Shown here: piece by piece, positions 1-64,000 of the stretch
Numbering within the stretch: position 1 is the first letter of the stretch
Layout: every line of letters starts with the position of its first letter
Assembly (NCBI GenBank): GCA_019239915.1
Contig: JAFAZF010000058.1
Coordinates: 1-64,000 of the forward strand
DNA from: Sphingomonadaceae bacterium
GTDB taxonomy: Bacteria > Pseudomonadota > Alphaproteobacteria > Sphingomonadales > Sphingomonadaceae
Length of the DNA: 64,000 nt
Direction of reading: 5' to 3'
Notes under the pieces: model-generated
Told to the model about the DNA's origin: nothing
Databases searched by the model: none
The model's input: only the letters and a program-made list of their open reading frames with translations
Program-made: the position numbers and the translations under genes

Positions 1-94
1 CAGACTCTGGTGCAGAAAGCTTCTACGGTAAACACCATCACCGCGATATTCGCGATTGTACTTAGCCAAAGATCGAACCATCGGCACTTGATAT

Positions 95-559
95 CTAGCT
101 TTGTCTCGAAATCGATGCTGTTGCGGAGGAGAGGTTGGTGCGGGCGCGTAGAAGCAGGCTCTTGAGTACGTCGATTTCTTCAGCTGTAAAGCCCGTGAAT
201 ATCTCAGCCTCCGTCATGTCGCTAAGTTCACGTAATTGCGATAGCATCGGCTCTGCTCCTTGTGCGAGGTAGACCAGTCTGCCCCTCCCGTCTGCCGGAT
301 CGACGCGCCGTTCAACCCAGCCCAGCCGTTCCAGACCGTCGATCAATCGACTAACGGTTATAGGTTCGACCTCCATGTGCTCCGCGATCCACCGCTGCTG
401 GATCCCCTCATTATATCTAACGCAGTTCAGTGCCCTCCATTGCGGTCGGGTGAGGCCGAGCTTCCGAGCCCGCTGATCGAACCGCACGCGGGACATTCGC
501 GCAACATCAGCGATCAGTATGGAGCTTTCATCGAGGTCGCTGCGCCGCATCACCACCAT
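95..559 (-). CDS. MarR family transcriptional regulator
   Basis: A 154-residue winged-helix regulator. The helix-turn-helix core lies around residues 40-90 (WRALNCVRYNEGIQQ, then HMEVEPITVSRLIDGLERLGWVE in pieces) and is followed by the wing with the D-P-x-D-G-R motif typical of MarR proteins. The reading frame stays open upstream to 766, but I place the start at the ATG ending at 559 because a GGGAGGT Shine-Dalgarno lies about 7 nt before it; the longer version would run through a 13-C tract. It diverges from the luxE/luxC-like pair, with a palindrome between them, so it probably represses that pair and itself and responds to an aromatic or acyl ligand (inference). Confidence 0.88.
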   Translation of the reverse strand: MVVMRRSDLDESSILIADVARMSRVRFDQRARKLGLTRPQWRALNCVRYNEGIQQRWIAEHMEVEPITVSRLIDGLERLGWVERRVDPADGRGRLVYLAQGAEPMLSQLRELSDMTEAEIFTGFTAEEIDVLKSLLLRARTNLSSATASISRQS

Positions 560-622
560 CAGGTCCACCTCCCATCCCACTAGCGGCATGCCTGCCCCGG
601 ATACGCTGGAACGGCAAGCCAG

Positions 623-635
623 CCCCCCCCCCCCC
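623..635. repeat. poly-C tract (13 C) between marR and luxE-like gene
   Basis: An uninterrupted run of 13 cytosines on the + strand lies in the divergent promoter region, 64 bp upstream of the marR start and about 20 bp upstream of the -35 candidate of the luxE-like gene. Long mononucleotide runs slip during replication. Confidence 0.9.
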
Positions 636-655
636 ACCGGGCAAACGCTTTCCGC

Positions 656-681
656 TTGACAATGATAGCGGAGCTTATCAT
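656..681 (+). promoter_or_regulatory. putative promoter -35 and MarR operator palindrome
   Basis: A consensus TTGACA (656-661) is immediately followed by the inverted repeat ATGATA-N8-TATCAT (662-681), 30 bp upstream of the luxE-like ATG. Two 6-bp half-sites spaced this way are typical of MarR dimers, and the repressor gene is divergent. No good -10 at standard spacing was found, so the promoter half is less sure than the palindrome. Confidence 0.55.
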
Positions 682-710
682 CTCCAATCCATAAACCGTG
701 GAGAGAGCGG

Positions 711-2129
711 ATGCCCGATTTGCAAAGCTGCTTTGACGAACCGCCTACGTTTCTCGACCTCCCCAACGAGGTGCTGTTCAGTTACGATCCGTCGGCCGTG
801 CAAGAGCAGCAATTCGAATTGATCCGGGCTCGCTTTGCTGGAATGCGCTCCAAGATCGGAGTGCTCGGTCGTCTTGCTGACGATCTTGCAATCAACGACA
901 TCTCCGCGGCGGAAGATATAACAGCGCTGTGTTTTCCACATACGACCTACAAATCTTATTCCCTTTCCTACATCGAGCAAGGTCGTTTCGATCGACTCAA
1001 TAAATGGTTCGGTAGCCTGACCGCGCACGACCTGAGCCGGGTCGACCTCAACGGTGTGGACAGCATGGAAGGCTGGCTCAACCGGGTCGAGGCAGCAACG
1101 TCCGTGCGCGCGCTGTGCTCGTCGGGCACCAGCGGCAAGATCTCGTTCTTTCCCCGCGATCTGAGCGAGCACAGGCTCCAATTTCGGGCGTTCCTTAAAG
1201 CGAATGCCGGATACCGGAATGAGCCGAACTCGGGCCTCGAGTCTGGGGAGATCGACTATTTCGCGCCATGGCCGATTGCGTCCGGACGTCAGAGCATGCC
1301 GAACTTCTTTCGTCAGCTCGATGAGGTACTCTTCAAGGACAAGCCCGGCAAGCATGTCCACACGTTGGGCAATGGTCACTGGGACGTGGACCTGCTCTGG
1401 CTGTCCGGTCGCATCTCGGCGGCTGAGCGCAAGGGTGAACTGGCGGCATTGCAACTGACGCCCAAGATGACCGAGCTGCGCGAGCGCCTTGTCGCGGAGC
1501 GGCAGGCCGGTCCCGACAACATGGAAGAATTCTTCGAGGAGTTGTTTGTCCGTCAGAAGGGTAAGCGCCTGTTCCTCTTCGCGCCGTACAACCAGATGAT
1601 CCCGTTGGCGCAGGAGTGTATTCGCCGCGAACTGCGGCCGGACTTCGCGCCGGGAACCTACGTCCTTGCCGGCGGCCGCTCGGGTTCCAAGGGTGTTGCC
1701 TTCCCCGATGACTGGGAGGAGCTGTGTCACTCCGTATTCCCTGGGCCTTACCAAGAGGTCTTCGGAATGACGGAAACCACGGCAAGCGCTAGACTTTGCT
1801 CCGGCGGCCATTTTCACCAGCCGCCCTGGATCGCGACCTTCTTGCTCGACCCAGACACGAGTGCGCCGCTGGAGCGGCGTGGCGTCAAGACCGGCCGCTA
1901 CGCCTTTTTCGATCTCATGCCCTCCAGCTACTGGGGTGGGATCATCACAGGCGACCGCATCACGATGAACTGGGACGGCGATTGTCCGTGCGGCCGATCC
2001 GGCCCGTACATGCACCAGGACATAACGCGATACGGCAATCTTCGGGACGACGACAAGATCACCTGCTCCAAATCGCCCGACGCTTATGAGAAGGCGGTTG
2101 AACTTACGCTCGGCGTCGACAGTCTTTGA
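711..2129 (+). CDS. LuxE-like acyl-protein synthetase
   Basis: A 472-residue adenylate-forming enzyme of the LuxE family. In luminous bacteria LuxE activates a fatty acid as acyl-AMP and passes the acyl group to the LuxC reductase. The glycine-rich ATP-loop motif CSSGTSGK lies near residues 136-144, and later motifs include FGMTETT (about 350) and TGDRITMNWDGDCPCG (about 415). It is some 100 residues longer than classical LuxE, mostly at the N terminus. GGAGAGAGCGG precedes the ATG. The LuxC-like gene follows 26 nt downstream, so the two probably form a two-subunit carboxylic-acid reductase. No luxA, luxB or luxD is present in the window. The true substrate is unknown and need not be a long-chain fatty acid. 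Confidence 0.85.
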   Translation: MPDLQSCFDEPPTFLDLPNEVLFSYDPSAVQEQQFELIRARFAGMRSKIGVLGRLADDLAINDISAAEDITALCFPHTTYKSYSLSYIEQGRFDRLNKWFGSLTAHDLSRVDLNGVDSMEGWLNRVEAATSVRALCSSGTSGKISFFPRDLSEHRLQFRAFLKANAGYRNEPNSGLESGEIDYFAPWPIASGRQSMPNFFRQLDEVLFKDKPGKHVHTLGNGHWDVDLLWLSGRISAAERKGELAALQLTPKMTELRERLVAERQAGPDNMEEFFEELFVRQKGKRLFLFAPYNQMIPLAQECIRRELRPDFAPGTYVLAGGRSGSKGVAFPDDWEELCHSVFPGPYQEVFGMTETTASARLCSGGHFHQPPWIATFLLDPDTSAPLERRGVKTGRYAFFDLMPSSYWGGIITGDRITMNWDGDCPCGRSGPYMHQDITRYGNLRDDDKITCSKSPDAYEKAVELTLGVDSL

Positions 2130-2155
2130 CAATGAACATCACGGGAGAGCCCGAC

Positions 2156-3595
2156 GTGAGCACGATCACCATCCCTCTTATCATCCGCGGTCGTGTTATC
2201 GAGGATAACTTGATTGAGTTCGGCGCCCGTGGTGGCGGCCTACACTTCAAGGCGCCGGACCCACGTAAGTACCTCGATGATCTGGTGCTGGCGAACCCCG
2301 CCGATCTAGCGGACCTATATACGCTCTCGGTAGACGATATCCTTGACTATCTCGAAGAGCTCGGCACCCACCTGCACCTGGAGCGCAACAGGTGGCTGCA
2401 GCAGGCGGCCACGATCAAGGCGGCCAGTTCTCACCACACTGCTGAGATGATGCGAGGGCAGTTGCTCGCCATGCCGCGCCAGCTCCGCCGCGACGCCATG
2501 CTCGAGGTGATCGAGAACAATGTCGGGCGCCCCTACCTGGAAGGTTGGGTGGAACATGTCATGTCCGACCGCAAGGTGGCCGTGAGGGCTTTCGGCGCAC
2601 GCACCGTACACGCCATCGCCGGCAACGGATCGATCATCGCGCTCCAGACGATCATGAACAATGCGATCAGTCGAGGGGATGCTATCATCAAGATCCCGTC
2701 GAACGATCCGTTCTTCGCGACAGCGGTTGCCCGTACAATGATCGAGATGGCACCGAACCATCCGCTTACACGCCACCTGAGTGTCGCCTACTGGAAGGGC
2801 GGTGATCGAGAGATCGAGTCCTTCCTGTACGACGCTAAGCACGTTGAGAAGATCGTTGCTTGGGGCGGTTTCGATTCGATGCGCAGCATCCGTGAGTACC
2901 TAGCACCGGGAATTGACCTCGTTGCGCTGGACCCCAAACTCAGCGCCTCGATCATCGGTGCGGAGGCGTTCGAGTCAGAGGCCGCAATCGAGGAAGCAGC
3001 AGAGCGGGCCGCGCGCGACATCGGTTACTTCAACCAGGGCGGGTGCGTCAGCGCCCGCACCTTGTACGTGGTGACCGGCGAGGACGAAGCGGGCCTGCAG
3101 CGGGCCAATGCGTTCGGGAAGGCCGTGTTCGAGGCTATTCAGAAGCTTCCTTCACACCTCAGTACGCCGCATCCTCAATTCAACCAGGATCTCAAGGCCG
3201 AGATCGATGGAATACGCTACGGCGAGGACTTCCGGGTCATCGGCGGACGTGGCGCGGAAGGAGCGATCATCGTTTCACAGCAGGACGAGTTGGTCGATTT
3301 TTCTGATCGGCTCGACTGCCGGGTCGCCAACGTGGTGCCGGTAGCCAACGTCAAGGCGGCACTGCGTCACCTCACCATTCATACGCAAACCATTGGGATC
3401 TACCCAGACAGCTTGAAGGATGAGATTCGCGACGAATGCTCGCTCCGCGGCGGCCAGCGGATCGTCCCGCTCGGTTTCGCAACGGCAGGCAACCTCGCCG
3501 GGCCGCACGATGCTATCGAACCGCTGAGACGAATGGTGCGGTGGATCCGCGACGATTCGCTTCAGGTCGTGAGCGGCACACTGTTCGCCGAATAG
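2156..3595 (+). CDS. LuxC-like acyl-CoA/acyl-protein reductase
   Basis: A 479-residue protein of the LuxC family within the aldehyde dehydrogenase superfamily; it reduces an enzyme-bound acyl thioester with NADPH to an aldehyde. The nucleophile motif QGGCVS places the acyl-accepting cysteine near residue 297, close to its position in Vibrio LuxC. I choose the GTG at 2156 because GGGAGAG lies 6 nt upstream and the N terminus (STITIPLIIRGRVIE) then aligns with LuxC N termini. The frame is open to TTG 2126, which overlaps the luxE stop, with an ATG at 2132 as another option. Co-transcription with the LuxE-like gene is almost certain. Confidence 0.85.
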   Translation: MSTITIPLIIRGRVIEDNLIEFGARGGGLHFKAPDPRKYLDDLVLANPADLADLYTLSVDDILDYLEELGTHLHLERNRWLQQAATIKAASSHHTAEMMRGQLLAMPRQLRRDAMLEVIENNVGRPYLEGWVEHVMSDRKVAVRAFGARTVHAIAGNGSIIALQTIMNNAISRGDAIIKIPSNDPFFATAVARTMIEMAPNHPLTRHLSVAYWKGGDREIESFLYDAKHVEKIVAWGGFDSMRSIREYLAPGIDLVALDPKLSASIIGAEAFESEAAIEEAAERAARDIGYFNQGGCVSARTLYVVTGEDEAGLQRANAFGKAVFEAIQKLPSHLSTPHPQFNQDLKAEIDGIRYGEDFRVIGGRGAEGAIIVSQQDELVDFSDRLDCRVANVVPVANVKAALRHLTIHTQTIGIYPDSLKDEIRDECSLRGGQRIVPLGFATAGNLAGPHDAIEPLRRMVRWIRDDSLQVVSGTLFAE

Positions 3596-3822
3596 TCACG
3601 ACGCGTCTCAATCGGACTTACAACACTGCTTGATACCGTAGAGGAAACCTGGATCCAGCTACTCTGCCCATGGCGAACACGTCCTCAGCAAGAGGAACAT
3701 CACCATGCAAGCGGTAGCAAGGCGCTGACGCTGTCCAAGCACCTACTTATCGCGGCCGCCCGGTGATTGAGATGCGCGTCTTTGGCCTCCGACAAGGAAA
3801 CCGATATTGATGGAGAGAAGTC

Positions 3823-4782
3823 ATGTCCGCCGCATCGAAGATAACCCACTTTAATTCAAACTCGACCACAGACGAAGTTCTTGCTGGTGTCGATCTTTCT
3901 GGCAAGCGAGCACTCGTTACCGGAGTTTCAGCCGGGCTAGGCGTAGAAACCGCGCGCGCGCTGGCGGCGCATGGCGCAGAGGTTATCGGCGCGGTGCGCG
4001 ATCTCGACAAGGCACGTCGTGTGACGGCCGGGATCGAGGGGAACCTGCGGCTTGTGGAACTGGATCTCGCGTCTCTTGCGTCTGCGCGCACATGCGCGGA
4101 TCGGTTGCTTGCTGAAGGTGAGCCGCTGGACTTCGTGATTGCAAATGCGGGCATCATGGCATGCCCGTTCTCGCGCACGGTCGACGGCTTTGAGCGGCAA
4201 TTCGGCGTGAATCATCTCGGTCATTTCGTGCTAGTGAATCGAATAGCGCCTCTTCTGCGCGCGCGCGCCCGGTTTGTGAGCGTCGCGTCCTCCGGTCATC
4301 GCTTCGCCGATGTCGATCTTGACGACCCGAACTTCGAGCATGAACCTTACGACGAATTGGTCGCCTATGGCCGTGCAAAGACCGCTAATATTTTGTTTTC
4401 GGTTGAGTTCGATCGGCGCCATCGGGGTCGCGGCATTCGCGCGACTTCGCTCCATCCAGGTGGCATCCCGACAGAGCTCAACCGCGACATGACGCCGGAG
4501 ACGATCGCTCGGCTGCACGAGCCGCTCGCGCGGCTGATGGCCGAAGGCAAGACGGCGTTTAAGTGGAAGACTGTTCCCCAGGGCGCCGCGACTTCAGTCT
4601 GGGCTGCCGTCATCGCTGATGAAGACGAAGTGGGCGGGAAGTTCTGCGAAGATTGTCAGGTTTCACCCGTCCGGGACGGCGGTGATGCCACGATGCCGGG
4701 CGTGTGCAGCTATGCACTCGACCAGACACGCGCTCAAAGGTTGTGGGCGCTCAGCGAGGCGATGGTCGGCGAAAAATTCTGA
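3823..4782 (+). CDS. SDR family oxidoreductase, retinol-dehydrogenase-like
   Basis: A 319-residue NAD(P)-dependent oxidoreductase with Rossmann motif TGVSAGLG (residues 33-40), the NAG motif (ANAGI, about 107) and the catalytic Y-x-x-x-K as YGRAK near residue 182. The long form with a C-terminal extension and the S-S-G-H-R segment before the active site resemble the WWOX/retinol dehydrogenase/protochlorophyllide reductase subgroup more than FabG. GGAGAGAAG precedes the ATG. It is 227 bp downstream of the luxC-like gene on the same strand; redox interconversion of an aldehyde or ketone would fit, but this is only inferred from position. Confidence 0.85.
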   Translation: MSAASKITHFNSNSTTDEVLAGVDLSGKRALVTGVSAGLGVETARALAAHGAEVIGAVRDLDKARRVTAGIEGNLRLVELDLASLASARTCADRLLAEGEPLDFVIANAGIMACPFSRTVDGFERQFGVNHLGHFVLVNRIAPLLRARARFVSVASSGHRFADVDLDDPNFEHEPYDELVAYGRAKTANILFSVEFDRRHRGRGIRATSLHPGGIPTELNRDMTPETIARLHEPLARLMAEGKTAFKWKTVPQGAATSVWAAVIADEDEVGGKFCEDCQVSPVRDGGDATMPGVCSYALDQTRAQRLWALSEAMVGEKF

Positions 4783-4789
4783 CGCATGG

Positions 4790-4901
4790 TTCGGGAGGCG
4801 GCAAGCGTCGTCAGGACCAAATTGAGGAATATCGTCTTGCCAGTTCCAGGACCGCCGTTGACGACGCAGATCTGGGACATAAACGCTAGGCCGTCGCGCC
4901 G
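4790..4901 (-). pseudogene. P-loop ATPase remnant
   Basis: The minus strand encodes QICVVNGGPGTGKTIF with a perfect Walker A motif (G-G-P-G-T-G-K-T), starting near 4880 and preceded by in-frame coding-like sequence back to about 4901. The frame runs into the 3' end of the preceding SDR and upstream is closed by stops, so only the ATP-binding loop of a larger protein survives, RecD-like or another AAA-type ATPase. It marks a former insertion or deletion junction. Confidence 0.5.
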
Positions 4902-5029
4902 CGAGGTGCGTCAGCGAGTTAGGAGCCGGCGTAGTGCTATGCTGTTCAAGCCACGGTCGCAACGCCTCGAGCTTGGCAACTGCTTGCGCTTGGCGGATTC
5001 TTCGCAAATGGGGGGGGGCAGCGCCCTTG

Positions 5030-5140
5030 TTCATCCGCACCATCGGCATCGTGCGCGCCGAGGCGAAGATCACGCTCGCCAACCTCGCCTACAATATCGA
5101 CCGCATGATCTTCCATGAGCGGCGTGCCGCCGTGGGATAG
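5030..5140 (+). pseudogene. IS5-family transposase C-terminal remnant
   Basis: An open frame of 36 codons ending in TAG reads FIRTIGIVRAEAKITLANLA and continues YNIDRMIFHE, the characteristic C-terminal end of IS5-type DDE transposases (R-T-I-G-...-K-...-L-A-N-L-A-Y-N). The rest of the transposase is missing, and a run of nine G precedes the fragment at 5010-5018. No inverted terminal repeat was recognised nearby. Confidence 0.6.
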
Positions 5141-5574
5141 CTGCGCTGCGGATCGGTGGTTCCGCCCCTCGACAGCCGGAAAACACCGCCCTCACACCCG
5201 CAGGCCCGCGCCAGGTGTCCTCGTCACGCGGAAATCGATACCCGACAACAGGTTGATGTGGGTGCCCATCTGCCGGCTCGAGTGTGGGGGTGGAAGCGAC
5301 GATCGGCGACGCGCTCTCCAGCGGCGTGAGCTCCGACAAGCTTGCGAACCGAAGGAGTGCAGGCGATTACTTCTCCTTCGCCTTACCGACTGAAGCCGCT
5401 GGTCCAGGCAATATTCGGAAAAATTCTCGCCGCTTGGGCCGATGCCGGTCGCGACTATTCGGCGGAAAATTTCGGAGCTTACAGGCGCGGAGGGCGGAAG
5501 TGCAGTCGGCGGCACGTTCGCCTCGACTTGAAACGCCAGGACCCTTCGCGGGGTGGTGGATAGGGCCAATGAGT
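5141..5574. other. non-coding or decayed stretch
   Basis: No convincing gene on either strand. The open frames here have no recognisable motif, no Shine-Dalgarno and no neighbour logic, and I could not assign any part to a known family. It separates the IS5 tail from the NTF2-like gene and is probably debris of past insertions. Confidence 0.4.
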
Positions 5575-6036
5575 TTAGCTTTGCGGCCACGACCGGTTGG
5601 TGTGATACCATCCACCCTCGGCATAGCCTTCAATCTTCACCGCGCGGCGGCTGAAGAGCCAGAGCTTACCGTGTGGCTCGAAGACATCGAAATAACGTCC
5701 CCAGTGATCGTTGCCGACGGCTGTCATTGAGCAGAAATAGGTAATTGCCTCGATTCTATCCGGTTTAACAGCAACAAACTGCGTGTTGGAGGTGAAGTGG
5801 CGCAGCACCGGCTTTGTGTCGGCGTGCTTCACCGGAGGCGCCGAGCCTGTCCACGAATTCAGCATCGCGAGGATAGCCGCGCGCCCAGAGCCATGGTGCC
5901 CGCGTGAGTCCACGAACTCTCCATGAAGGTGGAACTGCTCGGCAGTCTCTTCGGTCCGACCGGAGTCACTGGCACGAGTGAATCGGGCTATCGTGTCGCG
6001 CACCGCCTCGCGTGCGAGAAGTTCTTCTATCGTCAA
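5575..6036 (-). CDS. nuclear transport factor 2 / SnoaL-like protein
   Basis: A small alpha+beta-barrel protein of the NTF2/SnoaL-like superfamily, whose members include ketosteroid isomerase, polyketide cyclases and dioxygenase small subunits. The family pattern is clear: EELLAREAVRDTIARFTRA at the N terminus, then FHLHGEFVDSRG (DD/EF-type turn), HFTSNTQ, and a C-terminal GRYFDVFEPHGKLWLFSRR strand pair. I place the start at TTG 6036 (153 residues) because AAAGGAT lies upstream and the conserved part begins there; the frame is open to another TTG at 6171 without a Shine-Dalgarno. Function cannot be set beyond small-molecule binding or isomerisation. It stands alone, opposite in strand to the LLM gene. 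Confidence 0.75.
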   Translation of the reverse strand: MTIEELLAREAVRDTIARFTRASDSGRTEETAEQFHLHGEFVDSRGHHGSGRAAILAMLNSWTGSAPPVKHADTKPVLRHFTSNTQFVAVKPDRIEAITYFCSMTAVGNDHWGRYFDVFEPHGKLWLFSRRAVKIEGYAEGGWYHTNRSWPQS

Positions 6037-6540
6037 CTGGCTATCCTTTGTGTCGGTAGATGCCTGCGCGCCGACCTGACCGCTCCGTCTGTAGACAGCG
6101 CTGAGAACTTTGACTCCCGGCTCGCCAAACGTGCGCCGCTCGCGCTTGGAGCAATAATCGCAGATTGACAAAGTGTCGATTTGTTGTTCGCGGCTTTTCT
6201 GCCGATGATGATCGGATTCACCCGACCATCTAACCAGCGGCCGATCCTCGCGCCCTCTCTTGTGCGGGATCGGGCTTTGATTGGAGGACAGCGGGCTCTA
6301 CCTAGGCGAGGAAGCGACCGTCAGGCTCGAACGGCTGGCGGTCCGCCGCCTCCTCAGGATTGTCGCCGTAGGTGAGATACCCGCTCTGGTCCTCGCCACA
6401 GTTCTCTGCGCCCCCTGAGCTGTTCCCATGGCTTCATCATCGCGAACGCGGCGGTTGACGCGCCGCCAGTGATCCGCAAGCGTGGTTGCCGACTTGCGCA
6501 CGAGCCGAACCAACATTGGTTAGCGGATGGGAGATCCACG
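6037..6540. other. intergenic region with possible gene fragment
   Basis: Divergent promoter region between the NTF2-like and LLM genes, longer than a promoter needs. On the minus strand about 6302-6432 encodes a short protein-like string (GYLTYGDNPEEAADRQPF, then EPDGRFLA and stop) with in-frame stops just upstream, possibly the tail of a lost gene; I could not assign a family. No other element was seen. Confidence 0.35.
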
Positions 6541-7446
6541 ATGAAGTTCGCGCTCGAGTATCCGGTTAGCGCTCAGTCCTACGATCCGCGCCTCATCCGC
6601 GGGGACGGCCTGCGCACTCTCGCACGCGCGGCGGAACAGGCCGGGTTCGCGGCCATCGGATTCACTGAGCATCCAGCCCCATCGATGCGTTGGATGGAAA
6701 CGGGCGGCCACGACACGGTCGACCCGCTAACGGCCCTCGCCTTTTGCGCTGCCGTCACCAAGCGTATCGAGCTGATGCCTTACGCATTGATCCTGCCTTA
6801 TTACAACGCCTTCATGGCGGCCAAGCAACTGGCCAGCCTCGACCGATTTTCCGATGGCCGCCTGGTGCTCGTCGCCGGCACCGGATACCTTAAATCCGAG
6901 TTCCTCGCGCTCGGGCAGAACATCGAGGAGCGTAACGCCCGCTTCGACGAGGCGCTCGAAGCCATGCGCGCGGCGTGGACTCAGGCCCCGTGCAACTACG
7001 AGGGCGCGCATTTCACGGGACGGGGATTCGTCCAGTCGCCCATGTGCGATCGTGTGCCGCCTATCCTGATTGCTGGAAACAGCAGGCTCGCCCGCCGCCG
7101 GGCGGCTGCGCATGACGGCTGGAGCCCCTTGCTGATCAGCTCGCAGTTCAGTGATCTGGTCCGAACCGCCCCGTTGGAATCCATCGACGCGCTAGCGGCC
7201 GGCATCCGCGAAGTTTGCGATCTGGCCGGAGATCGCGCGGGGAAGTTGAGCTTCCAGGTCGAGACCGACCAGAACACCTTCCTTGAGAGCGGTCGCTCGG
7301 TCGAAGAGCATCGTGATCACCTGGGCCGGCTTGCCGAGGCCGGAATTGACCGCTTCATCGTCAAGGTCCCCGCGAACAGCGCCGAACATGCCGCCGACGC
7401 GTTGATGCATTACGGCGAGACGTTCATCGCGGCGGCCTCGGGTTAA
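6541..7446 (+). CDS. LLM class flavin-dependent oxidoreductase
   Basis: A 301-residue bacterial-luciferase-fold monooxygenase or F420-type oxidoreductase. Family markers include the N-terminal strand KFALEYPV, GFTEHPAP near residue 40, DPLTALAFCAAVTKRIEL (about 60-78), the SLDRFSDGRL motif (about 100) and PPILIAGNS near 175 before the barrel C terminus. These proteins use FMNH2 or F420H2 for oxygenation or hydride transfer. The start is set at ATG 6541, preceded by GGGAGAT; the frame extends to 6469 without support. It is the LLM gene nearest to the LuxE/LuxC-like pair, 3 kb downstream on the same strand, though not in the same operon. Confidence 0.85.
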   Translation: MKFALEYPVSAQSYDPRLIRGDGLRTLARAAEQAGFAAIGFTEHPAPSMRWMETGGHDTVDPLTALAFCAAVTKRIELMPYALILPYYNAFMAAKQLASLDRFSDGRLVLVAGTGYLKSEFLALGQNIEERNARFDEALEAMRAAWTQAPCNYEGAHFTGRGFVQSPMCDRVPPILIAGNSRLARRRAAAHDGWSPLLISSQFSDLVRTAPLESIDALAAGIREVCDLAGDRAGKLSFQVETDQNTFLESGRSVEEHRDHLGRLAEAGIDRFIVKVPANSAEHAADALMHYGETFIAAASG

Positions 7447-7497
7447 GCTCCAACCCAGGACAAATGCAGGAGCTCTTGTTCACCTTCCCTAAGCATC

Positions 7498-7755
7498 GAT
7501 GGTAATGCCATAGGTTGTTGGTATCGCCGACTCGGCTTCGGCGCCATGCGGATCTTTTCGGCCCGCAATTCCGCCGGCGTTCGCGATCGCGACACCGCTC
7601 GGGACATGGTTCGTCGCGCGGTCGAACACGGAATCAACTTCATCGGTACCGCCGACATCTATGGGGTGGATCGCGTGCTAAACGGTGTCGCGGCGCGCGC
7701 GATCGCCAACTCGGCCGCCGAGGTCCATGGATCTGCCATCTCAAGTCCGGCGTAA
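7498..7755 (+). pseudogene. aldo/keto reductase N-terminal fragment
   Basis: A frame without start codon upstream reads RRLGFGAMRI (7525-7554), then VRRAVEHGINFIGTADIYG, the classical N-terminal hallmark of aldo/keto reductases (R-L-G-F-G-A-M-R and G-x-N-F-x-x-T-A-D-x-Y-G, containing the catalytic Asp and Tyr). It continues as VLNGVAARAI and stops at 7755 after about 85 codons, whereas the family has about 300. The remaining three quarters of the barrel are absent, so this is a truncated relic. Confidence 0.6.
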
Positions 7756-7992
7756 TTCGTTGGCGAAAATCTTTGGTGCCAAATGGCCGCCCTCATGGTC
7801 GTGCACGAGCTGGTGCAATGATCGATCATTCATGGTGAGCAACGCCTCTTGGAGTGTCTGGTCGTCGTCCAGACCAGGCGCGAAGTGCTGGTCGTAGATG
7901 TTTCGCAGCGTGCGGATCAGCGCGTTGCCATGCTTGCGGCTGATCTCGCCATCCTTGTTGCGATGGCGATTGTCGGGGCCGGGTTGTTCCAT
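7741..7992 (-). CDS. conserved small hypothetical protein
   Basis: An 83-residue, charged, histidine-rich protein starting MEQPGPDNRHRNKDGEISRK. GTAGGAGG precedes the ATG at 7992 with good spacing, which favours a real gene. The pattern N-R-H-R-x-x-D-G-E-I-x-x-K-H-G-N-x-L-x-x-T-L-R, then F-A-P-G and L-V-x-D-H-E, is one I have seen in short unannotated alphaproteobacterial proteins often found on mobile DNA; no function is known to me. No signal peptide or membrane segment is visible. It sits between the aldo/keto reductase relic and the integrase. Confidence 0.6.
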   Translation of the reverse strand: MEQPGPDNRHRNKDGEISRKHGNALIRTLRNIYDQHFAPGLDDDQTLQEALLTMNDRSLHQLVHDHEGGHLAPKIFANELRRT

Positions 7993-8302
7993 CAGACGCC
8001 CTCCTACAGACCACGAGACCAGTTCATGGCCTTGCCGCGCATCCGTAATACCCATCAGGTTTCACCGGCTCCGGCCCTGCCGCCGCGTTGTTTGCGACCC
8101 TATGCTCCCAAAGTAGATGTGCTACGCGAGCAGGTCAAAAATCGCGAGATTGGCGGGCAAGCGGATCTCGGCCGTGAGCGAACACAGAGAGAGAACGTTT
8201 TTCTTTCCTAATGAGTTCTCGGCAACAGAGCTGCATCCCCACCACTGAACGGCTTTTGCCGCTAAACGAGCGACGGGGCCCGACCTGCAAGCGTGCAGAA
8301 CG
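7993..8302. other. intergenic, nothing recognised
   Basis: About 310 bases between the small hypothetical gene and the 3' end of the integrase. Frames on both strands are shadows without motif or ribosome-binding site. No repeat or RNA gene was recognised. Confidence 0.4.
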
Positions 8303-9583
8303 TCACGATACTTCCAAAGACTTTTGTGCTGATGGCCGTCCCGCCCCGAGCGCTGCCGAGATTCCCGCTGCAATGAGGTTCGCTGCCGTTTTCGCCTGCT
8401 CGTCGGCGAGATGCGCATAGCGTTGCGTCACGCTCGCATCTGCGTGTCCGAGCAGTTTGCCGATCACTGGAAGGCCGAGGCCGCCACCCGCTCCGACGCT
8501 TGCGAAGGTATGGCGCAGATCGTGGATCCGCAAACCGGCGAGATCCGCTGCATGCGTGATGAGCGCCCATGGGCGTTTGAGGTCGGCTCGGGGCTTTTCG
8601 GGATCGTTGCCGAAGATGACATAGTCGCCGGACTTGGAATGGGCTCGAAGAACGTCCTGCGCCGCCGCCGAGAGGATCACAGTCCTGCGGCCGCTCTTGC
8701 TGTCGGGCAACCGGAGCATGCCGCGCTCTAGATCGACATCCTTCCAGCGGGCGTGGAGGATCTCGCGAAGACGGCATCCGGTGAACAGAAGAAGCCGGAC
8801 CGCGGCGGTCTCGTCGACCGAAAGAAACGTGCGCTGGTTCTCGGGCTTTCGGTCGTGCTTCGACGCTTGGCGTCCCGCCCTTTGCGGCCACGGCAGGCCG
8901 TTCTCCGCTCCCTCGATCAAGGCAGCTCCGAGGCGCTGAAGCTCCTCCGTATTGAGATACCGCTCCCTCCCCTCCTCCTTGAACTTCTTGATTCCTCGGG
9001 CCGGGCTAGAGCCGACCGGAAGTATCTCGTCACCTTCCGCAAACCTGTAGACCGAACCGACCGCCGCCAGCATGCGGTTCGCAGTCACCGGTCGGGTCTT
9101 GCCCATTGCGCGGTGTAATTTTCGCACATCGCCGGTGCTGATCGCGTCGAGCTTGCAGCTGCCAAGGGCCGGGTAGACATATCGGGTGAGCACAGCCTTG
9201 TAATTCGCGATGGAAGCGGGCTTGAGCAGCTTGGCCGCGGCGGCTTCGCTTAAAAAGTCGTCCGCCATTGACCGAAAACTCGGCAGCTCGCGCGACGTCC
9301 TGCGCTGCTTTGCGGGGTCGCTCCCGCGCCGCACGTCGGCGAGGATTGCCCGCGCTTCCTTGCGGGCCGCATCGGGCGTAAAATCCGAGTTGTGGACGCC
9401 GAGCGTGATCTTACGCTTGGTCGCGCCGCGTCCGCCGGCTCCGGCGCGGTATTCGAGAATAAAGCTTTTCTGGCCCGAGGGCGAAATCCGAACGCCAAAT
9501 CCCCGAACTTCATCGTCCCATAGCGTGTAGCGGGCGCTGCCCGGCACAGCTTGGTCGACGATTAGCTTCGTCAGTTTTGACAT
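8303..9583 (-). CDS. P4-type tyrosine recombinase (integrase)
   Basis: A 426-residue site-specific recombinase of the phage P4/DUF4102 type. The N-terminal arm-binding domain (WDDEVRGFGVRISPSGQKSF, residues about 22-41) is followed by a SAM-like core-binding domain and a C-terminal catalytic domain with all active residues: R271 in GCRLRE, K296 in DSKSGRR, H354-x-x-R357 in HDLRH, H380 in LLGH and nucleophile Y389 in RYAHL. Such integrases insert islands into the 3' ends of tRNA genes. The gene starts 190 bp from a tRNA 3' fragment at 9772-9806. Reading frame and motifs are intact, so it may still be active. Confidence 0.95.
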   Translation of the reverse strand: MSKLTKLIVDQAVPGSARYTLWDDEVRGFGVRISPSGQKSFILEYRAGAGGRGATKRKITLGVHNSDFTPDAARKEARAILADVRRGSDPAKQRRTSRELPSFRSMADDFLSEAAAAKLLKPASIANYKAVLTRYVYPALGSCKLDAISTGDVRKLHRAMGKTRPVTANRMLAAVGSVYRFAEGDEILPVGSSPARGIKKFKEEGRERYLNTEELQRLGAALIEGAENGLPWPQRAGRQASKHDRKPENQRTFLSVDETAAVRLLLFTGCRLREILHARWKDVDLERGMLRLPDSKSGRRTVILSAAAQDVLRAHSKSGDYVIFGNDPEKPRADLKRPWALITHAADLAGLRIHDLRHTFASVGAGGGLGLPVIGKLLGHADASVTQRYAHLADEQAKTAANLIAAGISAALGAGRPSAQKSLEVS

Positions 9584-9621
9584 GTATCGGCCCTTGTGAT
9601 GGCAGGTCTGAAGCTACCTCT

Positions 9622-9643
9622 GGGGCGCCACCGGGGCGCCACC
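9622..9643. repeat. tandem 11-bp direct repeat
   Basis: GGGGCGCCACC occurs twice head to tail just upstream of the integrase start. Short direct repeats between int and the attachment site can be arm-binding sites for the integrase N-terminal domain (inference). Confidence 0.6.
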
Positions 9644-9771
9644 AGCGCGGAAACGCTGAGTATCTCGCGAAATTCCGTTCCAATCAATATCCATGTCTTG
9701 TCAGGTGCTTAGGAATGACTCCTGATATCACGTCATTCCGCGAAAATAGTGATTTTTGGCGCTGGGGGTCT

Positions 9772-9806
9772 GGGGGTCGCAGGTTCGAATCCTGTCGCCC
9801 CGACCA
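9772..9806 (+). other. tRNA 3' fragment, probable att site (tRNA-Pro-like)
   Basis: The sequence folds as a complete T-arm (GCAGG 9779-9783, TTCGAAT loop, CCTGT 9791-9795), followed by a 3' acceptor strand CGCCCCG (9796-9802), discriminator A and encoded CCA (9804-9806). The acceptor strand would pair with CGGGGCG, as in bacterial tRNA-Pro. No D-arm or anticodon arm lies upstream, so this is only the 3' end of a tRNA, as left by integrative elements at the far attachment site. The intact tRNA should lie at the other end of the island, outside this window. Confidence 0.8.
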
Positions 9807-9942
9807 TTGCTAATCAGACACTTAGACCCAGCTGCCAGCCCCTGAGATTGCCCGTCGGAAGCGACTTAGCAATCACGAAACGAGCGTTTTGGCGCCGCAC
9901 GCTCCAAAGCGATGTACCAGTCTTCGATTTGGTCCAGGTTGA

Positions 9943-10140
9943 GGTCGCCGGTCACAAAAATTCGAGCGCATTTACGCCGAGATCGACGATCTCGCTCTCG
10001 CCAATACATTGCTCGCGATGATGGAGCGGGCTGGCCAGATCCGCCATCTCTACGCCGATCTCGCCCGCGACTGGACGTGCGATTGCCGGGACGCGACCGC
10101 CACATCATTCTTTCCGCTCTCGGCTGGTGAGAGGTATTGA
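9943..10140 (+). pseudogene. unrecognised coding remnant
   Basis: Between stop codons the frame reads KFERIYAEIDDLALANTLLA, then MMERAGQIRHLYADLARDW and a CDC motif before TGA at 10138. Composition and codon use look like real protein (helical, leucine/alanine-rich), but there is no start codon with a ribosome-binding site. I do not recognise the family. It lies just beyond the tRNA fragment, so it may be the tail of a gene from the original chromosomal side. Confidence 0.35.
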
Positions 10141-10206
10141 CGCTTCGTCAGTTTTAATAGCAACACCGGGCACCGGAAGAATGTGGGCGAGAGAGGGAGG
10201 TTGCCT

Positions 10207-11076
10207 GTGGCCCAGCCTGACCAGGAAGCTGGCGGAAAGCGCCCCATCGCGTTCATCACCGGCGCGAGCCGGGGCATCGGCAAGGCGATCGCCTTATCGC
10301 TGGCACAGGGCGGCTATGACGTCATCGTGTCGGCTCGGACGGTGAAGAACGGCGAAGTGCGCGACCATTCGTTGAGCATCCACAAGGCCGATTCTCGTCC
10401 ACTGCCAGGCAGCCTGGAAGAGACGGTGGCCGAGATCGAAGCGCTCGGGGCACGCGCGCTGGCGGTGCCGCTCGACCTCACCGACCGGGCCTCCGTCGGC
10501 GCGGCGGCGCAGCGCATCCTCGATCTCCCCGAGTGGAGGGAGGTCGACTTGATCGTGCATAACGGCCGCCATATCGGTCCGGGGCTGATGGACGTGTTCA
10601 TGGACACGCCGGTCGACGCCTATGGCAAATTCTTCGAGGCGCACTGCATCGCGCCGATCGTCCTCACCCGTATGCTGCTGCCGGGCATGGTGGAGCGCGG
10701 CCGCGGCACGGTGATCACCGTCACCTCCAATGCCGCCTACGACACGCCGCCGGCGCCCGCCGGCAAGGGCGGCTGGGGCCTCGCCTACGCGATCGGCAAG
10801 GGGTCGGGCCACCAGCTGGTCGGCACGATCCATGCCGAATACAAAGACAAGGGAATCCGCGCGTTCAACGTCCAGCCGGGCTTCGTCGGCACCGAGCGCA
10901 ACCACATCTCCGTGCAGGAGTATGGCCACGAATTGAAGAATGCCGCGCCGCCGGCGGCGATCGGCGCCGTGGTCGGCTGGCTCGTCTCGTCCAGCGAGGG
11001 CGCGGCGCTGGCCGGCACCACGATCGAGGCGCAGGACCTTTGCCGGGAGAAGGAGCTCTACCCGGCTTGGGGCTGA
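10207..11076 (+). CDS. SDR family oxidoreductase
   Basis: A 289-residue SDR. TGASRGIG lies at residues 18-25 and the catalytic motif YAIGK near 194, later than in classical SDRs because an insertion rich in Gly/Pro (APAGKGGW) precedes it. The N-x-x-P-G-F motif (NVQPGF) follows. I take GTG 10207 as start because GGGAGG lies 6 nt upstream; the frame is open to GTG 10183. The C terminus (IEAQDLCREKELYPAWG) is distinctive and recurs in the decayed copy at 23.65-23.90 kb. It is followed 56 nt downstream by another SDR on the same strand. Substrate is unknown. Confidence 0.88.
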   Translation: MAQPDQEAGGKRPIAFITGASRGIGKAIALSLAQGGYDVIVSARTVKNGEVRDHSLSIHKADSRPLPGSLEETVAEIEALGARALAVPLDLTDRASVGAAAQRILDLPEWREVDLIVHNGRHIGPGLMDVFMDTPVDAYGKFFEAHCIAPIVLTRMLLPGMVERGRGTVITVTSNAAYDTPPAPAGKGGWGLAYAIGKGSGHQLVGTIHAEYKDKGIRAFNVQPGFVGTERNHISVQEYGHELKNAAPPAAIGAVVGWLVSSSEGAALAGTTIEAQDLCREKELYPAWG

Positions 11077-11132
11077 CCCGCGCATTCGCAACGGCCGCGC
11101 CAAAGCACGGAGCGAGAAGGACGGGAAGAGGC

Positions 11133-11927
11133 ATGGATTTCGGGATCAAGGACAAGGTCGCGGTGGTCAGCGGCGGCAGCAAGGGCATGGGCCGCTCGAC
11201 CTGCGAGGATCTGGCGCGCGAGGGCTGCAAGGTCATCGTCGTCGCGCGCGGCCAGGAGGCGGTGGACGACACCGTCGCCGGTATCCGCGCCGCTGGCAGC
11301 GAGGCGATCGGCATCTATGCCGATATGGCCACGCAGGAGGGCATCCTGATGGTACAGGCCGAGGCCCGCAAGGCGTTCGGCGACCCGGACATCGTCGTTG
11401 GCAACGTTTACGGCCCGACCCACGGCCGCTGGGCGGATACCAAGGACGAGGATTTCCACGCCGCGTACGAGCAGATCGTGATGAGCCAGGTCTATTTGCT
11501 GCGCGCCTTCACGCCGGCAATGATCAAGAAAAAATGGGGCCGGATCGTGCTGATCAACTCGATCGCTTCAAAAGAGCCGCACAAGGAGTTGCCGCTGGTC
11601 ACTGCCAATGTGACGCGCGTCGCCGCGCTCTCGCTTAACAAGAGCGTGTCGGACGAGATCGCCAAACACGGCATCACCATCAACACGATAGGGACCGGCG
11701 GCTTCGCGACCGACCGCTATACCGAGCAGATGAAGCGCATGACCGAAGAGAACGGCATGGTCTACGACGAGAGAGAGGCGGAGCGCCGGACCGAAGTACC
11801 GGTCGGGCGGTTGGGCCGACCCGAGGAGATGGCTGCGGTAATCTCCTTCCTCTGCTCCGACCGTGCCAGCTATGTGACGGGCCAGTTCATCTGCGTCGAC
11901 GGTGGCTCGGTGAAGGCACTGTACTGA
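11133..11927 (+). CDS. atypical SDR lacking the Tyr-x-x-x-Lys motif
   Basis: A 264-residue SDR-fold protein with nucleotide-binding motif SGGSKGMG (about residues 13-20) instead of T-G-x-x-x-G-x-G. Where classical members have Y-x-x-x-K this one reads TANVTRVAALSLNKS, so the catalytic Tyr is absent and Arg replaces Lys. The C terminus (G-R-x-G-R-P-E-E-M, VTGQFICVDGG) is normal. This matches a known FabG-like subgroup with imperfect active-site motifs. The closest relative in the window is the protein at 17489-18283. ATG 11133 is preceded by GGGAAGAGG. It probably forms an operon with the SDR just upstream. Confidence 0.85.
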   Translation: MDFGIKDKVAVVSGGSKGMGRSTCEDLAREGCKVIVVARGQEAVDDTVAGIRAAGSEAIGIYADMATQEGILMVQAEARKAFGDPDIVVGNVYGPTHGRWADTKDEDFHAAYEQIVMSQVYLLRAFTPAMIKKKWGRIVLINSIASKEPHKELPLVTANVTRVAALSLNKSVSDEIAKHGITINTIGTGGFATDRYTEQMKRMTEENGMVYDEREAERRTEVPVGRLGRPEEMAAVISFLCSDRASYVTGQFICVDGGSVKALY

Positions 11928-12314
11928 TTCTTCGCGCGGAAACTAAGGGCGAGCAACGTATACATTTCTGGCGAACTATGGGATCTCACAGTGATGATCC
12001 TACGTGATGATGCGAGATTACTGAATATTCTCTGCCGGTGCACGCCATGGTTCGACTTTAGCTAGAGCACTTTTCGACCTGACTGATCCACCATTCGCCG
12101 TTCGCCCTGAGCGAAGTCGAAGGGCAGTCACGGCGCGTGGGCTTCGACTGCGCTCAGCCCGAACGGCTGAGGCGATTCAGGCTGATCGAATAGCGCTCTA
12201 GGCGGCAGATTTCCTACGTTAACGCGTAAAGCGATACTCACATCTAGAGCCTGCTGCGGCCTATAATGCGTCTAGATCAACGCGTGGTGCTGAACATCGA
12301 GGCAACGCAAACGC
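11928..12314. other. intergenic region carrying palindromic element
   Basis: This gap between convergent genes has no coding signal. Its middle is a nested inverted-repeat element (12062-12201, described separately); the flanks show nothing recognisable. Confidence 0.5.
12062..12201. repeat. nested inverted-repeat (MITE/REP-like) element
   Basis: The outer ends are inverted repeats: 18 bp at 12062-12079 match the reverse complement of 12184-12201 at 15 of 18 positions (CTAGAGC then TTCGA). Inside, 12100-12125 and 12139-12164 form a second inverted pair built on TGAGCG and AGTCGAAG (21 of 26 positions). The whole 140-bp unit can fold into a long hairpin and has no coding capacity. The inner arms resemble short palindromes dispersed in sphingomonad genomes (recollection, not searched). 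Confidence 0.65.
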
Positions 12315-13202
12315 CTAATTGGCAAGCAGCACCGCATCTTCCACCGGAGCCACGAACTTGAGCAGATGGGCTCGCTTCAGGCACAGGTGTGGATAGGCCT
12401 CGTCCGTCATGCCGATGCCGCCGTGCACTTGGATATTGTCGCCGCCGTTTTCGAGCGCGCTCTGTTCGGCTAGCCGTTTGGCAGCGGCGACGTGGAAGGG
12501 CAGTTCGACATCGCCCTCGTCAAGTGCGCAGGCGGCGAAATAGAGCTGCGAGCGAGCGACGGCGCTGCGCACCGCCATATCGGCGCACATGTGCTTGATC
12601 GCTTGAAACCAACCGATCGGTCGCTGGAACTGCTCGCGTACGCGCGCGTAGTCCGCCGCCATATCGCGGGCGGCGTCGGCGCACCCGACCGCAAAGGCAG
12701 CCGCCAACAATTGCAGATGAAAAGCGGCGCGCGGGTCCTCGATCCGCTCGACGCCGGCAGGCCGGTCGATTCGGGCGATGCTGGAGGACAGGTCCAGGGA
12801 GTCGACTGCTTCCACAGCGTCGTCGATCGCAAACCAGCCGATGGCCCCATCTATCAGGCCCAGAGCGTGAGTCGCGCCCTCGCTGTCGAGGAGGCGCACG
12901 CCGCTCCCCGCTTCGAGAGCCAGCGCGACCTTCCCCGCCACCCCCGTCCAGCGCCCCGCCACCGCCGTTGAAAGCAGAGCTACCGGCGCAAGCACACGAC
13001 CCAGCTCCGCGAACACCAACGCCTCGGTCGCGTGATCGAGGCCGAGCTCGGCGCCTGTCATCGCGGTCCAGCCCATCGCCTCTACCTCGGCCCATAGCCC
13101 GGTCGGGCGCGCGCGGGATTGTTCCAGCGGCATGTTGTCGCGGCACCAGTCGGCCGTCGCCGTCTGGAAGGCAATCTGATCGTCGTTCGGCGTCAGGTCC
13201 AT
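12315..13202 (-). CDS. acyl-CoA dehydrogenase, short subunit
   Basis: A 295-residue acyl-CoA dehydrogenase-fold protein, shorter than the usual 380. It begins DLTPNDDQIAFQTATADWCRD, has the C-terminal helical-domain pattern YARVREQFQRPIGWFQAIKH and ends with QVHGGIGMTDEAYPHLCLKR. The middle beta-domain is reduced. ATG 13202 lies 4 nt after the stop of the larger dehydrogenase and is preceded by GAGGTAG. Paired long and short dehydrogenases form heteromeric enzymes in steroid side-chain degradation (the ChsE1-ChsE2 type), each supplying part of the FAD site; this pair has that layout. Expected reaction: alpha,beta-desaturation of a bulky acyl-CoA. Confidence 0.85.
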   Translation of the reverse strand: MDLTPNDDQIAFQTATADWCRDNMPLEQSRARPTGLWAEVEAMGWTAMTGAELGLDHATEALVFAELGRVLAPVALLSTAVAGRWTGVAGKVALALEAGSGVRLLDSEGATHALGLIDGAIGWFAIDDAVEAVDSLDLSSSIARIDRPAGVERIEDPRAAFHLQLLAAAFAVGCADAARDMAADYARVREQFQRPIGWFQAIKHMCADMAVRSAVARSQLYFAACALDEGDVELPFHVAAAKRLAEQSALENGGDNIQVHGGIGMTDEAYPHLCLKRAHLLKFVAPVEDAVLLAN

Positions 13203-13206
13203 GAGT

Positions 13207-14361
13207 CTACCTCGATTTCGGCAGGCCCAGGAGGCGCTCGCCAATGATATCGCGCTGGATCTGGGCGCTCCCGCCCGCGATTGTCGCTGCAAAGCCGCGC
13301 AGATAGTCGCCGACCGCCTCGTCTCCGCTTTCGTAGCGGAAGTCCAGGATATCGCCGCCTCGGAGCAGGACGCCCATGCGCTCCAGCCGTTGGCCGAGTT
13401 CGGCCGAGAAGAGACGGATCACGGAAGCTTCTGGACCCGGCTGACCTAGCCGCACGACCTCCGAAATGTTGCGGTAGGTCATAGCACGCACGGCCGCGAC
13501 CTCGGCGCGCATCTGCGCAAGGCTGCCGGCGATGCGGTCGTCCTTGATCATGCCGTTGGCACGCGCGAGTTCGATCAACTCTTCGATGCGCTGGCCGTGC
13601 TTCACCTGCTCCGCGATGAAGCCGGTGCCGCGCTCGAAGCTGAGCGTGGACATCGCGATCTTCCAGCCATTGCCGAGACCGCCGACGACGTTGGCGATGG
13701 GGATGCGGACGTCGTCATAGAAGACCTGCGCAAATTCTGTTTGGCCGGAGATCTTGCGGATCGGGCGAATGGTGATGCCAGGCGCGTGCATATCACAGAT
13801 GGCCCAGCTGAGGCCGCGCTGTCGCTGCGACCCCTCTTCGGTACGCAGGACCAGTTCCTGCCAGTCGGCGACGTGGGCGAAGCTGGTCCAGATCTTCGAT
13901 CCGTTAACGACGATTTCGTCGTCCTCGACGCGCCCCATGGTCTTGATGCCGGCAAGGTCGGAACCGGCCCCCGGCTCCGAAAAGCCCTGGCACCAGATAG
14001 CCTCGCCCTTCAGGATGCGCGGCAGGTGATAGGCTTTTTGCTCATCGCTGGCGTTCAGGATCAGCGTAGGGCCGCCATGATTGTTGCCGACGAAGTTGGC
14101 ACCTATCCAGGGCGCGTGCGCCTTAGCATATTCCTCCAGCCAGATGACCTGCTGGACGATGGAGAGGCCGCGGCCGCCATATTCGGTGGGCCAGTTGATC
14201 CCTGCCCAGCCCGCATCGAAGAGCCGTCGCTGCCACGCCTTGTCGAAATCTATGGCGTCTGCGGCATCGTGTGGACGCCTTTCCGAAGGAACATTGGCTT
14301 CAAGCCATTGCCGGCATTCCTCGCGAAAGTGGTTTTCCTCCGAAGAAAAGCTGATCTCCAT
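13207..14361 (-). CDS. acyl-CoA dehydrogenase, long subunit
   Basis: A 384-residue FAD-dependent acyl-CoA dehydrogenase. Visible family blocks: AGWAGINWPTEYGGRG (about 50-65), CQGFSEPGAGSDLAG (about 124-138), GSKIWTSFAH, a beta-domain, and the C-terminal GGSAQIQRDIIGERLLGLP. In the last motif Gln stands where many single-subunit enzymes carry the catalytic Glu, which suits a heteromeric partner supplying the base. It is translated just before the short subunit, 4 nt apart. Its own upstream region (14362-14917) is long and carries an inverted repeat that may regulate the pair. Confidence 0.9.
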   Translation of the reverse strand: MEISFSSEENHFREECRQWLEANVPSERRPHDAADAIDFDKAWQRRLFDAGWAGINWPTEYGGRGLSIVQQVIWLEEYAKAHAPWIGANFVGNNHGGPTLILNASDEQKAYHLPRILKGEAIWCQGFSEPGAGSDLAGIKTMGRVEDDEIVVNGSKIWTSFAHVADWQELVLRTEEGSQRQRGLSWAICDMHAPGITIRPIRKISGQTEFAQVFYDDVRIPIANVVGGLGNGWKIAMSTLSFERGTGFIAEQVKHGQRIEELIELARANGMIKDDRIAGSLAQMRAEVAAVRAMTYRNISEVVRLGQPGPEASVIRLFSAELGQRLERMGVLLRGGDILDFRYESGDEAVGDYLRGFAATIAGGSAQIQRDIIGERLLGLPKSR

Positions 14362-14917
14362 CAGGTGTCTCCACGTGTCTTTGCGACGGCGGCATTAGCC
14401 GTCCCTGACTTGGTCGCGCGCTTAGCCGAACTGCTGGCGCATCGGCACGAAGTCCGGCATGATCAGCGATCGACGCAGTCCGTTCGCAGCATCGACTAGG
14501 AGCGTGTGCCTACTCATATTGCCTGCATGATGCGAGCAGGGGAAGGTCGCCGCTGCCACTCTTCGTCCTTGCAAGTTGGAGATCCTTAGAAAATTCATCG
14601 ACCCTGATAAACTCTAAAACCATCGCATTATACCCCATTCTAAGCTGACACATCGCGTAGCATCACACAAGGATAAGTGATGCTAGCGCTTTTCCATCGC
14701 GGCCCAGCATTATCATTGACAGCTTCTGATGGATCTCGTCGCGCCGCAAAGCACTGAGTTGAGGCGCTCGGCCACTGAGCCCATTATTTTGTCGGACTTC
14801 TAGGAAGCGGCCCAGTGCAGCATCTATATATTTCACTTTCCCACACGATACAAAGTTGACTGGTTAGCGGGGATTACGTGATGGAGTCCGGGCTATCGAA
14901 TTACACAGGATCAGACC
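14362..14917. other. long divergent intergenic region
   Basis: No gene-like frame was found in about 550 bases between the dehydrogenase pair (leftward) and an LLM gene (rightward). The right half is AT-richer than the neighbourhood, as expected for promoters, and holds a strong inverted repeat at 14658-14685. Nothing else was recognised. Confidence 0.5.
14658..14685. promoter_or_regulatory. 9-bp inverted repeat, operator or hairpin
   Basis: TAGCATCAC-N10-GTGATGCTA is a perfect inverted repeat, followed on the + strand by GCGCTTTT. It could be an operator between the divergent dehydrogenase and LLM genes, or a Rho-independent terminator-like hairpin, although no + strand gene ends just before it. 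Confidence 0.5.
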
Positions 14918-15973
14918 GTGAAGTTGGGCATTGAGATAGATTGGCAGCGTCGACGCTTCGATATCAATCGAGAACGGCTCCAGTTGGCTGACGAGCTCGG
15001 CTACGATTGCGTGTTCTCGGCAGAAGCGCATGGATCGGACGCGATTTCACCGCTCGGGTACGTGATCGGCTGCACGAAGCGAATCGGTGTCGGTACGCGG
15101 ATCGCGCAAAACAATTCGCGTTCACCTACCGCACTCGCCATGGCCTACCAGACGCTGCGTCACATGGGCGGGCCGGATCGGCTCGTTCTTGCAGGCATTG
15201 GCAGTTCGAACCCAGTGTCTGCTGAAGGCTGGCACGGCGTCCCCTGGACGGCCGCCGCGCCCCGAATGCGCGACGCCGTAGCGATCATGCGCAAGGCCGC
15301 TGCTGGAGACGTCGTGGAGCATCAAGGTAAGTTGATAAGCGTCCCCTACCGTCACACCGACGGCGGCGTGCGGCACTCGCCGATGGCACCTATCTTGGAG
15401 ACCGACCCTACGATCCCGATCCTGTTTGGCGGCGGCACTGAGCTCATGTTGACGCTGGCGGCGGAGATTGCCGACGGGCTTCTGCCCAATGGCAGCTGGT
15501 CGCCCGGGATGATGAAGGTCTACGGCCCTATGCTCCAGAAGGGTTTCGCCAAGCGCAAGACACCGATGAAGATCGAGGACTTCCCGGTTTGGGCGCATGT
15601 CGACGTAGTGGTGACGAACGACATCAAGGACTCCCTTTGGCAGTTCAAAGAATATACTGCGCGGTACGTCGGTGGTTACGGTGGCAGAGGTGGTCTCAGC
15701 ACGCACATGGAGTGGCGCGGCTATGGTGACGCTGTCGAGCGTATCACGGAACTTTACGAAGCCGGCCACATTCGCGAAGCGGAAGATGCGGTGCCAGACG
15801 AGTACATCGATGAGTGTTGGCTTATTGGGCCTATTGATCGAATTGTCGCAACCTGGCGCGACAAGTGGATTAACGACGGATGCAACTTGATCGTACGGGT
15901 CGACAACTGGCCGTCGGCGAAACCACAGGGCAATGACGTCTACGCGCCCCTGATCAAGGCGCTTTGCGACTGA
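14918..15973 (+). CDS. LLM class flavin-dependent oxidoreductase
   Basis: A 351-residue luciferase-fold protein, longer than and different from the other three in the window. Markers: KLGIEIDWQ strand at the N terminus, LADELGYDCVFSAEAHGSDA (about 24-43), TRIAQNNSRSPTALAMAYQTL (about 62-82) and IPILFGGGTELM near 168. A C-terminal segment (GPIDRIVATWRDKWINDGCN) closes the barrel. Start is GTG with AGGA upstream; no ATG in frame is better. Likely an FMN- or F420-dependent oxygenase or dehydrogenase acting on a pathway intermediate. It is followed by a hairpin over its stop codon and then an SDR gene. Confidence 0.85.
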   Translation: MKLGIEIDWQRRRFDINRERLQLADELGYDCVFSAEAHGSDAISPLGYVIGCTKRIGVGTRIAQNNSRSPTALAMAYQTLRHMGGPDRLVLAGIGSSNPVSAEGWHGVPWTAAAPRMRDAVAIMRKAAAGDVVEHQGKLISVPYRHTDGGVRHSPMAPILETDPTIPILFGGGTELMLTLAAEIADGLLPNGSWSPGMMKVYGPMLQKGFAKRKTPMKIEDFPVWAHVDVVVTNDIKDSLWQFKEYTARYVGGYGGRGGLSTHMEWRGYGDAVERITELYEAGHIREAEDAVPDEYIDECWLIGPIDRIVATWRDKWINDGCNLIVRVDNWPSAKPQGNDVYAPLIKALCD

Positions 15974-16013
15974 CACCGAGCCTTGCTAGCCGGCTGTTTG
16001 ATGAGCGGTGTCA
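15971..16013 (+). terminator. inverted repeat over stop codon
   Basis: TGACACCG at the LLM stop codon is perfectly repeated in inverted form as CGGTGTCA (16006-16013), with inner AGCC/GGCT pairing in the loop. A long hairpin starting in a stop codon suggests a terminator or transcript-stabilising structure; there is no clear U-run. Confidence 0.4.
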
Positions 16014-16194
16014 CAGCCTCTTGCAGATGTTATTGGCCAGCTTGTCGCAGGCCTCGCCTGATTGCATGCCGGCAGCGGCCTGCTAGGCAAGCCCTGCCGA
16101 GATACGTATAGGCGCAGCGCTGCTGCGCGAACTTGCGCGCGGACCTATCCGGTGCGAAGCCGCGGCCACCAGTTGTTTTCGGGACAGATCGGAC

Positions 16195-17004
16195 ATGGCA
16201 GGAGCATTCGCTGGCAAGGTTGTGGCGGTGACCGGCGGCGGCCGCGGTATCGGCCGCGCGATAGCGCAAGCCTTCGCCGCGGAAAGCGCCAAAGTGGTGA
16301 TCGGCGCCCGCACGCCGAGCTATGCGGACGAGGCAGTCGCGGCGATCGCGCGCGCCGGCGGTACAGTCGTGATGATCGAGAACGATATCTCGCGCGAAAC
16401 GGACTGCCAGACACTCGTTGCCACCGCGGTGGAGAGGTTCGGCGGCCTCGACATCCTCGTTCATGCGGCCGCCGACATTCCCAACGGGGGTATCGACGCG
16501 ACGGACGAGGCGATCCGGCGTGGATTCGACAGCATAGTGATGGCGGCTTTTTGGTTGACCCGCGCGGCGCGGCCTCATCTGGCGAAATCCGGTGAGGGCC
16601 GCATCATCACCATTGGCTCGATCTGTGGGCCTACTACGATGGTGCTTGGCCGCATGGCTTACGGCGTATGCAAGTCCGCCCTCGATGCGTTCGTGCGTGG
16701 CGCCGCGCTGGAGCTCGCGAGCGAGGGCATTACCGTCAATTCGATCGAGCCCGGGATGATCGCAAGCGCGCGACCAGTGGCGAACATGGGCATTGACGTC
16801 ATCAACGCTATTGGGGCCCGCTCGCCTGTAGGCCGAGCCGGAACGTCGGACGAAATTGCTCACGCGACGCTCTTCCTTGCCTCGCCCGGCTCCGGCTTTA
16901 TCACCGGCACCAGCATCGTCGCAGATGGTGGATCAACGATCAGCAACAGCGACACGCCGATCAAGCTCGCCGATCACCAGAAGAGCAGCGCCGCCTCACG
17001 ATAA
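16195..17004 (+). CDS. SDR family oxidoreductase
   Basis: A 269-residue classical SDR: TGGGRGIG at residues 13-20, HAAAD at the NAG position, catalytic YGVCK at Y156 and a PG motif (IEPGMI). Length and motifs fit 3-oxoacyl-ACP-reductase-like dehydrogenases acting on hydroxyl/keto groups of rings or acyl-CoAs. ATG 16195 is weakly supported upstream (GGGACAG). It lies alone between an LLM gene and a long non-coding stretch. It resembles the SDR at 24196-24978 in the segment before the active site. Confidence 0.88.
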   Translation: MAGAFAGKVVAVTGGGRGIGRAIAQAFAAESAKVVIGARTPSYADEAVAAIARAGGTVVMIENDISRETDCQTLVATAVERFGGLDILVHAAADIPNGGIDATDEAIRRGFDSIVMAAFWLTRAARPHLAKSGEGRIITIGSICGPTTMVLGRMAYGVCKSALDAFVRGAALELASEGITVNSIEPGMIASARPVANMGIDVINAIGARSPVGRAGTSDEIAHATLFLASPGSGFITGTSIVADGGSTISNSDTPIKLADHQKSSAASR

Positions 17005-17488
17005 CCAGCCGATCGCCGGACGAGACACGCAAGCGTCTTAGGAACTGCCTGAGGCGGAGGCGCTCGGCCTTCTAAAAGCCTGGACAGGCTCTACTCTCTT
17101 TGTAGCGGCACCCGGACCTCCGCAGCGATCCGGTCACCCGCGGCCAAGCTTACGTTGCGGACCGTCTCGTGCGCGACGTAGTCGGAGCGGCAGACAGTCT
17201 GTGTCGTGGACGAGCTCCTGGTTCGCGTCGTTCGAATGCGGGCTCTTCCAAATGATCGTGCGGATCCGGGGCCACCTCCGCCCTAGCTGGCCTCACCCTT
17301 TCCTGCCTGACTACGTGCGAAGGCGTCGGTGCCAGGATCCCAGACTGCCATCAGCTACCTAAAAAAAAGGCGATGCCCCATAATCGCGCTGATAAGAGTA
17401 AGTCGACATTTGCTGCCGCCGCGTGGAGCCGCTGTGCCGCTGGACATGCGAGTGCACGCGGCGGGAGCGTTTGATGCTCCCGACGCCA
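17005..17488. other. intergenic stretch with a possible gene tail
   Basis: No complete gene. On the minus strand 17091-17200 encodes a protein-like ending (CRSDYVAHETVRNV, then LAAGDRIAAEVRVPLQRE and TAG) whose upstream part loses coding character, so a gene may have decayed here. A run of eight A lies near 17361. Otherwise nothing recognised. Confidence 0.3.
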
Positions 17489-18283
17489 TCACTGAAGTGC
17501 TTCGACTGATCCGCCGTCGATCAGCAACACCTGGCCGGTTATGTAACTCGCGAGGTCCGAACAGAGGAAGGCAGCCGCCGCGCCCATGTCGGACGGTCGG
17601 CCGATCCGACGCATTGGAATTCCGGCACTGGTGGTCTTCGCCCAGTCGTCATAGCCCATGCCACTGCTTGCGGCCGAATTGTCGAACACGGCGCGCAGTT
17701 GCTCGGTCTCTATCGCCCCGGTACCTAGCGTGTTTATTGTGATGTTCCACTGGCCAATCTCAGCTGAAATGCTCTTGCACAGTGCAAGTGCCCCAACCCG
17801 GTAGGTATTCTGCGCCGCGCGCGGCAGCTTCCGATGCGGCTGCTTCACCGAATTGGTACCTATGGTCAGGATGCGGCCCCATCTCTTCTCCTGCATGTGC
17901 GGAAGCACGGCGCGCACCATCCAGATGAAGGCCATGACATTGTTGTTATTAGCGGCGGCAAACGTTTCGTCGTCGATTTCCAGGAACGGCCCTTTTGGGC
18001 CGGAATCAACGTTGAACACCGCGATGTCGGGCGCTCCGACCTGCCGCCTCGTCTCGGCGACGACCTGCTCGATACCGTCTTTAGTGACACAATCGCCCGC
18101 GACGCCGATGACGTCGCCGCCCTGCGCCTTGAGATGGACGACGGCTTTCTCGACCGATGACGGGTTGATCGACGCGACCACCACCTTGCAGCCTTCGGCG
18201 GCGAACGCTTCCGCCACGCCCCGTCCAATGCCTCGGCTGCCACCGATCACCAACGCTACCTTCCCCTTGATTTTTAAGTCCAT
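17489..18283 (-). CDS. atypical SDR lacking canonical active site
   Basis: A 264-residue SDR-fold protein related to that at 11133-11927. The nucleotide motif is IGGSRGIG (about 14-21). The active-site helix reads RAAQNTYRVGALALCKS: the Tyr is displaced and Arg occupies the Lys-equivalent position. The substrate-loop region NTLGTGAIETEQL and C-terminal VLLIDGG are family-like. Both proteins carry P-H-K/R-x-L-P before the helix, marking them as one subfamily. It starts at ATG 18283 with GGAGAGCGAG upstream and is convergent with nothing nearby. The reaction is uncertain; a dehydrogenase with an altered mechanism or a non-catalytic role are both possible. Confidence 0.85.
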   Translation of the reverse strand: MDLKIKGKVALVIGGSRGIGRGVAEAFAAEGCKVVVASINPSSVEKAVVHLKAQGGDVIGVAGDCVTKDGIEQVVAETRRQVGAPDIAVFNVDSGPKGPFLEIDDETFAAANNNNVMAFIWMVRAVLPHMQEKRWGRILTIGTNSVKQPHRKLPRAAQNTYRVGALALCKSISAEIGQWNITINTLGTGAIETEQLRAVFDNSAASSGMGYDDWAKTTSAGIPMRRIGRPSDMGAAAAFLCSDLASYITGQVLLIDGGSVEALQ

Positions 18284-18797
18284 CTCGCTCTCCTGCCCGG
18301 TCGTTGCGGCGGTGGTCGCCGCGTCGCCGGGGCCGTCTCACGACCGCACGCCGAGCTAGCGCCAATCCACCAACACGTCCAAGCTCATCTCGTGGCGTAT
18401 GACGAGAGGCGTCGAGTTCCCCCAACGGTTCTGCAGTTACTCCGTTTGGAGGAACCATCTGGAAGTGTCGTTCACCGATAAGAAGCAGCCGCTGAGTACC
18501 GCCCGGTGGTGGCCATCCATCGCGCGCGCCACTGAGACAGGCGCGGCAGCCGCCGCTGATCGCCCCGTCGCCGCGATGCTCTTGGTGCTTCAGCAGATTC
18601 CACACGGTAGCGCGACGATCGGGTCAGCCGAATCCTCGCACCGTGGCAGCGATGAGAATCGCTCCAACTGCTCGCGACCCGCCGCTGCCCGCCGACATGG
18701 TCAAGCTCGCCGACCGCCTCCGACCACCATGAGGAATTGCCGCGATATTCCTAGCGCGGCTCGATCCGCTTACGGGGCCGCCGAGGCTCGCGGGTAC
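18284..18797. other. intergenic, nothing recognised
   Basis: About 510 bases upstream of the atypical SDR and downstream of the hydrolase/flavin-reductase fusion gene. Open frames exist on both strands but show no motif, no ribosome-binding site and proline/arginine-rich shadow composition. Confidence 0.4.
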
Positions 18798-20021
18798 TTA
18801 GCCGAAATGCAGCCGGCGATACTTACCGCGAAAATAGAGCAGCGGATCACGTCTTGGCTCGAACTGGGCGCGCACGACTTCGCCCACTAGGATGAAATGA
18901 TCGCCACCCTCATGTACCGCGTGGCGCCGACACTCGAAGGAGATAAGCGAGGCATTCAAGAGCGGGACGCCCGTTTCGCCCGGCGCCCACGCCGTGCCTG
19001 CGAAACGGTCCTCCCCTTTACCAGCAAAACGACTCGAGGCTTGCTGCTGCCCTGTCTGCAGGACATTCACGCCGAAATGCGATGCTTCGCGCAATGTCGG
19101 GGCTGACCCGGCGCCGTTGGCGATGCACACCAGCAGGAGCGGCGGGCTCAGCGAGACGGACGTGAAGCTGTTCGCCGTGAGGCCGATAGGAACGTCATAG
19201 GAGGTAAGGGCGGTCACCACGGTGATGCCGGTGGCGAAGCAGCCCATCGCATCGCGTAGTGTGCGCGCGTCCGAGCCCGCCCGAAACTCGCTCGCCGCAC
19301 GCGGCTGGCGCCGATCGAGGAAATCGAGCAGGTATGCAAGGAAAGCCTCCGTTCGATCCGTGACGACCAGCAGATCGGCATCGGCAACCTCGACGAGCTC
19401 GACGTTGGGCAACGCGGCGTCGAAGGCCACGCTCCGCGCCGAGCGCTGAATCCAAGACAAGGCACCGCGCAGGACGAGGGTTGGCAGCGTCAGGCTCGGC
19501 GCCACCTCGATCAGCGTGCCGGCGACGCCCGCTATTCCGGACGATTGCAAGGTGCGCTCGTCCCATTGCCTAGCGCCGGGATCGTGCCGGTCCCGCAGGC
19601 GGTCGGCGACCTGTCGTGCGACATCAGGATCGGTCTCCACCGGCATGTCGACGAGCACCAGGGCGGCCGCCAGCGCCGCCGGATCATTCGCTAACGCGAT
19701 AGTGGCGATCCACCCACCTAGCGTGGCGGCCACAATGACCGGACGCGACGCCATCTGTGCCAAAACAGCGCGCAAATCCTCAACATGATCGGACAGTTCG
19801 TAGCTGCCATCGGCGGGCCACTCGCTGCCACCGTGACCCCGCAGGTCGAGACTGACTACGTGTCGCCCAGACTGAACGAGCGCCTCGGCAACCTCGCGCC
19901 AGACATGCCGTGTCTGGCCTGCGCCGTGGAGCAACAACACCGCGGGATCGTCGACGTCTCCATCCACTTCGGCCTCGAGCCGGACGCCGCCGAAGCCCTT
20001 GAAACTGACAGTCGTCACCAT
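18798..20021 (-). CDS. alpha/beta-hydrolase-like / flavin reductase fusion
   Basis: A 407-residue two-domain protein. Residues 1-255 are an alpha/beta-hydrolase fold (LLLHGAGQTRHVW oxyanion region, LDLRGHG) and residues about 262-407 an FMN-binding split-barrel flavin reductase (FATGITVVTA, LTANSFTSVSLSPPLLLVC, RFAGKGEDRFAG, GDHFILVGEV). The hydrolase triad appears lost: the nucleophile elbow reads AATLGG (Thr100 for Ser), the acid position is RGALSW (Trp for Asp) and the His position is ADADLL (Leu for His). The reductase half looks intact and could supply FMNH2 to the LLM enzymes nearby. ATG 20021 has GGAG upstream; the frame is open further without support. Confidence 0.85.
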   Translation of the reverse strand: MVTTVSFKGFGGVRLEAEVDGDVDDPAVLLLHGAGQTRHVWREVAEALVQSGRHVVSLDLRGHGGSEWPADGSYELSDHVEDLRAVLAQMASRPVIVAATLGGWIATIALANDPAALAAALVLVDMPVETDPDVARQVADRLRDRHDPGARQWDERTLQSSGIAGVAGTLIEVAPSLTLPTLVLRGALSWIQRSARSVAFDAALPNVELVEVADADLLVVTDRTEAFLAYLLDFLDRRQPRAASEFRAGSDARTLRDAMGCFATGITVVTALTSYDVPIGLTANSFTSVSLSPPLLLVCIANGAGSAPTLREASHFGVNVLQTGQQQASSRFAGKGEDRFAGTAWAPGETGVPLLNASLISFECRRHAVHEGGDHFILVGEVVRAQFEPRRDPLLYFRGKYRRLHFG

Positions 20022-20351
20022 CGTCGAGTCTCCGCTAAGGTACCGGATCTGCAGGCGGCCAAGCGGACACATAGGACGATTCCGACGGCAGCGGAAACCG
20101 AGCCGGCTGGCAATAGTACGAACACCTGGTCTGAACGCAGCGTCGGATGATGTCGAACGCGATGCGTGCTTTTCGGCCACTCGTCGGCCACTGCATCACC
20201 TCGTGAACCACGCGTCGCTTGCTCATGTCGACAGACTGCGCCGGACGGCAAATCGGGAAAGATAAAGCAGCTCAGCGCGATCGTTCGTCGTTGTCGACCA
20301 GCAGCGCCACCGCACTGTCATTTCCAAAACAGCGAGGTTTCTGACATCCCG
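20022..20351. other. intergenic, nothing recognised
   Basis: About 330 bases between the 3' end of the AMACR-like gene and the start of the fusion gene, both leftward. It presumably holds the fusion gene promoter; no clear operator or gene was seen. Confidence 0.4.
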
Positions 20352-21497
20352 CTAGACTACCACTCCACCCGCCACGAGTGTAGAAATGCGATCCGCTGAA
20401 TAGCCGATCGAGGCCAAGACCAGGGTAGCGTCCTGTCCAGGTTCACGAACAGGCATAGGTGGCGACGGGGGCGTGGCAGAAAAGCGCGGCGCCGGCGCGG
20501 GCTGGATATGTCCCGCAACCTCAACGTAAGTCTTTCTCGCTACTAAATGCGGATGATGCTTTGCTTCATCTAACGACATGACCGGCGCAAAGCACGCATC
20601 GTGTGCTGCGAAGACTTCACACCAGTGTTGGCGTGGCCGACTAAAGAACACTGCGGCAATCTTTTCGCGCAGCCTCGGCCAGCGAGCCCTGTCGAGTTGG
20701 TCATCAAAGTCGGGATCGTCAAGGATCCCCAGCACCGCTCGCAAGGCTCTATAGAATTGAGGCTCTATTGCTCCGATCGACACAAAGCGCCCATCGGCGC
20801 ACTCGAAAGTGCCGTAGAAGGGAGCGCCACCGTCGAGCAAATTGTCACCAGCCGCTTCTGACCACATACCACCAGCTTTTATCTGCCAGACCATTGCCGA
20901 TAGCAGCGCAGAGCCGTCTACCATGGCCGCATCCACTACCTGACCCGGCCCGCCCCTCGCGACAGAAAGAAGCGCGGCTGCCATACCAAACGCGAGCAGC
21001 ATCCCACCACCTCCGAAGTCTCCAACGTAATTAACAGGAGGCACGGGACGGTGGTCTCGTCCCGCAACGGTGCTGAGGATACCATTGACTGCGATGTAGT
21101 TTATGTCATGTCCCGCCATGCTTGCTAGTGGCCCTTCTTGACCCCAGCCGGTCATGCGTCCATAAACAAGCCGAGGATTGTCCTGGATTAGCGTATCGGG
21201 CGCGAGACCCAGTCGCTCCATTACACCGGGACGATACCCTTCTATCAAACCGTCAGCACTGAGCAGCAAGTCGCGCACTACCTGCAGTCCAGCAGGCGAT
21301 TTCATATCAACACCAATCACCTTTCGAGAGCGACCCAGAATATCAAATTGGCTAAGATTTCCAAACATTTCATTTGGCGTCTGGCGAGACACACGGATGA
21401 CCTCCGCACCGTGATCTGCGAGCATCATCGCGGTGAACGGTGCCGGCCCAATTCCAGAAAGTTCGATAATCCTGAGACCGTCCAGAGCACCAGGCAT
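20352..21497 (-). CDS. CaiB/BaiF CoA transferase, alpha-methylacyl-CoA racemase-like
   Basis: A 381-residue family III CoA-transferase protein of the AMACR/Mcr branch, which epimerises 2-methylacyl-CoA so that beta-oxidation of methyl-branched (steroid- or isoprenoid-type) chains can proceed. Signature features: GLRIIELSGIGPAPFTAMML at the N terminus, the catalytic-region motif MAGHDINYIAVNG (His-Asp pair) and VGDFGGGGMLLAFGMAAALL. ATG 21497 is preceded by TTGGAGGC; the frame runs on to 21527. It reads toward the fusion gene. This is the best hint in the window for a methyl-branched acyl-CoA intermediate. Confidence 0.88.
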   Translation of the reverse strand: MPGALDGLRIIELSGIGPAPFTAMMLADHGAEVIRVSRQTPNEMFGNLSQFDILGRSRKVIGVDMKSPAGLQVVRDLLLSADGLIEGYRPGVMERLGLAPDTLIQDNPRLVYGRMTGWGQEGPLASMAGHDINYIAVNGILSTVAGRDHRPVPPVNYVGDFGGGGMLLAFGMAAALLSVARGGPGQVVDAAMVDGSALLSAMVWQIKAGGMWSEAAGDNLLDGGAPFYGTFECADGRFVSIGAIEPQFYRALRAVLGILDDPDFDDQLDRARWPRLREKIAAVFFSRPRQHWCEVFAAHDACFAPVMSLDEAKHHPHLVARKTYVEVAGHIQPAPAPRFSATPPSPPMPVREPGQDATLVLASIGYSADRISTLVAGGVVV

Positions 21498-21889
21498 CTT
21501 TGCCTCCAATGATCCATGCTGGACCACAGCTAAAAAGCAGATCTTTCACTGTAGTCCAAGGCACTTGGTTCAATAGCGTTCATGTTTACAGTTTTTCAAC
21601 CCAACGACCTCGGGTACTGTAGCCAGATCTAGACCTGACTGACGCACATATTCGGAAGATGGTCTTATCGATCGCCTGGCTTGCTCGCGCGATACCGTTA
21701 TCCGGCAGCCCTCTCGCACCGATCCTCCCGCTACTACGCATGGTTTGCGCTTACTGCTACCACGCACGACGGCGACCCCCACGTTTGATGCCAAAATCGA
21801 TGTCAACGGGCGCCCAATAGAATGAATGCGACCGTTACGGTTCGCTAGAAGGAGCTCAGGGTACGAGACATATCGGCGCAGGAGTGGAC
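21498..21889. other. divergent intergenic region
   Basis: About 390 bases between the AMACR-like gene (leftward) and an LLM gene (rightward), AT-richer than the flanks and therefore promoter-like. No gene, no clear palindrome and no RNA were recognised. Confidence 0.4.
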
Positions 21890-22783
21890 ATGAAGGCTAT
21901 TCCAAAGATCGGCATCAACATCGTTCCCGTTCCGATCCAGCTGCTCACGCGTTTTGCCCGTTTAGCGGAGGAACTCGGCTTCGAATCACTCTGGTCGGGC
22001 GAGCATGTCTGCTTGCCGAACTCGGAGGATTGGTGGAAGCTTTATCCAAGTGTGGTCGCCGCGGGCGAACGAGGGCATTCCAGGCTGGTGCCGTTCACTC
22101 CCCACACTCAATTTCTAGATCCAATGGTGGTGCTTGCGAGCATAGCCGCGGTAACTTCGCGTGTCCGCCTCGGCATCGGAATCTATCTGCTGGCGTTGCG
22201 CGAGGCTGTGCTCGTCGGGCGCACGATCGCATCGCTCGATCAGCTTAGTGGGGGCCGGCTCGATCTCGGCGTCGGCTTGGGGTGGACGCCGGACGAATAT
22301 AGCTTCACCGGAAACGATTGGAACAAGCGCGGGCGCAAGATGGACGAGACCATTCTGGCGCTGCGAGCACTGTTTGAGCAGAAAAGCCCGGAGTTCCACG
22401 GAGAGTTCTATGATTTTCCGCCGATCGGCTTTGAACCGAAGCCCGTTCAGAAGCCATTGCCGATCCATGTTGGCGGCTTTGGAGCAGCGGCGGAGCGGCG
22501 AGCGGCGAAGCTAGGCAATGGCTGGTACGGTGCCGCATCTCACATCCCTGCGGTTCGAGAGCTGCTGGCCGAGAACGGCCGAGCCGACGACCCTTTTACG
22601 TTCGGGATGATCGATCCGCGCGAGATGATCGCGCGCCCGGAACTGGACAACTTGGCCGCGCAGGGTGTGGATCGCGTCGTTGTCACTATCTGGTCCGATC
22701 GTGACGTGGCACGCGGCGGAGAAAGCCAGGATGCGCCCCTATTCGCACTTGAGCAATATGCCAAACGGATCGGTCTCGCCTGA
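21890..22783 (+). CDS. LLM class flavin-dependent oxidoreductase
   Basis: A 297-residue luciferase-fold oxidoreductase. Motifs: GINIVPVPIQ, FARLAEELGFESLWSGEHV (about 24-42), DPMVVLASIAAVTSRVRLGIGI (about 68-89), ASLDQLSGGRLDLGVGLGW (about 107-125), GFEPKPVQKPLPIHVGG (about 175-191). This pattern fits the F420-type or FMN-type LLM branch with conserved G-x-G-W. ATG 21890 has AGGAG 5 nt upstream; the GTG at 21884 is an alternative. Its stop lies 3 nt from the stop of a convergent close paralogue, so the two probably arose by duplication with inversion. Confidence 0.87.
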   Translation: MKAIPKIGINIVPVPIQLLTRFARLAEELGFESLWSGEHVCLPNSEDWWKLYPSVVAAGERGHSRLVPFTPHTQFLDPMVVLASIAAVTSRVRLGIGIYLLALREAVLVGRTIASLDQLSGGRLDLGVGLGWTPDEYSFTGNDWNKRGRKMDETILALRALFEQKSPEFHGEFYDFPPIGFEPKPVQKPLPIHVGGFGAAAERRAAKLGNGWYGAASHIPAVRELLAENGRADDPFTFGMIDPREMIARPELDNLAAQGVDRVVVTIWSDRDVARGGESQDAPLFALEQYAKRIGLA

Positions 22784-22786
22784 CAC

Positions 22787-23638
22787 TCAGCTGGAGAGTC
22801 CGATCTCGCCGGCGTATTCGGCAATGCGAGGCAGCGCGTTGGCGTAATCGTAACCCCACGGCGTGACCACAACACGATCGACACCCGCGATAGCGAGTTC
22901 CTCAAGCTCCGCGCGACTTGGAGCCCCAGCGCATGGCAACCCTTCGTGATAAACAAGCACGTATTCGAAGGGCATTCCGACGCGTCCAATAGCGCCTCGA
23001 AAACGCTCGATTTGATCGCGATGAGCGAGGAAATCGTCGACAGTATGGACGACCCCATACCAGCCATCCCACCGGGCAGCGCGTTTAAGAGCCGCCTCGC
23101 TGACACCGCCGACGAGGAAAGGAGGCCGCGGCCTTTGAACCGGCTTTGGCTCGAACCGTGTCGGCGCGACACGGTAATATCGGCCTTCAAAGCTGATGTC
23201 GCCAGGCTGAAAGAGGCGATCGATAAGGTCGAGCTGCTCGTCCAGCCGTGCGCCTCGCGTCCGCATATCGGTGCCGGCCGCATCATACTCGTCCTGCAGC
23301 CAACCCAATCCTACCGCCATATCAAAACGGCCATTCGAAACGTGATCGATCGCCAGGATCTGTCGCGCCGCCATGATCGGCGGCCGCAACGGCAGCATCA
23401 GGATGCCGGTTGCAAGCCGGATGCGCGACGTCTTTGCGGCTAGACCGGCGAGCAGCACCAAGGGATCAAGCAGCTCTTGGGGACCATAAGGCTGCGGCTT
23501 CACCGGGAAGTCAGTGTTATGCGGCAGCACGATATGCTCGCCATACCAGATCGAATCATAATTGAGCGCGTCTGCGAGAGCCGCGGCCGCTGCGTGCTCA
23601 CTCGCACGCATGCTGATTATGCTCAGGCCGATCTTCAT
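22787..23638 (-). CDS. LLM class flavin-dependent oxidoreductase
   Basis: A 283-residue paralogue of the neighbouring LLM protein, sharing SIWYGEHIVLPHNTDFP, DPLVLLAGLAAKTSRIRLATGI, NGRFDMAVGLGWLQDEYDAAG and TRFEPKPVQRPRPPFLVGG in the same order. The start is ATG 23638 because GAGGAGG precedes it; the frame extends to 23767 into SDR debris. It probably catalyses an analogous reaction on a related intermediate. Upstream of it lies only the decayed SDR fragment. Confidence 0.87.
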   Translation of the reverse strand: MKIGLSIISMRASEHAAAAALADALNYDSIWYGEHIVLPHNTDFPVKPQPYGPQELLDPLVLLAGLAAKTSRIRLATGILMLPLRPPIMAARQILAIDHVSNGRFDMAVGLGWLQDEYDAAGTDMRTRGARLDEQLDLIDRLFQPGDISFEGRYYRVAPTRFEPKPVQRPRPPFLVGGVSEAALKRAARWDGWYGVVHTVDDFLAHRDQIERFRGAIGRVGMPFEYVLVYHEGLPCAGAPSRAELEELAIAGVDRVVVTPWGYDYANALPRIAEYAGEIGLSS

Positions 23639-23651
23639 CCCTTTCACCTCC

Positions 23652-23900
23652 TCAGGCACAAGCTGAATGAAGCTCGCGCTCCCGACAGAGCACTTGCGCT
23701 TCGATTTCGCTGCCGGCCAGCGCCTCGGCTTCCGGATTGGTGACGAACCAGACGATGACCTCGCCAATCGCAGTGAGCGGCCGCGGGGCCGACGAGCTCA
23801 TGCCTATAGTCACGAACGGAGTTCTGTTTGCGCTGCGTGTCGCCGAAGCCCGGCTGCACATTTAACGGCTCGACGCCCGCGACTAACTCCGCATCGCGAG
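23652..23900 (-). pseudogene. decayed C-terminal fragment of an SDR
   Basis: The minus strand encodes pieces matching the SDR at 10207-11076: GVEPLNVQPGFGDTQRKQNS and VRDYRHELVG in one frame, then APRPLTAIGEVIVWFVTN, ALAGSEIEAQVLCREREL and stop in another, mirroring NVQPGFVGTERN, YGHEL, AIGAVVGWLV and IEAQDLCREKELYPAW there. A frameshift separates the two parts and the N-terminal two thirds are missing. It is a paralogue relic, not part of the LLM gene. Confidence 0.7.
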
Positions 23901-24195
23901 AACCGGCAAGTTGATGGCCTGCGCCTTTGCTGATCGAAGTCGACAGCCCGCGTGAGCAGTCGAGGCTCCGATCGCGGCGACCCTCTCCTTCACGCTACCC
24001 GGCAGCGGTCGGAATATCCGCTTTGCGGATCGTGAGCGAACTGTCTCGTGCATCACCCCGGTATGATCGTGCGTGCTGAGACGATGACGTCATTTCCGTT
24101 CCCGGCAAGCGGCAGCACTGCAGCTTCGCCGGTACCCGCCTTGCCCCTCTCTGAGTCAAGTCGCTGGGCAAACGGCGGACCGGCCTCCATCGCTC
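23901..24195. other. intergenic, nothing recognised
   Basis: Just under 300 bases between the SDR relic and an intact SDR gene. A perfect 10-bp palindrome ATGACGTCAT lies at 24084-24093; no gene or other element was seen. Confidence 0.35.
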
Positions 24196-24978
24196 TCAGA
24201 TCTGATCAAGTTCTATGCCTCCTGGATTGCCAAGCAGGTGACCGCCGTCGATCGGGAGCACCGTGCCCGTGACATAGGCCGCCTCATCCGAGGCAAAGTA
24301 GAGAAAGCCATATGCCTGCTCGATCGCCTCCGCAGGCCGGCGCAGCGGTATGCGTGACGCCATGCTCTTGATTGCGTCGGGCGAGGCGGTGCGGCGGAGG
24401 CTGGCGGACTCGGTGAGGCCGGGGGCCACCGCGTTGACCGTGATGCCGAAGCGCGCCAACTCCAGTCCTGCGCCACGGACGAAGCCGTTGATCGCCGACT
24501 TCACGGCCGAATAATGCGCCATGCCGACGATGGCGTGACTGAGCCCTGCGACTGAAGAGGTGACGAGGATACGTCCGGCCCTGCTCTTGCGCAGATGCGG
24601 TAGCGCATCCTTGGCAAGCCAAAAGCAAGCCTTCACGCCGACATCAAACGTTTTGTCGAGATCCTCGTCGGAAAGCGCCTCGATCATCGCGAACGGGATA
24701 TAGGCCGCATTGTGGACGATGACGTCAATGCCGCCATAGGTTGCGGCGGTGGTCGCGATTAGGTCTCGCACGCTCGCGCGATCGCCCATGTCGACTTGCA
24801 CAAGCGTCGCCGCGCCGCCTGCCTGTCGAATTGCGGCCACCGTCTCCTCGCCAGGTCCGCGGCTCAGCGTCGCGACGATAACCTTCGCGCCTTCGCGTGC
24901 GAACAACTCGGCGGTCGCCGCACCGATACCGCGCCCGCCGCCGGTTACGATCGCGACGCGATCCTGCAGTCTACCCAT
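24196..24978 (-). CDS. SDR family oxidoreductase
   Basis: A 260-residue classical SDR with TGGGRGIG at residues 12-19, HNAAY at the NAG position, catalytic YSAVK near residue 155 and a PG motif (VAPGLT). The C terminus VTGTVLPIDGG is typical. ATG 24978 has GGAATGG upstream. Together with the divergent CoA ligase it flanks an inverted repeat (25028-25047), so the two genes are probably co-regulated. Function is expected in oxidation of a hydroxyacyl-CoA or ring alcohol. Confidence 0.88.
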   Translation of the reverse strand: MGRLQDRVAIVTGGGRGIGAATAELFAREGAKVIVATLSRGPGEETVAAIRQAGGAATLVQVDMGDRASVRDLIATTAATYGGIDVIVHNAAYIPFAMIEALSDEDLDKTFDVGVKACFWLAKDALPHLRKSRAGRILVTSSVAGLSHAIVGMAHYSAVKSAINGFVRGAGLELARFGITVNAVAPGLTESASLRRTASPDAIKSMASRIPLRRPAEAIEQAYGFLYFASDEAAYVTGTVLPIDGGHLLGNPGGIELDQI

Positions 24979-25027
24979 CCCATTCCTCCAGCCCGGCGTC
25001 CGATCGCGCGCTGAAAGCCTATCGTCC

Positions 25028-25047
25028 GCTTGGGCGATTGTCCAAGC
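25028..25047. promoter_or_regulatory. inverted repeat, candidate operator
   Basis: GCTTGG-N8-CCAAGC lies midway between the divergent SDR (start 24978) and CoA ligase (start 25126). Size and spacing suit a TetR- or MarR-type dimer; the regulator is not identified. Confidence 0.45.
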
Positions 25048-25125
25048 CCAGATCGCTAGCTAAGTCACCCTTGTCATCGTCGACCGTGGAAGGCTCACCA
25101 TCGTCGGCGAATCGGAGGTTGGAGA

Positions 25126-26697
25126 ATGACGGTTCCGCCGGTCGACGCGCGAAATCTCGCCGACGCCTATGTTAGAGGAGCATTAGCGCACCCCGCCGCT
25201 CCCTTTATCCTGCATTCCGCTGCCCGTCCTGCGCGCGGGACGCTCGCGGAAATCCACCGCCGTGGACTGGTAGCCGGCGAGAATATGCGGCAGCTGGGCG
25301 TAGCGGCGGGTGAGGTGGTGGCGGTGCAGCTGCCGTCCTCGATCGAATGGCTCGTCGCTTGCGTTGGCATTGCGCACATCGGCGCGGTGATGCTGCCCAT
25401 CGTTTCTATCTACGGCGCAAAAGAGCTGTCTTTCATCCTGCCGCGCTCACGGGCGCGACTCTTAATCACGCCGGATGTGTGGCGGAACGTGGACAGCCGC
25501 TCGACGCTCGCCGAATCCGGGCCGCTCCCCGACCTGCTCGGGCATCTCGTTGTCGGCGAAGCGCGAGGCGACGCGATACCGTGGTCGCGGCTCGAGCAGC
25601 CGGCGGAACCGGCAGCGGCCACCCCGCGCGATGCCGATGACGTTGCCGTCCTCATCTATACGTCTGGCACGACGGCGGAACCGAAGGGCGTGCAGCATAG
25701 CGCACGCTCGATCCTTGCCGAGTTCGAGCAGCTGACCCGCTCTCGCCGGGGGCTTGACGAGATAAACCTTAATCCGTGGCCTCCGGGGCACGTCGCTGGC
25801 GCGTGGCAGATGTTCCGCTATCTCGCGTCCGGCAATCCGCTGATCGCAATGGAGGCGTGGGAACCCGGCGCGGCAGCCGCTCTGGTCGAGCGGCATCGCG
25901 TCTCGGTTTGCTCATTCACGCCCTATACGCTGATGGGGCTGATCGACGCCGCAGAGCGCGACGGGCGCGATCTCTCCAGCATCAAGAGCTGCATGGTCGG
26001 CGCCGCGCCGGTTCCGCCGACACTCATCGAACGTTGCGCGGCGCACGGACTGCAAACGTTCCGCTGTTACGGATCGAGCGAGCATCCAACGGTGACGGTC
26101 GGCTATCCGGACGATCCACTGGAGAAGCGGCTCAAGACCGAGGGTCGCCCGATGCTGGGCATCGAGATGCGGTTCGTGGACGAGGACGGCCACGAAATGC
26201 GCGATGGCGAAGCGGGCGAGATCGCATTGCGCGGCCCAGATCGCTTCATCGGCTACACCGATCCCGCGTTGAACGCGCGCGCATTCCTGCCGGATGGGTG
26301 GTTTCTGACTGGCGACGTTGGGAGGCTCGACGAGGACGGCTTCCTAATAATTTCGGATCGCAAGAAGGACATCATTATCCGCGGCGGCGAGAACATCTCG
26401 TCACGCGAAGTGGAGGATCTGCTCTTCTCGCATCCTGATATTGCCGAGGCTGCGGTTGTCGCAGCTCCTGATCCGAGGATGAGCGAAATCGTCTGCGCCT
26501 TCGTCATCGCCCGCCCCTGCGCGACGGTGACGCTCGAAAGCATCGCCGCGCATTTCGCCGCGGCCGGCGTTGCCAGGCAGAAGACGCCTGAACGGCTGAT
26601 GGTCGTCGCCGATCTACCGCGCAATGCCACCGGCAAGGTCCTCAAGCAGGAGCTGCGTGCCATTGCTCGTGAGCGGGCGTTGGAACGCGCAATCTGA
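25126..26697 (+). CDS. acyl-CoA ligase (AMP-forming)
   Basis: A 523-residue ANL-superfamily acyl-CoA synthetase that activates a carboxylic acid with ATP and CoA. Motifs in order: P-loop YTSGTTAEPKG (about 179-189), YGSSEHPTV (A5 region, about 315), GWFLTGDVGRLDEDGF (about 388-403), the hinge DRKKDIIIRGGENIS (about 407-421) and the catalytic lysine segment NATGKVLK (about 502). ATG 25126 has TTGGAG upstream. It converges on a crotonase gene, with an 8-bp hairpin between them acting as probable bidirectional terminator. The substrate is probably a medium-size alicyclic or branched acid (inference). Confidence 0.9.
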   Translation: MTVPPVDARNLADAYVRGALAHPAAPFILHSAARPARGTLAEIHRRGLVAGENMRQLGVAAGEVVAVQLPSSIEWLVACVGIAHIGAVMLPIVSIYGAKELSFILPRSRARLLITPDVWRNVDSRSTLAESGPLPDLLGHLVVGEARGDAIPWSRLEQPAEPAAATPRDADDVAVLIYTSGTTAEPKGVQHSARSILAEFEQLTRSRRGLDEINLNPWPPGHVAGAWQMFRYLASGNPLIAMEAWEPGAAAALVERHRVSVCSFTPYTLMGLIDAAERDGRDLSSIKSCMVGAAPVPPTLIERCAAHGLQTFRCYGSSEHPTVTVGYPDDPLEKRLKTEGRPMLGIEMRFVDEDGHEMRDGEAGEIALRGPDRFIGYTDPALNARAFLPDGWFLTGDVGRLDEDGFLIISDRKKDIIIRGGENISSREVEDLLFSHPDIAEAAVVAAPDPRMSEIVCAFVIARPCATVTLESIAAHFAAAGVARQKTPERLMVVADLPRNATGKVLKQELRAIARERALERAI

Positions 26698-26704
26698 GGG
26701 CTTG

Positions 26705-26735
26705 CCGCTAGCCTATTCGGCCAACCAGCTAGCGG
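26705..26735. terminator. bidirectional hairpin between convergent genes
   Basis: CCGCTAGC-N15-GCTAGCGG is a perfect inverted repeat lying directly after the CoA ligase and over the stop codon of the convergent crotonase gene, the expected place for a shared terminator. Confidence 0.5.
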
Positions 26736-27532
26736 GTCTCGAACTGCTTGCCCTTGCCCATGATCTCCCAGCGATCGACCTGGGGCACGCCTACGGGGTT
26801 GCCCAGCTGGCAATATTTGAGCGCGGTCTGCAAGGCGATGCCCCGCGGCATGTCGAGCGATTCCCAGATAGCGCGGACGGAGCCTTGTGTCGCAGCGCTC
26901 GGCTTGGCCGCGATCTTGCGCGCGAGCTCATCCGCCCGGTCCCACAATGCCTCCTGCGAGGTGACTTCGGTGACGAGTCCCAGCCGGAGTGCGGTATGCG
27001 CGGAGATACGTTCATCGTTGCCCAGAAGGACCATGCGGAGCACGTCACCGAGCGGCATGCGATAGGAAGCCAAAATCGGCTCGAGCGCCGAGGTCATGCC
27101 GTAAGTCACGTGAGGATCGAAGAACGTAGCATCGTCCGAGCAGATCACGACGTCGCACTCGCTGATCCAGTAGAAGGCACCTCCGGCCGCCAGACCGTGG
27201 ATCGCGCAGACGACGGGCTTCCAGCAACGCATCTGCTTCGGCCCGAGCTTCTCCCCCGGATCGGCGGCCAACCAGACATCGTCGACGACGATCTTGTTCT
27301 CGGGCTTCTCCGGATCGGTCGACTCCCGGACGTCGGCACCTGTCGAGAATGCTCTTCCTTTGGCGGCGCGCAGGACTATGCAGTGGACATCCTCGGTTTC
27401 CGCCGCCCAGCGCCAAAAATAGGCGAACTCGTCCAGCATCCGCTTGTTGAACGAATTCATTGCCTGGGGCCGGTTGATCGTCACAGTCGCGACGCGATCG
27501 ACGTGATCAACGATGATTGCCTGATATTCCAT
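26729..27532 (-). CDS. enoyl-CoA hydratase/isomerase family protein
   Basis: A 267-residue crotonase-fold protein. Oxyanion-hole segments are visible: RAAKGRAFSTGADV (about 58-71) and HGLAAGGAFYWISECDVVI (about 108-126). The two hydratase glutamates are replaced: Tyr stands at the GGG-x-E position and His in FDPHVTYG where P-E is usual. It may therefore be an isomerase, dehalogenase, hydrolase or C-C lyase rather than a hydratase. ATG 27532 is preceded by GGGAGGG. It is divergent from a LysR gene, with a LysR-box-like palindrome 28 bp upstream, so LysR probably controls it. Confidence 0.85.
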   Translation of the reverse strand: MEYQAIIVDHVDRVATVTINRPQAMNSFNKRMLDEFAYFWRWAAETEDVHCIVLRAAKGRAFSTGADVRESTDPEKPENKIVVDDVWLAADPGEKLGPKQMRCWKPVVCAIHGLAAGGAFYWISECDVVICSDDATFFDPHVTYGMTSALEPILASYRMPLGDVLRMVLLGNDERISAHTALRLGLVTEVTSQEALWDRADELARKIAAKPSAATQGSVRAIWESLDMPRGIALQTALKYCQLGNPVGVPQVDRWEIMGKGKQFETR

Positions 27533-27560
27533 GCCGACCCTCCCGCTCTTATGGCCCGGT

Positions 27561-27577
27561 GCCATAAGGTTTATGGC
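27561..27577. promoter_or_regulatory. LysR-type operator candidate
   Basis: GCCATAA-ggt-TTATGGC is a perfect 7-bp inverted repeat containing the T-N11-A pattern of LysR boxes, between the divergent crotonase (start 27532) and lysR (start 27728) genes. Confidence 0.6.
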
Positions 27578-27727
27578 TGCTGCCTTGCAATCGTGACGAC
27601 TGGACGCTGGATCTCGCGCCGCCGCAGACGATACATGGATAACCTAGTGAACCAGGCTTGCAATCCATATTGCGCTTGCTCACACTGCGCCAGCGCTGCG
27701 CAGACGGTGCTCGGAGCGGAGTGTGAC

Positions 27728-28678
27728 ATGTCGGATCTCGATCGCTTGATCCGGTTCTCGGTAGTCGCCGAAGAGCTGTCGTTTAGCCAGGCCGCCCGGC
27801 GGTTGAATGTGGACCAGCCCTGGTTATCGCGCCAGATCCAGCAACTTGAGGCGCAGCTCGGCTTCGCCCTGTTTGTCCGTTCAACACGGAAGGTGTCGCT
27901 CACCAAACAGGGGGAAGCGCTGTTCGCCCACGCCAGCAGGCTGGCGGACGCGGCACATGAATGCCAATTGGCGCGGCGCGAACTCGTGCGCGCGCACAGC
28001 CGGACGCTTGCGATCGGGGTCAACCCGTACAGCTTCTGGCTGCCCGAGCGGCGGCGGCTCATCGAGTGCTTCCAGTCTACGCATCCGCAGGTCACGATAT
28101 CCTTCGTGAGCGATCACAGTGCCAATCTGATGTCGCGGCTGCGACAGGGGTTGATCGATGTCGCGCTGCTCGCCGAACCATTCGACTTCGCGGATACCGA
28201 AGCGCTGATCATGCATGAGAGCCCAATCGCGCTGCTCGTGCCGCCTGACGATCCGCTTGCAGATCAGCGCCGCGTCCCGATCACGGACCTTGCCGGCCGA
28301 TGCATTCCGATGACCCCGCAGAAGACCAATCCCGCTTGCTGGAACGTGATCTACAAGCCGTTCTTAGATGCGGGCGCTATTCCCTGGATTGTCGCCGAAG
28401 GTGAGCCTGCGATCGCCTTCGTCGCGCGTGAAAAGCGCTTGCCTGTCATCTGCGTCGGCTGGCCCCATAGCGAGTTCGGCGCGCTAACAGGCTTCACGCA
28501 CGTGGCAATCGAAGATGCGCCCATTCATCGGTTCGCGCTCGTTCGCCGCCGCGAGCCCTCGCGTGGTCTGCTCAGAAATTTCTGGAATACGGCGTGCCGC
28601 CTCCTTGATGGCGATGCGCCTCACCCCATTGCCGACGGCTTCGACGAAGAGACGCTCCGGCCGACTGAGTTGGCTTGA
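27728..28678 (+). CDS. LysR family transcriptional regulator
   Basis: A 316-residue LysR regulator. The N-terminal helix-turn-helix (residues about 4-62) shows FSVVAEELSFSQAARRLNVD, QPWLSRQIQQLEAQLG and LFVRSTRKVSLTKQGE, the standard pattern; a periplasmic-binding-like effector domain follows from about residue 90 (LAIGVNPYSFW ... DVALLAEP). I start at ATG 27728, with CGGAG upstream; the frame is open across the whole complementary crotonase gene, which is a shadow. The likely target is the divergent crotonase and its own promoter, through the palindrome at 27561-27577. The inducer is unknown. Confidence 0.92.
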   Translation: MSDLDRLIRFSVVAEELSFSQAARRLNVDQPWLSRQIQQLEAQLGFALFVRSTRKVSLTKQGEALFAHASRLADAAHECQLARRELVRAHSRTLAIGVNPYSFWLPERRRLIECFQSTHPQVTISFVSDHSANLMSRLRQGLIDVALLAEPFDFADTEALIMHESPIALLVPPDDPLADQRRVPITDLAGRCIPMTPQKTNPACWNVIYKPFLDAGAIPWIVAEGEPAIAFVAREKRLPVICVGWPHSEFGALTGFTHVAIEDAPIHRFALVRRREPSRGLLRNFWNTACRLLDGDAPHPIADGFDEETLRPTELA

Positions 28679-28706
28679 GCGGCTGGGACTGCAGCAATCG
28701 CCAATC

Positions 28707-29492
28707 TCACAGCGCAAGCGAAAACCCGCCGTTGACGGGGTAATTCTGGCCCGTGATCCACTCGCCTGCATCGGATGCGAGCAGCAGCACGAGCGGAGCA
28801 ATATCGTTCGGCCTTCCCTGCCGCCGTACGATGTATCTTGAGAGCATTTGTTTCAGCAGCACCTGCTGCTCCGTCGTCGGCGCGGCATCCGGTCGGGCAA
28901 TGTTGCTGAGAGAAATGCTGTTTACCGTCACGCCATACCGTCCGAGCGAACGGGCCAGCGCGCGTGAAAAGCCTGCCGCCCCCGCCTTCGCCGCGGAATA
29001 GGCTTCATGCCCCTGTTCGCCGGTTCGGCCTGCATCAGACACGATAGTGATAACGCGGCCCCACCCGCGCGCCACCATCCCTCCGGTAACGGCGTGTGCA
29101 CAGTTCATCACCCCGAACAGGTTGACGTGGAAATAGCGATCCCACTCCGCGCGATCGGTCTTCCAGAAGTCGACGCGCGGCATCTCCCCGTCGGGTCCGG
29201 CGTTGCCGGCATTGTTGACGAGGATGTCGATCGAACCAAAGCTCTCCTCGATCCGCGAAACTATTCCGGCAACGCTGTCGCGGTCGCCGACATCCGCCTG
29301 GACGGCGAGTGCCTCGCCACCGTCGCTGCCGATTGCCGTGGCCACGCCCTCGGCGCGATCGCGCACGAAATCATTGATCGCGACCCGCGCACCGTGCGCC
29401 GCGAGCGTTCGCGCGATCTCGGCTCCGACACCCTGCCCCGCCCCGGTGACGAGCGCGGTGCGACCTGAAAGATCAAAGCTCTGGCGCGGCAT
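28707..29492 (-). CDS. SDR family oxidoreductase
   Basis: A 261-residue classical SDR: TGAGQGVG (about 16-23), NNAGNAG (about 90-96), catalytic YSAAK near residue 163, and VTVNSIS followed by C-terminal ITGQNYPVNGG. Start is ATG 29492 with GGAGGT 5 nt upstream; the frame runs on to 29972 over the divergent SDR. Its stop lies 28 nt from that of the convergent lysR gene. It is divergent from another SDR with only 66 nt between the starts, so both may share control. Confidence 0.88.
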   Translation of the reverse strand: MPRQSFDLSGRTALVTGAGQGVGAEIARTLAAHGARVAINDFVRDRAEGVATAIGSDGGEALAVQADVGDRDSVAGIVSRIEESFGSIDILVNNAGNAGPDGEMPRVDFWKTDRAEWDRYFHVNLFGVMNCAHAVTGGMVARGWGRVITIVSDAGRTGEQGHEAYSAAKAGAAGFSRALARSLGRYGVTVNSISLSNIARPDAAPTTEQQVLLKQMLSRYIVRRQGRPNDIAPLVLLLASDAGEWITGQNYPVNGGFSLAL

Positions 29493-29558
29493 CGGCACCT
29501 CCATTGTAGAAAGTTGACGGATCGTCCATTCCTCATGCGAGAGCAACAGGAGAGAGCG

Positions 29559-30419
29559 ATGAGGGTAGCATCTGGCGCGCGCCGCTTCGCGGTGGTGACT
29601 GGCGCGAACGGAGGCATGGGCCGCGCCTGTGCGCGCATGATCGGCGAAACCATGGAGCTGGTACTCACCGATATCAACGGGGTCGGGCTCCATGCCTTTG
29701 CGGAGGACTTGCGCAACGAAGGCTACAGCGTACGCGCCGTTCTCGCCGGGGATCTTGCGGACCCGGGTTTGACGAAGCGCATCGGCGACGCGGCGGGCGG
29801 CAGTGCAGGTTTCGGCGCGCTGATCCATACCGCCGCCCTCTCGCCCGCCCTTGCGCCATGGGAGCGGATCATGCGCGCAAATGCTGTCGGCACTGCGCGT
29901 CTGCTCGGCGCCATCGAGCCCTTGTTGCAGCCCGGAGCGGTAGCCGTACTGATCGCCTCGATGGCGGCCCACATGGCGCCCGTGCTGGCTGATGTCGATG
30001 CGATCCTAGACGATCCGCTCGCCGCGGATTTCTTGGATTGCATCGGGAAAGTGATCGATCGCCTCGCTGATCACAAGGATCCGCGCGGGCCGGCCATCGT
30101 CAGCTATGGCCTGTCCAAGCGAATGGTGATGCGGATGTGCGAACATCGGGCGGCGTTGTGGGCGCGCAATGGTGCTCGCATCGTTTCAATTTCGCCGGGC
30201 ACAATCTGGACACCGATGGGCCGCAAGGAGGCCGAGGAGAATCCGACTGCCGCGCGCGTGGTTGCCGCGACGCCGGCGGCGCGCTGGGGCACGGTCATGG
30301 ACATTGCTGCCGCCGCTCGGTTTTTGATCAGCGATTCAGCGAGCTTCGTGACTGGAACCGATCTGCGCATCGATGGCGGTGTCACGCCCGTGTTGCGCAC
30401 GGCCCAGCTCGCGGGCTGA
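29559..30419 (+). CDS. SDR family oxidoreductase
   Basis: A 286-residue SDR with TGANGGMG near the N terminus and catalytic YGLSK near residue 186, later than usual because of an inserted helical segment after ASMAAHM (ILDDPLAADFLDCIGKVI). That insertion resembles 3alpha-hydroxysteroid-dehydrogenase-like extended SDRs. PG motif: ISPGTI; C terminus FVTGTDLRIDGG. ATG 29559 has GGAGAGAGCG upstream; the frame extends to 29514. A MarR gene follows 103 nt downstream, suggesting control of this segment by that regulator. Confidence 0.87.
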   Translation: MRVASGARRFAVVTGANGGMGRACARMIGETMELVLTDINGVGLHAFAEDLRNEGYSVRAVLAGDLADPGLTKRIGDAAGGSAGFGALIHTAALSPALAPWERIMRANAVGTARLLGAIEPLLQPGAVAVLIASMAAHMAPVLADVDAILDDPLAADFLDCIGKVIDRLADHKDPRGPAIVSYGLSKRMVMRMCEHRAALWARNGARIVSISPGTIWTPMGRKEAEENPTAARVVAATPAARWGTVMDIAAAARFLISDSASFVTGTDLRIDGGVTPVLRTAQLAG

Positions 30420-30522
30420 AAGCTGTCGCATTGCTCATCGATGCGTATCGTATGGACACTGGCGGAGGCTGCTCTTCGACGTGGAGATTGACACATTGAT
30501 GGCAAATCGATGGTGAGCCGGA

Positions 30523-30987
30523 ATGAATGAAGAATCGCGCGCAGAACTGTTCATTCGGTTGCTGGATGAGGTGGCGAGGACGCGCGGGCGCATCGCGAGC
30601 GCCTTTGCAGCGAGCCGCGCGGCCAGCGGCCTTTCCGATCTCGAGATGGTCGTCCTAAACGCCGTCACCGGCGCTGCCTCTCCGCCCACGGTCCCACAGA
30701 TCGGCCGCAGCCTCGGTCATGCCAGGCAGGTGGTTCAGCGCGCGGCTTCGGCGCTGGTCGCGAAAGAACTGGCGGAGTGGATGACCAATCCCGACCACAA
30801 GCGCGCTCACCGCCTCGTTGCGACCGCGAAGGGGCAGGCCCTTAAGCAACGTGCCGATGCGCAAGGTCTGGCGGCGGCGGAACACCTTGCCGCAGGACTG
30901 GACACCGCGCTGCTGCGCCAAGCGGTCGATGCTCTCCACCACGTCCGCAAGCGTCTCGAGGATCACGCTCGAGCAGTCAGCCGATGA
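30523..30987 (+). CDS. MarR family transcriptional regulator
   Basis: A 154-residue winged-helix regulator. The HTH region covers about residues 35-90 (LSDLEMVVLNAVTG, TVPQIGRSLGHARQVVQRAASAL, then LAEWMTNPDHKRAHRLVATAKG as wing). The D-x-R wing motif is slightly altered (PDHKRAHR). The start ATG 30523 is preceded by GAGCCGGA. It lies between an SDR and a CoA ligase on the same strand and a partial palindrome at 30989-31007 follows it, so the ligase is a plausible target. Confidence 0.82.
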   Translation: MNEESRAELFIRLLDEVARTRGRIASAFAASRAASGLSDLEMVVLNAVTGAASPPTVPQIGRSLGHARQVVQRAASALVAKELAEWMTNPDHKRAHRLVATAKGQALKQRADAQGLAAAEHLAAGLDTALLRQAVDALHHVRKRLEDHARAVSR

Positions 30988-30988
30988 C

Positions 30989-31007
30989 TTGTATAACCTA
31001 GTTGCAA
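30989..31007. promoter_or_regulatory. imperfect palindrome upstream of CoA ligase
   Basis: TTGTATAACCTAGTTGCAA contains inverted TTG...AAC / GTT...CAA elements around a CTA centre, just after the marR stop and 55 bp before the CoA ligase start. It may be the MarR operator (inference). Confidence 0.4.
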
Positions 31008-31061
31008 CGGTGATGGCCCTGCTCTAGAAAATCACCTGGCTCATCTTCAAGTCTGGACCTC

Positions 31062-32555
31062 ATGCCCATCGTCCGCCGCCTAACCGATGTGCTCAAGATC
31101 CGCGCAAGTCGACAGCCTGACCAGATCGCGCACGATGATACGCGCCGCGCCATCAGCTTCGCCGAATGGGATCGCGAGGCCGACGAGATTAGCGGAGGCC
31201 TTGCTGCGGCTGGGCTGAGGCCGGGTGACCGCGTCTTCCTGCCAATCAGCAACACCCATGCCGTCGAGCATGCCGTTGCAGCGTTCGCGGTGCTGCGCGC
31301 GGGCGGCATCGTCGTGCCGATCAACACTCGCTTCGCGGCCGCCGAAATCCGCGGTTACGCCGAGCTAACGCGCCCGCGCTTCGCCATCTACGACAGCGAG
31401 GCGGCGCTGGCAGAACTCACGCTCGACCGCGCCTGGCATGTCGCATCCATGCCGCGCGATCTCGCAGCCCTCCCCGATCAATCGAAGCTCGATGCAGAGG
31501 CCGATGCGGAAATTCTCGCCACGTCCGGCACCACCGGCAAGATCAAGGGTGTCGTGGTCTCGCATCCTGATCTGCTTGGGGATGCGACCGGGCTCAATAT
31601 GGATCGCTCCCGCTCGACGCTGCACGCCTTGCCCTTCACTGGCTCCGGCGGGAATCTCGGCGTGATGATATTGCCGGTGAAGGGCGGCGCGACGACCTAC
31701 ACGCAGCCCAAATTCGACCCTGCCGGCTTTGCTGCCTTGGTCGCCGAAAAGCGGCCAGAAACGGTGTATCTCGTGCCGACCATGCTGCGGCTGATCCTCG
31801 ACCTGCCGGATATCGCGAACTTTGATTTCTCGTCTATGAAGTGGCTGATGACGGGAACGGCGCCGCTACCGCACGATTCCGTCATGCGCGCCAAGGCGCT
31901 GTGGCCGCAGGCACGCATCCGCAACAGCTATGGCATGTCGGAAGGGAGCTTCGGTCTCGTTACGCGAAGCGAAAAGTCGGTGCTCAAGCCGGGCTGCGTC
32001 GGGCCGATGAATGCAAACGTTCAAGTTCGCGACGATCAAGGCGGCATCGCGGCGATCGGCCAAGTCGGCGAAGTCTTCGGTCTGCAGAAGCACCCTCGCC
32101 GCTACTGGGGTGATGACCAGGCCTCACGCGACACCTTCCCGGGCGGTTGGACGAAGACGGGCGACCTCGGTTTCGTCGACGACGACGGCGATCTCATCCT
32201 CTGCGGCCGCTCGAAGGAGCTGATCATCCGCGGCGGCTACAACATCACGCCGATGGAGATCGAGACGGTTCTGCACGATCATCCGGCGGTGAAAGACGCG
32301 GCGGTGGTCGGTATCGACCATGAGGTGCTCGGCGAGGACGTGGCTGCCGCGGTGACCTTCAAGGCCGGTATGAGCGCCTCGGTGGCCGAGCTCACCGCCT
32401 ATGCGCGTCAGCGCCTTGCCGACAACAAGGTGCCTCGGACGATCATGGTATTGAAAGAGCTGCCGCTCAACCAGACCGGCAAGGTGCTCAAGCGCGAGTT
32501 AAAGCCGCTGCTCCAAGAAGAAGCCGCTAGGGCCAAGACCGACCGGGGCGTCTGA
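31062..32555 (+). CDS. acyl-CoA ligase (AMP-forming)
   Basis: A 497-residue ANL-family ligase. Motifs: ATSGTTGKIKGVV (P-loop, about 152-164), MTGTAPLPHD (about 264), YGMSEGSFG (about 289), KTGDLGFVDDDGDLI (about 366-380), GRSKELIIRGGYNI (about 384-397) and catalytic NQTGKVLKRELK (about 473). It differs clearly from the ligases at 25126, 40366 and 62465, so each probably handles a different acid in the pathway. The start ATG 31062 has no strong Shine-Dalgarno. A MarR gene precedes it by 74 nt. Confidence 0.9.
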   Translation: MPIVRRLTDVLKIRASRQPDQIAHDDTRRAISFAEWDREADEISGGLAAAGLRPGDRVFLPISNTHAVEHAVAAFAVLRAGGIVVPINTRFAAAEIRGYAELTRPRFAIYDSEAALAELTLDRAWHVASMPRDLAALPDQSKLDAEADAEILATSGTTGKIKGVVVSHPDLLGDATGLNMDRSRSTLHALPFTGSGGNLGVMILPVKGGATTYTQPKFDPAGFAALVAEKRPETVYLVPTMLRLILDLPDIANFDFSSMKWLMTGTAPLPHDSVMRAKALWPQARIRNSYGMSEGSFGLVTRSEKSVLKPGCVGPMNANVQVRDDQGGIAAIGQVGEVFGLQKHPRRYWGDDQASRDTFPGGWTKTGDLGFVDDDGDLILCGRSKELIIRGGYNITPMEIETVLHDHPAVKDAAVVGIDHEVLGEDVAAAVTFKAGMSASVAELTAYARQRLADNKVPRTIMVLKELPLNQTGKVLKRELKPLLQEEAARAKTDRGV

Positions 32556-32583
32556 AGCGGCTGCCCGGACCAGGCGCCGCTTC
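32554..32583. terminator. bidirectional hairpin between convergent genes
   Basis: GAAGCGGC-N14-GCCGCTTC is a perfect 8-bp inverted repeat that begins at the ligase stop codon and fills the 44-bp gap to the convergent thioesterase gene. Confidence 0.55.
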
Positions 32584-32599
32584 CTCGTTGCCATATGGG

Positions 32600-33463
32600 T
32601 CAACGCAGCCGCAATAATCCCTCTTGCGCCACCGAGCCAATCATCCTCCCCGTCCGATCATAGAAGGTGCCGCGTGCAAGAGCACGCGAGCCGCCGGTCC
32701 AGGGCGTCTCGAGCGACCACAACGTCCAGTCGTCAAAGTTCGGCTGCCCATGAAACCAGATGGTGTGGTCGAGGCTCGCCGAATCCATCGCTGTCGTCGA
32801 CCAATAAATGCCGTGTGGCAGCAGTCCGGTCGAAAGAAGCATCATATCGCTGATATAGGCCAGTACCGCCTGAGCCATGATCGGATTGCGAGAAATCGAG
32901 ACGGTCGGCCTGACCCAGAAATGCTGCACCGGCGCCGACTTGCTCGGATTGACGAAATCGCGTGGAGTCACGGGCCTCAGTTCGATTGGCGCATCGAATG
33001 CGATCGGACCTGCCCATGCAACGCCGGGCGTCGCGAGCGCTTCGGCGCGAAGGTCGCGTTCGGAGCGAAGACCATCGGGGGATGGAACTTGGGGCATCGG
33101 ATATTGATGCACCAAGCCTTCCTCTTCCGATTGCGCAGAAACTATTGCAATGAACAGCTTTCGCCCGTCTTGAAGCGCGGTCACCTGCCGCGTGGAGAAG
33201 CTTCGTCCCTCGCGAAGCATCTCAACCTCGAACAGCATCTCGCCGCCGCCATCTCCGGCACGCAAGAAATGCCCGTGAAGCGAATGAGCGGGCCGGTCCG
33301 CAACGGTGCTGAGCGCTGCCACCAACGCTTGCGCCACGACTTGCCCACCAAAAGCGCGAGCACTCCCGCACGATATGGTAGGCGAGCGAAACCTGCCCTC
33401 GCCATCGGGTGCGAGGGTAAGCAGATCGACAAGATTGGCGGAGCGGCGATCCGACGGGCTCAT
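32600..33463 (-). CDS. acyl-CoA thioesterase II (TesB-like)
   Basis: A 287-residue double-hotdog thioesterase hydrolysing acyl-CoA to free acid and CoA. TesB markers: FGGQVVAQALVAALSTV (about 41-57), AHSLHGHFLRAG (about 62-73), FSTRQVTALQDGRKLF, and the C-terminal half with SLDHTIWFHG and ARGTFYDRTGRMIGSVAQEGLLR. The catalytic Asp/Gln/Thr region is preserved as far as can be judged. ATG 33463 lies 5 nt after the stop of the upstream SDR, indicating translational coupling; TTG 33487 is an alternative. It probably recovers CoA or releases side products. Confidence 0.88.
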   Translation of the reverse strand: MSPSDRRSANLVDLLTLAPDGEGRFRSPTISCGSARAFGGQVVAQALVAALSTVADRPAHSLHGHFLRAGDGGGEMLFEVEMLREGRSFSTRQVTALQDGRKLFIAIVSAQSEEEGLVHQYPMPQVPSPDGLRSERDLRAEALATPGVAWAGPIAFDAPIELRPVTPRDFVNPSKSAPVQHFWVRPTVSISRNPIMAQAVLAYISDMMLLSTGLLPHGIYWSTTAMDSASLDHTIWFHGQPNFDDWTLWSLETPWTGGSRALARGTFYDRTGRMIGSVAQEGLLRLR

Positions 33464-33468
33464 GCGGC

Positions 33469-34254
33469 TCAGGGACGCAGGATCCAACCGCCATCGACGT
33501 GCAGTACCTGCCCCGTCATCCAGCCGCCTGCCGGCGAAGCGAGCAAGATCAGCGCGCCGACCAGTTCGTCGGGCTGACCCTCGATCCGCATCACAACCAT
33601 CTGTTCCATCTTCTTCTTGAACGGTGATTCGGGCGGGGTCAGGCCGGCGCCGGCCTCGCTCATGGTGTTGCCCGGCGCGATCGCGTTCACCGTAATATTC
33701 TCGCGGCCAAGCTCGGTCGCGAGCGTGGTCGTAAGTCCGACCAGCGCGAGCTTCGTAATGCCATAAACGGATTGCGCCGGAAAGGCGCCGCCCGAAACCG
33801 CATTGACGATACGGCCATAGCTCCGCGCACGCATCAGCGGCAGCACGGCCTGCGCGCAGTTGAGCGCGCCGGTGAGATTCACCGCGAGCACCTTGTTCCA
33901 GTAGTCGATTGGCACCGTGGAGGCGGGATGATATTCCAGCTCAGCCATCATCGCTGCGTTGTTCACGAGGATGTCGACGCCGCCGAACGCGGCATCGGCC
34001 GCAGCGGCCATCGCCTTTGCCGAGGCGGGATCGGAGATATCGACGCGTGTGGAGCGCGCCCTATAGCCAGCTTCACGCAGCTCGATCGCAACGCGTTCCG
34101 CGCCGTCACCATCGAGGTCGGCGACGAGAATGCTGGCACCGGCATTGGCGAGACCGAACGCATAGGCGCGTCCGATGCTGTTGCCCCGCGCGCCGGCGCC
34201 GGTGACGATCGCGACCTTGCCTTCGAGGGCGAACTGATCGAGCGCAAATGCCAT
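33469..34254 (-). CDS. SDR family oxidoreductase
   Basis: A 261-residue SDR with an extended cofactor loop, TGAGARGNSIGRA (about 16-28), as in the multifunctional-enzyme (17beta-HSD4-like) or 3-hydroxyacyl-CoA dehydrogenase type. NNAAM occupies the NAG position and the catalytic motif is YGITK near residue 158; PG motif IAPGNT. ATG 34254 lies after GGTGGGGATAAGA; GTG 34266 is possible. It precedes tesB in one operon and is preceded by a palindrome at 34298-34317. Confidence 0.88.
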   Translation of the reverse strand: MAFALDQFALEGKVAIVTGAGARGNSIGRAYAFGLANAGASILVADLDGDGAERVAIELREAGYRARSTRVDISDPASAKAMAAAADAAFGGVDILVNNAAMMAELEYHPASTVPIDYWNKVLAVNLTGALNCAQAVLPLMRARSYGRIVNAVSGGAFPAQSVYGITKLALVGLTTTLATELGRENITVNAIAPGNTMSEAGAGLTPPESPFKKKMEQMVVMRIEGQPDELVGALILLASPAGGWMTGQVLHVDGGWILRP

Positions 34255-34297
34255 TCTTATCCCCACCTCATGTTTGCGTGAGCGCTAGCCGGCGATT

Positions 34298-34317
34298 AAG
34301 TAAATGGCCATATACTT
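34298..34317. promoter_or_regulatory. near-perfect 20-bp palindrome, operator candidate
   Basis: AAGTAAATGGCCATATACTT differs from its reverse complement at a single base pair (A/T at positions 6 and 15). It lies between two leftward SDR genes, 44 bp upstream of the start of the SDR-tesB unit. Confidence 0.55.
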
Positions 34318-34323
34318 TTACTG

Positions 34324-35154
34324 CTAAGCATATGAAAGTCCGCTGCCGACGCCGCTCCATGCCTCGATATCGCGCATGAGCTGCTTCGCTTTGGTCGCTG
34401 CCATGGCGATCGCGTCGTCGCCCAGTGCGACACGCAATGGTGGCGGATCGGCGTCGACCACCGTCATCATCGCGGCTGCGAACTTATCGGGATTTCCATG
34501 TTCCTTTCCGCCCATGGCGCTGATCAGGTCGCGCATCTTCACCGCGTCCGACTGCTCATAATCGTCGATTTCACCCGCGCGCTTTGGATGGTCGCGCACG
34601 AGCAGATTGGTGCGAAAGGCTCCGGGTTCGACGATCGTGACGTGGATGCCGAAGGCTTTCACCTCCTGTGCCAAAGCCTCAGACAGACCCTCGAGCGCAA
34701 ACTTGGTCGCGCTGTAGGGGCCGCACCAGGGCACGCCGAGGATACCGCCGCCCGAGCTGATGTTGACGATGTGACCGTGCCGCCGCGCACGCATTGCCGG
34801 TAACACGGCCTGGATGACGTGCAACGGAGCGATCAAGTTGGTTTCGAGCAACGCGCGGAGATCGTCCGGCTCTGCCTCTTCAATCCAGCCCTCAAAGCTA
34901 TTCGCGGCGTTGTTCACGAGGATGTCGATCGGCGCGGCCGCTTCGGCCGCCGCGATAGCGGCGAAGACGGCCGACCGATCGGTCACATCGACGATCCGTG
35001 CCGACGAGCGGCCTGGCGCTGCACCGGCGAAGCTTTCGGCGGCGGCGGCGTTGCGCAGCAGCCCGGTAACGCGATCGCCCCGCTCCAACGCCGCCTTGGC
35101 CATCGCCTTGCCAAGTCCGCTGCCGATGCCGGTGATGATCCAGTGTCTAGCCAT
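34324..35154 (-). CDS. SDR family oxidoreductase
   Basis: A 276-residue SDR with the cofactor motif TGIGSGLG at residues 8-15, NNAANS (about 84) and catalytic YSATK near residue 150, followed by VEPGAFRT. The pattern (short N terminus, F-R-T-N after PG, longer C-terminal helices) fits the subgroup annotated as oxidoreductase/retinol dehydrogenase-like. ATG 35154 is preceded by GGGAGAAGGACG. It is the first gene of a leftward run with the next SDR and tesB, although the palindrome between suggests a second promoter. Confidence 0.88.
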   Translation of the reverse strand: MARHWIITGIGSGLGKAMAKAALERGDRVTGLLRNAAAAESFAGAAPGRSSARIVDVTDRSAVFAAIAAAEAAAPIDILVNNAANSFEGWIEEAEPDDLRALLETNLIAPLHVIQAVLPAMRARRHGHIVNISSGGGILGVPWCGPYSATKFALEGLSEALAQEVKAFGIHVTIVEPGAFRTNLLVRDHPKRAGEIDDYEQSDAVKMRDLISAMGGKEHGNPDKFAAAMMTVVDADPPPLRVALGDDAIAMAATKAKQLMRDIEAWSGVGSGLSYA

Positions 35155-35474
35155 TCGTCCTTCTCCCCCCGTCAGGGCACCCAGGCGCGCCTCCAGCAGA
35201 CATCGCCGCCAACGCGATCATCGGATAGCGAACAGCACACCAAATCTTCCGCTACGATATGCCCCTTCGCCCCACCACACCGCCGCCGAAGCTTTCACGC
35301 CGGTCTGGCGATCATGCGGTGAAGAGCGCAGCAGCTTCCTCGGGCACCTGGCTGACGTAACCTGTCACCGGCGCGGCAGTGCGACCGTGTCAGGTTCGCT
35401 ATCACGCGCATCGTGGCGCAGAGGCTCCGTTGCGACATGATGTTGAAGAGACGACCGGGGCCGAGATCGACATG
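35155..35474. other. intergenic, nothing recognised
   Basis: About 320 bases upstream of the SDR and downstream of a CaiB gene (both leftward). It must contain the promoter of the SDR unit; I see no clear operator, RNA or small gene. Confidence 0.4.
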
Positions 35475-36674
35475 CTAGACGATCGTACCGGCAGCGCGCA
35501 GTTCGGGGATCCGGTCGCCCATGCCAATCTCCTTGAGGACGGCTTCGCTATGCTCACCATAGCCAGGGCCGCCCCTAAGCGCGCCGATCGGACGCTGGTC
35601 GAACTGGCAGGGCGATGCTCCCACCATATAGCTGGTGTCGGAGTCGATCCTCACCGGCGTGACGAACCCGTTTTCAAGCGCCTGCGGATCGGCAAGCACC
35701 TCCTCGCTATTCTGCATTGGTGCCCAAACGCCGTCGATATCCCTGAGGATAGCCTTCCACTGCTCGAAGGATTTCGAGCCGAACAGGGCATTGAGAATGT
35801 CGATCAACGCACGGGCGTTCTGGGCGCGTGCCGCATGATCGACGAAGCGTAGATCGTGGACGAGCTCGCCCAGGCCAATCTTGGTCGCGAAATCCGGCCA
35901 CCATCCATCGTTGAGCAGACAGACGGCGAGCCAGCGGTCATCCCTCGTTCTATACTGGTTGAGCAGCGGGTTGGGTGCAGCGATCTGCGGGGTCGCGAGC
36001 CCCCGCGGATGACCGATCGATGCGGCAATCATCGATTGCGACATGATGTAGATGCCGACGAGGTAGAGGGCGTTGTCGACTATTGCGCCCTTGCCGGTAC
36101 GCTCGCGTCGAAAGAGTGCGGCGGCAATCGCGCCCGCTAGCGTCGCGCCGCCCATCAGATCCCCGACGGATCCGGGCTGTGACGGCGGCTCGCCACCCGG
36201 AAACGTTTGTGCATAAGCGGAGCCGGAACGGCACCAGGACGAAGGGAAGTCGAAGCCGCCATCATCGGCCATCGCGCCGTTGAGGCCATAGCCGGTGCCG
36301 CGCGCATAGATCAGGCGCGGATTGCGCGTCATCAACTGCTCGGGCTCGATCCCAAGCTTGCGCCTCGCGCTCCGGCGCAAATTGGTGGTAAAGACGTCGG
36401 CACTGTCGATCAGCGTGTAGAGTGCCTCGCGTCCAGCCTCTTGGGTGAGATCCAGCGCGATCGAACGCTTGCCGCGGTTGCCCGCTTCGAAGAATGGATT
36501 GACGCGACCGCCGGTGCCCGGCAGCTTCAGATGGCGGCCGGGATCGCCTTGCCCTTGCACGCGCTCGACCTTGATGACGTCGGCGCCCCAATCGGCGAGC
36601 AGCATGCCGCCGGCGGGCACGAACGTGTGCTCCGCGACCTCGATCACGCGTACGCCTTCCATCACATCGTACAT
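35475..36674 (-). CDS. CaiB/BaiF family III CoA transferase
   Basis: A 399-residue enzyme moving CoA between an acyl-CoA donor and a free acid. Motifs: GVRVIEVAEHTFVPAGGMLL and ADWGADVIKVE at the N terminus, NRGKRSIALDLTQEAGREAL (about 74-93), and the catalytic aspartate in GGFDFPSSWCRSG (about 150). The V-A-E-H-T-F-V-P-A variant is shared with the gene at 42293-43528, making them close paralogues. ATG 36674 is preceded by CAGGAGAG; the frame extends to 36818 unsupported. It is divergent from the MFS transporter, with a 12-bp palindrome between. Confidence 0.9.
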   Translation of the reverse strand: MYDVMEGVRVIEVAEHTFVPAGGMLLADWGADVIKVERVQGQGDPGRHLKLPGTGGRVNPFFEAGNRGKRSIALDLTQEAGREALYTLIDSADVFTTNLRRSARRKLGIEPEQLMTRNPRLIYARGTGYGLNGAMADDGGFDFPSSWCRSGSAYAQTFPGGEPPSQPGSVGDLMGGATLAGAIAAALFRRERTGKGAIVDNALYLVGIYIMSQSMIAASIGHPRGLATPQIAAPNPLLNQYRTRDDRWLAVCLLNDGWWPDFATKIGLGELVHDLRFVDHAARAQNARALIDILNALFGSKSFEQWKAILRDIDGVWAPMQNSEEVLADPQALENGFVTPVRIDSDTSYMVGASPCQFDQRPIGALRGGPGYGEHSEAVLKEIGMGDRIPELRAAGTIV

Positions 36675-36775
36675 TTTCGCTCTCCTGACCTGGCGCATCC
36701 TGCGCGATGCCGGGAGCGCCCACCAATGCGAGAGTGGAAGCCGTTCCTTTGATGTCATCCTCGTTCGGAGGGTTC

Positions 36776-36787
36776 GCGATATATCGC
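36776..36787. promoter_or_regulatory. 12-bp perfect palindrome GCGATATATCGC
   Basis: It lies in the divergent region between the CaiB gene (start 36674) and the transporter (start about 36845). It could be an operator shared by both; no cognate regulator gene is adjacent. Confidence 0.4.
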
Positions 36788-36844
36788 AGACACTCCCCCG
36801 GATGCGATTGAGGGGCAATTAGTGCGAGTGGTCGCGCAACGCGC

Positions 36845-38368
36845 ATGAACGATCGGTTGCCACCCGCTGCGAAGCGCGGGATGCTCCTCAAGGATGCACC
36901 AGCGACCATGTTCTCGAGCCGACAGACGCAATCGACGCAAGTCGCGATGAGCAAGGCATCGGCATGGCGCATGCTCGGGGCGCTCTGGCTAGCCGAAATC
37001 ACCGCCGCTTACGGCGCCTCGATGATTTACGCCGCTAACAAGGCCCTCATCGCCCAATTCGGCAATCCGATCATGATCGGCTGGCTGGTGGCGATATTCC
37101 TGCTGGTCGGATCCGCCGCTGCGGCGGTCGGCTCCCGGCTCGGCGACCTTTATGGTCGCCGCCGCGTTCTGCTCGCCCTCCTTATCATGGCGGGCGTGGG
37201 TTTGGTCCTCGGAACGATCAGCTCTTCCTATCCGCTGCTGCTAGTCGCTCGTGGCCTACAGGGGCTGACCTTGGCGGTGCTGCCGCTGTGTCTCGGCATC
37301 CTGCGCGAGCGGCTACCGCCCGAACGCTTGCCGTTCGGAATCGGTGTCGTGATCTCCGGCGCGTCGGCCGGGTCGGTCGTTGCGCTCGTCGCGGGCGGGA
37401 TCCTTACCGACAGCTTCGGCTGGCGCGGCGTGTTCGGCGGCGGCGCGATCCTGGAGGGGCTGGCGTCCGCCGCGGTGGCGGCAGCTGTACCGGCAAGCGC
37501 TCCGCACCGAAACGCTGGCGCGGTAGATTATGTGAGCGCCGTGATGGCGATACCGGCAATCGCTGGTCTGCTGTTCGTTATCAGCAATGGGCGAACCTGG
37601 GGTTGGAGCGATCCGCTCCTCCTCGGGTTGCTGCTGAGCAGCCTCGCGTTGGATGCGATATGGATCATCCGCAGCCTGCGCCTACGAGATCCCCTGATCG
37701 ATTTTCGCCTCTTCGCACGACGCGATGTTCTCGTGATGAACGTGACCTACATGCTGATCGCGCTCGGCTCCTTCCAGATCACCTTGATCTTCTCGGTACT
37801 GCTGCAGGCGCCAGCATGGACAGGCGTCGGTCTCGGCGTTGCCGCGACCACGGCCGGTCTCGCGATAATGCCATCGACCCTCCTGGCGCTGCTGATCGCC
37901 CCCTTCACCGGCTTGCTCGTCGGACGCTATGGCGGACGCGCCGTCACCATCGGAGGCGGCATTATCACGATTACGGGCTGGATCTGCGGAATAGCCTGGC
38001 ACGACAGCGTGCTCAGCGTCGCGCTCGGCATGTGCGTGATGGCAGCCGGCGGCGTCATCCTCTACGCCGCCGGGCCTGCGGTGCTGATGAACGCCGTACC
38101 GCCCGAGCGCACCAGCGAAGCGACCGGCATGATGGTCGTGCTGCGCAACATAGCAATGGCCGCCGGCGCGCAGATCGTCGCGGTCCTGCTCGCGACCGAG
38201 ACCGTCAGCGATCCTGCGAAAGGCAGGGGTAGCTTCCCAAGCGGTCACGCCTTCGTGCTGGCGATGGCGGTGGTGACGTTGATATCGCTTGCCGCCACTT
38301 TGACCGCGACTGCGCTCCGACGCTCGCACCGTGATCCACCGGCATCGTCCTTAGCCGTCACCGTCTGA
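36845..38368 (+). CDS. MFS transporter (DHA2-like)
   Basis: A polytopic inner-membrane transporter of up to 507 residues, the only transporter in the window. Motif A of the major facilitator superfamily is present as SRLGDLYGRRRVLL after the second hydrophobic segment, and many 18-22-residue hydrophobic stretches follow (for example around MIGWLVAIFLLVG, AIMPSTLLALLIAP), enough for 12-14 helices. It could import the growth substrate or export an intermediate. The start is uncertain: ATGs at 36845, 36881, 36908 and 36947 all lack a strong Shine-Dalgarno, and the first membrane helix begins only after residue 40, so a later start is likely. Its 3' end overlaps the convergent CoA-transferase gene by 11 bp. 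Confidence 0.85.
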   Translation: MNDRLPPAAKRGMLLKDAPATMFSSRQTQSTQVAMSKASAWRMLGALWLAEITAAYGASMIYAANKALIAQFGNPIMIGWLVAIFLLVGSAAAAVGSRLGDLYGRRRVLLALLIMAGVGLVLGTISSSYPLLLVARGLQGLTLAVLPLCLGILRERLPPERLPFGIGVVISGASAGSVVALVAGGILTDSFGWRGVFGGGAILEGLASAAVAAAVPASAPHRNAGAVDYVSAVMAIPAIAGLLFVISNGRTWGWSDPLLLGLLLSSLALDAIWIIRSLRLRDPLIDFRLFARRDVLVMNVTYMLIALGSFQITLIFSVLLQAPAWTGVGLGVAATTAGLAIMPSTLLALLIAPFTGLLVGRYGGRAVTIGGGIITITGWICGIAWHDSVLSVALGMCVMAAGGVILYAAGPAVLMNAVPPERTSEATGMMVVLRNIAMAAGAQIVAVLLATETVSDPAKGRGSFPSGHAFVLAMAVVTLISLAATLTATALRRSHRDPPASSLAVTV

Positions 38369-39356
38369 CGGCATCGGCGGCGACTCGAGCAAGCGCAGCA
38401 TCGACGAGCACGCCGCCGCCGGCCGACCAAGCGCGCATCGCTGCAGCAGCGGCGGCCAGCCCCGTCAACGGATCGGCCAGAGCGTCCCCTGCGAAACGCG
38501 GCGCGCCCGCTCGGGTCCAGCGCAGCAATCCGCCCGCAGCGGCCGCATCGTCGCCGAACGCGACGCGGTCCGCGCCGTCACCCTCCCAACCGTGCCCCGA
38601 GATCGCCACCCATGTCAGTCCCGGATTGCCTCCAGCAACGACCTCCGGGTTCAAACCCCATGCCGCGAAAGCTCGGGAGCGGGCGCTCGTGATAACGATG
38701 TGCGCTTCGGCTAGGATGCCGGCCATCGCGGCCAAACCTGAGCGACTGCCCAAGTCTATCGTAGCGTGGCGCTTCCGCCGATTGAGCCGGCGATACAAAT
38801 TTGGCGTGGCGGTCCGCGTCGGATCCGGCCGACGCGAATCCTCATAGCGAGTCACATCTGCTCCCATGTCGGCAAGCACGGCGCCGCAAAGCGGGCCTGC
38901 CCACATCGCGCTCAGATCGACGACACGCGGTACCCCGTCACGAAGCCGAGGAACGCCGAGCGGACGAGCGGCTACCGCCGGACCTCCAGGCGCCACCTCG
39001 CCGACGCGCGCGACCGGCAGCCCGAGCAGTCGCGCTTGATCGACAAGTTCCATCGCCGGACGAGACGCTACTTCGGCGACGACCCCGCGCCACAGATCCC
39101 CGCGAACGGCATGCCCCAACCAAGCCGGCACCAGATCGAGATCGTCAGCGCGGGGGAGGTTGACCGCGAGCCAGCCGTCCATTGCCGCGATCAAGCGGCA
39201 GCTACGGTTCGGCGACCAGAGGCCAGCGCGTCGGAGAGGCAGATCGGCGGATCGATCCAGCACTGCGCACGCATCGACGCGTACTTCGCGGCCGATCGCT
39301 CGGCTGGTCCGGGCGACTTCCGCTGCCCAATAGGCAGCGGCACCAGCGGCGCTCAT
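38358..39356 (-). CDS. CoA-transferase family III protein, permuted domain order
   Basis: A 332-residue protein built from CaiB/BaiF elements in swapped order. The first about 140 residues resemble the distal part of the family (CRLIAAMDGWLAVNLPRADD, ASRPAMELVDQARLLGLPVA), and from about 150 on the sequence matches the usual N terminus (RVVDLSAMWAGPLCGAVLAD, MGADVTRYE), NRRKRHATIDLGSRSG and D-P-L-T-G-L. The canonical G-Y-D catalytic segment is not evident. Similar permuted proteins occur in actinobacteria (recollection). Its ATG overlaps the upstream crotonase stop (ATGA), so it is translated with crotonase and ligase. Confidence 0.78.
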   Translation of the reverse strand: MSAAGAAAYWAAEVARTSRAIGREVRVDACAVLDRSADLPLRRAGLWSPNRSCRLIAAMDGWLAVNLPRADDLDLVPAWLGHAVRGDLWRGVVAEVASRPAMELVDQARLLGLPVARVGEVAPGGPAVAARPLGVPRLRDGVPRVVDLSAMWAGPLCGAVLADMGADVTRYEDSRRPDPTRTATPNLYRRLNRRKRHATIDLGSRSGLAAMAGILAEAHIVITSARSRAFAAWGLNPEVVAGGNPGLTWVAISGHGWEGDGADRVAFGDDAAAAGGLLRWTRAGAPRFAGDALADPLTGLAAAAAAMRAWSAGGGVLVDAALARVAADAVRR

Positions 39357-40369
39357 CGGTGCACGTCATCGACAAGTCCCCAAGCGACCGCCGTGGGGAG
39401 ATCGATCGCTGCGCCGCTCAGCGCCATCCAGCAGGCGCGTTGCCGCCCGATCCGGCGGGGGATCGTCGCCGTTCCGCCAGCGCCGGGAATGACGCCCATC
39501 ATCACTTCCGGCAGTCGGAAGCTGGTGCGTGGCCGCGCGATCAGCCGCCCGGCGGCGGCCGGTATCTCGATCCCGGCGCCAATGCAGGGACCATGTAGAT
39601 GCGCGGTCGCGCGATCACGAACGGCGTAGAGCAGCCTCGCCGGCGATCGCAGCATGCGGATCGCATGCGCCGCGGCGGCATCGTCGGCGCGACCGAATTC
39701 GGCCAAATCGCCGCCGACGCTAAACACCGCTCCCTCCCCGCGCAGTACGATCGGAGCTTGATCCGGATCGAGCGCGGCAAACTCCAGTGCCCCACAAAGC
39801 GCGTCCCGCATCGCGGCGTCGATCGCATTGCGGCCGCGCGGACGATTGAGCACGATTTCGACCGTTTCTCCGGCACGATCGAGGCGCACCCGCGGGCCGT
39901 GATCGCGTCGCACGGGCTTCGGTGTCCGCGCGCCCAGCCAGCGCCGGAATCCGTGGCTCGCCATCAACGCGGAATAGGCGAGCGATTCGACCATCAGCGC
40001 ACTGTCGACGTCGAGCGCCAGCGTAATCCGTAGCACCTGCGCGAGAACCGCAGCCGCCAGCGGCTGACCGGCCATCGCTTTGCGAAGATCATCCAACGCC
40101 CCGTCCATGTGCGTGACCGCAACCCACGGTGCCGGGGCGTCCTCTGCGGCGCTGAGCAGGATGTCGAAGCCATCGAGATCGCCGACCGGCAGCGGCCCGG
40201 ACCGGTGCGTACCGATCCTGACGATACCGGGAAGTGCCCCTTCATTCGTCGGCGCTTCGCGGGCATCGCATATTGTCAGTCCGGTCGCGCCGACATCGCG
40301 CAGCAAATCGATCAGATTGTCCACTCGCCTACTTACCGATATTCCGTACCGATCAGAATGCGCGGTCAA
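39353..40369 (-). CDS. enoyl-CoA hydratase/isomerase family protein with N-terminal extension
   Basis: A 338-residue protein whose crotonase domain occupies about residues 160-335: LRGEGAVFSVGGDLAEF (oxyanion segment), CIGAGIEIPAAAG with the first catalytic Glu, and RLPEVMMGVIPGAGGT with the second Glu. Both hydratase glutamates are present. The first about 150 residues form an extension with crotonase-like traces (DGFDILLSAAEDAPAPWVAV, ALMVESLAYSAL), perhaps a degenerate second crotonase domain. Start TTG 40369 overlaps the ligase stop and has GAGG upstream; GTG 40324 is an alternative. Middle gene of a ligase-hydratase-CoA transferase operon. Confidence 0.82.
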   Translation of the reverse strand: MTAHSDRYGISVSRRVDNLIDLLRDVGATGLTICDAREAPTNEGALPGIVRIGTHRSGPLPVGDLDGFDILLSAAEDAPAPWVAVTHMDGALDDLRKAMAGQPLAAAVLAQVLRITLALDVDSALMVESLAYSALMASHGFRRWLGARTPKPVRRDHGPRVRLDRAGETVEIVLNRPRGRNAIDAAMRDALCGALEFAALDPDQAPIVLRGEGAVFSVGGDLAEFGRADDAAAAHAIRMLRSPARLLYAVRDRATAHLHGPCIGAGIEIPAAAGRLIARPRTSFRLPEVMMGVIPGAGGTATIPRRIGRQRACWMALSGAAIDLPTAVAWGLVDDVHR

Positions 40370-41877
40370 GCAGCCTCAGCAGCCTGTCGGAGGGCGATCA
40401 GATCCGCCTTGAGCGCGCGCCGCAGCAACTTGCCCATATCATTATAGGGAAGCTCCGCACGGAAGTCCCAGGTCTCTGGCGTCTTGGTCGAACGCAGCCG
40501 CGCCTTCACCCATGCCGCCAATTCATCCACCGAGGGCGCGATCCCGTGCGGCACGATCACGCAAGCGACATGTTCGCCCCATTGGTCGTCGGGCAAGCCG
40601 AAGACCGCAAGATCAGCGACCGCCGGGTGCGTGCGCAGCACATCCTCGATCTCACCCGGAGAAATGTTTTCGCCGCCACGGACGATCACGTCGTCAAGCC
40701 GGCCCTCGACGTAGAGAAAGCCGTCCTCGTCCAGCCAGCCGGCGTCGTTGGTCGCGAACCAGCCATCATCCTGAATGACTTTCTTGTGTAGGTATTCGCC
40801 GGCGACCTGCTCGCCACGCACATAAACCTCGCCGCTCTCACCAGCGGGAAGACTGTTGCCCTCGGCATCGCGGATTTCGAGTTCGAGTGTCGGCAGCGGA
40901 CGGCCAACCGACCCGAGGCGGCGTCGAACCTTAGGATCATCCGACGCCATGGCCTGGCGATGGTCTTCGGGGCCGAGCACCGCGATCGTCGAACTTGTTT
41001 CTGTGAGACCGTAAGCGTTGACGAACTCGACGTGCGGCAGCAGCGCCATGGCGCGCTCGATCACCGGCTGCGGCATGCGACCGCCGCCATAGGATAGCGC
41101 TTTCAAATGCGGCAGCTTGATGCCGCGTCCATCGAGCACGTCGAGGATGCGGCCGAGCATCGTCGGCACCACCATCGCATGGCTGATCGCTTCCTGCGCC
41201 GCGAGATCCACCCACGCCTCGGGTGTGAAGGCAGGCAGATAGACGATGCGCCGTCCGCCGTAGACTCCCGTGAGGATCGCGGAAATACCAGCAATATGGT
41301 AAGGTGGAACCGATACGAGAGCGGCCTCGTCTTCATCGGCAGTCATGAATTCGACAGTGGAGATGACGTAGCTGGCGAGATGGCGGTGCCGCAGCACGGC
41401 AGCCTTGGGCTCACCGGTTGTGCCGCTCGTGAAGAGCAGCACTGCGATGTCAGGATCACACGTCGGCAGTTCCGCCGTCTGCCCGCCCGGGCCGGCGCAA
41501 ACCGCCTCGAGCGCGCTTCTCGCCACGATCCGCACGCCCTCGATGTCGGCGACACGAGAGAGCATGTCGTCGTCCACGATCGCAACCGAGGGCGCAGTGC
41601 GCACCACCAGCCTGCGGAGGTCCGCCTCGGCAAGGCGATAGTTGATCGGCGCGAACGGCTTGCCGATCAGCGCGCTGGCAAACATTGCAATCGGCAGTGC
41701 TTCACCGTTGAGCCCGAGGAAAACCACCGTATCGCCACCCTGCCCGGCAAGGAAGCCTGCTGCGGCGCGCACGCTCGCAGCCAATTTGCCCAGCACGAGC
41801 GGGTGACTGCGCGGCCCGATCGCAGCGCGATCGGGAAAGGCGTCTGCCGCCATGTCGAGGAGAAGCGACGTCTGCAT
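40366..41877 (-). CDS. acyl-CoA ligase (AMP-forming)
   Basis: A 503-residue ANL ligase. Motifs: FTSGTTGEPKAAVLRH (P-loop, about 152-167), YGLTETSSTI (about 294), WFATNDAGWLDEDGFLYVEG (about 373-392; Asn replaces Gly in the usual T-G-D), RLDDVIVRGGENISPGEIE (about 393-411) and NDMGKLLRRALK (catalytic Lys, about 484). It heads an operon in which each stop overlaps the next start: ligase, crotonase, permuted CoA transferase. This unit would activate an acid and hydrate its enoyl-CoA. Confidence 0.9.
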   Translation of the reverse strand: MQTSLLLDMAADAFPDRAAIGPRSHPLVLGKLAASVRAAAGFLAGQGGDTVVFLGLNGEALPIAMFASALIGKPFAPINYRLAEADLRRLVVRTAPSVAIVDDDMLSRVADIEGVRIVARSALEAVCAGPGGQTAELPTCDPDIAVLLFTSGTTGEPKAAVLRHRHLASYVISTVEFMTADEDEAALVSVPPYHIAGISAILTGVYGGRRIVYLPAFTPEAWVDLAAQEAISHAMVVPTMLGRILDVLDGRGIKLPHLKALSYGGGRMPQPVIERAMALLPHVEFVNAYGLTETSSTIAVLGPEDHRQAMASDDPKVRRRLGSVGRPLPTLELEIRDAEGNSLPAGESGEVYVRGEQVAGEYLHKKVIQDDGWFATNDAGWLDEDGFLYVEGRLDDVIVRGGENISPGEIEDVLRTHPAVADLAVFGLPDDQWGEHVACVIVPHGIAPSVDELAAWVKARLRSTKTPETWDFRAELPYNDMGKLLRRALKADLIALRQAAEAA

Positions 41878-41908
41878 CTTTTAGCTCGCTCGGGTACGCT
41901 GGATAGCC

Positions 41909-42217
41909 TCAGTCGGATGACGGCAGCGCCTTGGCTTCCTTTGGCGCCAACTTGCGGCCATCCAACGTGAGCGAGCCGAGCCCCGGCTTACTCGCGAGCA
42001 GTTCCAGACCGCTGGCTTCGTCGAAGTAGCGCTTGCCCATGTGGATGCCATCCGCCAACTCCTCGGCGATCGTCAACCCTTCCGGCGCGGCGGTGCCAGC
42101 GGATAGCAGCGCATGGCCCCCGCATTTCAGCTCACCCGCTTGCTTGGGCGGCCGCACGACCACGAATTCGGCACCGCACACCGCACTCTTCCAACGCGAA
42201 CCAGGCTTCAGTTCCAT
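41909..42217 (-). CDS. conserved hypothetical protein
   Basis: A 102-residue acidic soluble protein starting MELKPGSRWKSAVCGAEFVV, with two cysteines (C-G-A-E and K-C-G-G-H) that could bind a metal, and an ordered C-terminal part (KRYFDEASGLELLASKPG, LTLDGRKLAPKEAKALPSSD). I recall similar small proteins beside acyl-CoA ligases, but no function. Start ATG 42217 has GGAGAGGGAAG upstream. The CoA ligase starts 32 nt downstream, so it is probably cotranscribed with that operon. Confidence 0.7.
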   Translation of the reverse strand: MELKPGSRWKSAVCGAEFVVVRPPKQAGELKCGGHALLSAGTAAPEGLTIAEELADGIHMGKRYFDEASGLELLASKPGLGSLTLDGRKLAPKEAKALPSSD

Positions 42218-42292
42218 CGAGACTTCCCTCTCCTTCAAGCCCGGTCATGACACGGAATGCCGACATAGGCTAGATAGTTATACAGGAGGTCG

Positions 42293-43528
42293 TTACGCTA
42301 TCGCGCCTTTGGCTTTGAGCGTTTCGATGCGGTCCCAATCAATGCCCATATCCATGAGGAACAGCTCAGTATGCTCTGAGGCCTCTGGCGCGCGGTCGTT
42401 CCGGACCGGTAGGCGATCAAACTGAACGGGATTGGCTACAAGCCGAATTGGCGGACCACCGTCGGCTGACTCGACTTCGTAGATCAAGTCATTGGCGATA
42501 ACTTGCGGATCATCGGCCACTTCTAGTGGAGACTGGTACACGGCCCATTGCCCGCGCATCGTCTTCAGTCGCTCGCGCCAATAGCTCAGTGGATGCTGAG
42601 CAAATGCTTGCACGATGTACGGGCCGCAGAGTTCCGCGTTCTCCATTAGCTTCTCAACCGTGTTGAAGCGCTCATCCTCCATCAGGTGAGCGAGGTTCAG
42701 ATGCTCGAATGTGTCCTGCATATAAGGGCCAGGCTGCAGCACAGTGAGATTGATCGCGCGGCCATCCTGCGTGCGGAACACGCCAGCGAAGGGGTTGGAG
42801 CCGCCCGGCATCACACCCGCTTGAGGCATTGGATTCTGGAACGGCATGGTCTGAAGCTCCATGCAGACGTCGACGCTGCACGCTGTCGCCCAAATCCCGG
42901 ATGAGAGCAGCGAGACGTCGACCTCGGTCGCCTCGCCGGTCTTCTCCCGGTGAAACAGCGCCGCCGCAATGCCGCCGGCGATGAACATCCCTCCGATCGT
43001 ATCGCCATAAGCCGGCCCCGGTTGAGTGAGCGGCAGACCGAGCTCCGCCGGGCTGACCAACACCGATGAACCACCGCGCGCCCAGAACGCGGTCGAATCA
43101 AATCCCCCATTCTCGCGCTCGGGCCCCTTCTCACCGAGCGCCGACCCGCGCACATAGATGATGTTCGGGTTGGCGCGGCGGAGGTCCTCGAGATCGATGC
43201 CCAGCTTCCGTCGCGCAGCCGGTAGATAGTTGGTGAGGAAGATGTCGCAGGTCTTTGCGATCTCGTAGAGCAGCTCACGCCCCTCCTCCGTCGAGATGTC
43301 GATGCCGACGCTCTTCTTACCCCGATTGGGGTGCTGCATGAGACTCGAGCGTTGCGGATTTACGGCGAGGCGCTGAAGCATTTTGAGCCCGCGCTGGGCA
43401 TCTCCCCGTACCGGATGCTCGACCTTGATTACTTCGGCACCCCAGTCGGTGAGCACGCCCCCGGCAGCCGGCACGAAGGTGAATTGCGCCACCTCCAGCA
43501 TTCGAACACCCTTCATCACATGCGTCAT
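42293..43528 (-). CDS. CaiB/BaiF family III CoA transferase
   Basis: A 411-residue CoA transferase, paralogous to 35475-36674: [51 protein letters not shown] (about 68-87), the catalytic Asp in [14 protein letters not shown] (about 143) and [20 protein letters not shown]. It transfers CoA to a substrate acid without ATP. ATG 43528 is preceded by CCAGGAGGGG. The 411-residue length and intact aspartate argue for an active enzyme. It lies downstream of a leftward amidohydrolase gene, separated by about 100 bp. Confidence 0.9.
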
Positions 43529-43627
43529 CTCGCCCCTCCTGGCCTTCTGCCGTCTAGCGTTCGGCGCGCCTCCTACCGGTTCGCGCAGAAATGTGAAAGA
43601 TCGTCAACTTTTGATTGCCTACAGCGT

Positions 43628-45022
43628 TTAGGATCCTGGCGCGGCGAAAATTATCTCGCCTGCGCGGAAGGTGGCGCGCACCCGCTCCCGCCCGAGCACC
43701 TTGAGCGCCGGCGTCAGCGGCATGTCGAGAAGGCAGAGGTCGGCGGGTGCACCTGCGACGACGCGACGCGGCGCGCCCCCCGGATCCTCGAAGCGCCCAA
43801 GATAGAGATTGAGCGCAGCGCGAGGATTGATCGCCTCGTCTGCTCCAAGCGTCTGTCCAGACGGCGTGAGTCGTGTCGTTGCCGCGCGCATCGCCGCCCA
43901 AGGATCGAGAGAGGCGTATGGCGCATCCGAGCTGCCGCCAACCGGCACGCCTGCCCGAAGCAGCGTTGCGCAACGATACAGGTCAGAATGTTCCCGAGGT
44001 TCGACCTCAGCAAGGTACCGGTCGCCGCGTTGCCAAGGAAAAGCGGGTTGGGTGACAATGGTCAGGCGCAGCTTTGCGATGACCGGCAGCGACGACGCTG
44101 GGATGACGCCGCCATGTTCGATACGATCGCCAGAAATCGCGCCGGCTTCCGCGAAAGCAGCCAGCGTCAGCGCCAATTCGCCGGCGGTGACGCAATGCAC
44201 TCCTACTCGCCGGCCCTGGCGCCGCGCCGCATGGATCGCAGCGGTGATCGCCTCGAGGGGCGGCAGCCGATGATCATCGAGCAGGATTTTGACCGGCCCG
44301 CGCATCAGCCGATCCGAAGGCTGAAGCTCAAGCGTGCCGCCACTCATCATCATTACACGCTGCGGCAGTTCGCCCGCCGCTTGCGCATCGGCGAACAGTG
44401 CCGCGCTTGAGGTATCGTTGGTAACGCTCGCGTCGCTCACGCCGGTGACGCCAGCCGCCGCAAGATCGCGCCCGATGACCCCGAGACCGGGCGGATCGGC
44501 GCCGATCCGCCCGCGGAGCCATTCGTCCGCGCGCTCGGCGCGGCCCAGCGCCAGATCAACGCCCGGTGGCGGAGTATCCTCCCCGACGCGGTCCACCGCC
44601 ATGCTGTTGAGGAACCAGGTCGAGCCTGTCTGATGCTGCACGCGCACAGGGCGGTCCGGGACGATCCGGTCGAGCCGCTCACGATCGAGCGCACCGCCGC
44701 GATGCTCGTGAAATCCGGTGGCGCGTATCCAGCCGCCGACCGATGCCGCCGACGCCGCGACGCGCAACATGGCATCGAGGCGGTCCGGTGATGCGGCTTG
44801 GGATAAGTCGACAGATTCTCGTGCGGCAGCGGCGGCGAGTAAATGGATATGGTGATCGATTAAGCCGGGGAGCAGCGCTCCCCCCAGACCTTCGAGAGTC
44901 TCGCCGCCGCGCGGTAGGCTCTCTCCGATCTCTGCGACGCGTCCGTCAGCAAGCCGTACGTCGACGCGCTGCCCCTCGACCTCGACGTCACGAAGAAGCA
45001 GCTCGTTCAGTTGTCGGCCCAT
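43628..45022 (-). CDS. amidohydrolase family 3 (YtcJ-like) metal-dependent hydrolase
   Basis: A 464-residue TIM-barrel amidohydrolase. The N-terminal beta-domain is followed by the metal motif H58-x-H60 in LPGLIDHHIHLL, then GVHCVTAGELALTLAAF (about 270), DRIEHGGVIP (about 295) and the metal aspartate in GGSSDAPYASLDPWAAM (about 365). The C-terminal strand AGAPADLCLLDMPL is typical. Such enzymes hydrolyse amides, cyclic amides or esters. The start overlaps the end of the upstream crotonase gene by 16 bp. In a CoA pathway it might open a ring or remove a conjugate (inference). Confidence 0.85.
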   Translation of the reverse strand: MGRQLNELLLRDVEVEGQRVDVRLADGRVAEIGESLPRGGETLEGLGGALLPGLIDHHIHLLAAAAARESVDLSQAASPDRLDAMLRVAASAASVGGWIRATGFHEHRGGALDRERLDRIVPDRPVRVQHQTGSTWFLNSMAVDRVGEDTPPPGVDLALGRAERADEWLRGRIGADPPGLGVIGRDLAAAGVTGVSDASVTNDTSSAALFADAQAAGELPQRVMMMSGGTLELQPSDRLMRGPVKILLDDHRLPPLEAITAAIHAARRQGRRVGVHCVTAGELALTLAAFAEAGAISGDRIEHGGVIPASSLPVIAKLRLTIVTQPAFPWQRGDRYLAEVEPREHSDLYRCATLLRAGVPVGGSSDAPYASLDPWAAMRAATTRLTPSGQTLGADEAINPRAALNLYLGRFEDPGGAPRRVVAGAPADLCLLDMPLTPALKVLGRERVRATFRAGEIIFAAPGS

Positions 45023-45810
45023 CGGGGTGCTCGCTTCTCGGCGAACGCGCGTGGCCCTTCCTTGCTATCTGGAGACTGGCGCAGCGCCACGAAAGCGGGA
45101 TAATTTTCCTGCCGCTCCATGGCGGCGCCGAGCGAGGGTTCATCGAGCCCCCGCATCATGCTCTGTTTGGAGGCCGCGAGCGCCGCCGGCGAGCATCGCA
45201 GGATCGCCTCGACCCAGCGCCCGACTGCGTCTTGCAAGTCGCTCGCCGCCACCACTTCGTTGACCACACCGAGCCTCAATGCCTCACGCGCATCGATAGA
45301 GCGGCCGGTAAGGACCATCCCCGTCGCCTGCTTGAGACCGATCTGCCGGGCCAGCCTGTGAACACCGCCACCAAGTGCCATCGCACCGACTAGCGGCTCG
45401 GGCAGACCGAAACGAGCCGTATCGCTGGCGATGATCAGGTCGCAGGCGAGCGCGATCTCGAAGCCGCCGCCGAGGGCAATGCCGTTGACCGCGGCGATGA
45501 TCGGCTTGTCCAGATCGAACCGTTGCGTCAGTCCGGCATAACCATTGGCGGGATAGACCATCTCTTCGCGGCGCCCGGCTGCGGCCATTTCGGTCGCGTA
45601 TTTCAAATCCGAGCCGGCGCAGAACGCACGCTCGCCGGCGCCCGTGACCACGCAGATGCGTTGGCTACGATCCGCAGCGAAGGCGTCGAACGCTGCCTGG
45701 AGAGCGTGATGCATCGGTGTGTCCATTGCATTCAGGACGTGGGGCCGGTTGAGCGTGACTGTGGTGACCGCCCCGTCCCGCTCGACGATGATCGATGCCG
45801 ATTGCGCCAT
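45007..45810 (-). CDS. enoyl-CoA hydratase
   Basis: A 267-residue crotonase with both hydratase glutamates: NGIALGGGFEIALACDLIIA (first Glu, about 110-130) and RFGLPEPLVGAMALGGGVHRL (second Glu, about 139). The N-terminal oxyanion segment is TGAGERAFCAGSDLK. It should hydrate a trans-2-enoyl-CoA to the 3-hydroxyacyl-CoA. ATG 45810 has a GAGAGGAAG upstream. It is divergent from the SDR-isochorismatase-SDR operon, with an inverted repeat between. Confidence 0.9.
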   Translation of the reverse strand: MAQSASIIVERDGAVTTVTLNRPHVLNAMDTPMHHALQAAFDAFAADRSQRICVVTGAGERAFCAGSDLKYATEMAAAGRREEMVYPANGYAGLTQRFDLDKPIIAAVNGIALGGGFEIALACDLIIASDTARFGLPEPLVGAMALGGGVHRLARQIGLKQATGMVLTGRSIDAREALRLGVVNEVVAASDLQDAVGRWVEAILRCSPAALAASKQSMMRGLDEPSLGAAMERQENYPAFVALRQSPDSKEGPRAFAEKRAPRWADN

Positions 45811-45871
45811 TCTTCCTCTCGCATTGACACCGATAGCGGACGGCGAGAGCTCTTGAAACTGCTTCCTGCTT

Positions 45872-45896
45872 CTCGCTAGTCGACGTAGTTAGCGAG
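45872..45896. promoter_or_regulatory. inverted repeat between divergent operons
   Basis: CTCGCTA-N11-TAGCGAG is perfect over 7 bp per arm and lies directly upstream of the SDR start (45909) and 60 bp from the divergent crotonase start. It could be an operator or a 5' hairpin. Confidence 0.45.
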
Positions 45897-45908
45897 CAGG
45901 AGAGCGGA

Positions 45909-46661
45909 GTGAGAAGGCTTGCTGAGAAGATAGCGCTGGTCACCGGGGGCGGCCGCGGTATTGGCGCGGCGGTCGCGAAGCGGCTGGCGCAAGACGGCGC
46001 ACGCGTGATCATCAACTTCTCGCGAAGCGCGCAAAAGGCTGAAGAGGTCGCCGCGACCATCCGCCACAACGGCGGCGACGCCTCGATCATAGAAGCAGAT
46101 ATCTCTAACATCTCGGACATCGATCGGATGAGCCGACAGGTGGAGGATCTGGCCGGTCATCTCGACATTTTGGTCAACAATGCCGGCCACGGCACGGCGG
46201 GGCGGCACGGCCAACTCTCCGACATCAGCATCGAGGATTTCGACCGGATCTTTGCGCTTAACACGCGCGGCCTTTTCTTCAGCACCCAAAGCCTGCTTCC
46301 CCTGATCCGCGACGGCGGCCGGATCATCAACTTTTCCTCCTCTACCGCGCTCTGCCGCGTGCCGGGGCTTTCCGCATATGGCGGTTCGAAGGCGGCGGTG
46401 GAAGCTTTCTCGAGAGTTTGGGCGGTCGAGTTGGCCCACCGGCACATCACGGTGAACACGGTTCAGCCCGGCATGGTCAACACGGATATGATCACCGGGG
46501 GAATGGGGATCGACGCGATGCGAGCCGCAGCGCGCGCACATCCCGCGAAGCGGGTCGGAGAACCCGAAGATTTGGCCGACATCGTCGCTTTCCTAGCCTC
46601 CGATGATAGCCGCTGGATCAACGGGCAGGTGATTTCCGCGACAGGAGGTACGATGGTATGA
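45909..46661 (+). CDS. SDR family oxidoreductase
   Basis: A 250-residue classical SDR: TGGGRGIG (residues 12-19), NNAGHG (about 88), catalytic YGGSK near residue 158 and VQPGMV; C terminus INGQVISATGG. GTG start with AGGAGAGCG upstream. First gene of a tight rightward operon: its TGA overlaps the ATG of the isochorismatase-like gene, which in turn overlaps the GTG of a second SDR. Confidence 0.9.
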   Translation: MRRLAEKIALVTGGGRGIGAAVAKRLAQDGARVIINFSRSAQKAEEVAATIRHNGGDASIIEADISNISDIDRMSRQVEDLAGHLDILVNNAGHGTAGRHGQLSDISIEDFDRIFALNTRGLFFSTQSLLPLIRDGGRIINFSSSTALCRVPGLSAYGGSKAAVEAFSRVWAVELAHRHITVNTVQPGMVNTDMITGGMGIDAMRAAARAHPAKRVGEPEDLADIVAFLASDDSRWINGQVISATGGTMV

Positions 46662-47287
46662 CGGTCAAGGGGCTCGGTGAGGGGCAGCGCGCGGCGCTGG
46701 TGATCTCCGAATGCCAAAACGGCATCACCAACATCGGCTACTCGTTTTCGCCGCTCGCGGAACAGGTCGCGGCGCGCGGGATCATCGCGAAGATCGCCGA
46801 ATTGGCTGCGTCCTTCCGAGCCGCAAGTCTGCCGGTCGTCCACTGTCTTATCACGATGCCGGAAGATCCGAGCGGCTGGACAATAAATTGTGTGCTGGCC
46901 GCGCGTCTTGCAAAAGAGGGCAAGCTCGTTACCGGCACTCGCTTCGCAGCCGTGCACGATGATCTTCCGGTCCAGCCGTGCGATATTGTCAGCGAGCGTC
47001 ATCATGGCATGTCGCCTTTCACCGGCACGATGCTCGACGCAACGCTCCGCCGGCACCGGATCGATACGGTGGTGCTCGCCGGCGTCTCGACCAACGTTGC
47101 GCTGCCGGGCGCCTCCACTGAAGCCGTCGGCCTTGGCTACAGCGTCGTGATCGCGGAGGATTGCACCTCCGGCGGCACGGCCGACACGCATCAGGTTCAG
47201 ATCTCGATGCATCTGCCGCTGATTGCCACGGTTTCGGATAGCGCATCGATCCGCGCGGCAATCGCTGCGCAGACGGAGGCAGAGTGA
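46658..47287 (+). CDS. isochorismatase-like protein with altered catalytic triad
   Basis: A 209-residue protein of the isochorismatase/cysteine hydrolase fold (ALVISECQNGIT, VVHCLITMPEDPSG, TVVLAGVSTNVALPGASTEAV). The family triad Asp-Lys-Cys appears replaced: E18 in SECQN for the Asp of D-x-Q-N, His (about 115) in ERHHGMSPFTGT for the Lys, and A148 in GVSTNVAL for the Cys of G-V-x-T-x-x-C-V. It is therefore probably not a cysteine hydrolase; other chemistry or a binding role is possible. It is translationally coupled between two SDRs, so it should work with them. I recall homologues with the same S-T-N-V-A-L-P-G signature, which argues against random decay. Confidence 0.83.
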   Translation: MTVKGLGEGQRAALVISECQNGITNIGYSFSPLAEQVAARGIIAKIAELAASFRAASLPVVHCLITMPEDPSGWTINCVLAARLAKEGKLVTGTRFAAVHDDLPVQPCDIVSERHHGMSPFTGTMLDATLRRHRIDTVVLAGVSTNVALPGASTEAVGLGYSVVIAEDCTSGGTADTHQVQISMHLPLIATVSDSASIRAAIAAQTEAE

Positions 47288-48168
47288 AAATTCTGGAGGG
47301 GCGGACCGCTCTTATCACCGGCGCCGGCGGAGGCCTCGGCACGGCATTCGTCCGCGCGCTCGTCGCGGAAGGCATGAACGTCGCCGCCACCGATCTGGAC
47401 CTTGGCCGGGCCGAGGCTGTCGCCGCCGACTACCCTGCCGATAGGGTTCGCCCGTTTCACCTAGACGTAACCGACTTTGCCGAGTGGGCGCGGGTAGCCG
47501 ACGAGGCTGAGGCCGCGCTCGGACAGATCAGGTTGTTTGTGAGTAACGCCGGGATTGGCGCTGGGTGCATCGTCGCCGAAGACGATCCGAGGCGCTGGAA
47601 GCTGGTGCTCGACGTCAACGCCTATGGCCCTTTTCTGGGCTGCCGCACGCTGCTGCCGCGGATGTTGAAGCGCGGCGATGATTCGCACATCGTCTTTATG
47701 GCATCAATGGCGGGACTGCTCTCGAACCCCAGCCTGTCTTCCTACGATGCCTCGAAACATGCGCTGGTCGGGCTGGCGGGTTCGCTTCGGGGCGAGCTGG
47801 CGGACGGCCCGGTCGGCGTTTCGCTCGTGCTTCCGGGCGTGATCGCGACTGAGTTTACGAAGCTGAGCCAGGAAGTCATCGGCCGAGTGACCGGCAGCAC
47901 CACCCGCGCGCAGAATGTCGGCGCGCTCCATCAGAGCGGGATGGACCCCAACGCAGTCGTCCGCCGCGTCATAGCCGCGATCAAAGCCCGAGAATATTAC
48001 GTTTTTACCCACGCCGACTGGCGCGACAGGCTTCAGGCAGCACATGACGAGCGGATCGCCGCCATTGGTGATAGCGCCGATCCGGATTGGATCGATTCCT
48101 TTGCCGGGCTCGACGCCGCCATTCGCAAGAACCTCGAAGAGGCAAAACTGGCGTCAGGGCAGTCCTGA
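47284..48168 (+). CDS. SDR family oxidoreductase
   Basis: A 294-residue SDR: TGAGGGLG (about 11-18), SNAGIG (about 90), catalytic YDASK near residue 157, LPGVIATEF, and a C-terminal tail of about 80 residues (EYYVFTHADWRDRLQAAHDE) beyond the Rossmann core, as in glucose-methanol-type or 'SDR family NAD(P)-dependent' proteins with Y-D-A-S-K. GTG start overlaps the upstream TGA. Last gene of the three-gene operon; a hairpin follows its stop. Confidence 0.88.
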   Translation: MKILEGRTALITGAGGGLGTAFVRALVAEGMNVAATDLDLGRAEAVAADYPADRVRPFHLDVTDFAEWARVADEAEAALGQIRLFVSNAGIGAGCIVAEDDPRRWKLVLDVNAYGPFLGCRTLLPRMLKRGDDSHIVFMASMAGLLSNPSLSSYDASKHALVGLAGSLRGELADGPVGVSLVLPGVIATEFTKLSQEVIGRVTGSTTRAQNVGALHQSGMDPNAVVRRVIAAIKAREYYVFTHADWRDRLQAAHDERIAAIGDSADPDWIDSFAGLDAAIRKNLEEAKLASGQS

Positions 48169-48182
48169 GCTGAATGTCAGCT
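48167..48182 (+). terminator. hairpin after SDR operon
   Basis: AGCTGA-atg-TCAGCT starts within the stop codon at 48166-48168 and is followed by TCTCCCC. A short perfect hairpin at an operon end suggests a terminator, though the T-run is weak. Confidence 0.4.
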
Positions 48183-48372
48183 TCTCCCCGGGCGAGGGTC
48201 GGTTCGCGAAGAGGTTTGCCACCGCGGCCGCTATCACCAACTGCCGCGCACCGTTCAGGTGCATGACGGCATCAACATGCCGGGCAAGCTAAAACGCTCA
48301 CCTGATCCTCACACACTCGCGTTCATCTCACCGGCAATATCGGCGATGCTGCCCGCATCTAAGGAAGCGCGA

Positions 48373-49434
48373 TTACGCCGAACCGGATACTTGCTCATGA
48401 AGTTTCGCCACGAGCCGGGGTACGTCGGATAACGAACGCAGCACATCGTTTAGGTGTGTGCAGCCGACAATACCCGACAGCCGACGTGGCACGGCCAACC
48501 GCAAGTCGGCGAGGCGTGTTCCGATCATCACTCCGACGTTCGGAGACGCGCCAGGACACTCCCGATAGGGCAGCACGCGCGGATCGGCGATCACTGAACG
48601 CAAAGTGAAGGTCTCGAGATCAGCCGTGGCCTGGACATGATACTCATGAATAGCGATGCGGTCAGGACCACCTTTTGGATTGGTGGCGGAGTCCTGAAAA
48701 CCGACATCCATGCGTACCAAATCCCGGTCAAGCCAGACGTCGATCCGGCGTGCGCGACGCATCCCTACGCCTTCGGCCTGCGGATCAAGGGCGTGCCAAC
48801 CGTCCGGATCGTCGGACCGCGGCAGCGACATCACGATGGCGCTGCTCTGTTCGACGGCATCCTCGCTGCCGTCGTCGGCGAGACTCGACGCGCCGGGCTG
48901 AAATCCCGAGCAGATGCCCTGCATCTTCCGCTGCCGCTCGTCGGGTGCCGGCGCCTGCCCGCGGACCTGCGCCTGCCAATCCGGAACCCAGCGCGACCAC
49001 GCCCAGCCGGCAACCAGGCTCGCTCCCGAGAAATCGTCAAGCAGCAAGTTGAGCGGCGATCCCTGCGCCAGTTCGTCGGGCAGCAGTTGCGCGAGGACCC
49101 CGCGCAGATAACCGCCGCCCTTCTGGCCAACGAGTTGCTTCACCTCCGGATCTCGACGAGAGGCGGCGATATCGAGGATTTCGCGCGTCGCCGCAGCGAG
49201 GATGCGAACGTCGTCCTCGGCCACGATCCGGATCGCGCCACCCTCGGCCGCCGTAAAGACGTCGCGGGCGTGCCCGTGCATGAGCATCGGCTTGCCGCCG
49301 CCGTCAGGCCAGCTCGTGTCTATCGAAGACGTCCGCCGCAGGGACATCGCACGCCGTATCGGAGAGACGCCGATGGGGTTCGCAGGCGCCGCCAAGCCCC
49401 TGAAGTTAGCCAATCCCATCGCGGCAGTGGACAT
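48373..49434 (-). CDS. DUF2889 domain protein
   Basis: A 353-residue protein whose C-terminal half carries the DUF2889 pattern: YHVQATADLETFTLRSVIAD, the PYRECPGASPN segment and GIVGCTHLNDVL. The N-terminal half is unlike anything I recognise, has no signal peptide and contains several acidic/aspartate-rich stretches. ATG 49434 overlaps the stop of the amidohydrolase gene (TGATG), so the two are translated together. DUF2889 genes commonly sit in catabolic clusters, function unknown. It could be a small-molecule-binding partner of the amidohydrolase (inference). Confidence 0.75.
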   Translation of the reverse strand: MSTAAMGLANFRGLAAPANPIGVSPIRRAMSLRRTSSIDTSWPDGGGKPMLMHGHARDVFTAAEGGAIRIVAEDDVRILAAATREILDIAASRRDPEVKQLVGQKGGGYLRGVLAQLLPDELAQGSPLNLLLDDFSGASLVAGWAWSRWVPDWQAQVRGQAPAPDERQRKMQGICSGFQPGASSLADDGSEDAVEQSSAIVMSLPRSDDPDGWHALDPQAEGVGMRRARRIDVWLDRDLVRMDVGFQDSATNPKGGPDRIAIHEYHVQATADLETFTLRSVIADPRVLPYRECPGASPNVGVMIGTRLADLRLAVPRRLSGIVGCTHLNDVLRSLSDVPRLVAKLHEQVSGSA

Positions 49435-50531
49435 CAGGCAGCGGCTGAAGCAAGTGCGGGGTTCCGCAGGCGGAACAAGTTGGCCGCATTCCCGCCGAGG
49501 ATGGCCGCCCTGTCCGCATCCGAGATGTCGACGTCCGCGAAGAGCCGCTCGATTGCCGTTCGCGTGTGGGGAAAGGTGCCTTCCGAGTGCGGATAATCGG
49601 AAGCAAACATGATGTTGGGCGCGATGCGACGCGACAGGATACAGGATTTATCGTGCTGAAAGGAGGCCCAGATCTGATCATTGATGATCTCGCTGGGTTT
49701 ACGTCCCAAAGCCGGCCGGACGAAATCATGGTGCGCTTCGAAGACCTCGTCCATGCGCTCGCCGATCGCCGCGAGCCAGCTCGCGCCGCTTTCGATGAAC
49801 GCGACCTTTGCCTTGGGGTTGCGATCGAGCACGCCGCCCGCGACGAGATACATGCAGCTGCCGATGGCGTCGGTCGCCTGCGAGCTGTAGTTGATCACCG
49901 CCGCGCCGGGCCCGCGCTCACCTTGTACCGTTTCAAGGCCGGTGCCGGTGTGAAGCACGAACACAATGCCGAGCTCCCCAGCAAGCGCGAAAATCTCGTC
50001 CCACCTGGGATCATTATATTTCGGCAGCGCCTTCGGCATCACGGCCGGCAGCATTGCCGCGGTAAAGCCCTTCGAGGCGAGATATTGAAGCTCCTGCCTC
50101 GTGTTGGAAAAGTCCTGCACCGGCAGCATCCCGCACCGAACGAAGCGATCAAGATGACCGCCTAAAAAGCCGTCGTTCCAATCATTGTAAATGCGGCACG
50201 ATGCCGCCTCCGCCTCGGGGTCGTCGAGGCAGTAGAGCCACAGGCCGAGCGACGGGAAGCAAATCTCCGCATCAATGCCGTCCTTTTCCATGTCGATCAG
50301 GCGACCGCCGAGATCGCGAATTCCCAGTCGCTCGTTATCGCCTAGTTTCTTCTCGTCGTTGAACCCGACGCGTAGCTTGTAAATGACTTTGTGGTCGGTT
50401 CCGGTGACGATGAAGTCGTCGACCTTCCTCGCCTGCATGGCGTGGCCCTTGAGCGAAGCCGGCAGCGCGTCCAAAAAGAGAGTCCTCGGCTCCATCACGT
50501 GACTGTCTGCGCTGAACACGAAATGCTTCAT
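49434..50531 (-). CDS. amidohydrolase family 2 (ACMSD-like) protein
   Basis: A 365-residue TIM-barrel metal hydrolase/decarboxylase. Metal-site motifs: D9-S-H11 in SADSHVMEP, the mid-barrel His in VLHTGTG (about 195) and the C-terminal Asp in FASDYPHSEGTFPH (about 317). The family includes ACMSD, gamma-resorcylate decarboxylase and hydrolases acting on ring-cleavage products. Its promoter region (50532-50630) holds a 20-bp palindrome and is shared with the divergent GntR gene, which probably regulates it. ATG 50531 is preceded by GAGAGGGA. Confidence 0.87.
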   Translation of the reverse strand: MKHFVFSADSHVMEPRTLFLDALPASLKGHAMQARKVDDFIVTGTDHKVIYKLRVGFNDEKKLGDNERLGIRDLGGRLIDMEKDGIDAEICFPSLGLWLYCLDDPEAEAASCRIYNDWNDGFLGGHLDRFVRCGMLPVQDFSNTRQELQYLASKGFTAAMLPAVMPKALPKYNDPRWDEIFALAGELGIVFVLHTGTGLETVQGERGPGAAVINYSSQATDAIGSCMYLVAGGVLDRNPKAKVAFIESGASWLAAIGERMDEVFEAHHDFVRPALGRKPSEIINDQIWASFQHDKSCILSRRIAPNIMFASDYPHSEGTFPHTRTAIERLFADVDISDADRAAILGGNAANLFRLRNPALASAAA

Positions 50532-50582
50532 GGCGAATCCCTCTCGGCTCGACTCTCACTGGCTTTTATGCGCCTGATCACG

Positions 50583-50602
50583 AAAAATAGATATCTGTTT
50601 TT
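50583..50602. promoter_or_regulatory. 20-bp palindrome, GntR operator candidate 1
   Basis: AAAAATAGATATCTGTTTTT is palindromic except for one pair. It sits between the amidohydrolase and the divergent gntR gene. The core AATAGATATCTGTT (50586-50599) matches 11 of 14 positions at the second site 51361-51374. Confidence 0.65.
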
Positions 50603-50609
50603 GCTAAAT

Positions 50610-50628
50610 GTCACTACAGGTGTGTGAC
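50610..50628. promoter_or_regulatory. GTCAC/GTGAC inverted repeat near gntR start
   Basis: GTCAC-N9-GTGAC ends 2 nt before the gntR ATG. It may be an additional operator half-pair or an mRNA hairpin masking the ribosome-binding site. Confidence 0.3.
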
Positions 50629-50630
50629 GA

Positions 50631-51332
50631 ATGAACGGCGACCGTGCGACTGATCGACGCCGGACGCGCGTCGCCAAGCTGATCGAGCAGCTCGAGGCAT
50701 TGAGCCTCGAACATGGCGAGGGCGAACTGATCGGTGCCGAGGATGCGCTGCTCGCGCGGTTTGGCGTCAGCCGACCAACCTTGCGCCAGGCCGCGAAGGT
50801 CGTGGAGTCTGATCGCCTGATCGCGGTGCGCCGTGGCTTGCGCGGCGGGTTCTACGCGACTCGCCCGGATGCAGCCGACGCGATCCGCGCGCCGGCCCGC
50901 TATCTTCGGCTGCACGACGCGACACTTAAGCAGATGCATTTAGTCAGTCGGCTGCTGATGCCTGAAGTCGCCGCGCTTGCCGCCCTCTGCAGAGATGTAA
51001 AGTTAAGGGCGGATTTGCAGGCAATACGCGATCAACTTGCGGGGCGGGACGGCGAAGGGGACAGCATCCGCGACATGATCGACTCGGAGGTGATGCTCGG
51101 ATCGACGATCGTTCGAATGACAGCCAACCCCGTAATGGTGTTGATGAACCAAATATCGTTCGCCTTTGGCGGATTGGAGAGAGATCTCAAATTCTATCGG
51201 GTCCCGGCCGATCGGCGGGAGAGCAGGCGACTGCAGCTAGCGCTATGCGGCGCCGTGCTGGCGCACGACGAGATTGCGGCGCGGGCGGTGGCCATCGAGC
51301 GATCGCTGCTCGTCGCCGCGTGGATCGGCTGA
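50631..51332 (+). CDS. GntR/FadR-like transcriptional regulator
   Basis: A 233-residue regulator. The N-terminal winged helix (about 12-75) reads LIGAEDALLARFGVSRPTLR, QAAKVVESDRLIAVRRGLRGGFY, the GntR pattern. A helical ligand domain follows (residues about 90-230: LMPEVAALAALCRD, DSEVMLGSTIVRMTANPVM), resembling FCD but without an obvious metal-binding histidine set. It lies between a divergent amidohydrolase and a thiolase-like/DUF35/CaiB operon, and near-identical palindromes precede both flanking units, so it most likely controls both. Confidence 0.85.
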   Translation: MNGDRATDRRRTRVAKLIEQLEALSLEHGEGELIGAEDALLARFGVSRPTLRQAAKVVESDRLIAVRRGLRGGFYATRPDAADAIRAPARYLRLHDATLKQMHLVSRLLMPEVAALAALCRDVKLRADLQAIRDQLAGRDGEGDSIRDMIDSEVMLGSTIVRMTANPVMVLMNQISFAFGGLERDLKFYRVPADRRESRRLQLALCGAVLAHDEIAARAVAIERSLLVAAWIG

Positions 51333-51360
51333 CACTCGTTGAAAAACCTCTTTCCTCAAT

Positions 51361-51374
51361 AACAGAGACCTGTT
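51361..51374. promoter_or_regulatory. GntR operator candidate 2
   Basis: AACAG-AGAC-CTGTT, about 100 bp upstream of the thiolase-like gene, is a palindrome with the same core as the site at 50586-50599. Confidence 0.55.
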
Positions 51375-51474
51375 TTAAAGGGCACGCAAGTTCGCCGGTG
51401 GAATGGCGGTTGCCAGAAAGGTCTGACGCCGCCTCGCATTCGATAAGGCGTTCAACAACGAAGAGGAGCGCCCC

Positions 51475-52680
51475 GTGGCCTGGGTAAATCGGGATAAGTG
51501 CGCGATCGTCGGGATCGGCGCGACCCCTTACTATGTGCGCGGACAGAGCTGGCCGCAGACCACCGACCAGTTGGCCGGCGAAGCGATCATGGCGGCCTGC
51601 GCGGACGCCGGCATCGACGTCAAGGACATAGACGGCTTCGCCTATTACTCGGGCGCCGGCGCCGGCTACACCGGCAAGATGGATACGGCGGACTTCATGG
51701 AGCAGCTCGGCATCCGCGAGGTCGGCTTCACCGCGGCGCTGACTTCCGGCGGCGGTGGCATGGCGGGAACGGGCGGGCTCGCGACGGCAGCTATCATGAA
51801 CGGCGATGCGACCTACGTCGTCTCCGTCATGGCACTGCAGCAACTTCCTCAGTCGCGCCTCGGCACGGTGTTCGGCCAAGCAGCGCCCACCGCCCACAAC
51901 AGCTTCATGCAACCATCGGGTCTAGTCGGGCCGGGACATCTGATGTCGGTGCTCGCCCGGCGTCACATGCACCTCTACGGCACGACCCGCGATGCCTTCT
52001 TCGAGATCGTTCAGACACAGCGCGAGCACGCAATGCCTCGCGAGACCGCGGTGCGGCGTAAACCGCTCACACGCGAGGAATATTTCGCTTCGCCGATGCT
52101 CGCCGATCCACTGTGCCGCCTCGATTTCTGCCTAGAAACCGATGGCGCGGTTGCCTTCATCACGACGACGGCGGAACGCGCCAAGGATCTGCGGCAGAAG
52201 CCCGTCTATATCCACGCCTCGCGCCACGGTGGCACCCGCGCGTGGGGGCGCGCATTTGGCTGGATGGGCATGCCGGATCCGACGTTCGCCTCATCCGGTC
52301 ACAAGCCGGTCGCAGACCGCTTGTGGGCCGACACCGGCCTCACGGCGAAGGATATCGACGTCGCGCTCCTCTACGATCATTTCTCGGCCATGGTGTTGAT
52401 GCAGCTCGAGGATTACGGGTTCTGCGAAAAGGGCGAGGGTAACGACTTCGTGCTCTCCGGCAAATTGCGCTACGCGAATCGCAAACAGCCGGGTGCAATC
52501 CCGCTCAACACGCACGGCGGTCAGCTATCCGAAGCCTATATCATCGGCATGACGCATGTGCGGGAGGCGGTCGAACAGTTGCGGGGAACGGCCGTCAACC
52601 AGGTCGAGGACGCCGAGTTCGCGCTGGTCACCGGCGGCCCTGCCGCAATCCCGACATCCGGTATGATCCTGCGGAGGTAA
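51475..52680 (+). CDS. thiolase-fold lipid-transfer-like protein (Ltp2-type)
   Basis: A 401-residue thiolase-superfamily protein of the nonspecific lipid-transfer (SCP2-thiolase-like) branch. The N terminus KCAIVGIGATPYYVRG and ACADAGIDVKDIDGFAYYS are typical. The nucleophilic Cys region reads ALTSGGGGMAG, so the thiolase cysteine is missing, while the C-terminal NTHGGQLSEAY motif is kept. In steroid catabolism such cysteine-less proteins (Ltp2) act as retro-aldolases with a DUF35 partner; here a DUF35 gene follows 3 nt downstream. GTG start with AGAGGAG upstream. I infer C-C cleavage of a beta-hydroxyacyl-CoA. Confidence 0.88.
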   Translation: MAWVNRDKCAIVGIGATPYYVRGQSWPQTTDQLAGEAIMAACADAGIDVKDIDGFAYYSGAGAGYTGKMDTADFMEQLGIREVGFTAALTSGGGGMAGTGGLATAAIMNGDATYVVSVMALQQLPQSRLGTVFGQAAPTAHNSFMQPSGLVGPGHLMSVLARRHMHLYGTTRDAFFEIVQTQREHAMPRETAVRRKPLTREEYFASPMLADPLCRLDFCLETDGAVAFITTTAERAKDLRQKPVYIHASRHGGTRAWGRAFGWMGMPDPTFASSGHKPVADRLWADTGLTAKDIDVALLYDHFSAMVLMQLEDYGFCEKGEGNDFVLSGKLRYANRKQPGAIPLNTHGGQLSEAYIIGMTHVREAVEQLRGTAVNQVEDAEFALVTGGPAAIPTSGMILRR

Positions 52681-52683
52681 GTT

Positions 52684-53121
52684 ATGAGCAACTACGGACC
52701 GGCCTCCGCTCTGCCGGGCGACCACATCCGTATCGCCACGGATCCCTACACCGAACCGTTCTGGCAGGCCGCGCGTGAGCATCGTCTGACGACCTGCCGT
52801 TGCGCCAACTGCGGCCACTGCCGCATTCCGCCGACGCCCTATTGCCCCGAATGCCAGAGCAATCGGATCGAATGGCCGGACTTACCGGGGACGGGCACTA
52901 TCTTCAGCTATGCGATCTGCACCAAGTCTCCCTATCCAGACGTTCCGGATTTCGTCTACGTGCCGATCGTCGTCGACATCGACGGCACGCAGGGGCACGG
53001 CGCCCGCCTCGTCGCGAATTTCGTCGGCGATGCCGATGAAGTCGCGATCGGCATGAAGGTGAAGGTGGTCTGGACATCGATCAACGACGGCTGGGAACTG
53101 CCGAACTTCGAGAAGGCTTGA
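52684..53121 (+). CDS. DUF35 OB-fold/Zn-ribbon protein
   Basis: A 145-residue protein with an N-terminal helix (YTEPFWQAAREHRL), a rubredoxin-like zinc ribbon (C40-x2-C43 and C54-x2-C57 in CANCG and YCPECQ) and a C-terminal OB fold (GTGTIFSYAICTKSPYPD, VGDADEVAIGMKVKVVW). DUF35 proteins partner with thiolase-fold enzymes and, in the ChsH2/Ltp2 system, make up the aldolase complex. It sits between the thiolase-like gene and the double CaiB gene with 3-nt and 1-nt gaps, so a complex is very likely. Confidence 0.9.
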   Translation: MSNYGPASALPGDHIRIATDPYTEPFWQAAREHRLTTCRCANCGHCRIPPTPYCPECQSNRIEWPDLPGTGTIFSYAICTKSPYPDVPDFVYVPIVVDIDGTQGHGARLVANFVGDADEVAIGMKVKVVWTSINDGWELPNFEKA

Positions 53122-53122
53122 C

Positions 53123-55570
53123 GTGGGCGCGCTTAGCGGAATCAGAGTGGTTGACTTTTCGCTGGTGCGCACCGGCGTGCAGGCGAGCCAGATCCTTGCC
53201 GACTTCGGCGCGGACGTTGTTCAGATCGAGCCGATGGGCGGTCACCCACTGCGAAGCGAGGCTGCGTGGCCTCTGTGGGGCCGAGGCAAGCGCGCGCTCC
53301 AGCTCGATCTCAAGGATGCTTCGGACGTCGAGACCGCGCGCGCGCTATGCGCCGAGGCGGACGTCGTAATCGAGGCGTTCAAGCCGGGCACGTCCGATCG
53401 GCTCGGCATCGGCTACGATCGCCTCGCAGCTGCCAACCCTCGGCTCGTCCACTGCGCGATAACAGGCTTCGGTCGTGACAATCGCTATTCACATGTCGCC
53501 GGCTATGACGCGATAATCAATGCCAAATTCGGCGCGCTTTGGGCGATGGAGGGAATGGCGGACCGGCCCGGACCAGCATTCGGCGCTGTCGAATATGCCT
53601 CCTTCGCCGCCACCCAGCTCGCCCTGCAGGGTATTCTCGCCGCGCTTTACGAACGAGAGGCCAGCGGCCGGGGCCAACATGTCGAGACATCACTTGCGCA
53701 GGCGCTGACCGCCTACGATCCGTTTGGCTGGTTCTCGCGCGCGGCGATCACCAAGTTCGGCGGCGAGCTAGAGCAGCCGCCTCGCATCCGGGATGGCGTG
53801 CCAACCGGAGGTCTTTCGTTTCGCCTCCTGATCGCGCTCACCAAGGATGGACGCTGGTTGCAATTTTCGCAGACCACGGATCGGCTGTTCCGCGCAATGA
53901 TGCGAATGTTCGGGCTCGAGTGGATGTTCGACGATCCCGAATGGAAGGAGATTCCGAATTTCAGCACGCAAGAGCAACGCGCTCGTTTTTGGGAGATGCT
54001 GCTCACCACCGTGCGCAGCAAGACTGCCGACGAATGGCTGGCGGAGTTTGATCGCGAACCAAATGTCTGGGGTGAGATGTTCCGTCGAGACACCGAGTTA
54101 CTTCAGCATCCTCAGATGCTTTGGAACAAGATGGTGCTCGACGTTGAGGACCGCGATCTTGGAGCGCTGCGCGCGCCGGGACCGCTCGCTTTGCTGTCGC
54201 GTACGGCTGCGATCGTCGACCGGCCGGCACCGCGGCTGAACGAGCATGATCAGGCTATCCGCCGGGAGGCCGCAGCAACACACCCTGCTCCCCGGAGCAT
54301 CGCCGGCGATGTGCGCTCCGGCAATCTGCCGCTTGAGGGGGTTACGATCGTCGAGCTCGCGACCTATTATGCGGCGCCGTTCGGCGCGACACTGCTCGGG
54401 GAGCTCGGCGCGCGTATCATCAAGCTTGAAGAGCTGAATGGCGATCCGCTTCGCATGATGCTGCCTTTTCCGGAAATCGGCGCGCTACGATGCCTGATGG
54501 GCAAGGAGTCCGTCGCAGTCGATCTCGCGACGCCGGAAGGCCGTTCGATCGCCCATCGGATCATCGCCGATGCGGACATCGTGCTGCAGTCGTTCCGCGG
54601 CGGCGTCGCGGAGCGACTGGGCCTTGACCCCGATACGCTGCGCGCGATCAATCCTCGCCTCATCTATCACAGCGCACCAGGCTATGGGATCGATGGCCCC
54701 TATGCGCGCCGCCCGGCGTTCGCGCCGACGATCGGCGCGGCGGCAGGCATAGCTTGGCGAAACGCCGGACCGGTCATTCCCGAGAATGCCGACATGAACA
54801 TGATGGAGATCCGCCGCGCGGCCAATCAGCTTGGTACGGCAGTAATGGGCGTCGGCAACTCCGATGGTCTCGCAGCTCTCTCGGTAGGAACGACGATGCT
54901 GCTAGGTCTGCTCGCTCGCGAACGCGGCGATGGCGAGGGCCAGGATTTGTTCACCTCGATGCTATCGAGCACCGCACACGGATTGTCGCCGGTGATGATC
55001 GAATATGCCGGCCGGCCGGAGCCGGCGAAGTCCGATTCCAATCTCTATGGCTATTCCGCGCTGTACCGGCTGTACGAAGCTGCCGACGATTGGGTTTTTC
55101 TCGCCGCGCCTCAGCTGAAGGAGTGGGACCGGCTGATTGCGGCGCTTCCAGGCGGCGCCGCGCTCGCTAGTGATCCGCGCTTCGTAAACGCGACTGCCCG
55201 TAGTGCTCAAGATGAAGCGCTCGCCGAAGCGCTTTCATCGATCTTCGCCACGCGCACGGCAGACGCGTGGGAAGAAAGCCTCTGTGCGGCAGGCGTTGCC
55301 TGTGTGCGATGTCGAAAAGGTCCGCCGGAAGCCAATTACATGCACGAGGACACGCCCGGCTGGGAGATGGGTCTTGTCACGACGACACGGCACCCTTTGT
55401 TTGACGAGATGCCGAGGATCAAGCCCTTCCTCCGCTTCTCGCGTTCGACGACTGTCGCGACCGACGCAGGGTTGACCGGGCAGGATACGCATGCCGTTCT
55501 GAGCGAATTCGGTTATGGCGAGGAAGAGATCGGAGCCTTTGCCGCCAAGGGCGTGATCGGTCTCGGCTGA
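53123..55570 (+). CDS. tandem-domain CaiB/BaiF CoA transferase
   Basis: An 815-residue fusion of two family III CoA-transferase domains, each about 380-400 residues. Domain 1 begins GIRVVDFSLVRTGVQASQIL and keeps the catalytic aspartate D129 in VAGYDAIINAKFG. Domain 2 starts near residue 405 (GVTIVELATYYAAPFGATLL) and has RRPAFAPTIGAAAG near 533, with Ala at the Asp position. Single-domain enzymes are interlocked homodimers; a fused heterodimer with one active site is suggested. GTG start 1 nt after the DUF35 stop. It is the end of the thiolase-like operon. Confidence 0.88.
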   Translation: MGALSGIRVVDFSLVRTGVQASQILADFGADVVQIEPMGGHPLRSEAAWPLWGRGKRALQLDLKDASDVETARALCAEADVVIEAFKPGTSDRLGIGYDRLAAANPRLVHCAITGFGRDNRYSHVAGYDAIINAKFGALWAMEGMADRPGPAFGAVEYASFAATQLALQGILAALYEREASGRGQHVETSLAQALTAYDPFGWFSRAAITKFGGELEQPPRIRDGVPTGGLSFRLLIALTKDGRWLQFSQTTDRLFRAMMRMFGLEWMFDDPEWKEIPNFSTQEQRARFWEMLLTTVRSKTADEWLAEFDREPNVWGEMFRRDTELLQHPQMLWNKMVLDVEDRDLGALRAPGPLALLSRTAAIVDRPAPRLNEHDQAIRREAAATHPAPRSIAGDVRSGNLPLEGVTIVELATYYAAPFGATLLGELGARIIKLEELNGDPLRMMLPFPEIGALRCLMGKESVAVDLATPEGRSIAHRIIADADIVLQSFRGGVAERLGLDPDTLRAINPRLIYHSAPGYGIDGPYARRPAFAPTIGAAAGIAWRNAGPVIPENADMNMMEIRRAANQLGTAVMGVGNSDGLAALSVGTTMLLGLLARERGDGEGQDLFTSMLSSTAHGLSPVMIEYAGRPEPAKSDSNLYGYSALYRLYEAADDWVFLAAPQLKEWDRLIAALPGGAALASDPRFVNATARSAQDEALAEALSSIFATRTADAWEESLCAAGVACVRCRKGPPEANYMHEDTPGWEMGLVTTTRHPLFDEMPRIKPFLRFSRSTTVATDAGLTGQDTHAVLSEFGYGEEEIGAFAAKGVIGLG

Positions 55571-55646
55571 AGCCGTCGATCCCGGTGAAACCCCGTCTCG
55601 TAAGCCAGTTGCCGTGGTAAAGTCACAGCAGATCCGTCGCGCTCCT

Positions 55647-55663
55647 GCATCCATGACGGATGC
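55647..55663. terminator. short hairpin between convergent genes
   Basis: GCATCC-atgac-GGATGC lies in the 112-bp gap between the double CaiB gene and the convergent SDR gene. It is a plausible but weak terminator. Confidence 0.3.
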
Positions 55664-55682
55664 TGCGATCCCGAACCGCCGC

Positions 55683-56432
55683 TCACCACGTCCCGCCGTC
55701 GCAGCGGACGAGCGCACCTGTGACATAGCTTGACCTGGGTGACGCGAGAAACAGCGCGGAGGTGACGATGTCCTCGGGCTGACCGGGATGGCCGACCGCG
55801 TTGTTCGACTTTTCACGCGCCTCATCCGTCCACGCCTTGGCGATATCGGTAAGAAACGGTCCGGCCGAAAGCGTGTTGACGCGGACCCTGGGAGCATATT
55901 CGTGCGCGAGGCTTAGCGTCATCGCGTTCAGCGCCGCCTTGGCGCAACCATAAGGCACGATCTCGGGCAGCGGCATGGATCCGCCAGAGGACGATACGTT
56001 GATGATGCAGCCGCCCGGACCGTCGAACATGCGTTTGCCTATCCGTGAGGCAAGCCGGAACGGGCCCTTGAAGTTCAGATTGACCACGCTGTCGAACAGC
56101 TGCTCGGTCACATCATGACTCGGCATGCGCGGTCCCATGCCGGCGTTGTTGACGAGGATATCGATCCCCCCGAACTCGGCGTAGGCGGCATCGATCAGCT
56201 GGTCGATCTCGTTCCATTTTCCGACATGCGCGGCATAGGCGATCGCGCGGCGACCCAGCGTGCGCACCTCGGCCGCAACAGCCTCGCAGTTCTGCAACTT
56301 GCGGCTCGCGACGATGATGTCAGCGCCGCGGCTCGCGAAGGCTCTCACCATTTCAAGTCCGAGGCCGCGGCTGCCGCCGGTGACGAGCACGACCTTTCCG
56401 GTAAAGTCGAACAGCGGATCGATTTGGCTCAT
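55683..56432 (-). CDS. SDR family oxidoreductase
   Basis: A 249-residue classical SDR: TGGSRGLG (about 18-25), NNAGMG (about 93), catalytic YGCAK near residue 161, LSAGPFLT replacing the usual PG motif (Ala-Gly-Pro), and VTGALVRCDGG at the C terminus. ATG 56432 overlaps the acyl-CoA dehydrogenase stop (ATGA). Last gene of the long leftward operon led by the GntR gene; a 3-hydroxyacyl-CoA dehydrogenase role would fit. Confidence 0.88.
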   Translation of the reverse strand: MSQIDPLFDFTGKVVLVTGGSRGLGLEMVRAFASRGADIIVASRKLQNCEAVAAEVRTLGRRAIAYAAHVGKWNEIDQLIDAAYAEFGGIDILVNNAGMGPRMPSHDVTEQLFDSVVNLNFKGPFRLASRIGKRMFDGPGGCIINVSSSGGSMPLPEIVPYGCAKAALNAMTLSLAHEYAPRVRVNTLSAGPFLTDIAKAWTDEAREKSNNAVGHPGQPEDIVTSALFLASPRSSYVTGALVRCDGGTW

Positions 56433-57745
56433 CCCAGCGCCTCAAGCGTCAGCGGCTGCTCCAATATCTCGGCGTAACGCTCTTGTGTTTCCGCCAGCCG
56501 CGTCGGGATATGCTCTGGCGGGAACACACCTTCATAAGGCTCCACTCGCTTGAGATACGCCTTGGCGACCTGTACCTTGTGAACTTCGGTCGGTCCATCG
56601 GCGAGACCAAGACTGAGTAGGCTCTCCCACATGCTGGCGAGCGGAGTCTCATTTGTGACGCCATAACTGCCATGGACCTGAATCGCGCGGCGCACGATGT
56701 CGTGATAGACCTTCGCCATCTCCACCTTGCACATTGCGATGTGCGTGCGCGCCGCGCCATGTGGCTGGCTATCGATGATCCAGGCGGTCTTGAGCACGAG
56801 CAGACGGAACATCTCGAGTTCGATCGCGGAATCGGCGATCATGCCCTGCACGAACTGATGTTCCGAGAGTTCCTTGCCCTGGGTCCGCCTCGAACGGGCT
56901 CGCGCTATCATCATCTCCAGAGCGCGCTGGCATTTTCCTACCGTGCGCATCGCGTGGTGGACGCGACCGCCGCCGAGCCGCGCCTGCGCGACCTGAAAAC
57001 CCATGCCCGGGCCGCCCAGAATTGCATCGGCGGGCACCCGGACCTTGTTATAGCGGATATGCGCGTGTGTGCCGGTGTCGCCGGCCAGGGAGTCCCCGAT
57101 CGTGCCGACATTACGGATGATCTCGATACCTGAGGTCTCCGCCGGAACGACGAACATCGACATCCGGCGATGCGCCTCAGATGCCGGATCGGTAACCGCC
57201 ATGACGATCAGGAAAGCGGCATAGCGTGCGTTGGACGAGAACCATTTCTCGCCCTCGATCACCCAATCGTTGCCCTCCCGCCAGGCGCGGCAGGTAAATT
57301 CCCTGGGATCGGCGCCGGCATGCGGTTCGGTCATCGAGAAAGTCGAGACGATCTCGCCTTCCAGCAACGGCTGGAGGTATCTCCGCTTCTGCTCCTCGGT
57401 GCCGAACATCGCGAGAATTTCGGCGTTGCCGGTGTCGGGGGCCGCAGTGCCGAACACGGTGGGAGCCCAATAGGACCGACCGAGGATTTCGTTCATCAGC
57501 GCGAGCTTGAGTTGGCCATAGCCTTTGCCACCGAGGGACGTGTCGAGATGGCACGCCCACAGTCCCTGCCTCTTCACCTCATCCTGCAACGGGCGAATAA
57601 TCGCGCGGCTCTTGGCGTTCTTCGTGTCATAGGGATCCCCGTGATGCGGGAACAGGAAGTCGAGCGGTTCACACTCCCGCTTCACAAAATCGAGCATCCA
57701 GTCGAGCTTCTGCTGGAAATCCGGCTCCACCGAAAAGTCGATCAT
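56429..57745 (-). CDS. acyl-CoA dehydrogenase (ACAD10/11-like)
   Basis: A 438-residue FAD-dependent acyl-CoA dehydrogenase. Blocks: FSMTEPHAGADPREFTCRA (about 134-152), GEKWFSSNARYAAFLIVMAV (about 161-180), an ARLGGGRVHHAMRTVGKCQRA helix (about 269-289) and the C-terminal QVHGSYGVTNETPLASMW and LADGPTEVHKVQVAK, with Glu at the catalytic-base position. Length and motifs match the branch containing the mammalian ACAD10/ACAD11 dehydrogenase domain, which in those proteins is fused to an APH-like kinase domain; here the kinase-like gene lies 20 nt upstream. ATG 57745 is preceded by GGGAGGAG. Confidence 0.9.
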   Translation of the reverse strand: MIDFSVEPDFQQKLDWMLDFVKRECEPLDFLFPHHGDPYDTKNAKSRAIIRPLQDEVKRQGLWACHLDTSLGGKGYGQLKLALMNEILGRSYWAPTVFGTAAPDTGNAEILAMFGTEEQKRRYLQPLLEGEIVSTFSMTEPHAGADPREFTCRAWREGNDWVIEGEKWFSSNARYAAFLIVMAVTDPASEAHRRMSMFVVPAETSGIEIIRNVGTIGDSLAGDTGTHAHIRYNKVRVPADAILGGPGMGFQVAQARLGGGRVHHAMRTVGKCQRALEMMIARARSRRTQGKELSEHQFVQGMIADSAIELEMFRLLVLKTAWIIDSQPHGAARTHIAMCKVEMAKVYHDIVRRAIQVHGSYGVTNETPLASMWESLLSLGLADGPTEVHKVQVAKAYLKRVEPYEGVFPPEHIPTRLAETQERYAEILEQPLTLEALG

Positions 57746-57765
57746 CCCGCTCCTCCCGTCTGCTT

Positions 57766-58854
57766 TCAGCCGTGACGGCGACAAAGCCGCTCGGCCTTAT
57801 CAAGATTTCCGCGCACCAGCTTGTCAAAGAACCGCCCAGTTTCAGACGGCAAGATGCCAGCCGTGCTTTGCGCAACCTTATATTCAAGGATGCACGCACC
57901 CTTGAACAATGCTAGCGAACAGTAATAGTGGAAATTTCTCATGTCACGACCAGTTCCAGCGGCATAATAGCGCATAAGCTCCTGCCTGGTCGGCATATTC
58001 GCAATACTATAAAGCGCATCCGGATCGACGTGGCTCGGTTCCTCCTCGTCACGCAATTTGTTGGTGAACCAGGCAAGATCGATCAGCGGATCACCGATCG
58101 TCGAGAGTTCCCAATCGATAAGCGCGGTCAGACGCGCTGGCCGGTCGAACGCGAACAGGGCGTTCGGTGTGCCGACGTCGCCATGGATGATCCCGGGCGT
58201 AAAATCGTCCGGGATGTTGGCGCGCAACCAGTCGCGCGTATATGCGTAGCCTTGAATTTCGCGATACGGATAATTGTATAGCTTGCCGTAGCTCAGCAGC
58301 TGGCTTTCCCATCGATCGACCTGACGCTCCAGATAATTCTGAGGCTTGCCGAAATCCTCAAGTCCTACAGCCTTGTAGTCGACATTTGCTAGCGCGATGA
58401 GCCCGTCGACCATGGCGTAGGCAATGCCCCATTCGCCCGGCATGGCATCAAACGGCGACCGATGATGGATATGCTCGTTGTGGATCTCGGCGGCCCAGCC
58501 CGGCACGCGCTCCATCACGTAGAAGGGGGCGCCGATCACCGATGGGTCCGTACAATGCGCGTAGCAATGGGGATGCGGCACCCGCGTGCCAGTCAGTGCC
58601 GTGAGGACCCGCGCCTCTCGGAGCACCGACTTTTCCGAGCCCGGCGGCGGGACGATCGGAGGCCGGCGCAGGACCATCACGTCCGCTCCGCGATCGAGTG
58701 ACAGAATGACGTTGCTCGTGCCGCCGTGGATCTTCTTGAGCGCGAGCGGGCCGTGCCCGAGCTCCGGCACATTCGCGTCGAGCCAAGCCGTTAGGCGTTC
58801 GGCGTCGGCCAGACCTGCGAGCGAATCGGCCTCGGCCATGTGAGTTGCGTCCAT
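57766..58854 (-). CDS. phosphotransferase family protein (APH-like)
   Basis: A 362-residue aminoglycoside-phosphotransferase-fold kinase. Motifs: HGGTSNVILSLDRGADVMVLRR (nucleotide strands, about 42-63), the catalytic loop IIHGDVGTPNALF (His-Gly-Asp, about 222-234) and LIDWELSTIGDPLIDLAW (metal Asp, about 243-260). ACAD10/11 contain this domain and phosphorylate 4-hydroxyacyl-CoA before dehydrogenation and elimination. The same chemistry is plausible here with the dehydrogenase that follows. The start ATG 58854 has GGAG upstream; GTG 58875 is possible. A perfect palindrome precedes it at 58870-58885. Confidence 0.88.
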   Translation of the reverse strand: MDATHMAEADSLAGLADAERLTAWLDANVPELGHGPLALKKIHGGTSNVILSLDRGADVMVLRRPPIVPPPGSEKSVLREARVLTALTGTRVPHPHCYAHCTDPSVIGAPFYVMERVPGWAAEIHNEHIHHRSPFDAMPGEWGIAYAMVDGLIALANVDYKAVGLEDFGKPQNYLERQVDRWESQLLSYGKLYNYPYREIQGYAYTRDWLRANIPDDFTPGIIHGDVGTPNALFAFDRPARLTALIDWELSTIGDPLIDLAWFTNKLRDEEEPSHVDPDALYSIANMPTRQELMRYYAAGTGRDMRNFHYYCSLALFKGACILEYKVAQSTAGILPSETGRFFDKLVRGNLDKAERLCRRHG

Positions 58855-58869
58855 CGGCAGCGCTCCATT

Positions 58870-58885
58870 TGACACATCAGTGTCA
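58870..58885. promoter_or_regulatory. 16-bp palindrome TGACACATCAGTGTCA
   Basis: Perfect 6-bp arms around a 4-nt centre, in the 47-bp gap between the degenerate SDR and the kinase gene. It resembles TetR- or GntR-type operators and suggests an internal promoter in the operon. Confidence 0.55.
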
Positions 58886-58901
58886 ATGTGGGCCCATCAC
58901 G

Positions 58902-59546
58902 TCAATCGCCACTTGAACGTTCGGGCGGGAGCTCGTCGGTTCCCATCACGATGCCTGTGATATAGGCGCCGTAGCCGCTCGACAGATAGGCCGAGAGGTA
59001 GCCGAGCGAACGCCTCACCGACTCCTCCCTCAACCCGCCGGGTTCGCATGCGCGACTGCGGATGGCGTTGGTGCGGATGCCGAGCCTTGCCCATTCAACC
59101 GCAAGCGACTTGACGAGGTTGGCGAGCGCACCGTCGGCCGCCGCGCCGGCAGAACGGCCACCCGAGATATGCGAAGATGGCATGAGGAAAAGCACGGAAC
59201 CGGGGAGCTCTGCGGCGATAAGACGGCGACCGAGTTCGGCCGTGAACAGAAAGCGGCCATCGATATCGGCGCTGAGGGTGGCACGCCAACCGTCGAGATC
59301 GATCGTCTCCGCCGAGACGGGGGCCATCGCAACGCCGGCATGGACGAGCAGATCGATGGTGCCGCCGAGTTTCGCCTGCGCGGTGTCGAACGCCACCGCA
59401 ATGTCGGAGGCGTCGGTCGACGGATCAGCGATCCGCGCGACTGCGGCCCCCGCCAGGGCGAGCGCGTCCGCTACATAGTCGGCGGCTTCGCCACCTCCAG
59501 CCACGATGCCGCGACGGCCAGCCAGCCAGTGGCTGATAACGTTCAT
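58902..59546 (-). CDS. degenerate SDR-like protein
   Basis: A 214-residue SDR-fold protein that has lost its active site. The Gly-rich loop reads GIVAGGGEAADYVADAL instead of T-G-x-x-x-G-x-G; the catalytic Ser region is PSSHISGG, and the Y-x-x-x-K segment is SAGAAADGALANLVKS without Tyr or Lys in place. The C terminus (LSSGYGAYITGIVMGTDELP) still follows the family. ATG 59546 overlaps the stop of the upstream SDR, so it is made together with it; it may be a non-catalytic subunit of a heteromeric dehydrogenase. The frame is clean over 214 codons, arguing against a simple pseudogene. Confidence 0.8.
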   Translation of the reverse strand: MNVISHWLAGRRGIVAGGGEAADYVADALALAGAAVARIADPSTDASDIAVAFDTAQAKLGGTIDLLVHAGVAMAPVSAETIDLDGWRATLSADIDGRFLFTAELGRRLIAAELPGSVLFLMPSSHISGGRSAGAAADGALANLVKSLAVEWARLGIRTNAIRSRACEPGGLREESVRRSLGYLSAYLSSGYGAYITGIVMGTDELPPERSSGD

Positions 59547-60418
59547 GGCACGTTCCCCCAGGGATTTTCGCGATCCCGCGGCGGCTCGAACGCGGGGCTC
59601 ATCAGCTGACGGCGCAAACTGTCGCCGCCGTCGATCATCAGCGTCTCGCCGGTAATGCCGGCTGCGAGCGGCGAGCAGAGGAAAGCGGAAACCCATCCGA
59701 ATTCTCGCATCCGCCCGACCCGGCCCACCGGGATCATCAGTCCAGTTCGGTCCTCCATCACGTTGGAAGTGTTCGAACGAGCATGGGGAAAGAAGCCGGC
59801 GGCCACGCAATTCGCGCGGATGCCGTGCCGCTTCCAGTCGGCCGCATGTGCCGCCGTCATCGTCGCGATTGCCGCCTTGGCGGCGGCGGAATGGGCATCG
59901 CCCGGAAAGCCCGACCAGATATATTGCGCGGAGTTATTCACGATCGCGCCGCCCTCGCGCGCAGCGATCAGGCGTCGGGCGAATTCGGTCGAGCATAGAA
60001 AACTGCCGTCAATCGCGATCCGTGTCACCGATCGCCACTGTCCCGGCGATACGCTCTCCGCCAGTACCGGGTAATTCGCGCCAGCATTGTTCGCGAGGAT
60101 CGTGACAAGACCCAACTCACGCTCAGCCGCGTCAAAAGCAGCAGCGATATCATCGGGCTTGCGGACATCGCCAACGTAGGCGCCGATCGGCCGCCCGAGC
60201 GCACGCAGCTCCTCGGCGCCCTTCTCGGCGGTCTCGGCGGTGCGGCCGAATACCGCAATCGAGGCGCCGGCCTGCGCCAGCGCCATCGCCATGCCGAGGC
60301 CCATGCCCGAACCCCCGCCAGTCACCAACGCCACCTTCCCGGCAAGCATGTCCGGCGGCAACGGCGGCGTATCGAATGCGGGCGCTTCGTAGACCCGATG
60401 ATGGCCAGGCAAGCTCAT
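59543..60418 (-). CDS. SDR family protein, 2,4-dienoyl-CoA-reductase-like
   Basis: A 291-residue SDR with intact cofactor motif TGGGSGMG (about 33-40) after a proline-rich N-terminal arm (FDTPPLPPDMLAGK). The catalytic region reads SGFPGDAHSAAAKAAI: Lys is present but the residue four before it is Ser, not Tyr. This His-Ser-Ala-Ala-Ala-Lys pattern is characteristic of 2,4-dienoyl-CoA reductases, where Tyr is supplied from another position. It likely reduces a dienoyl- or enoyl-CoA. ATG 60418 has GGAGAGCAG upstream, and the degenerate SDR overlaps its stop. Confidence 0.86.
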   Translation of the reverse strand: MSLPGHHRVYEAPAFDTPPLPPDMLAGKVALVTGGGSGMGLGMAMALAQAGASIAVFGRTAETAEKGAEELRALGRPIGAYVGDVRKPDDIAAAFDAAERELGLVTILANNAGANYPVLAESVSPGQWRSVTRIAIDGSFLCSTEFARRLIAAREGGAIVNNSAQYIWSGFPGDAHSAAAKAAIATMTAAHAADWKRHGIRANCVAAGFFPHARSNTSNVMEDRTGLMIPVGRVGRMREFGWVSAFLCSPLAAGITGETLMIDGGDSLRRQLMSPAFEPPRDRENPWGNVP

Positions 60419-60448
60419 CTCTGCTCTCCAGACGGGGCGAACCTACTA

Positions 60449-61228
60449 TTAGCGCGGCGGCATGCGGATAGCGCCGTCGAGCCGGATGTTCTGACCGTTG
60501 AAATAGCTGTTCCGGCAAAGCTCCAGCACAAGGCTGCCGAATTCCTCCGGCTTGCCGAGCCGCTTTGGAAACGGAACCGATGCGGAAAGCACCTCGAGCA
60601 CGTTGGGCGGAGCGCCGAGCATTGGCGGGGTTGCGAAGATGCCGGGCATGATCGAATTGACGCGGATCCCAAGATCCATGAGATCGCGCGCCATCGGGAG
60701 CACCAGCCCGTTCACGCCGGCCTTGCATGACCCGTAGGCGACCTGTCCGACCTGAGCATCCTGCGCGGCGGCGGAAGCGGTGAGCGTTATGACGCCGCGC
60801 TCGCCGTCCTCGAGCGGTTTCGCTTCGGCCATGCCCAATGCGGAGAGCGATGCCATGCGATAGCTTGCGACCAGGATGCCTTGAGCGGCATAGGCATAGT
60901 CCTCCGTGGATAGGCGCTTGAATCCGCCCTTCTCCTTGTCCTTGCCGACCGTTTTTCCACCACGCGACGTTTGGGCGCAGTGGACGAGGACACGCTCCTG
61001 CCCGAAGCTCAACCGCGCTTTCTCGAAGCCCGCGATCGCCTGTTCCTCACTGGTGACGTCAACCTTGACGAATTGCCCGCCAATCTGGCCGGCGATCTGC
61101 TCTCCCGCCTGCTCGTTCAGATCGAATATCGTCACTTTGGCGCCCGCGCGGGCGAGCGCGCTCGCTGTCGCATGACCGAGACCGGAAGCGCCGCCGGTTA
61201 CGATCGCGTGAACGCCGCCAATTTGCAT
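60449..61228 (-). CDS. SDR family protein, HSD10-like 3-hydroxyacyl-CoA dehydrogenase
   Basis: A 259-residue SDR: TGGASGLG (about 11-18), an acidic D-L-N residue after the second strand indicating NAD preference, ASAAAQDAQVGQVAYGSCKAG with catalytic YGSCK near residue 165 (numbering approximate), and MPGIFATPPM. The V-G-Q-x-A-Y-x-x-x-K-x-G-V-N-G-L pattern is typical of type II 3-hydroxyacyl-CoA dehydrogenases (HSD10), which also oxidise steroid and branched substrates. ATG 61228 has GGAAAGGG upstream. It follows the GntR gene by 144 bp and heads the SDR/kinase/dehydrogenase run. Confidence 0.9.
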   Translation of the reverse strand: MQIGGVHAIVTGGASGLGHATASALARAGAKVTIFDLNEQAGEQIAGQIGGQFVKVDVTSEEQAIAGFEKARLSFGQERVLVHCAQTSRGGKTVGKDKEKGGFKRLSTEDYAYAAQGILVASYRMASLSALGMAEAKPLEDGERGVITLTASAAAQDAQVGQVAYGSCKAGVNGLVLPMARDLMDLGIRVNSIMPGIFATPPMLGAPPNVLEVLSASVPFPKRLGKPEEFGSLVLELCRNSYFNGQNIRLDGAIRMPPR

Positions 61229-61372
61229 TTTGCCCTTTCCATCGAGGCTAAACGCCGCCACGCCGGAGTGTTGGTGAACCTGGTTAGCGATCTCACAGTC
61301 AGCCATGAAGATGGATGACCAGCGATGCAAGGCGATTCGCGGATGGCAGGCTCCGATCCGGTGACGCAACGG

Positions 61373-62155
61373 CTAGCCGAGAACGTCGATCACCTTGTTC
61401 CGGAGATCCTCCGGCACCCAGGAGGCATTGGCATTCACAAGATGCAGACGCCAATGTGCTTCGGCCCCATTAGCGTCGCCTGCGTCGATCAGTTCGATCA
61501 GCCTGCGAAACGACCGGATACCCCAAAGGGATCGACGGCGCTGCTCCGCGTCCGGCATGACCCGAACCTTGAAGAATTCCACTTGGTGCCGGGCGAGCAC
61601 ATCCTGCAGCATCTTGGTCAGGAACAGCAGCGTGTGGTTGCCGCTCACTTCCACGAGCAGCCGGTGGAAAGCCGCGATCGCGATCATGAAGTCAATATAG
61701 CGCTCGTCCTCGACCAATTGGGTAAGACGATCGGTCTCGGCACGCAGCTGATCCGTCGCGCCTTCAGGCCGCTGTTCCGCGAGGCGGCGCGCCAAAAACG
61801 GCTCGATCGCGAGCCGAGCATCGTAGATATCCGTAATCGTCGTCCCCTCCGCTTGCAGAACGAAGCCTGCATAGCGTGAGACGCTCGCAACGCGTGGTCG
61901 ATGAACCTGCGCGCCGCTTCGCGAGCCGCGCACGATCGAGATTAGGCGCTCCGTCTCGAGCACGCGAAACGCTTCGCGCAGCGTGGGACGCGAGATACGC
62001 AACGTCGTCATGAGCTGGCCTTCGGGAGGAAGGAAATCGCCCTCCTTGAGTTCGCCCCTAATTATCCGCCTACGGATATGGTCGGCCACGATCTCCGCCG
62101 TCTTGGGAACGCGGGCTAGGGGCACCTCGGCCTCGTCGCTGGATGAAGCCGTCAT
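61373..62155 (-). CDS. GntR family (FCD domain) transcriptional regulator
   Basis: A 260-residue regulator of the FadR/FCD class. The HTH (about 15-80) reads VADHIRRRIIRGELKEGDFL, PPEGQLMTTLRISRPTLREA and VLETERLISIVRGSRSGAQV. The C-terminal FCD domain has the expected acidic and histidine positions (DARLAIEP, AFHRLLVEVSGNH, HWRLHL), suggesting a metal-assisted acid ligand. ATG 62155 is preceded by GGAG; the frame runs to 62269 through the promoter. It is divergent from a CoA ligase gene and upstream of an SDR/kinase/dehydrogenase operon, which it probably controls. Confidence 0.9.
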   Translation of the reverse strand: MTASSSDEAEVPLARVPKTAEIVADHIRRRIIRGELKEGDFLPPEGQLMTTLRISRPTLREAFRVLETERLISIVRGSRSGAQVHRPRVASVSRYAGFVLQAEGTTITDIYDARLAIEPFLARRLAEQRPEGATDQLRAETDRLTQLVEDERYIDFMIAIAAFHRLLVEVSGNHTLLFLTKMLQDVLARHQVEFFKVRVMPDAEQRRRSLWGIRSFRRLIELIDAGDANGAEAHWRLHLVNANASWVPEDLRNKVIDVLG

Positions 62156-62464
62156 GCCGCTCCGAGTTAGGCTCAGTTCTTCATTCACTTCGGCTCGTTC
62201 TCCAGCCGCCCCGACCGCCAACGTGCGCACGATCGGTTGAACCAGTTGGATATATATCTCAACCAGCACCTATCGGTCGGACTAGATGGTGACAAGGAGT
62301 TCGTGGGCCCGCGCTGATTCGCACGCCTGACGTCTCTTGATCGGCGGAGAGATTGCCTATGCTGTTCCACCGGGCTGGTCGATCAAAGCCACATGATGCC
62401 GAAGAGTCGCGAACGGACTAGAAGACGTCGCTGGCACCTGTTTCCATGATCGATCGGAGAGACC
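62156..62464. promoter_or_regulatory. divergent promoter region with palindrome
   Basis: About 310 bases between gntR and the divergent CoA ligase. At 62235-62264 GGTTGA and TCAACC form an inverted pair around an AT core containing GATATATATC, a perfect 10-bp palindrome. This is the best operator candidate for the adjacent GntR protein. No other gene was seen. Confidence 0.5.
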
Positions 62465-64000
62465 ATGCACCCTCGCTTCCATGCCGTGTCCGCCCCGGAC
62501 CGGCCTGCTGCGATTGATGCGGAAACCGGCGAAAGCTGGAGCTATGCCGAGCTCGAGGCACGTGCAAACCGCGGCGCGCACCTGCTGCGCAGCCTCGGCC
62601 TCCGCAACGGCGACACGATGGCGATCTGGCTTCCCAACATATTGGGCTATTTCGAGATTTACTGGGCTGCTCAGCGCGCGGGGCTCTATATTGTGCCGAT
62701 TTCCACGCAGCTCACTGCCGAAGAAGCCGCCTATATTCTCAAAGACTCCGCGAGCCATGTGCTGGTAACGAACGCCACGATCGGTGCGGCCGAAGCACTG
62801 CTCGTCGACGTCTTGCCAGAGCATGTTTCCAAGGTACTTAGCTACGGAACTGCCATGAAAGGTGTCCCACGCTGGGAACTGCTTGTCGCCGCATTTCCCG
62901 ATACTCCGATCGCCGACGAGCAGGCGGGGTACCATATGGTCTATTCCTCTGGGACGACAGGGCGACCGAAAGGCGTCCATCTCGCGCTTTCCGGCGGCCC
63001 TGCGACCGAGCCGCACCAGCTCGCCGAACGACTTGAAGAACAATATCATCTTGGGCCGGAAAGCGTGATGCTGTCCCCCGCTCCCATCTATCACACCGCG
63101 CCGTTGGCCTATTCTACGATGGCACAGCGGCTCGGAACAACGGTCGTCATCCTGCGCAAATTCGATCCTGAGGCTGCTCTCGCCGCAATCGAGCGCTACC
63201 GCGTCACCTTTACGCAGATGGTACCCACGATGTTCATTCGGCTGCTTCGCCTGCCGGAGGAGGTTCGCAGGCGATACGACCTCTCCTCGCTTCGTTCGCT
63301 CGTCCACGCGGCGGCACCCTGCCCCATCGAGATCAAGCGACAGATGCTCGAGTGGCTCGGGCCCATCATCTATGAATATTATGGCGGCTCCGAGGGTGCG
63401 GGCTCGACCTTCATCACCCCACAGGAGTGGCTGGAAAAGCCTGGTTCGGTCGGGCGCGCGGCCTGGGGTGTGATTCACGTCTGCGATGAGGATGGCCGGG
63501 AGCTACCTGCGGGCCAGCCCGGCACCATATATTTCTCTGGTGGCTGGGACTTCCACTATCTGAACGATCCGGAGAAGACCCGCGACTCGCGTCATCCCGA
63601 ACACCCTGAGTGGTCAACGATCGGCGATGTCGGTTATGTCGACGGGGACGGTTATCTTTACCTTACCGATCGCAAGAGCTTCATGATCATCTCCGGTGGC
63701 GTGAACATCTATCCACAGGAAGTCGAGAACCTGCTCGCCACGCACCCGAAGGTGGCGGATGTCGCCGTGCTCGGCGTGCCTAGTGCCGAGATGGGGGAGG
63801 AAGTGAAGGCGGTCGTTCAGCCGCTCGATTGGAACGATGCCACCACCGCGTTCGCCGAGGAGCTGATCGCCTGGTGTCGGGCGCGCCTGTCGCCCATCAA
63901 ATGCCCTCGCTCGGTGGATTTCGAGCATCAGCTGCCGCGCCATGAGACGGGCAAGCTCTACAAGCGGCTGATCCGTGACCGATATTGGCAGGGCCACGAT
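62465..64000 (+). CDS. acyl-CoA ligase (AMP-forming), partial at window end
   Basis: 512 codons without stop; the gene continues past the window, probably only briefly, since the catalytic C-terminal motif is already present. Motifs: YSSGTTGRPKGVHLA (P-loop, about 160-174), YEYYGGSEGAGST (about 303-315), STIGDVGYVDGDGYLYLTDRKSF (about 385-405), ISGGVNIYPQEVE (about 410-422) and HETGKLYKRLI (catalytic Lys, about 496). The Y-G-G-S-E-G and I-S-G-G-V-N-I-Y-P pattern is that of the bile-acid/steroid- or CoA-ligase branch related to FadD3/FadD17-type enzymes (uncertain). GGAGAG precedes the ATG at 62465. It is divergent from gntR. Confidence 0.9.
   Translation, partial: MHPRFHAVSAPDRPAAIDAETGESWSYAELEARANRGAHLLRSLGLRNGDTMAIWLPNILGYFEIYWAAQRAGLYIVPISTQLTAEEAAYILKDSASHVLVTNATIGAAEALLVDVLPEHVSKVLSYGTAMKGVPRWELLVAAFPDTPIADEQAGYHMVYSSGTTGRPKGVHLALSGGPATEPHQLAERLEEQYHLGPESVMLSPAPIYHTAPLAYSTMAQRLGTTVVILRKFDPEAALAAIERYRVTFTQMVPTMFIRLLRLPEEVRRRYDLSSLRSLVHAAAPCPIEIKRQMLEWLGPIIYEYYGGSEGAGSTFITPQEWLEKPGSVGRAAWGVIHVCDEDGRELPAGQPGTIYFSGGWDFHYLNDPEKTRDSRHPEHPEWSTIGDVGYVDGDGYLYLTDRKSFMIISGGVNIYPQEVENLLATHPKVADVAVLGVPSAEMGEEVKAVVQPLDWNDATTAFAEELIAWCRARLSPIKCPRSVDFEHQLPRHETGKLYKRLIRDRYWQGHD

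Follow-up and report, generated by a model that had tools for sequence, protein, structure and literature searches.

A flavin reductase gene with a fused, probably inactive alpha/beta-hydrolase-fold domain in a Sphingomonadaceae genome

The stretch of DNA analyzed here (the window: 64,000 nt, positions 1 to 64,000 of contig JAFAZF010000058.1 in the Sphingomonadaceae assembly GCA_019239915.1) includes a gene whose predicted product joins an alpha/beta-hydrolase-fold domain to a flavin reductase domain (Table 1). By eye, a GGAGA run can be read 7 bases before its ATG. Its neighbors are a CaiB-type gene, SDRs, acyl-CoA dehydrogenases (the nearest SDRs and dehydrogenases named by eye), and three luciferase-like monooxygenase (LLM) genes.

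Table 1. Positions in the window of the fusion gene, its domains and key residues, and neighboring genes.
Feature	Position	Strand	Remarks
Pseudo-hydrolase/flavin reductase fusion, whole CDS, 407 aa, ATG start	18798..20021	minus	Exact coordinates
N-terminal alpha/beta-hydrolase-fold domain, residues 1-240	19302..20021	minus	Pfam; AF2 model; Z 24.3 to 4l0c
C-terminal flavin reductase domain, residues 250-407	18801..19274	minus	Pfam; PDB sequence matches 5zc2, 3rh7
R53	19863..19865	minus	104/104 fusions; Tyr/Phe in 28/30 stand-alones; precedes strand 54-58, opposite face
R93	19743..19745	minus	104/104 fusions; precedes strand 95-99, opposite face
Nucleophile column, T100	19722..19724	minus	Ser in 30/30 stand-alone relatives, 16/104 fusions
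D125 after strand 6, possible alternative acid, kept	19647..19649	minus	Asp in 30/30 stand-alones, 95/104 fusions
Acid column after strand 7, W190	19452..19454	minus	Asp in 22/30 stand-alones; Trp in 15/104 fusions
Histidine column, L217	19371..19373	minus	His in 30/30 stand-alones; Leu in 74/104 fusions
GDH motif of reductase, residues 373-375	18897..18905	minus	In 103/104 fusions; the remaining sequence stops before the motif
CoA-transferase family III (CaiB type), upstream of fusion	20352..21527	minus	Same strand as fusion
LLM protein	21884..22783	plus	Passes TIGR03619 (F420-dependent subfamily) cut-off
LLM protein	22787..23767	minus	Passes TIGR03619 (F420-dependent subfamily) cut-off
LLM protein	14918..15973	plus	Best NCBIfam match TIGR03559, 208.7 bits, below cut-off 335

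Pfam places Abhydrolase_1 (PF00561) at residues 26-144 (67.7 bits; cut-off 25.8) and Flavin_Reduct (PF01613) at residues 259-404 (144.4 bits; gathering cut-off 27). All 48 aligned fusions match Flavin_Reduct at E ≤ 0.001, and 42 of the 48 match Abhydrolase_1. An AF2 model of the window protein, made with a 48-row alignment, has a mean pLDDT of 78.8 and a pTM of 0.68, with values below 50 at residues 215-219 (the loop with the histidine column) and 391-407. Its residues 1-240 superpose on genuine hydrolases: 4l0c with Z 24.3 and an rmsd of 2.6 Å over 218 residues, then 3bwx, from Novosphingobium aromaticivorans, with Z 24.0. A preliminary description of this DNA had proposed such a fusion from the sequence, and the coordinates, both Pfam matches and the fold match (Z about 24) all bear it out. 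An annotation or assembly artefact is ruled out by full-length fusions in named isolates and many metagenome-assembled genomes.

The reductase half is closest in sequence to C1 (5zc2), 3rh7 and 3nfw. Its top NCBIfam scores are to HsaB (NF045630; 152.8 bits) and FerA (NF052639; 148.3 bits), reaching neither equivalog cut-off (230 and 260, respectively). It has the GDH motif, which we take to bind NAD(P)H, and a ANSFTSVSLDPPL-type stretch is present in nearly all fusions. The earlier statement that the reductase keeps its motifs agrees with the near-universal GDH and the Flavin_Reduct score; the motifs are intact in the window protein, and NAD(P)H-dependent flavin reduction is predicted for it.

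The hydrolase half had been described as having lost its whole catalytic triad. Aligned with 30 stand-alone hydrolases from the same family of bacteria, the window protein has Thr100, Trp190 and Leu217 in the columns of Ser, acid and His. Ser and His are found in all 30 of these controls, and column 190 is Asp in 22, Glu in 4 and something else in 4, so the alignment detects triads where they are present. The 4 without Asp or Glu at column 190 all have D125, a site after strand 6 that is presumably the alternative acid position, as in haloalkane dehalogenases. The window protein also has D125, so Ser and His can be counted as firmly lost but the acid cannot: D125 may be the true acid of the family, and the earlier claim holds for two of its three residues. 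An intact triad elsewhere in the protein was also considered and rejected, the hydrolase domain having no Cys and no His after residue 146; the acid alone has a credible alternative, D125. As read from the alignment, Ser and His are certainly lost, and the domain is probably dead as a serine hydrolase.

To place this protein among its relatives, 117 fused sequences (window protein included) were collected from a species-level genome collection and whole-genome searches, of which 104, again including the window protein, are distinct. Dropped before this count were L078 (interrupted frame), L100 (wrong frame chosen), 13 duplicates, 9 stand-alone reductases and 16 unfused outgroup reductases. The nucleophile column of the 104 holds T in 35, G in 31, S in 16, R in 16, M in 4 and A in 2; column 190 is mostly P, A, W, Q or E, with 2 D; and the histidine column is L in 74 and H in 12 (13 in a second alignment). 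Ser, Asp or Glu at 190, and His occur together in none of the 104, and 101 lack Ser, His or both. The exceptions, in which Ser, His and D125 are all present, are L068 and L073 (both Hyphomonas) and L114 (from a genome in the same family as the window's); these would have the full triad set with D125 as the acid. The dead state is thus the rule rather than a law, and the question raised in the preliminary description, whether all two-domain homologues have lost the triad, is answered yes, as far as Ser or His is concerned, for the great majority and possibly no for these three. The dead state most likely arose after the fusion. Of 17 window-type sequences, 15 combine T100, W190 and L217 and two have R or P at 190; such a co-occurrence could reflect a remodelled pocket.

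L068, L073 and L114 are possibly still active hydrolases, judging from these columns. That some members are bifunctional, and that even the window domain catalyzes through Thr100, D125 or other residues, would fit these three, as well as L141 and L142, whose columns read T-E-H, and the presence of D125 in 95 of 104 fusions. We nonetheless consider it improbable: the window protein lacks His at 217 and anywhere after residue 146 of the domain, and 53 of the 104 fusions carry G, R, M or A in the nucleophile column.

A rooted tree was computed for the reductase domains of 44 fused, 9 stand-alone and 5 outgroup proteins (58 rows), leaving out 8 long-branch unfused rows, the long-branch fused L091, and fused rows more than 93% alike. 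Its early branches are fused proteins, and the stand-alones sit inside the fused set at two places. A topology in which all fused rows form one group is rejected (AU p 0.0005; the test was picked after the first tree, in which the unfused, long-branch L132 was placed among the Hyphomonas fusions, at 94/0). Eight stand-alones form one clade (100/99) nested in a 37-row group (100/94), and the ninth, L128, has a long branch and is weakly placed (85/61), so that the hydrolase domain was firmly lost once and probably a second time. On this tree the minimum number of changes is 2 for fused versus stand-alone, 6 for His and 4 for Ser. The cap stretch, 45 residues in the window protein, has 9 or fewer in 35 of the 104 fusions, mostly from Sphingopyxis, although the Sphingopyxis sequences L014 and L018 retain it; the HGxGQTR loop is changed in nearly all of these 35. 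A model of one capless member, L027 (pLDDT 79.9, pTM 0.61), still has a hydrolase core, matching 2o2g with Z 22.9 and 2.0 Å over 187 residues. A mostly Sphingopyxis clade has lost the cap, and a clade nested within the fusions the whole hydrolase domain.

Possible hydrolase remnants upstream of stand-alone reductases were rejected: weak tblastn hits, at best E 3.7e-4 in L148 and 0.001 in L124, overlap a phenylalanine 4-hydroxylase-type gene out of frame, and weaker ones in L150 (E 0.018) lie over another gene; all are taken as chance. This phenylalanine 4-hydroxylase-type gene was recognized by eye in L148, L124, L121 and L122; the sole copy scored, that of L189, reaches 239.0 bits, below the cut-off of 264.75. 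Within the reductase domain, most of the eight stand-alones (L121, L122, L124, L127 and L148-L151) have N330 changed to I, A333 to S, R391 to L and K400 to S, at positions near-invariant in the fusions. L128, which probably represents a second loss, still has A, R and K at 333, 391 and 400. From their sequence pattern, these four positions are possible former interface residues.

The hydrolase domain is under purifying selection in several clades (dN/dS by NG86, with dS near 0.8 and non-independent pairs). For residues 5-125, median dN/dS is 0.052 in window-type sequences (5 pairs only) and 0.041 (60 pairs) in a Sphingorhabdus-rich set, whose selection by cap length and by Leu at the histidine column brought in a few others; capless members give 0.148 (352 pairs) and the mixed remainder 0.168 (4 pairs). 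For residues 173-238 the medians are 0.091, 0.097, 0.177 and 0.192 in the same order, and for the reductase domain 0.032-0.048. The higher values in the capless and mixed sets, like step-wise erosion, cap loss and the disappearance of the whole domain in nested lineages (AU p 0.0005), could be read as the slow decay of a passenger, a domain left from an old fusion and kept merely because clean removal is rare. The low values of the two other sets (0.041-0.052) speak against this, as do a fold that stays intact even after cap loss and a set of residues that is invariant on one face of the domain in fusions but not in stand-alone hydrolases; a passenger seems rather unlikely.

Of these invariant residues, R53, L87 and R93 lie opposite the old active site, which in the hydrolase fold sits at the ends of the strands (after strands). 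P26, G52, R53, L87 and R93 are found in 104 of 104 fusions, and Q89 in 96%. Mean column entropy on the opposite face (before strands) is 1.44 bits in fusions versus 1.93 in stand-alones, and on the active-site face (after strands) 1.85 versus 0.85, computed after thinning at 75% identity to 40 fusions and 24 stand-alones. None of 10,000 permutations equaled the face contrast, a post hoc result in that the hypothesis was drawn from the same sequences, which makes it a lead rather than a proof. Capless members have entropies of 0.43 on the opposite face and 0.93 on the active face (22 rows thinned at 90%), and in capped fusions the faces are alike, at 1.25 and 1.22 (24 rows). Because R53, L87 and R93 lie opposite the active site, on the face whose conservation in fusions exceeds that in active relatives, a structural or docking role is favored over a substrate pocket, and the opposite face would be a packing or docking surface, a reading made post hoc. 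The earlier suggestion that a hydrolase shell was recruited for binding survives in part: the fold is intact (Z 24.3), nucleophile and His are gone, and the domain is under purifying selection, but across fusions conservation is lower on the old active-site face, which goes against a substrate being held there.

A sensor is another possibility: a pathway substrate in the old pocket would switch the reductase on, as in C1, the top solved-structure sequence match (5zc2, E 7.2e-35), whose extra domain is reported to bind substrate. In window-type sequences, the constant T-W-L columns (15 of 17) and the low dN/dS of residues 5-125 (0.052, 5 pairs) would suit this. Against it, the active-site face is the one that varies family-wide, the cap site is down to 9 or fewer residues in 35 of 104 fusions, and gene neighbors, hence likely substrates, vary between genera. 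On balance a ligand sensor is unlikely.

Another earlier proposal was that the domain keeps an LLM monooxygenase, or the substrate of one, close to the source of FMNH2, the fusion lying among LLM genes that need reduced flavin. Three such genes are indeed within about 4 kb of it, but two of them score as F420-type (213.8 and 205.5 bits against TIGR03619, cut-off 166.9), so that reduced flavin is not necessarily needed. A profile of 19 LLMs, which finds all 4 in the window, found none near a fusion or stand-alone reductase in 80 related loci, 60 of which span 10 kb or more, or in 21 further regions, nor were relatives of the three neighboring LLMs found in any of the 80. Fifteen of the 19 LLM matches of the genome lie outside the window. 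A shell for an LLM partner is accordingly very improbable. The fusion had been called the only flavin reductase, which is true of the window, whereas four Flavin_Reduct matches are present genome-wide.

In all, 19 luciferase-like monooxygenase family matches in the window's genome are over cut-off, 4 of them in the window, including one at 6595-7122. CofD and CofE adjoin, both over cut-off, on a 6.5-kb contig of this genome (G000:C69:4826-6474). In the genome as a whole CofH has no match and CofG reaches just 20.3 bits; the contig could represent a partial F420 pathway or be mis-binned.

No constant neighbor or partner gene of the fusion was found among the 80 loci, and its neighbors differ between genera. 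Those counted, from mechanical ORFs with each cluster named from one representative, are an NMO-type gene (31 loci), a 4HBT thioesterase (19), HPPD directly after the fusion (16), and a thiolase-like gene and a ChsH2-type OB-fold gene (9 each). A phenylalanine 4-hydroxylase-type gene is present in four of five stand-alone-reductase regions (L189, L192, L195, L196), next to the reductase in three; in L189, L195 and L196 it is just upstream, with HPPD within five genes. In such loci a flavin reductase lies beside genes of Phe/Tyr breakdown.

The family is patchy within the Alphaproteobacteria. Counting stand-alone orthologues in, there are matches at E ≤ 1e-60 in 42 of 296 genomes of the order and 23 of 298 of the family, and full-length fusions at E ≤ 1e-40 in 4 of 385 genomes of the class. 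Among 398 genomes of the phylum (E ≤ 1e-44, 4 candidates scored per genome), no fusion was found outside the class, all matches belonging to it; other phyla were covered through plasmids (one record) and a genome-contig scan. L078, with 81% identity over residues 174-406, is on a contig labelled Phycisphaerales, and is either mis-binned or transferred. At E ≤ 1e-60 there is no match in any of the six genomes listed for the same genus, so the fusion gene is accessory in the window's genome. A tyrosine-type integrase (Phage_integrase, Arm-DNA-bind_3) lies at 8306-9583, about 9 kb from the fusion, and no tRNA genes were found in the window; the integrase, with the absence from the six genomes, hints at an acquired segment. 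No account of the fusion was found in the open-access literature, subscription papers being mostly outside this search.

Taken together, the best explanation, to which we give close to an even chance, is an HpaC/HsaB-type reductase with a dead N-terminal hydrolase domain that is kept as a scaffold and has been dismantled in some lineages. The fusion would have started with a working or nearly working hydrolase, as L068, L073 and L114, which still keep Ser, His and D125, suggest. Once hydrolase activity was no longer needed, the active site would have decayed many times over, and the domain would have been retained as a scaffold packing on the reductase through its opposite face, around R53, Q89 and R93, with possible effects on stability, flavin release or the arrangement of the dimer. 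Flavin reduced with NAD(P)H would pass from the reductase to the flavin-using enzymes of each host, without one fixed partner. A bolder form of the idea, possible but doubtful, is that throughout this alphaproteobacterial family a former esterase has turned into an interaction module that controls the flavin reductase through its back face, with near-complete, dead, capless and domainless forms side by side.

The family offers a natural series, from fusions that retain Ser and His through dead and capless fusions to unfused reductases, in which one can ask what a pseudoenzyme domain does to its catalytic partner and when it becomes dispensable. The one annotated entry examined, from an Agrobacterium vitis plasmid, is called merely "alpha/beta fold hydrolase," which hides the flavin reductase and implies an activity that, going by their residues, most members probably do not have.

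Of known systems, HsaB, FerA, StyB and HpaC are stand-alone reductases that share the reductase domain with the window protein, which scores below the HsaB and FerA cut-offs. On the hydrolase side, a stand-alone protein of the same genome (G000:C42:173759-174595) has the same fold, the HGGGQTR and RGHG motifs and 43% identity over residues 2-143; stand-alone hydrolases of the same bacterial family, unlike the window protein, are unfused, keep Ser and His (30 of 30 each) and have a longer cap. Neuroligin, thyroglobulin and NDRG are eukaryotic and, to our knowledge, not fused to flavin enzymes. They too reuse the hydrolase fold non-catalytically (PMC5943944, PMC7022630), for example in protein contacts. 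The C1 reductase of p-hydroxyphenylacetate 3-hydroxylase from Acinetobacter (5zc2/5zyr) belongs to the same reductase family (phmmer E 7.2e-35 over residues 251-402) and likewise has an extra fused domain. The window protein ends with its reductase, and no C-terminal MarR-like domain is present; its extra domain is N-terminal and hydrolase-fold, whereas that of C1 is C-terminal, MarR-like and reported to bind substrate (PMC10816480). In C1, as described there, 4-HPA relieves self-inhibition and makes flavin reduction at least 30-fold faster, so that fused sensor domains on such reductases are already known.
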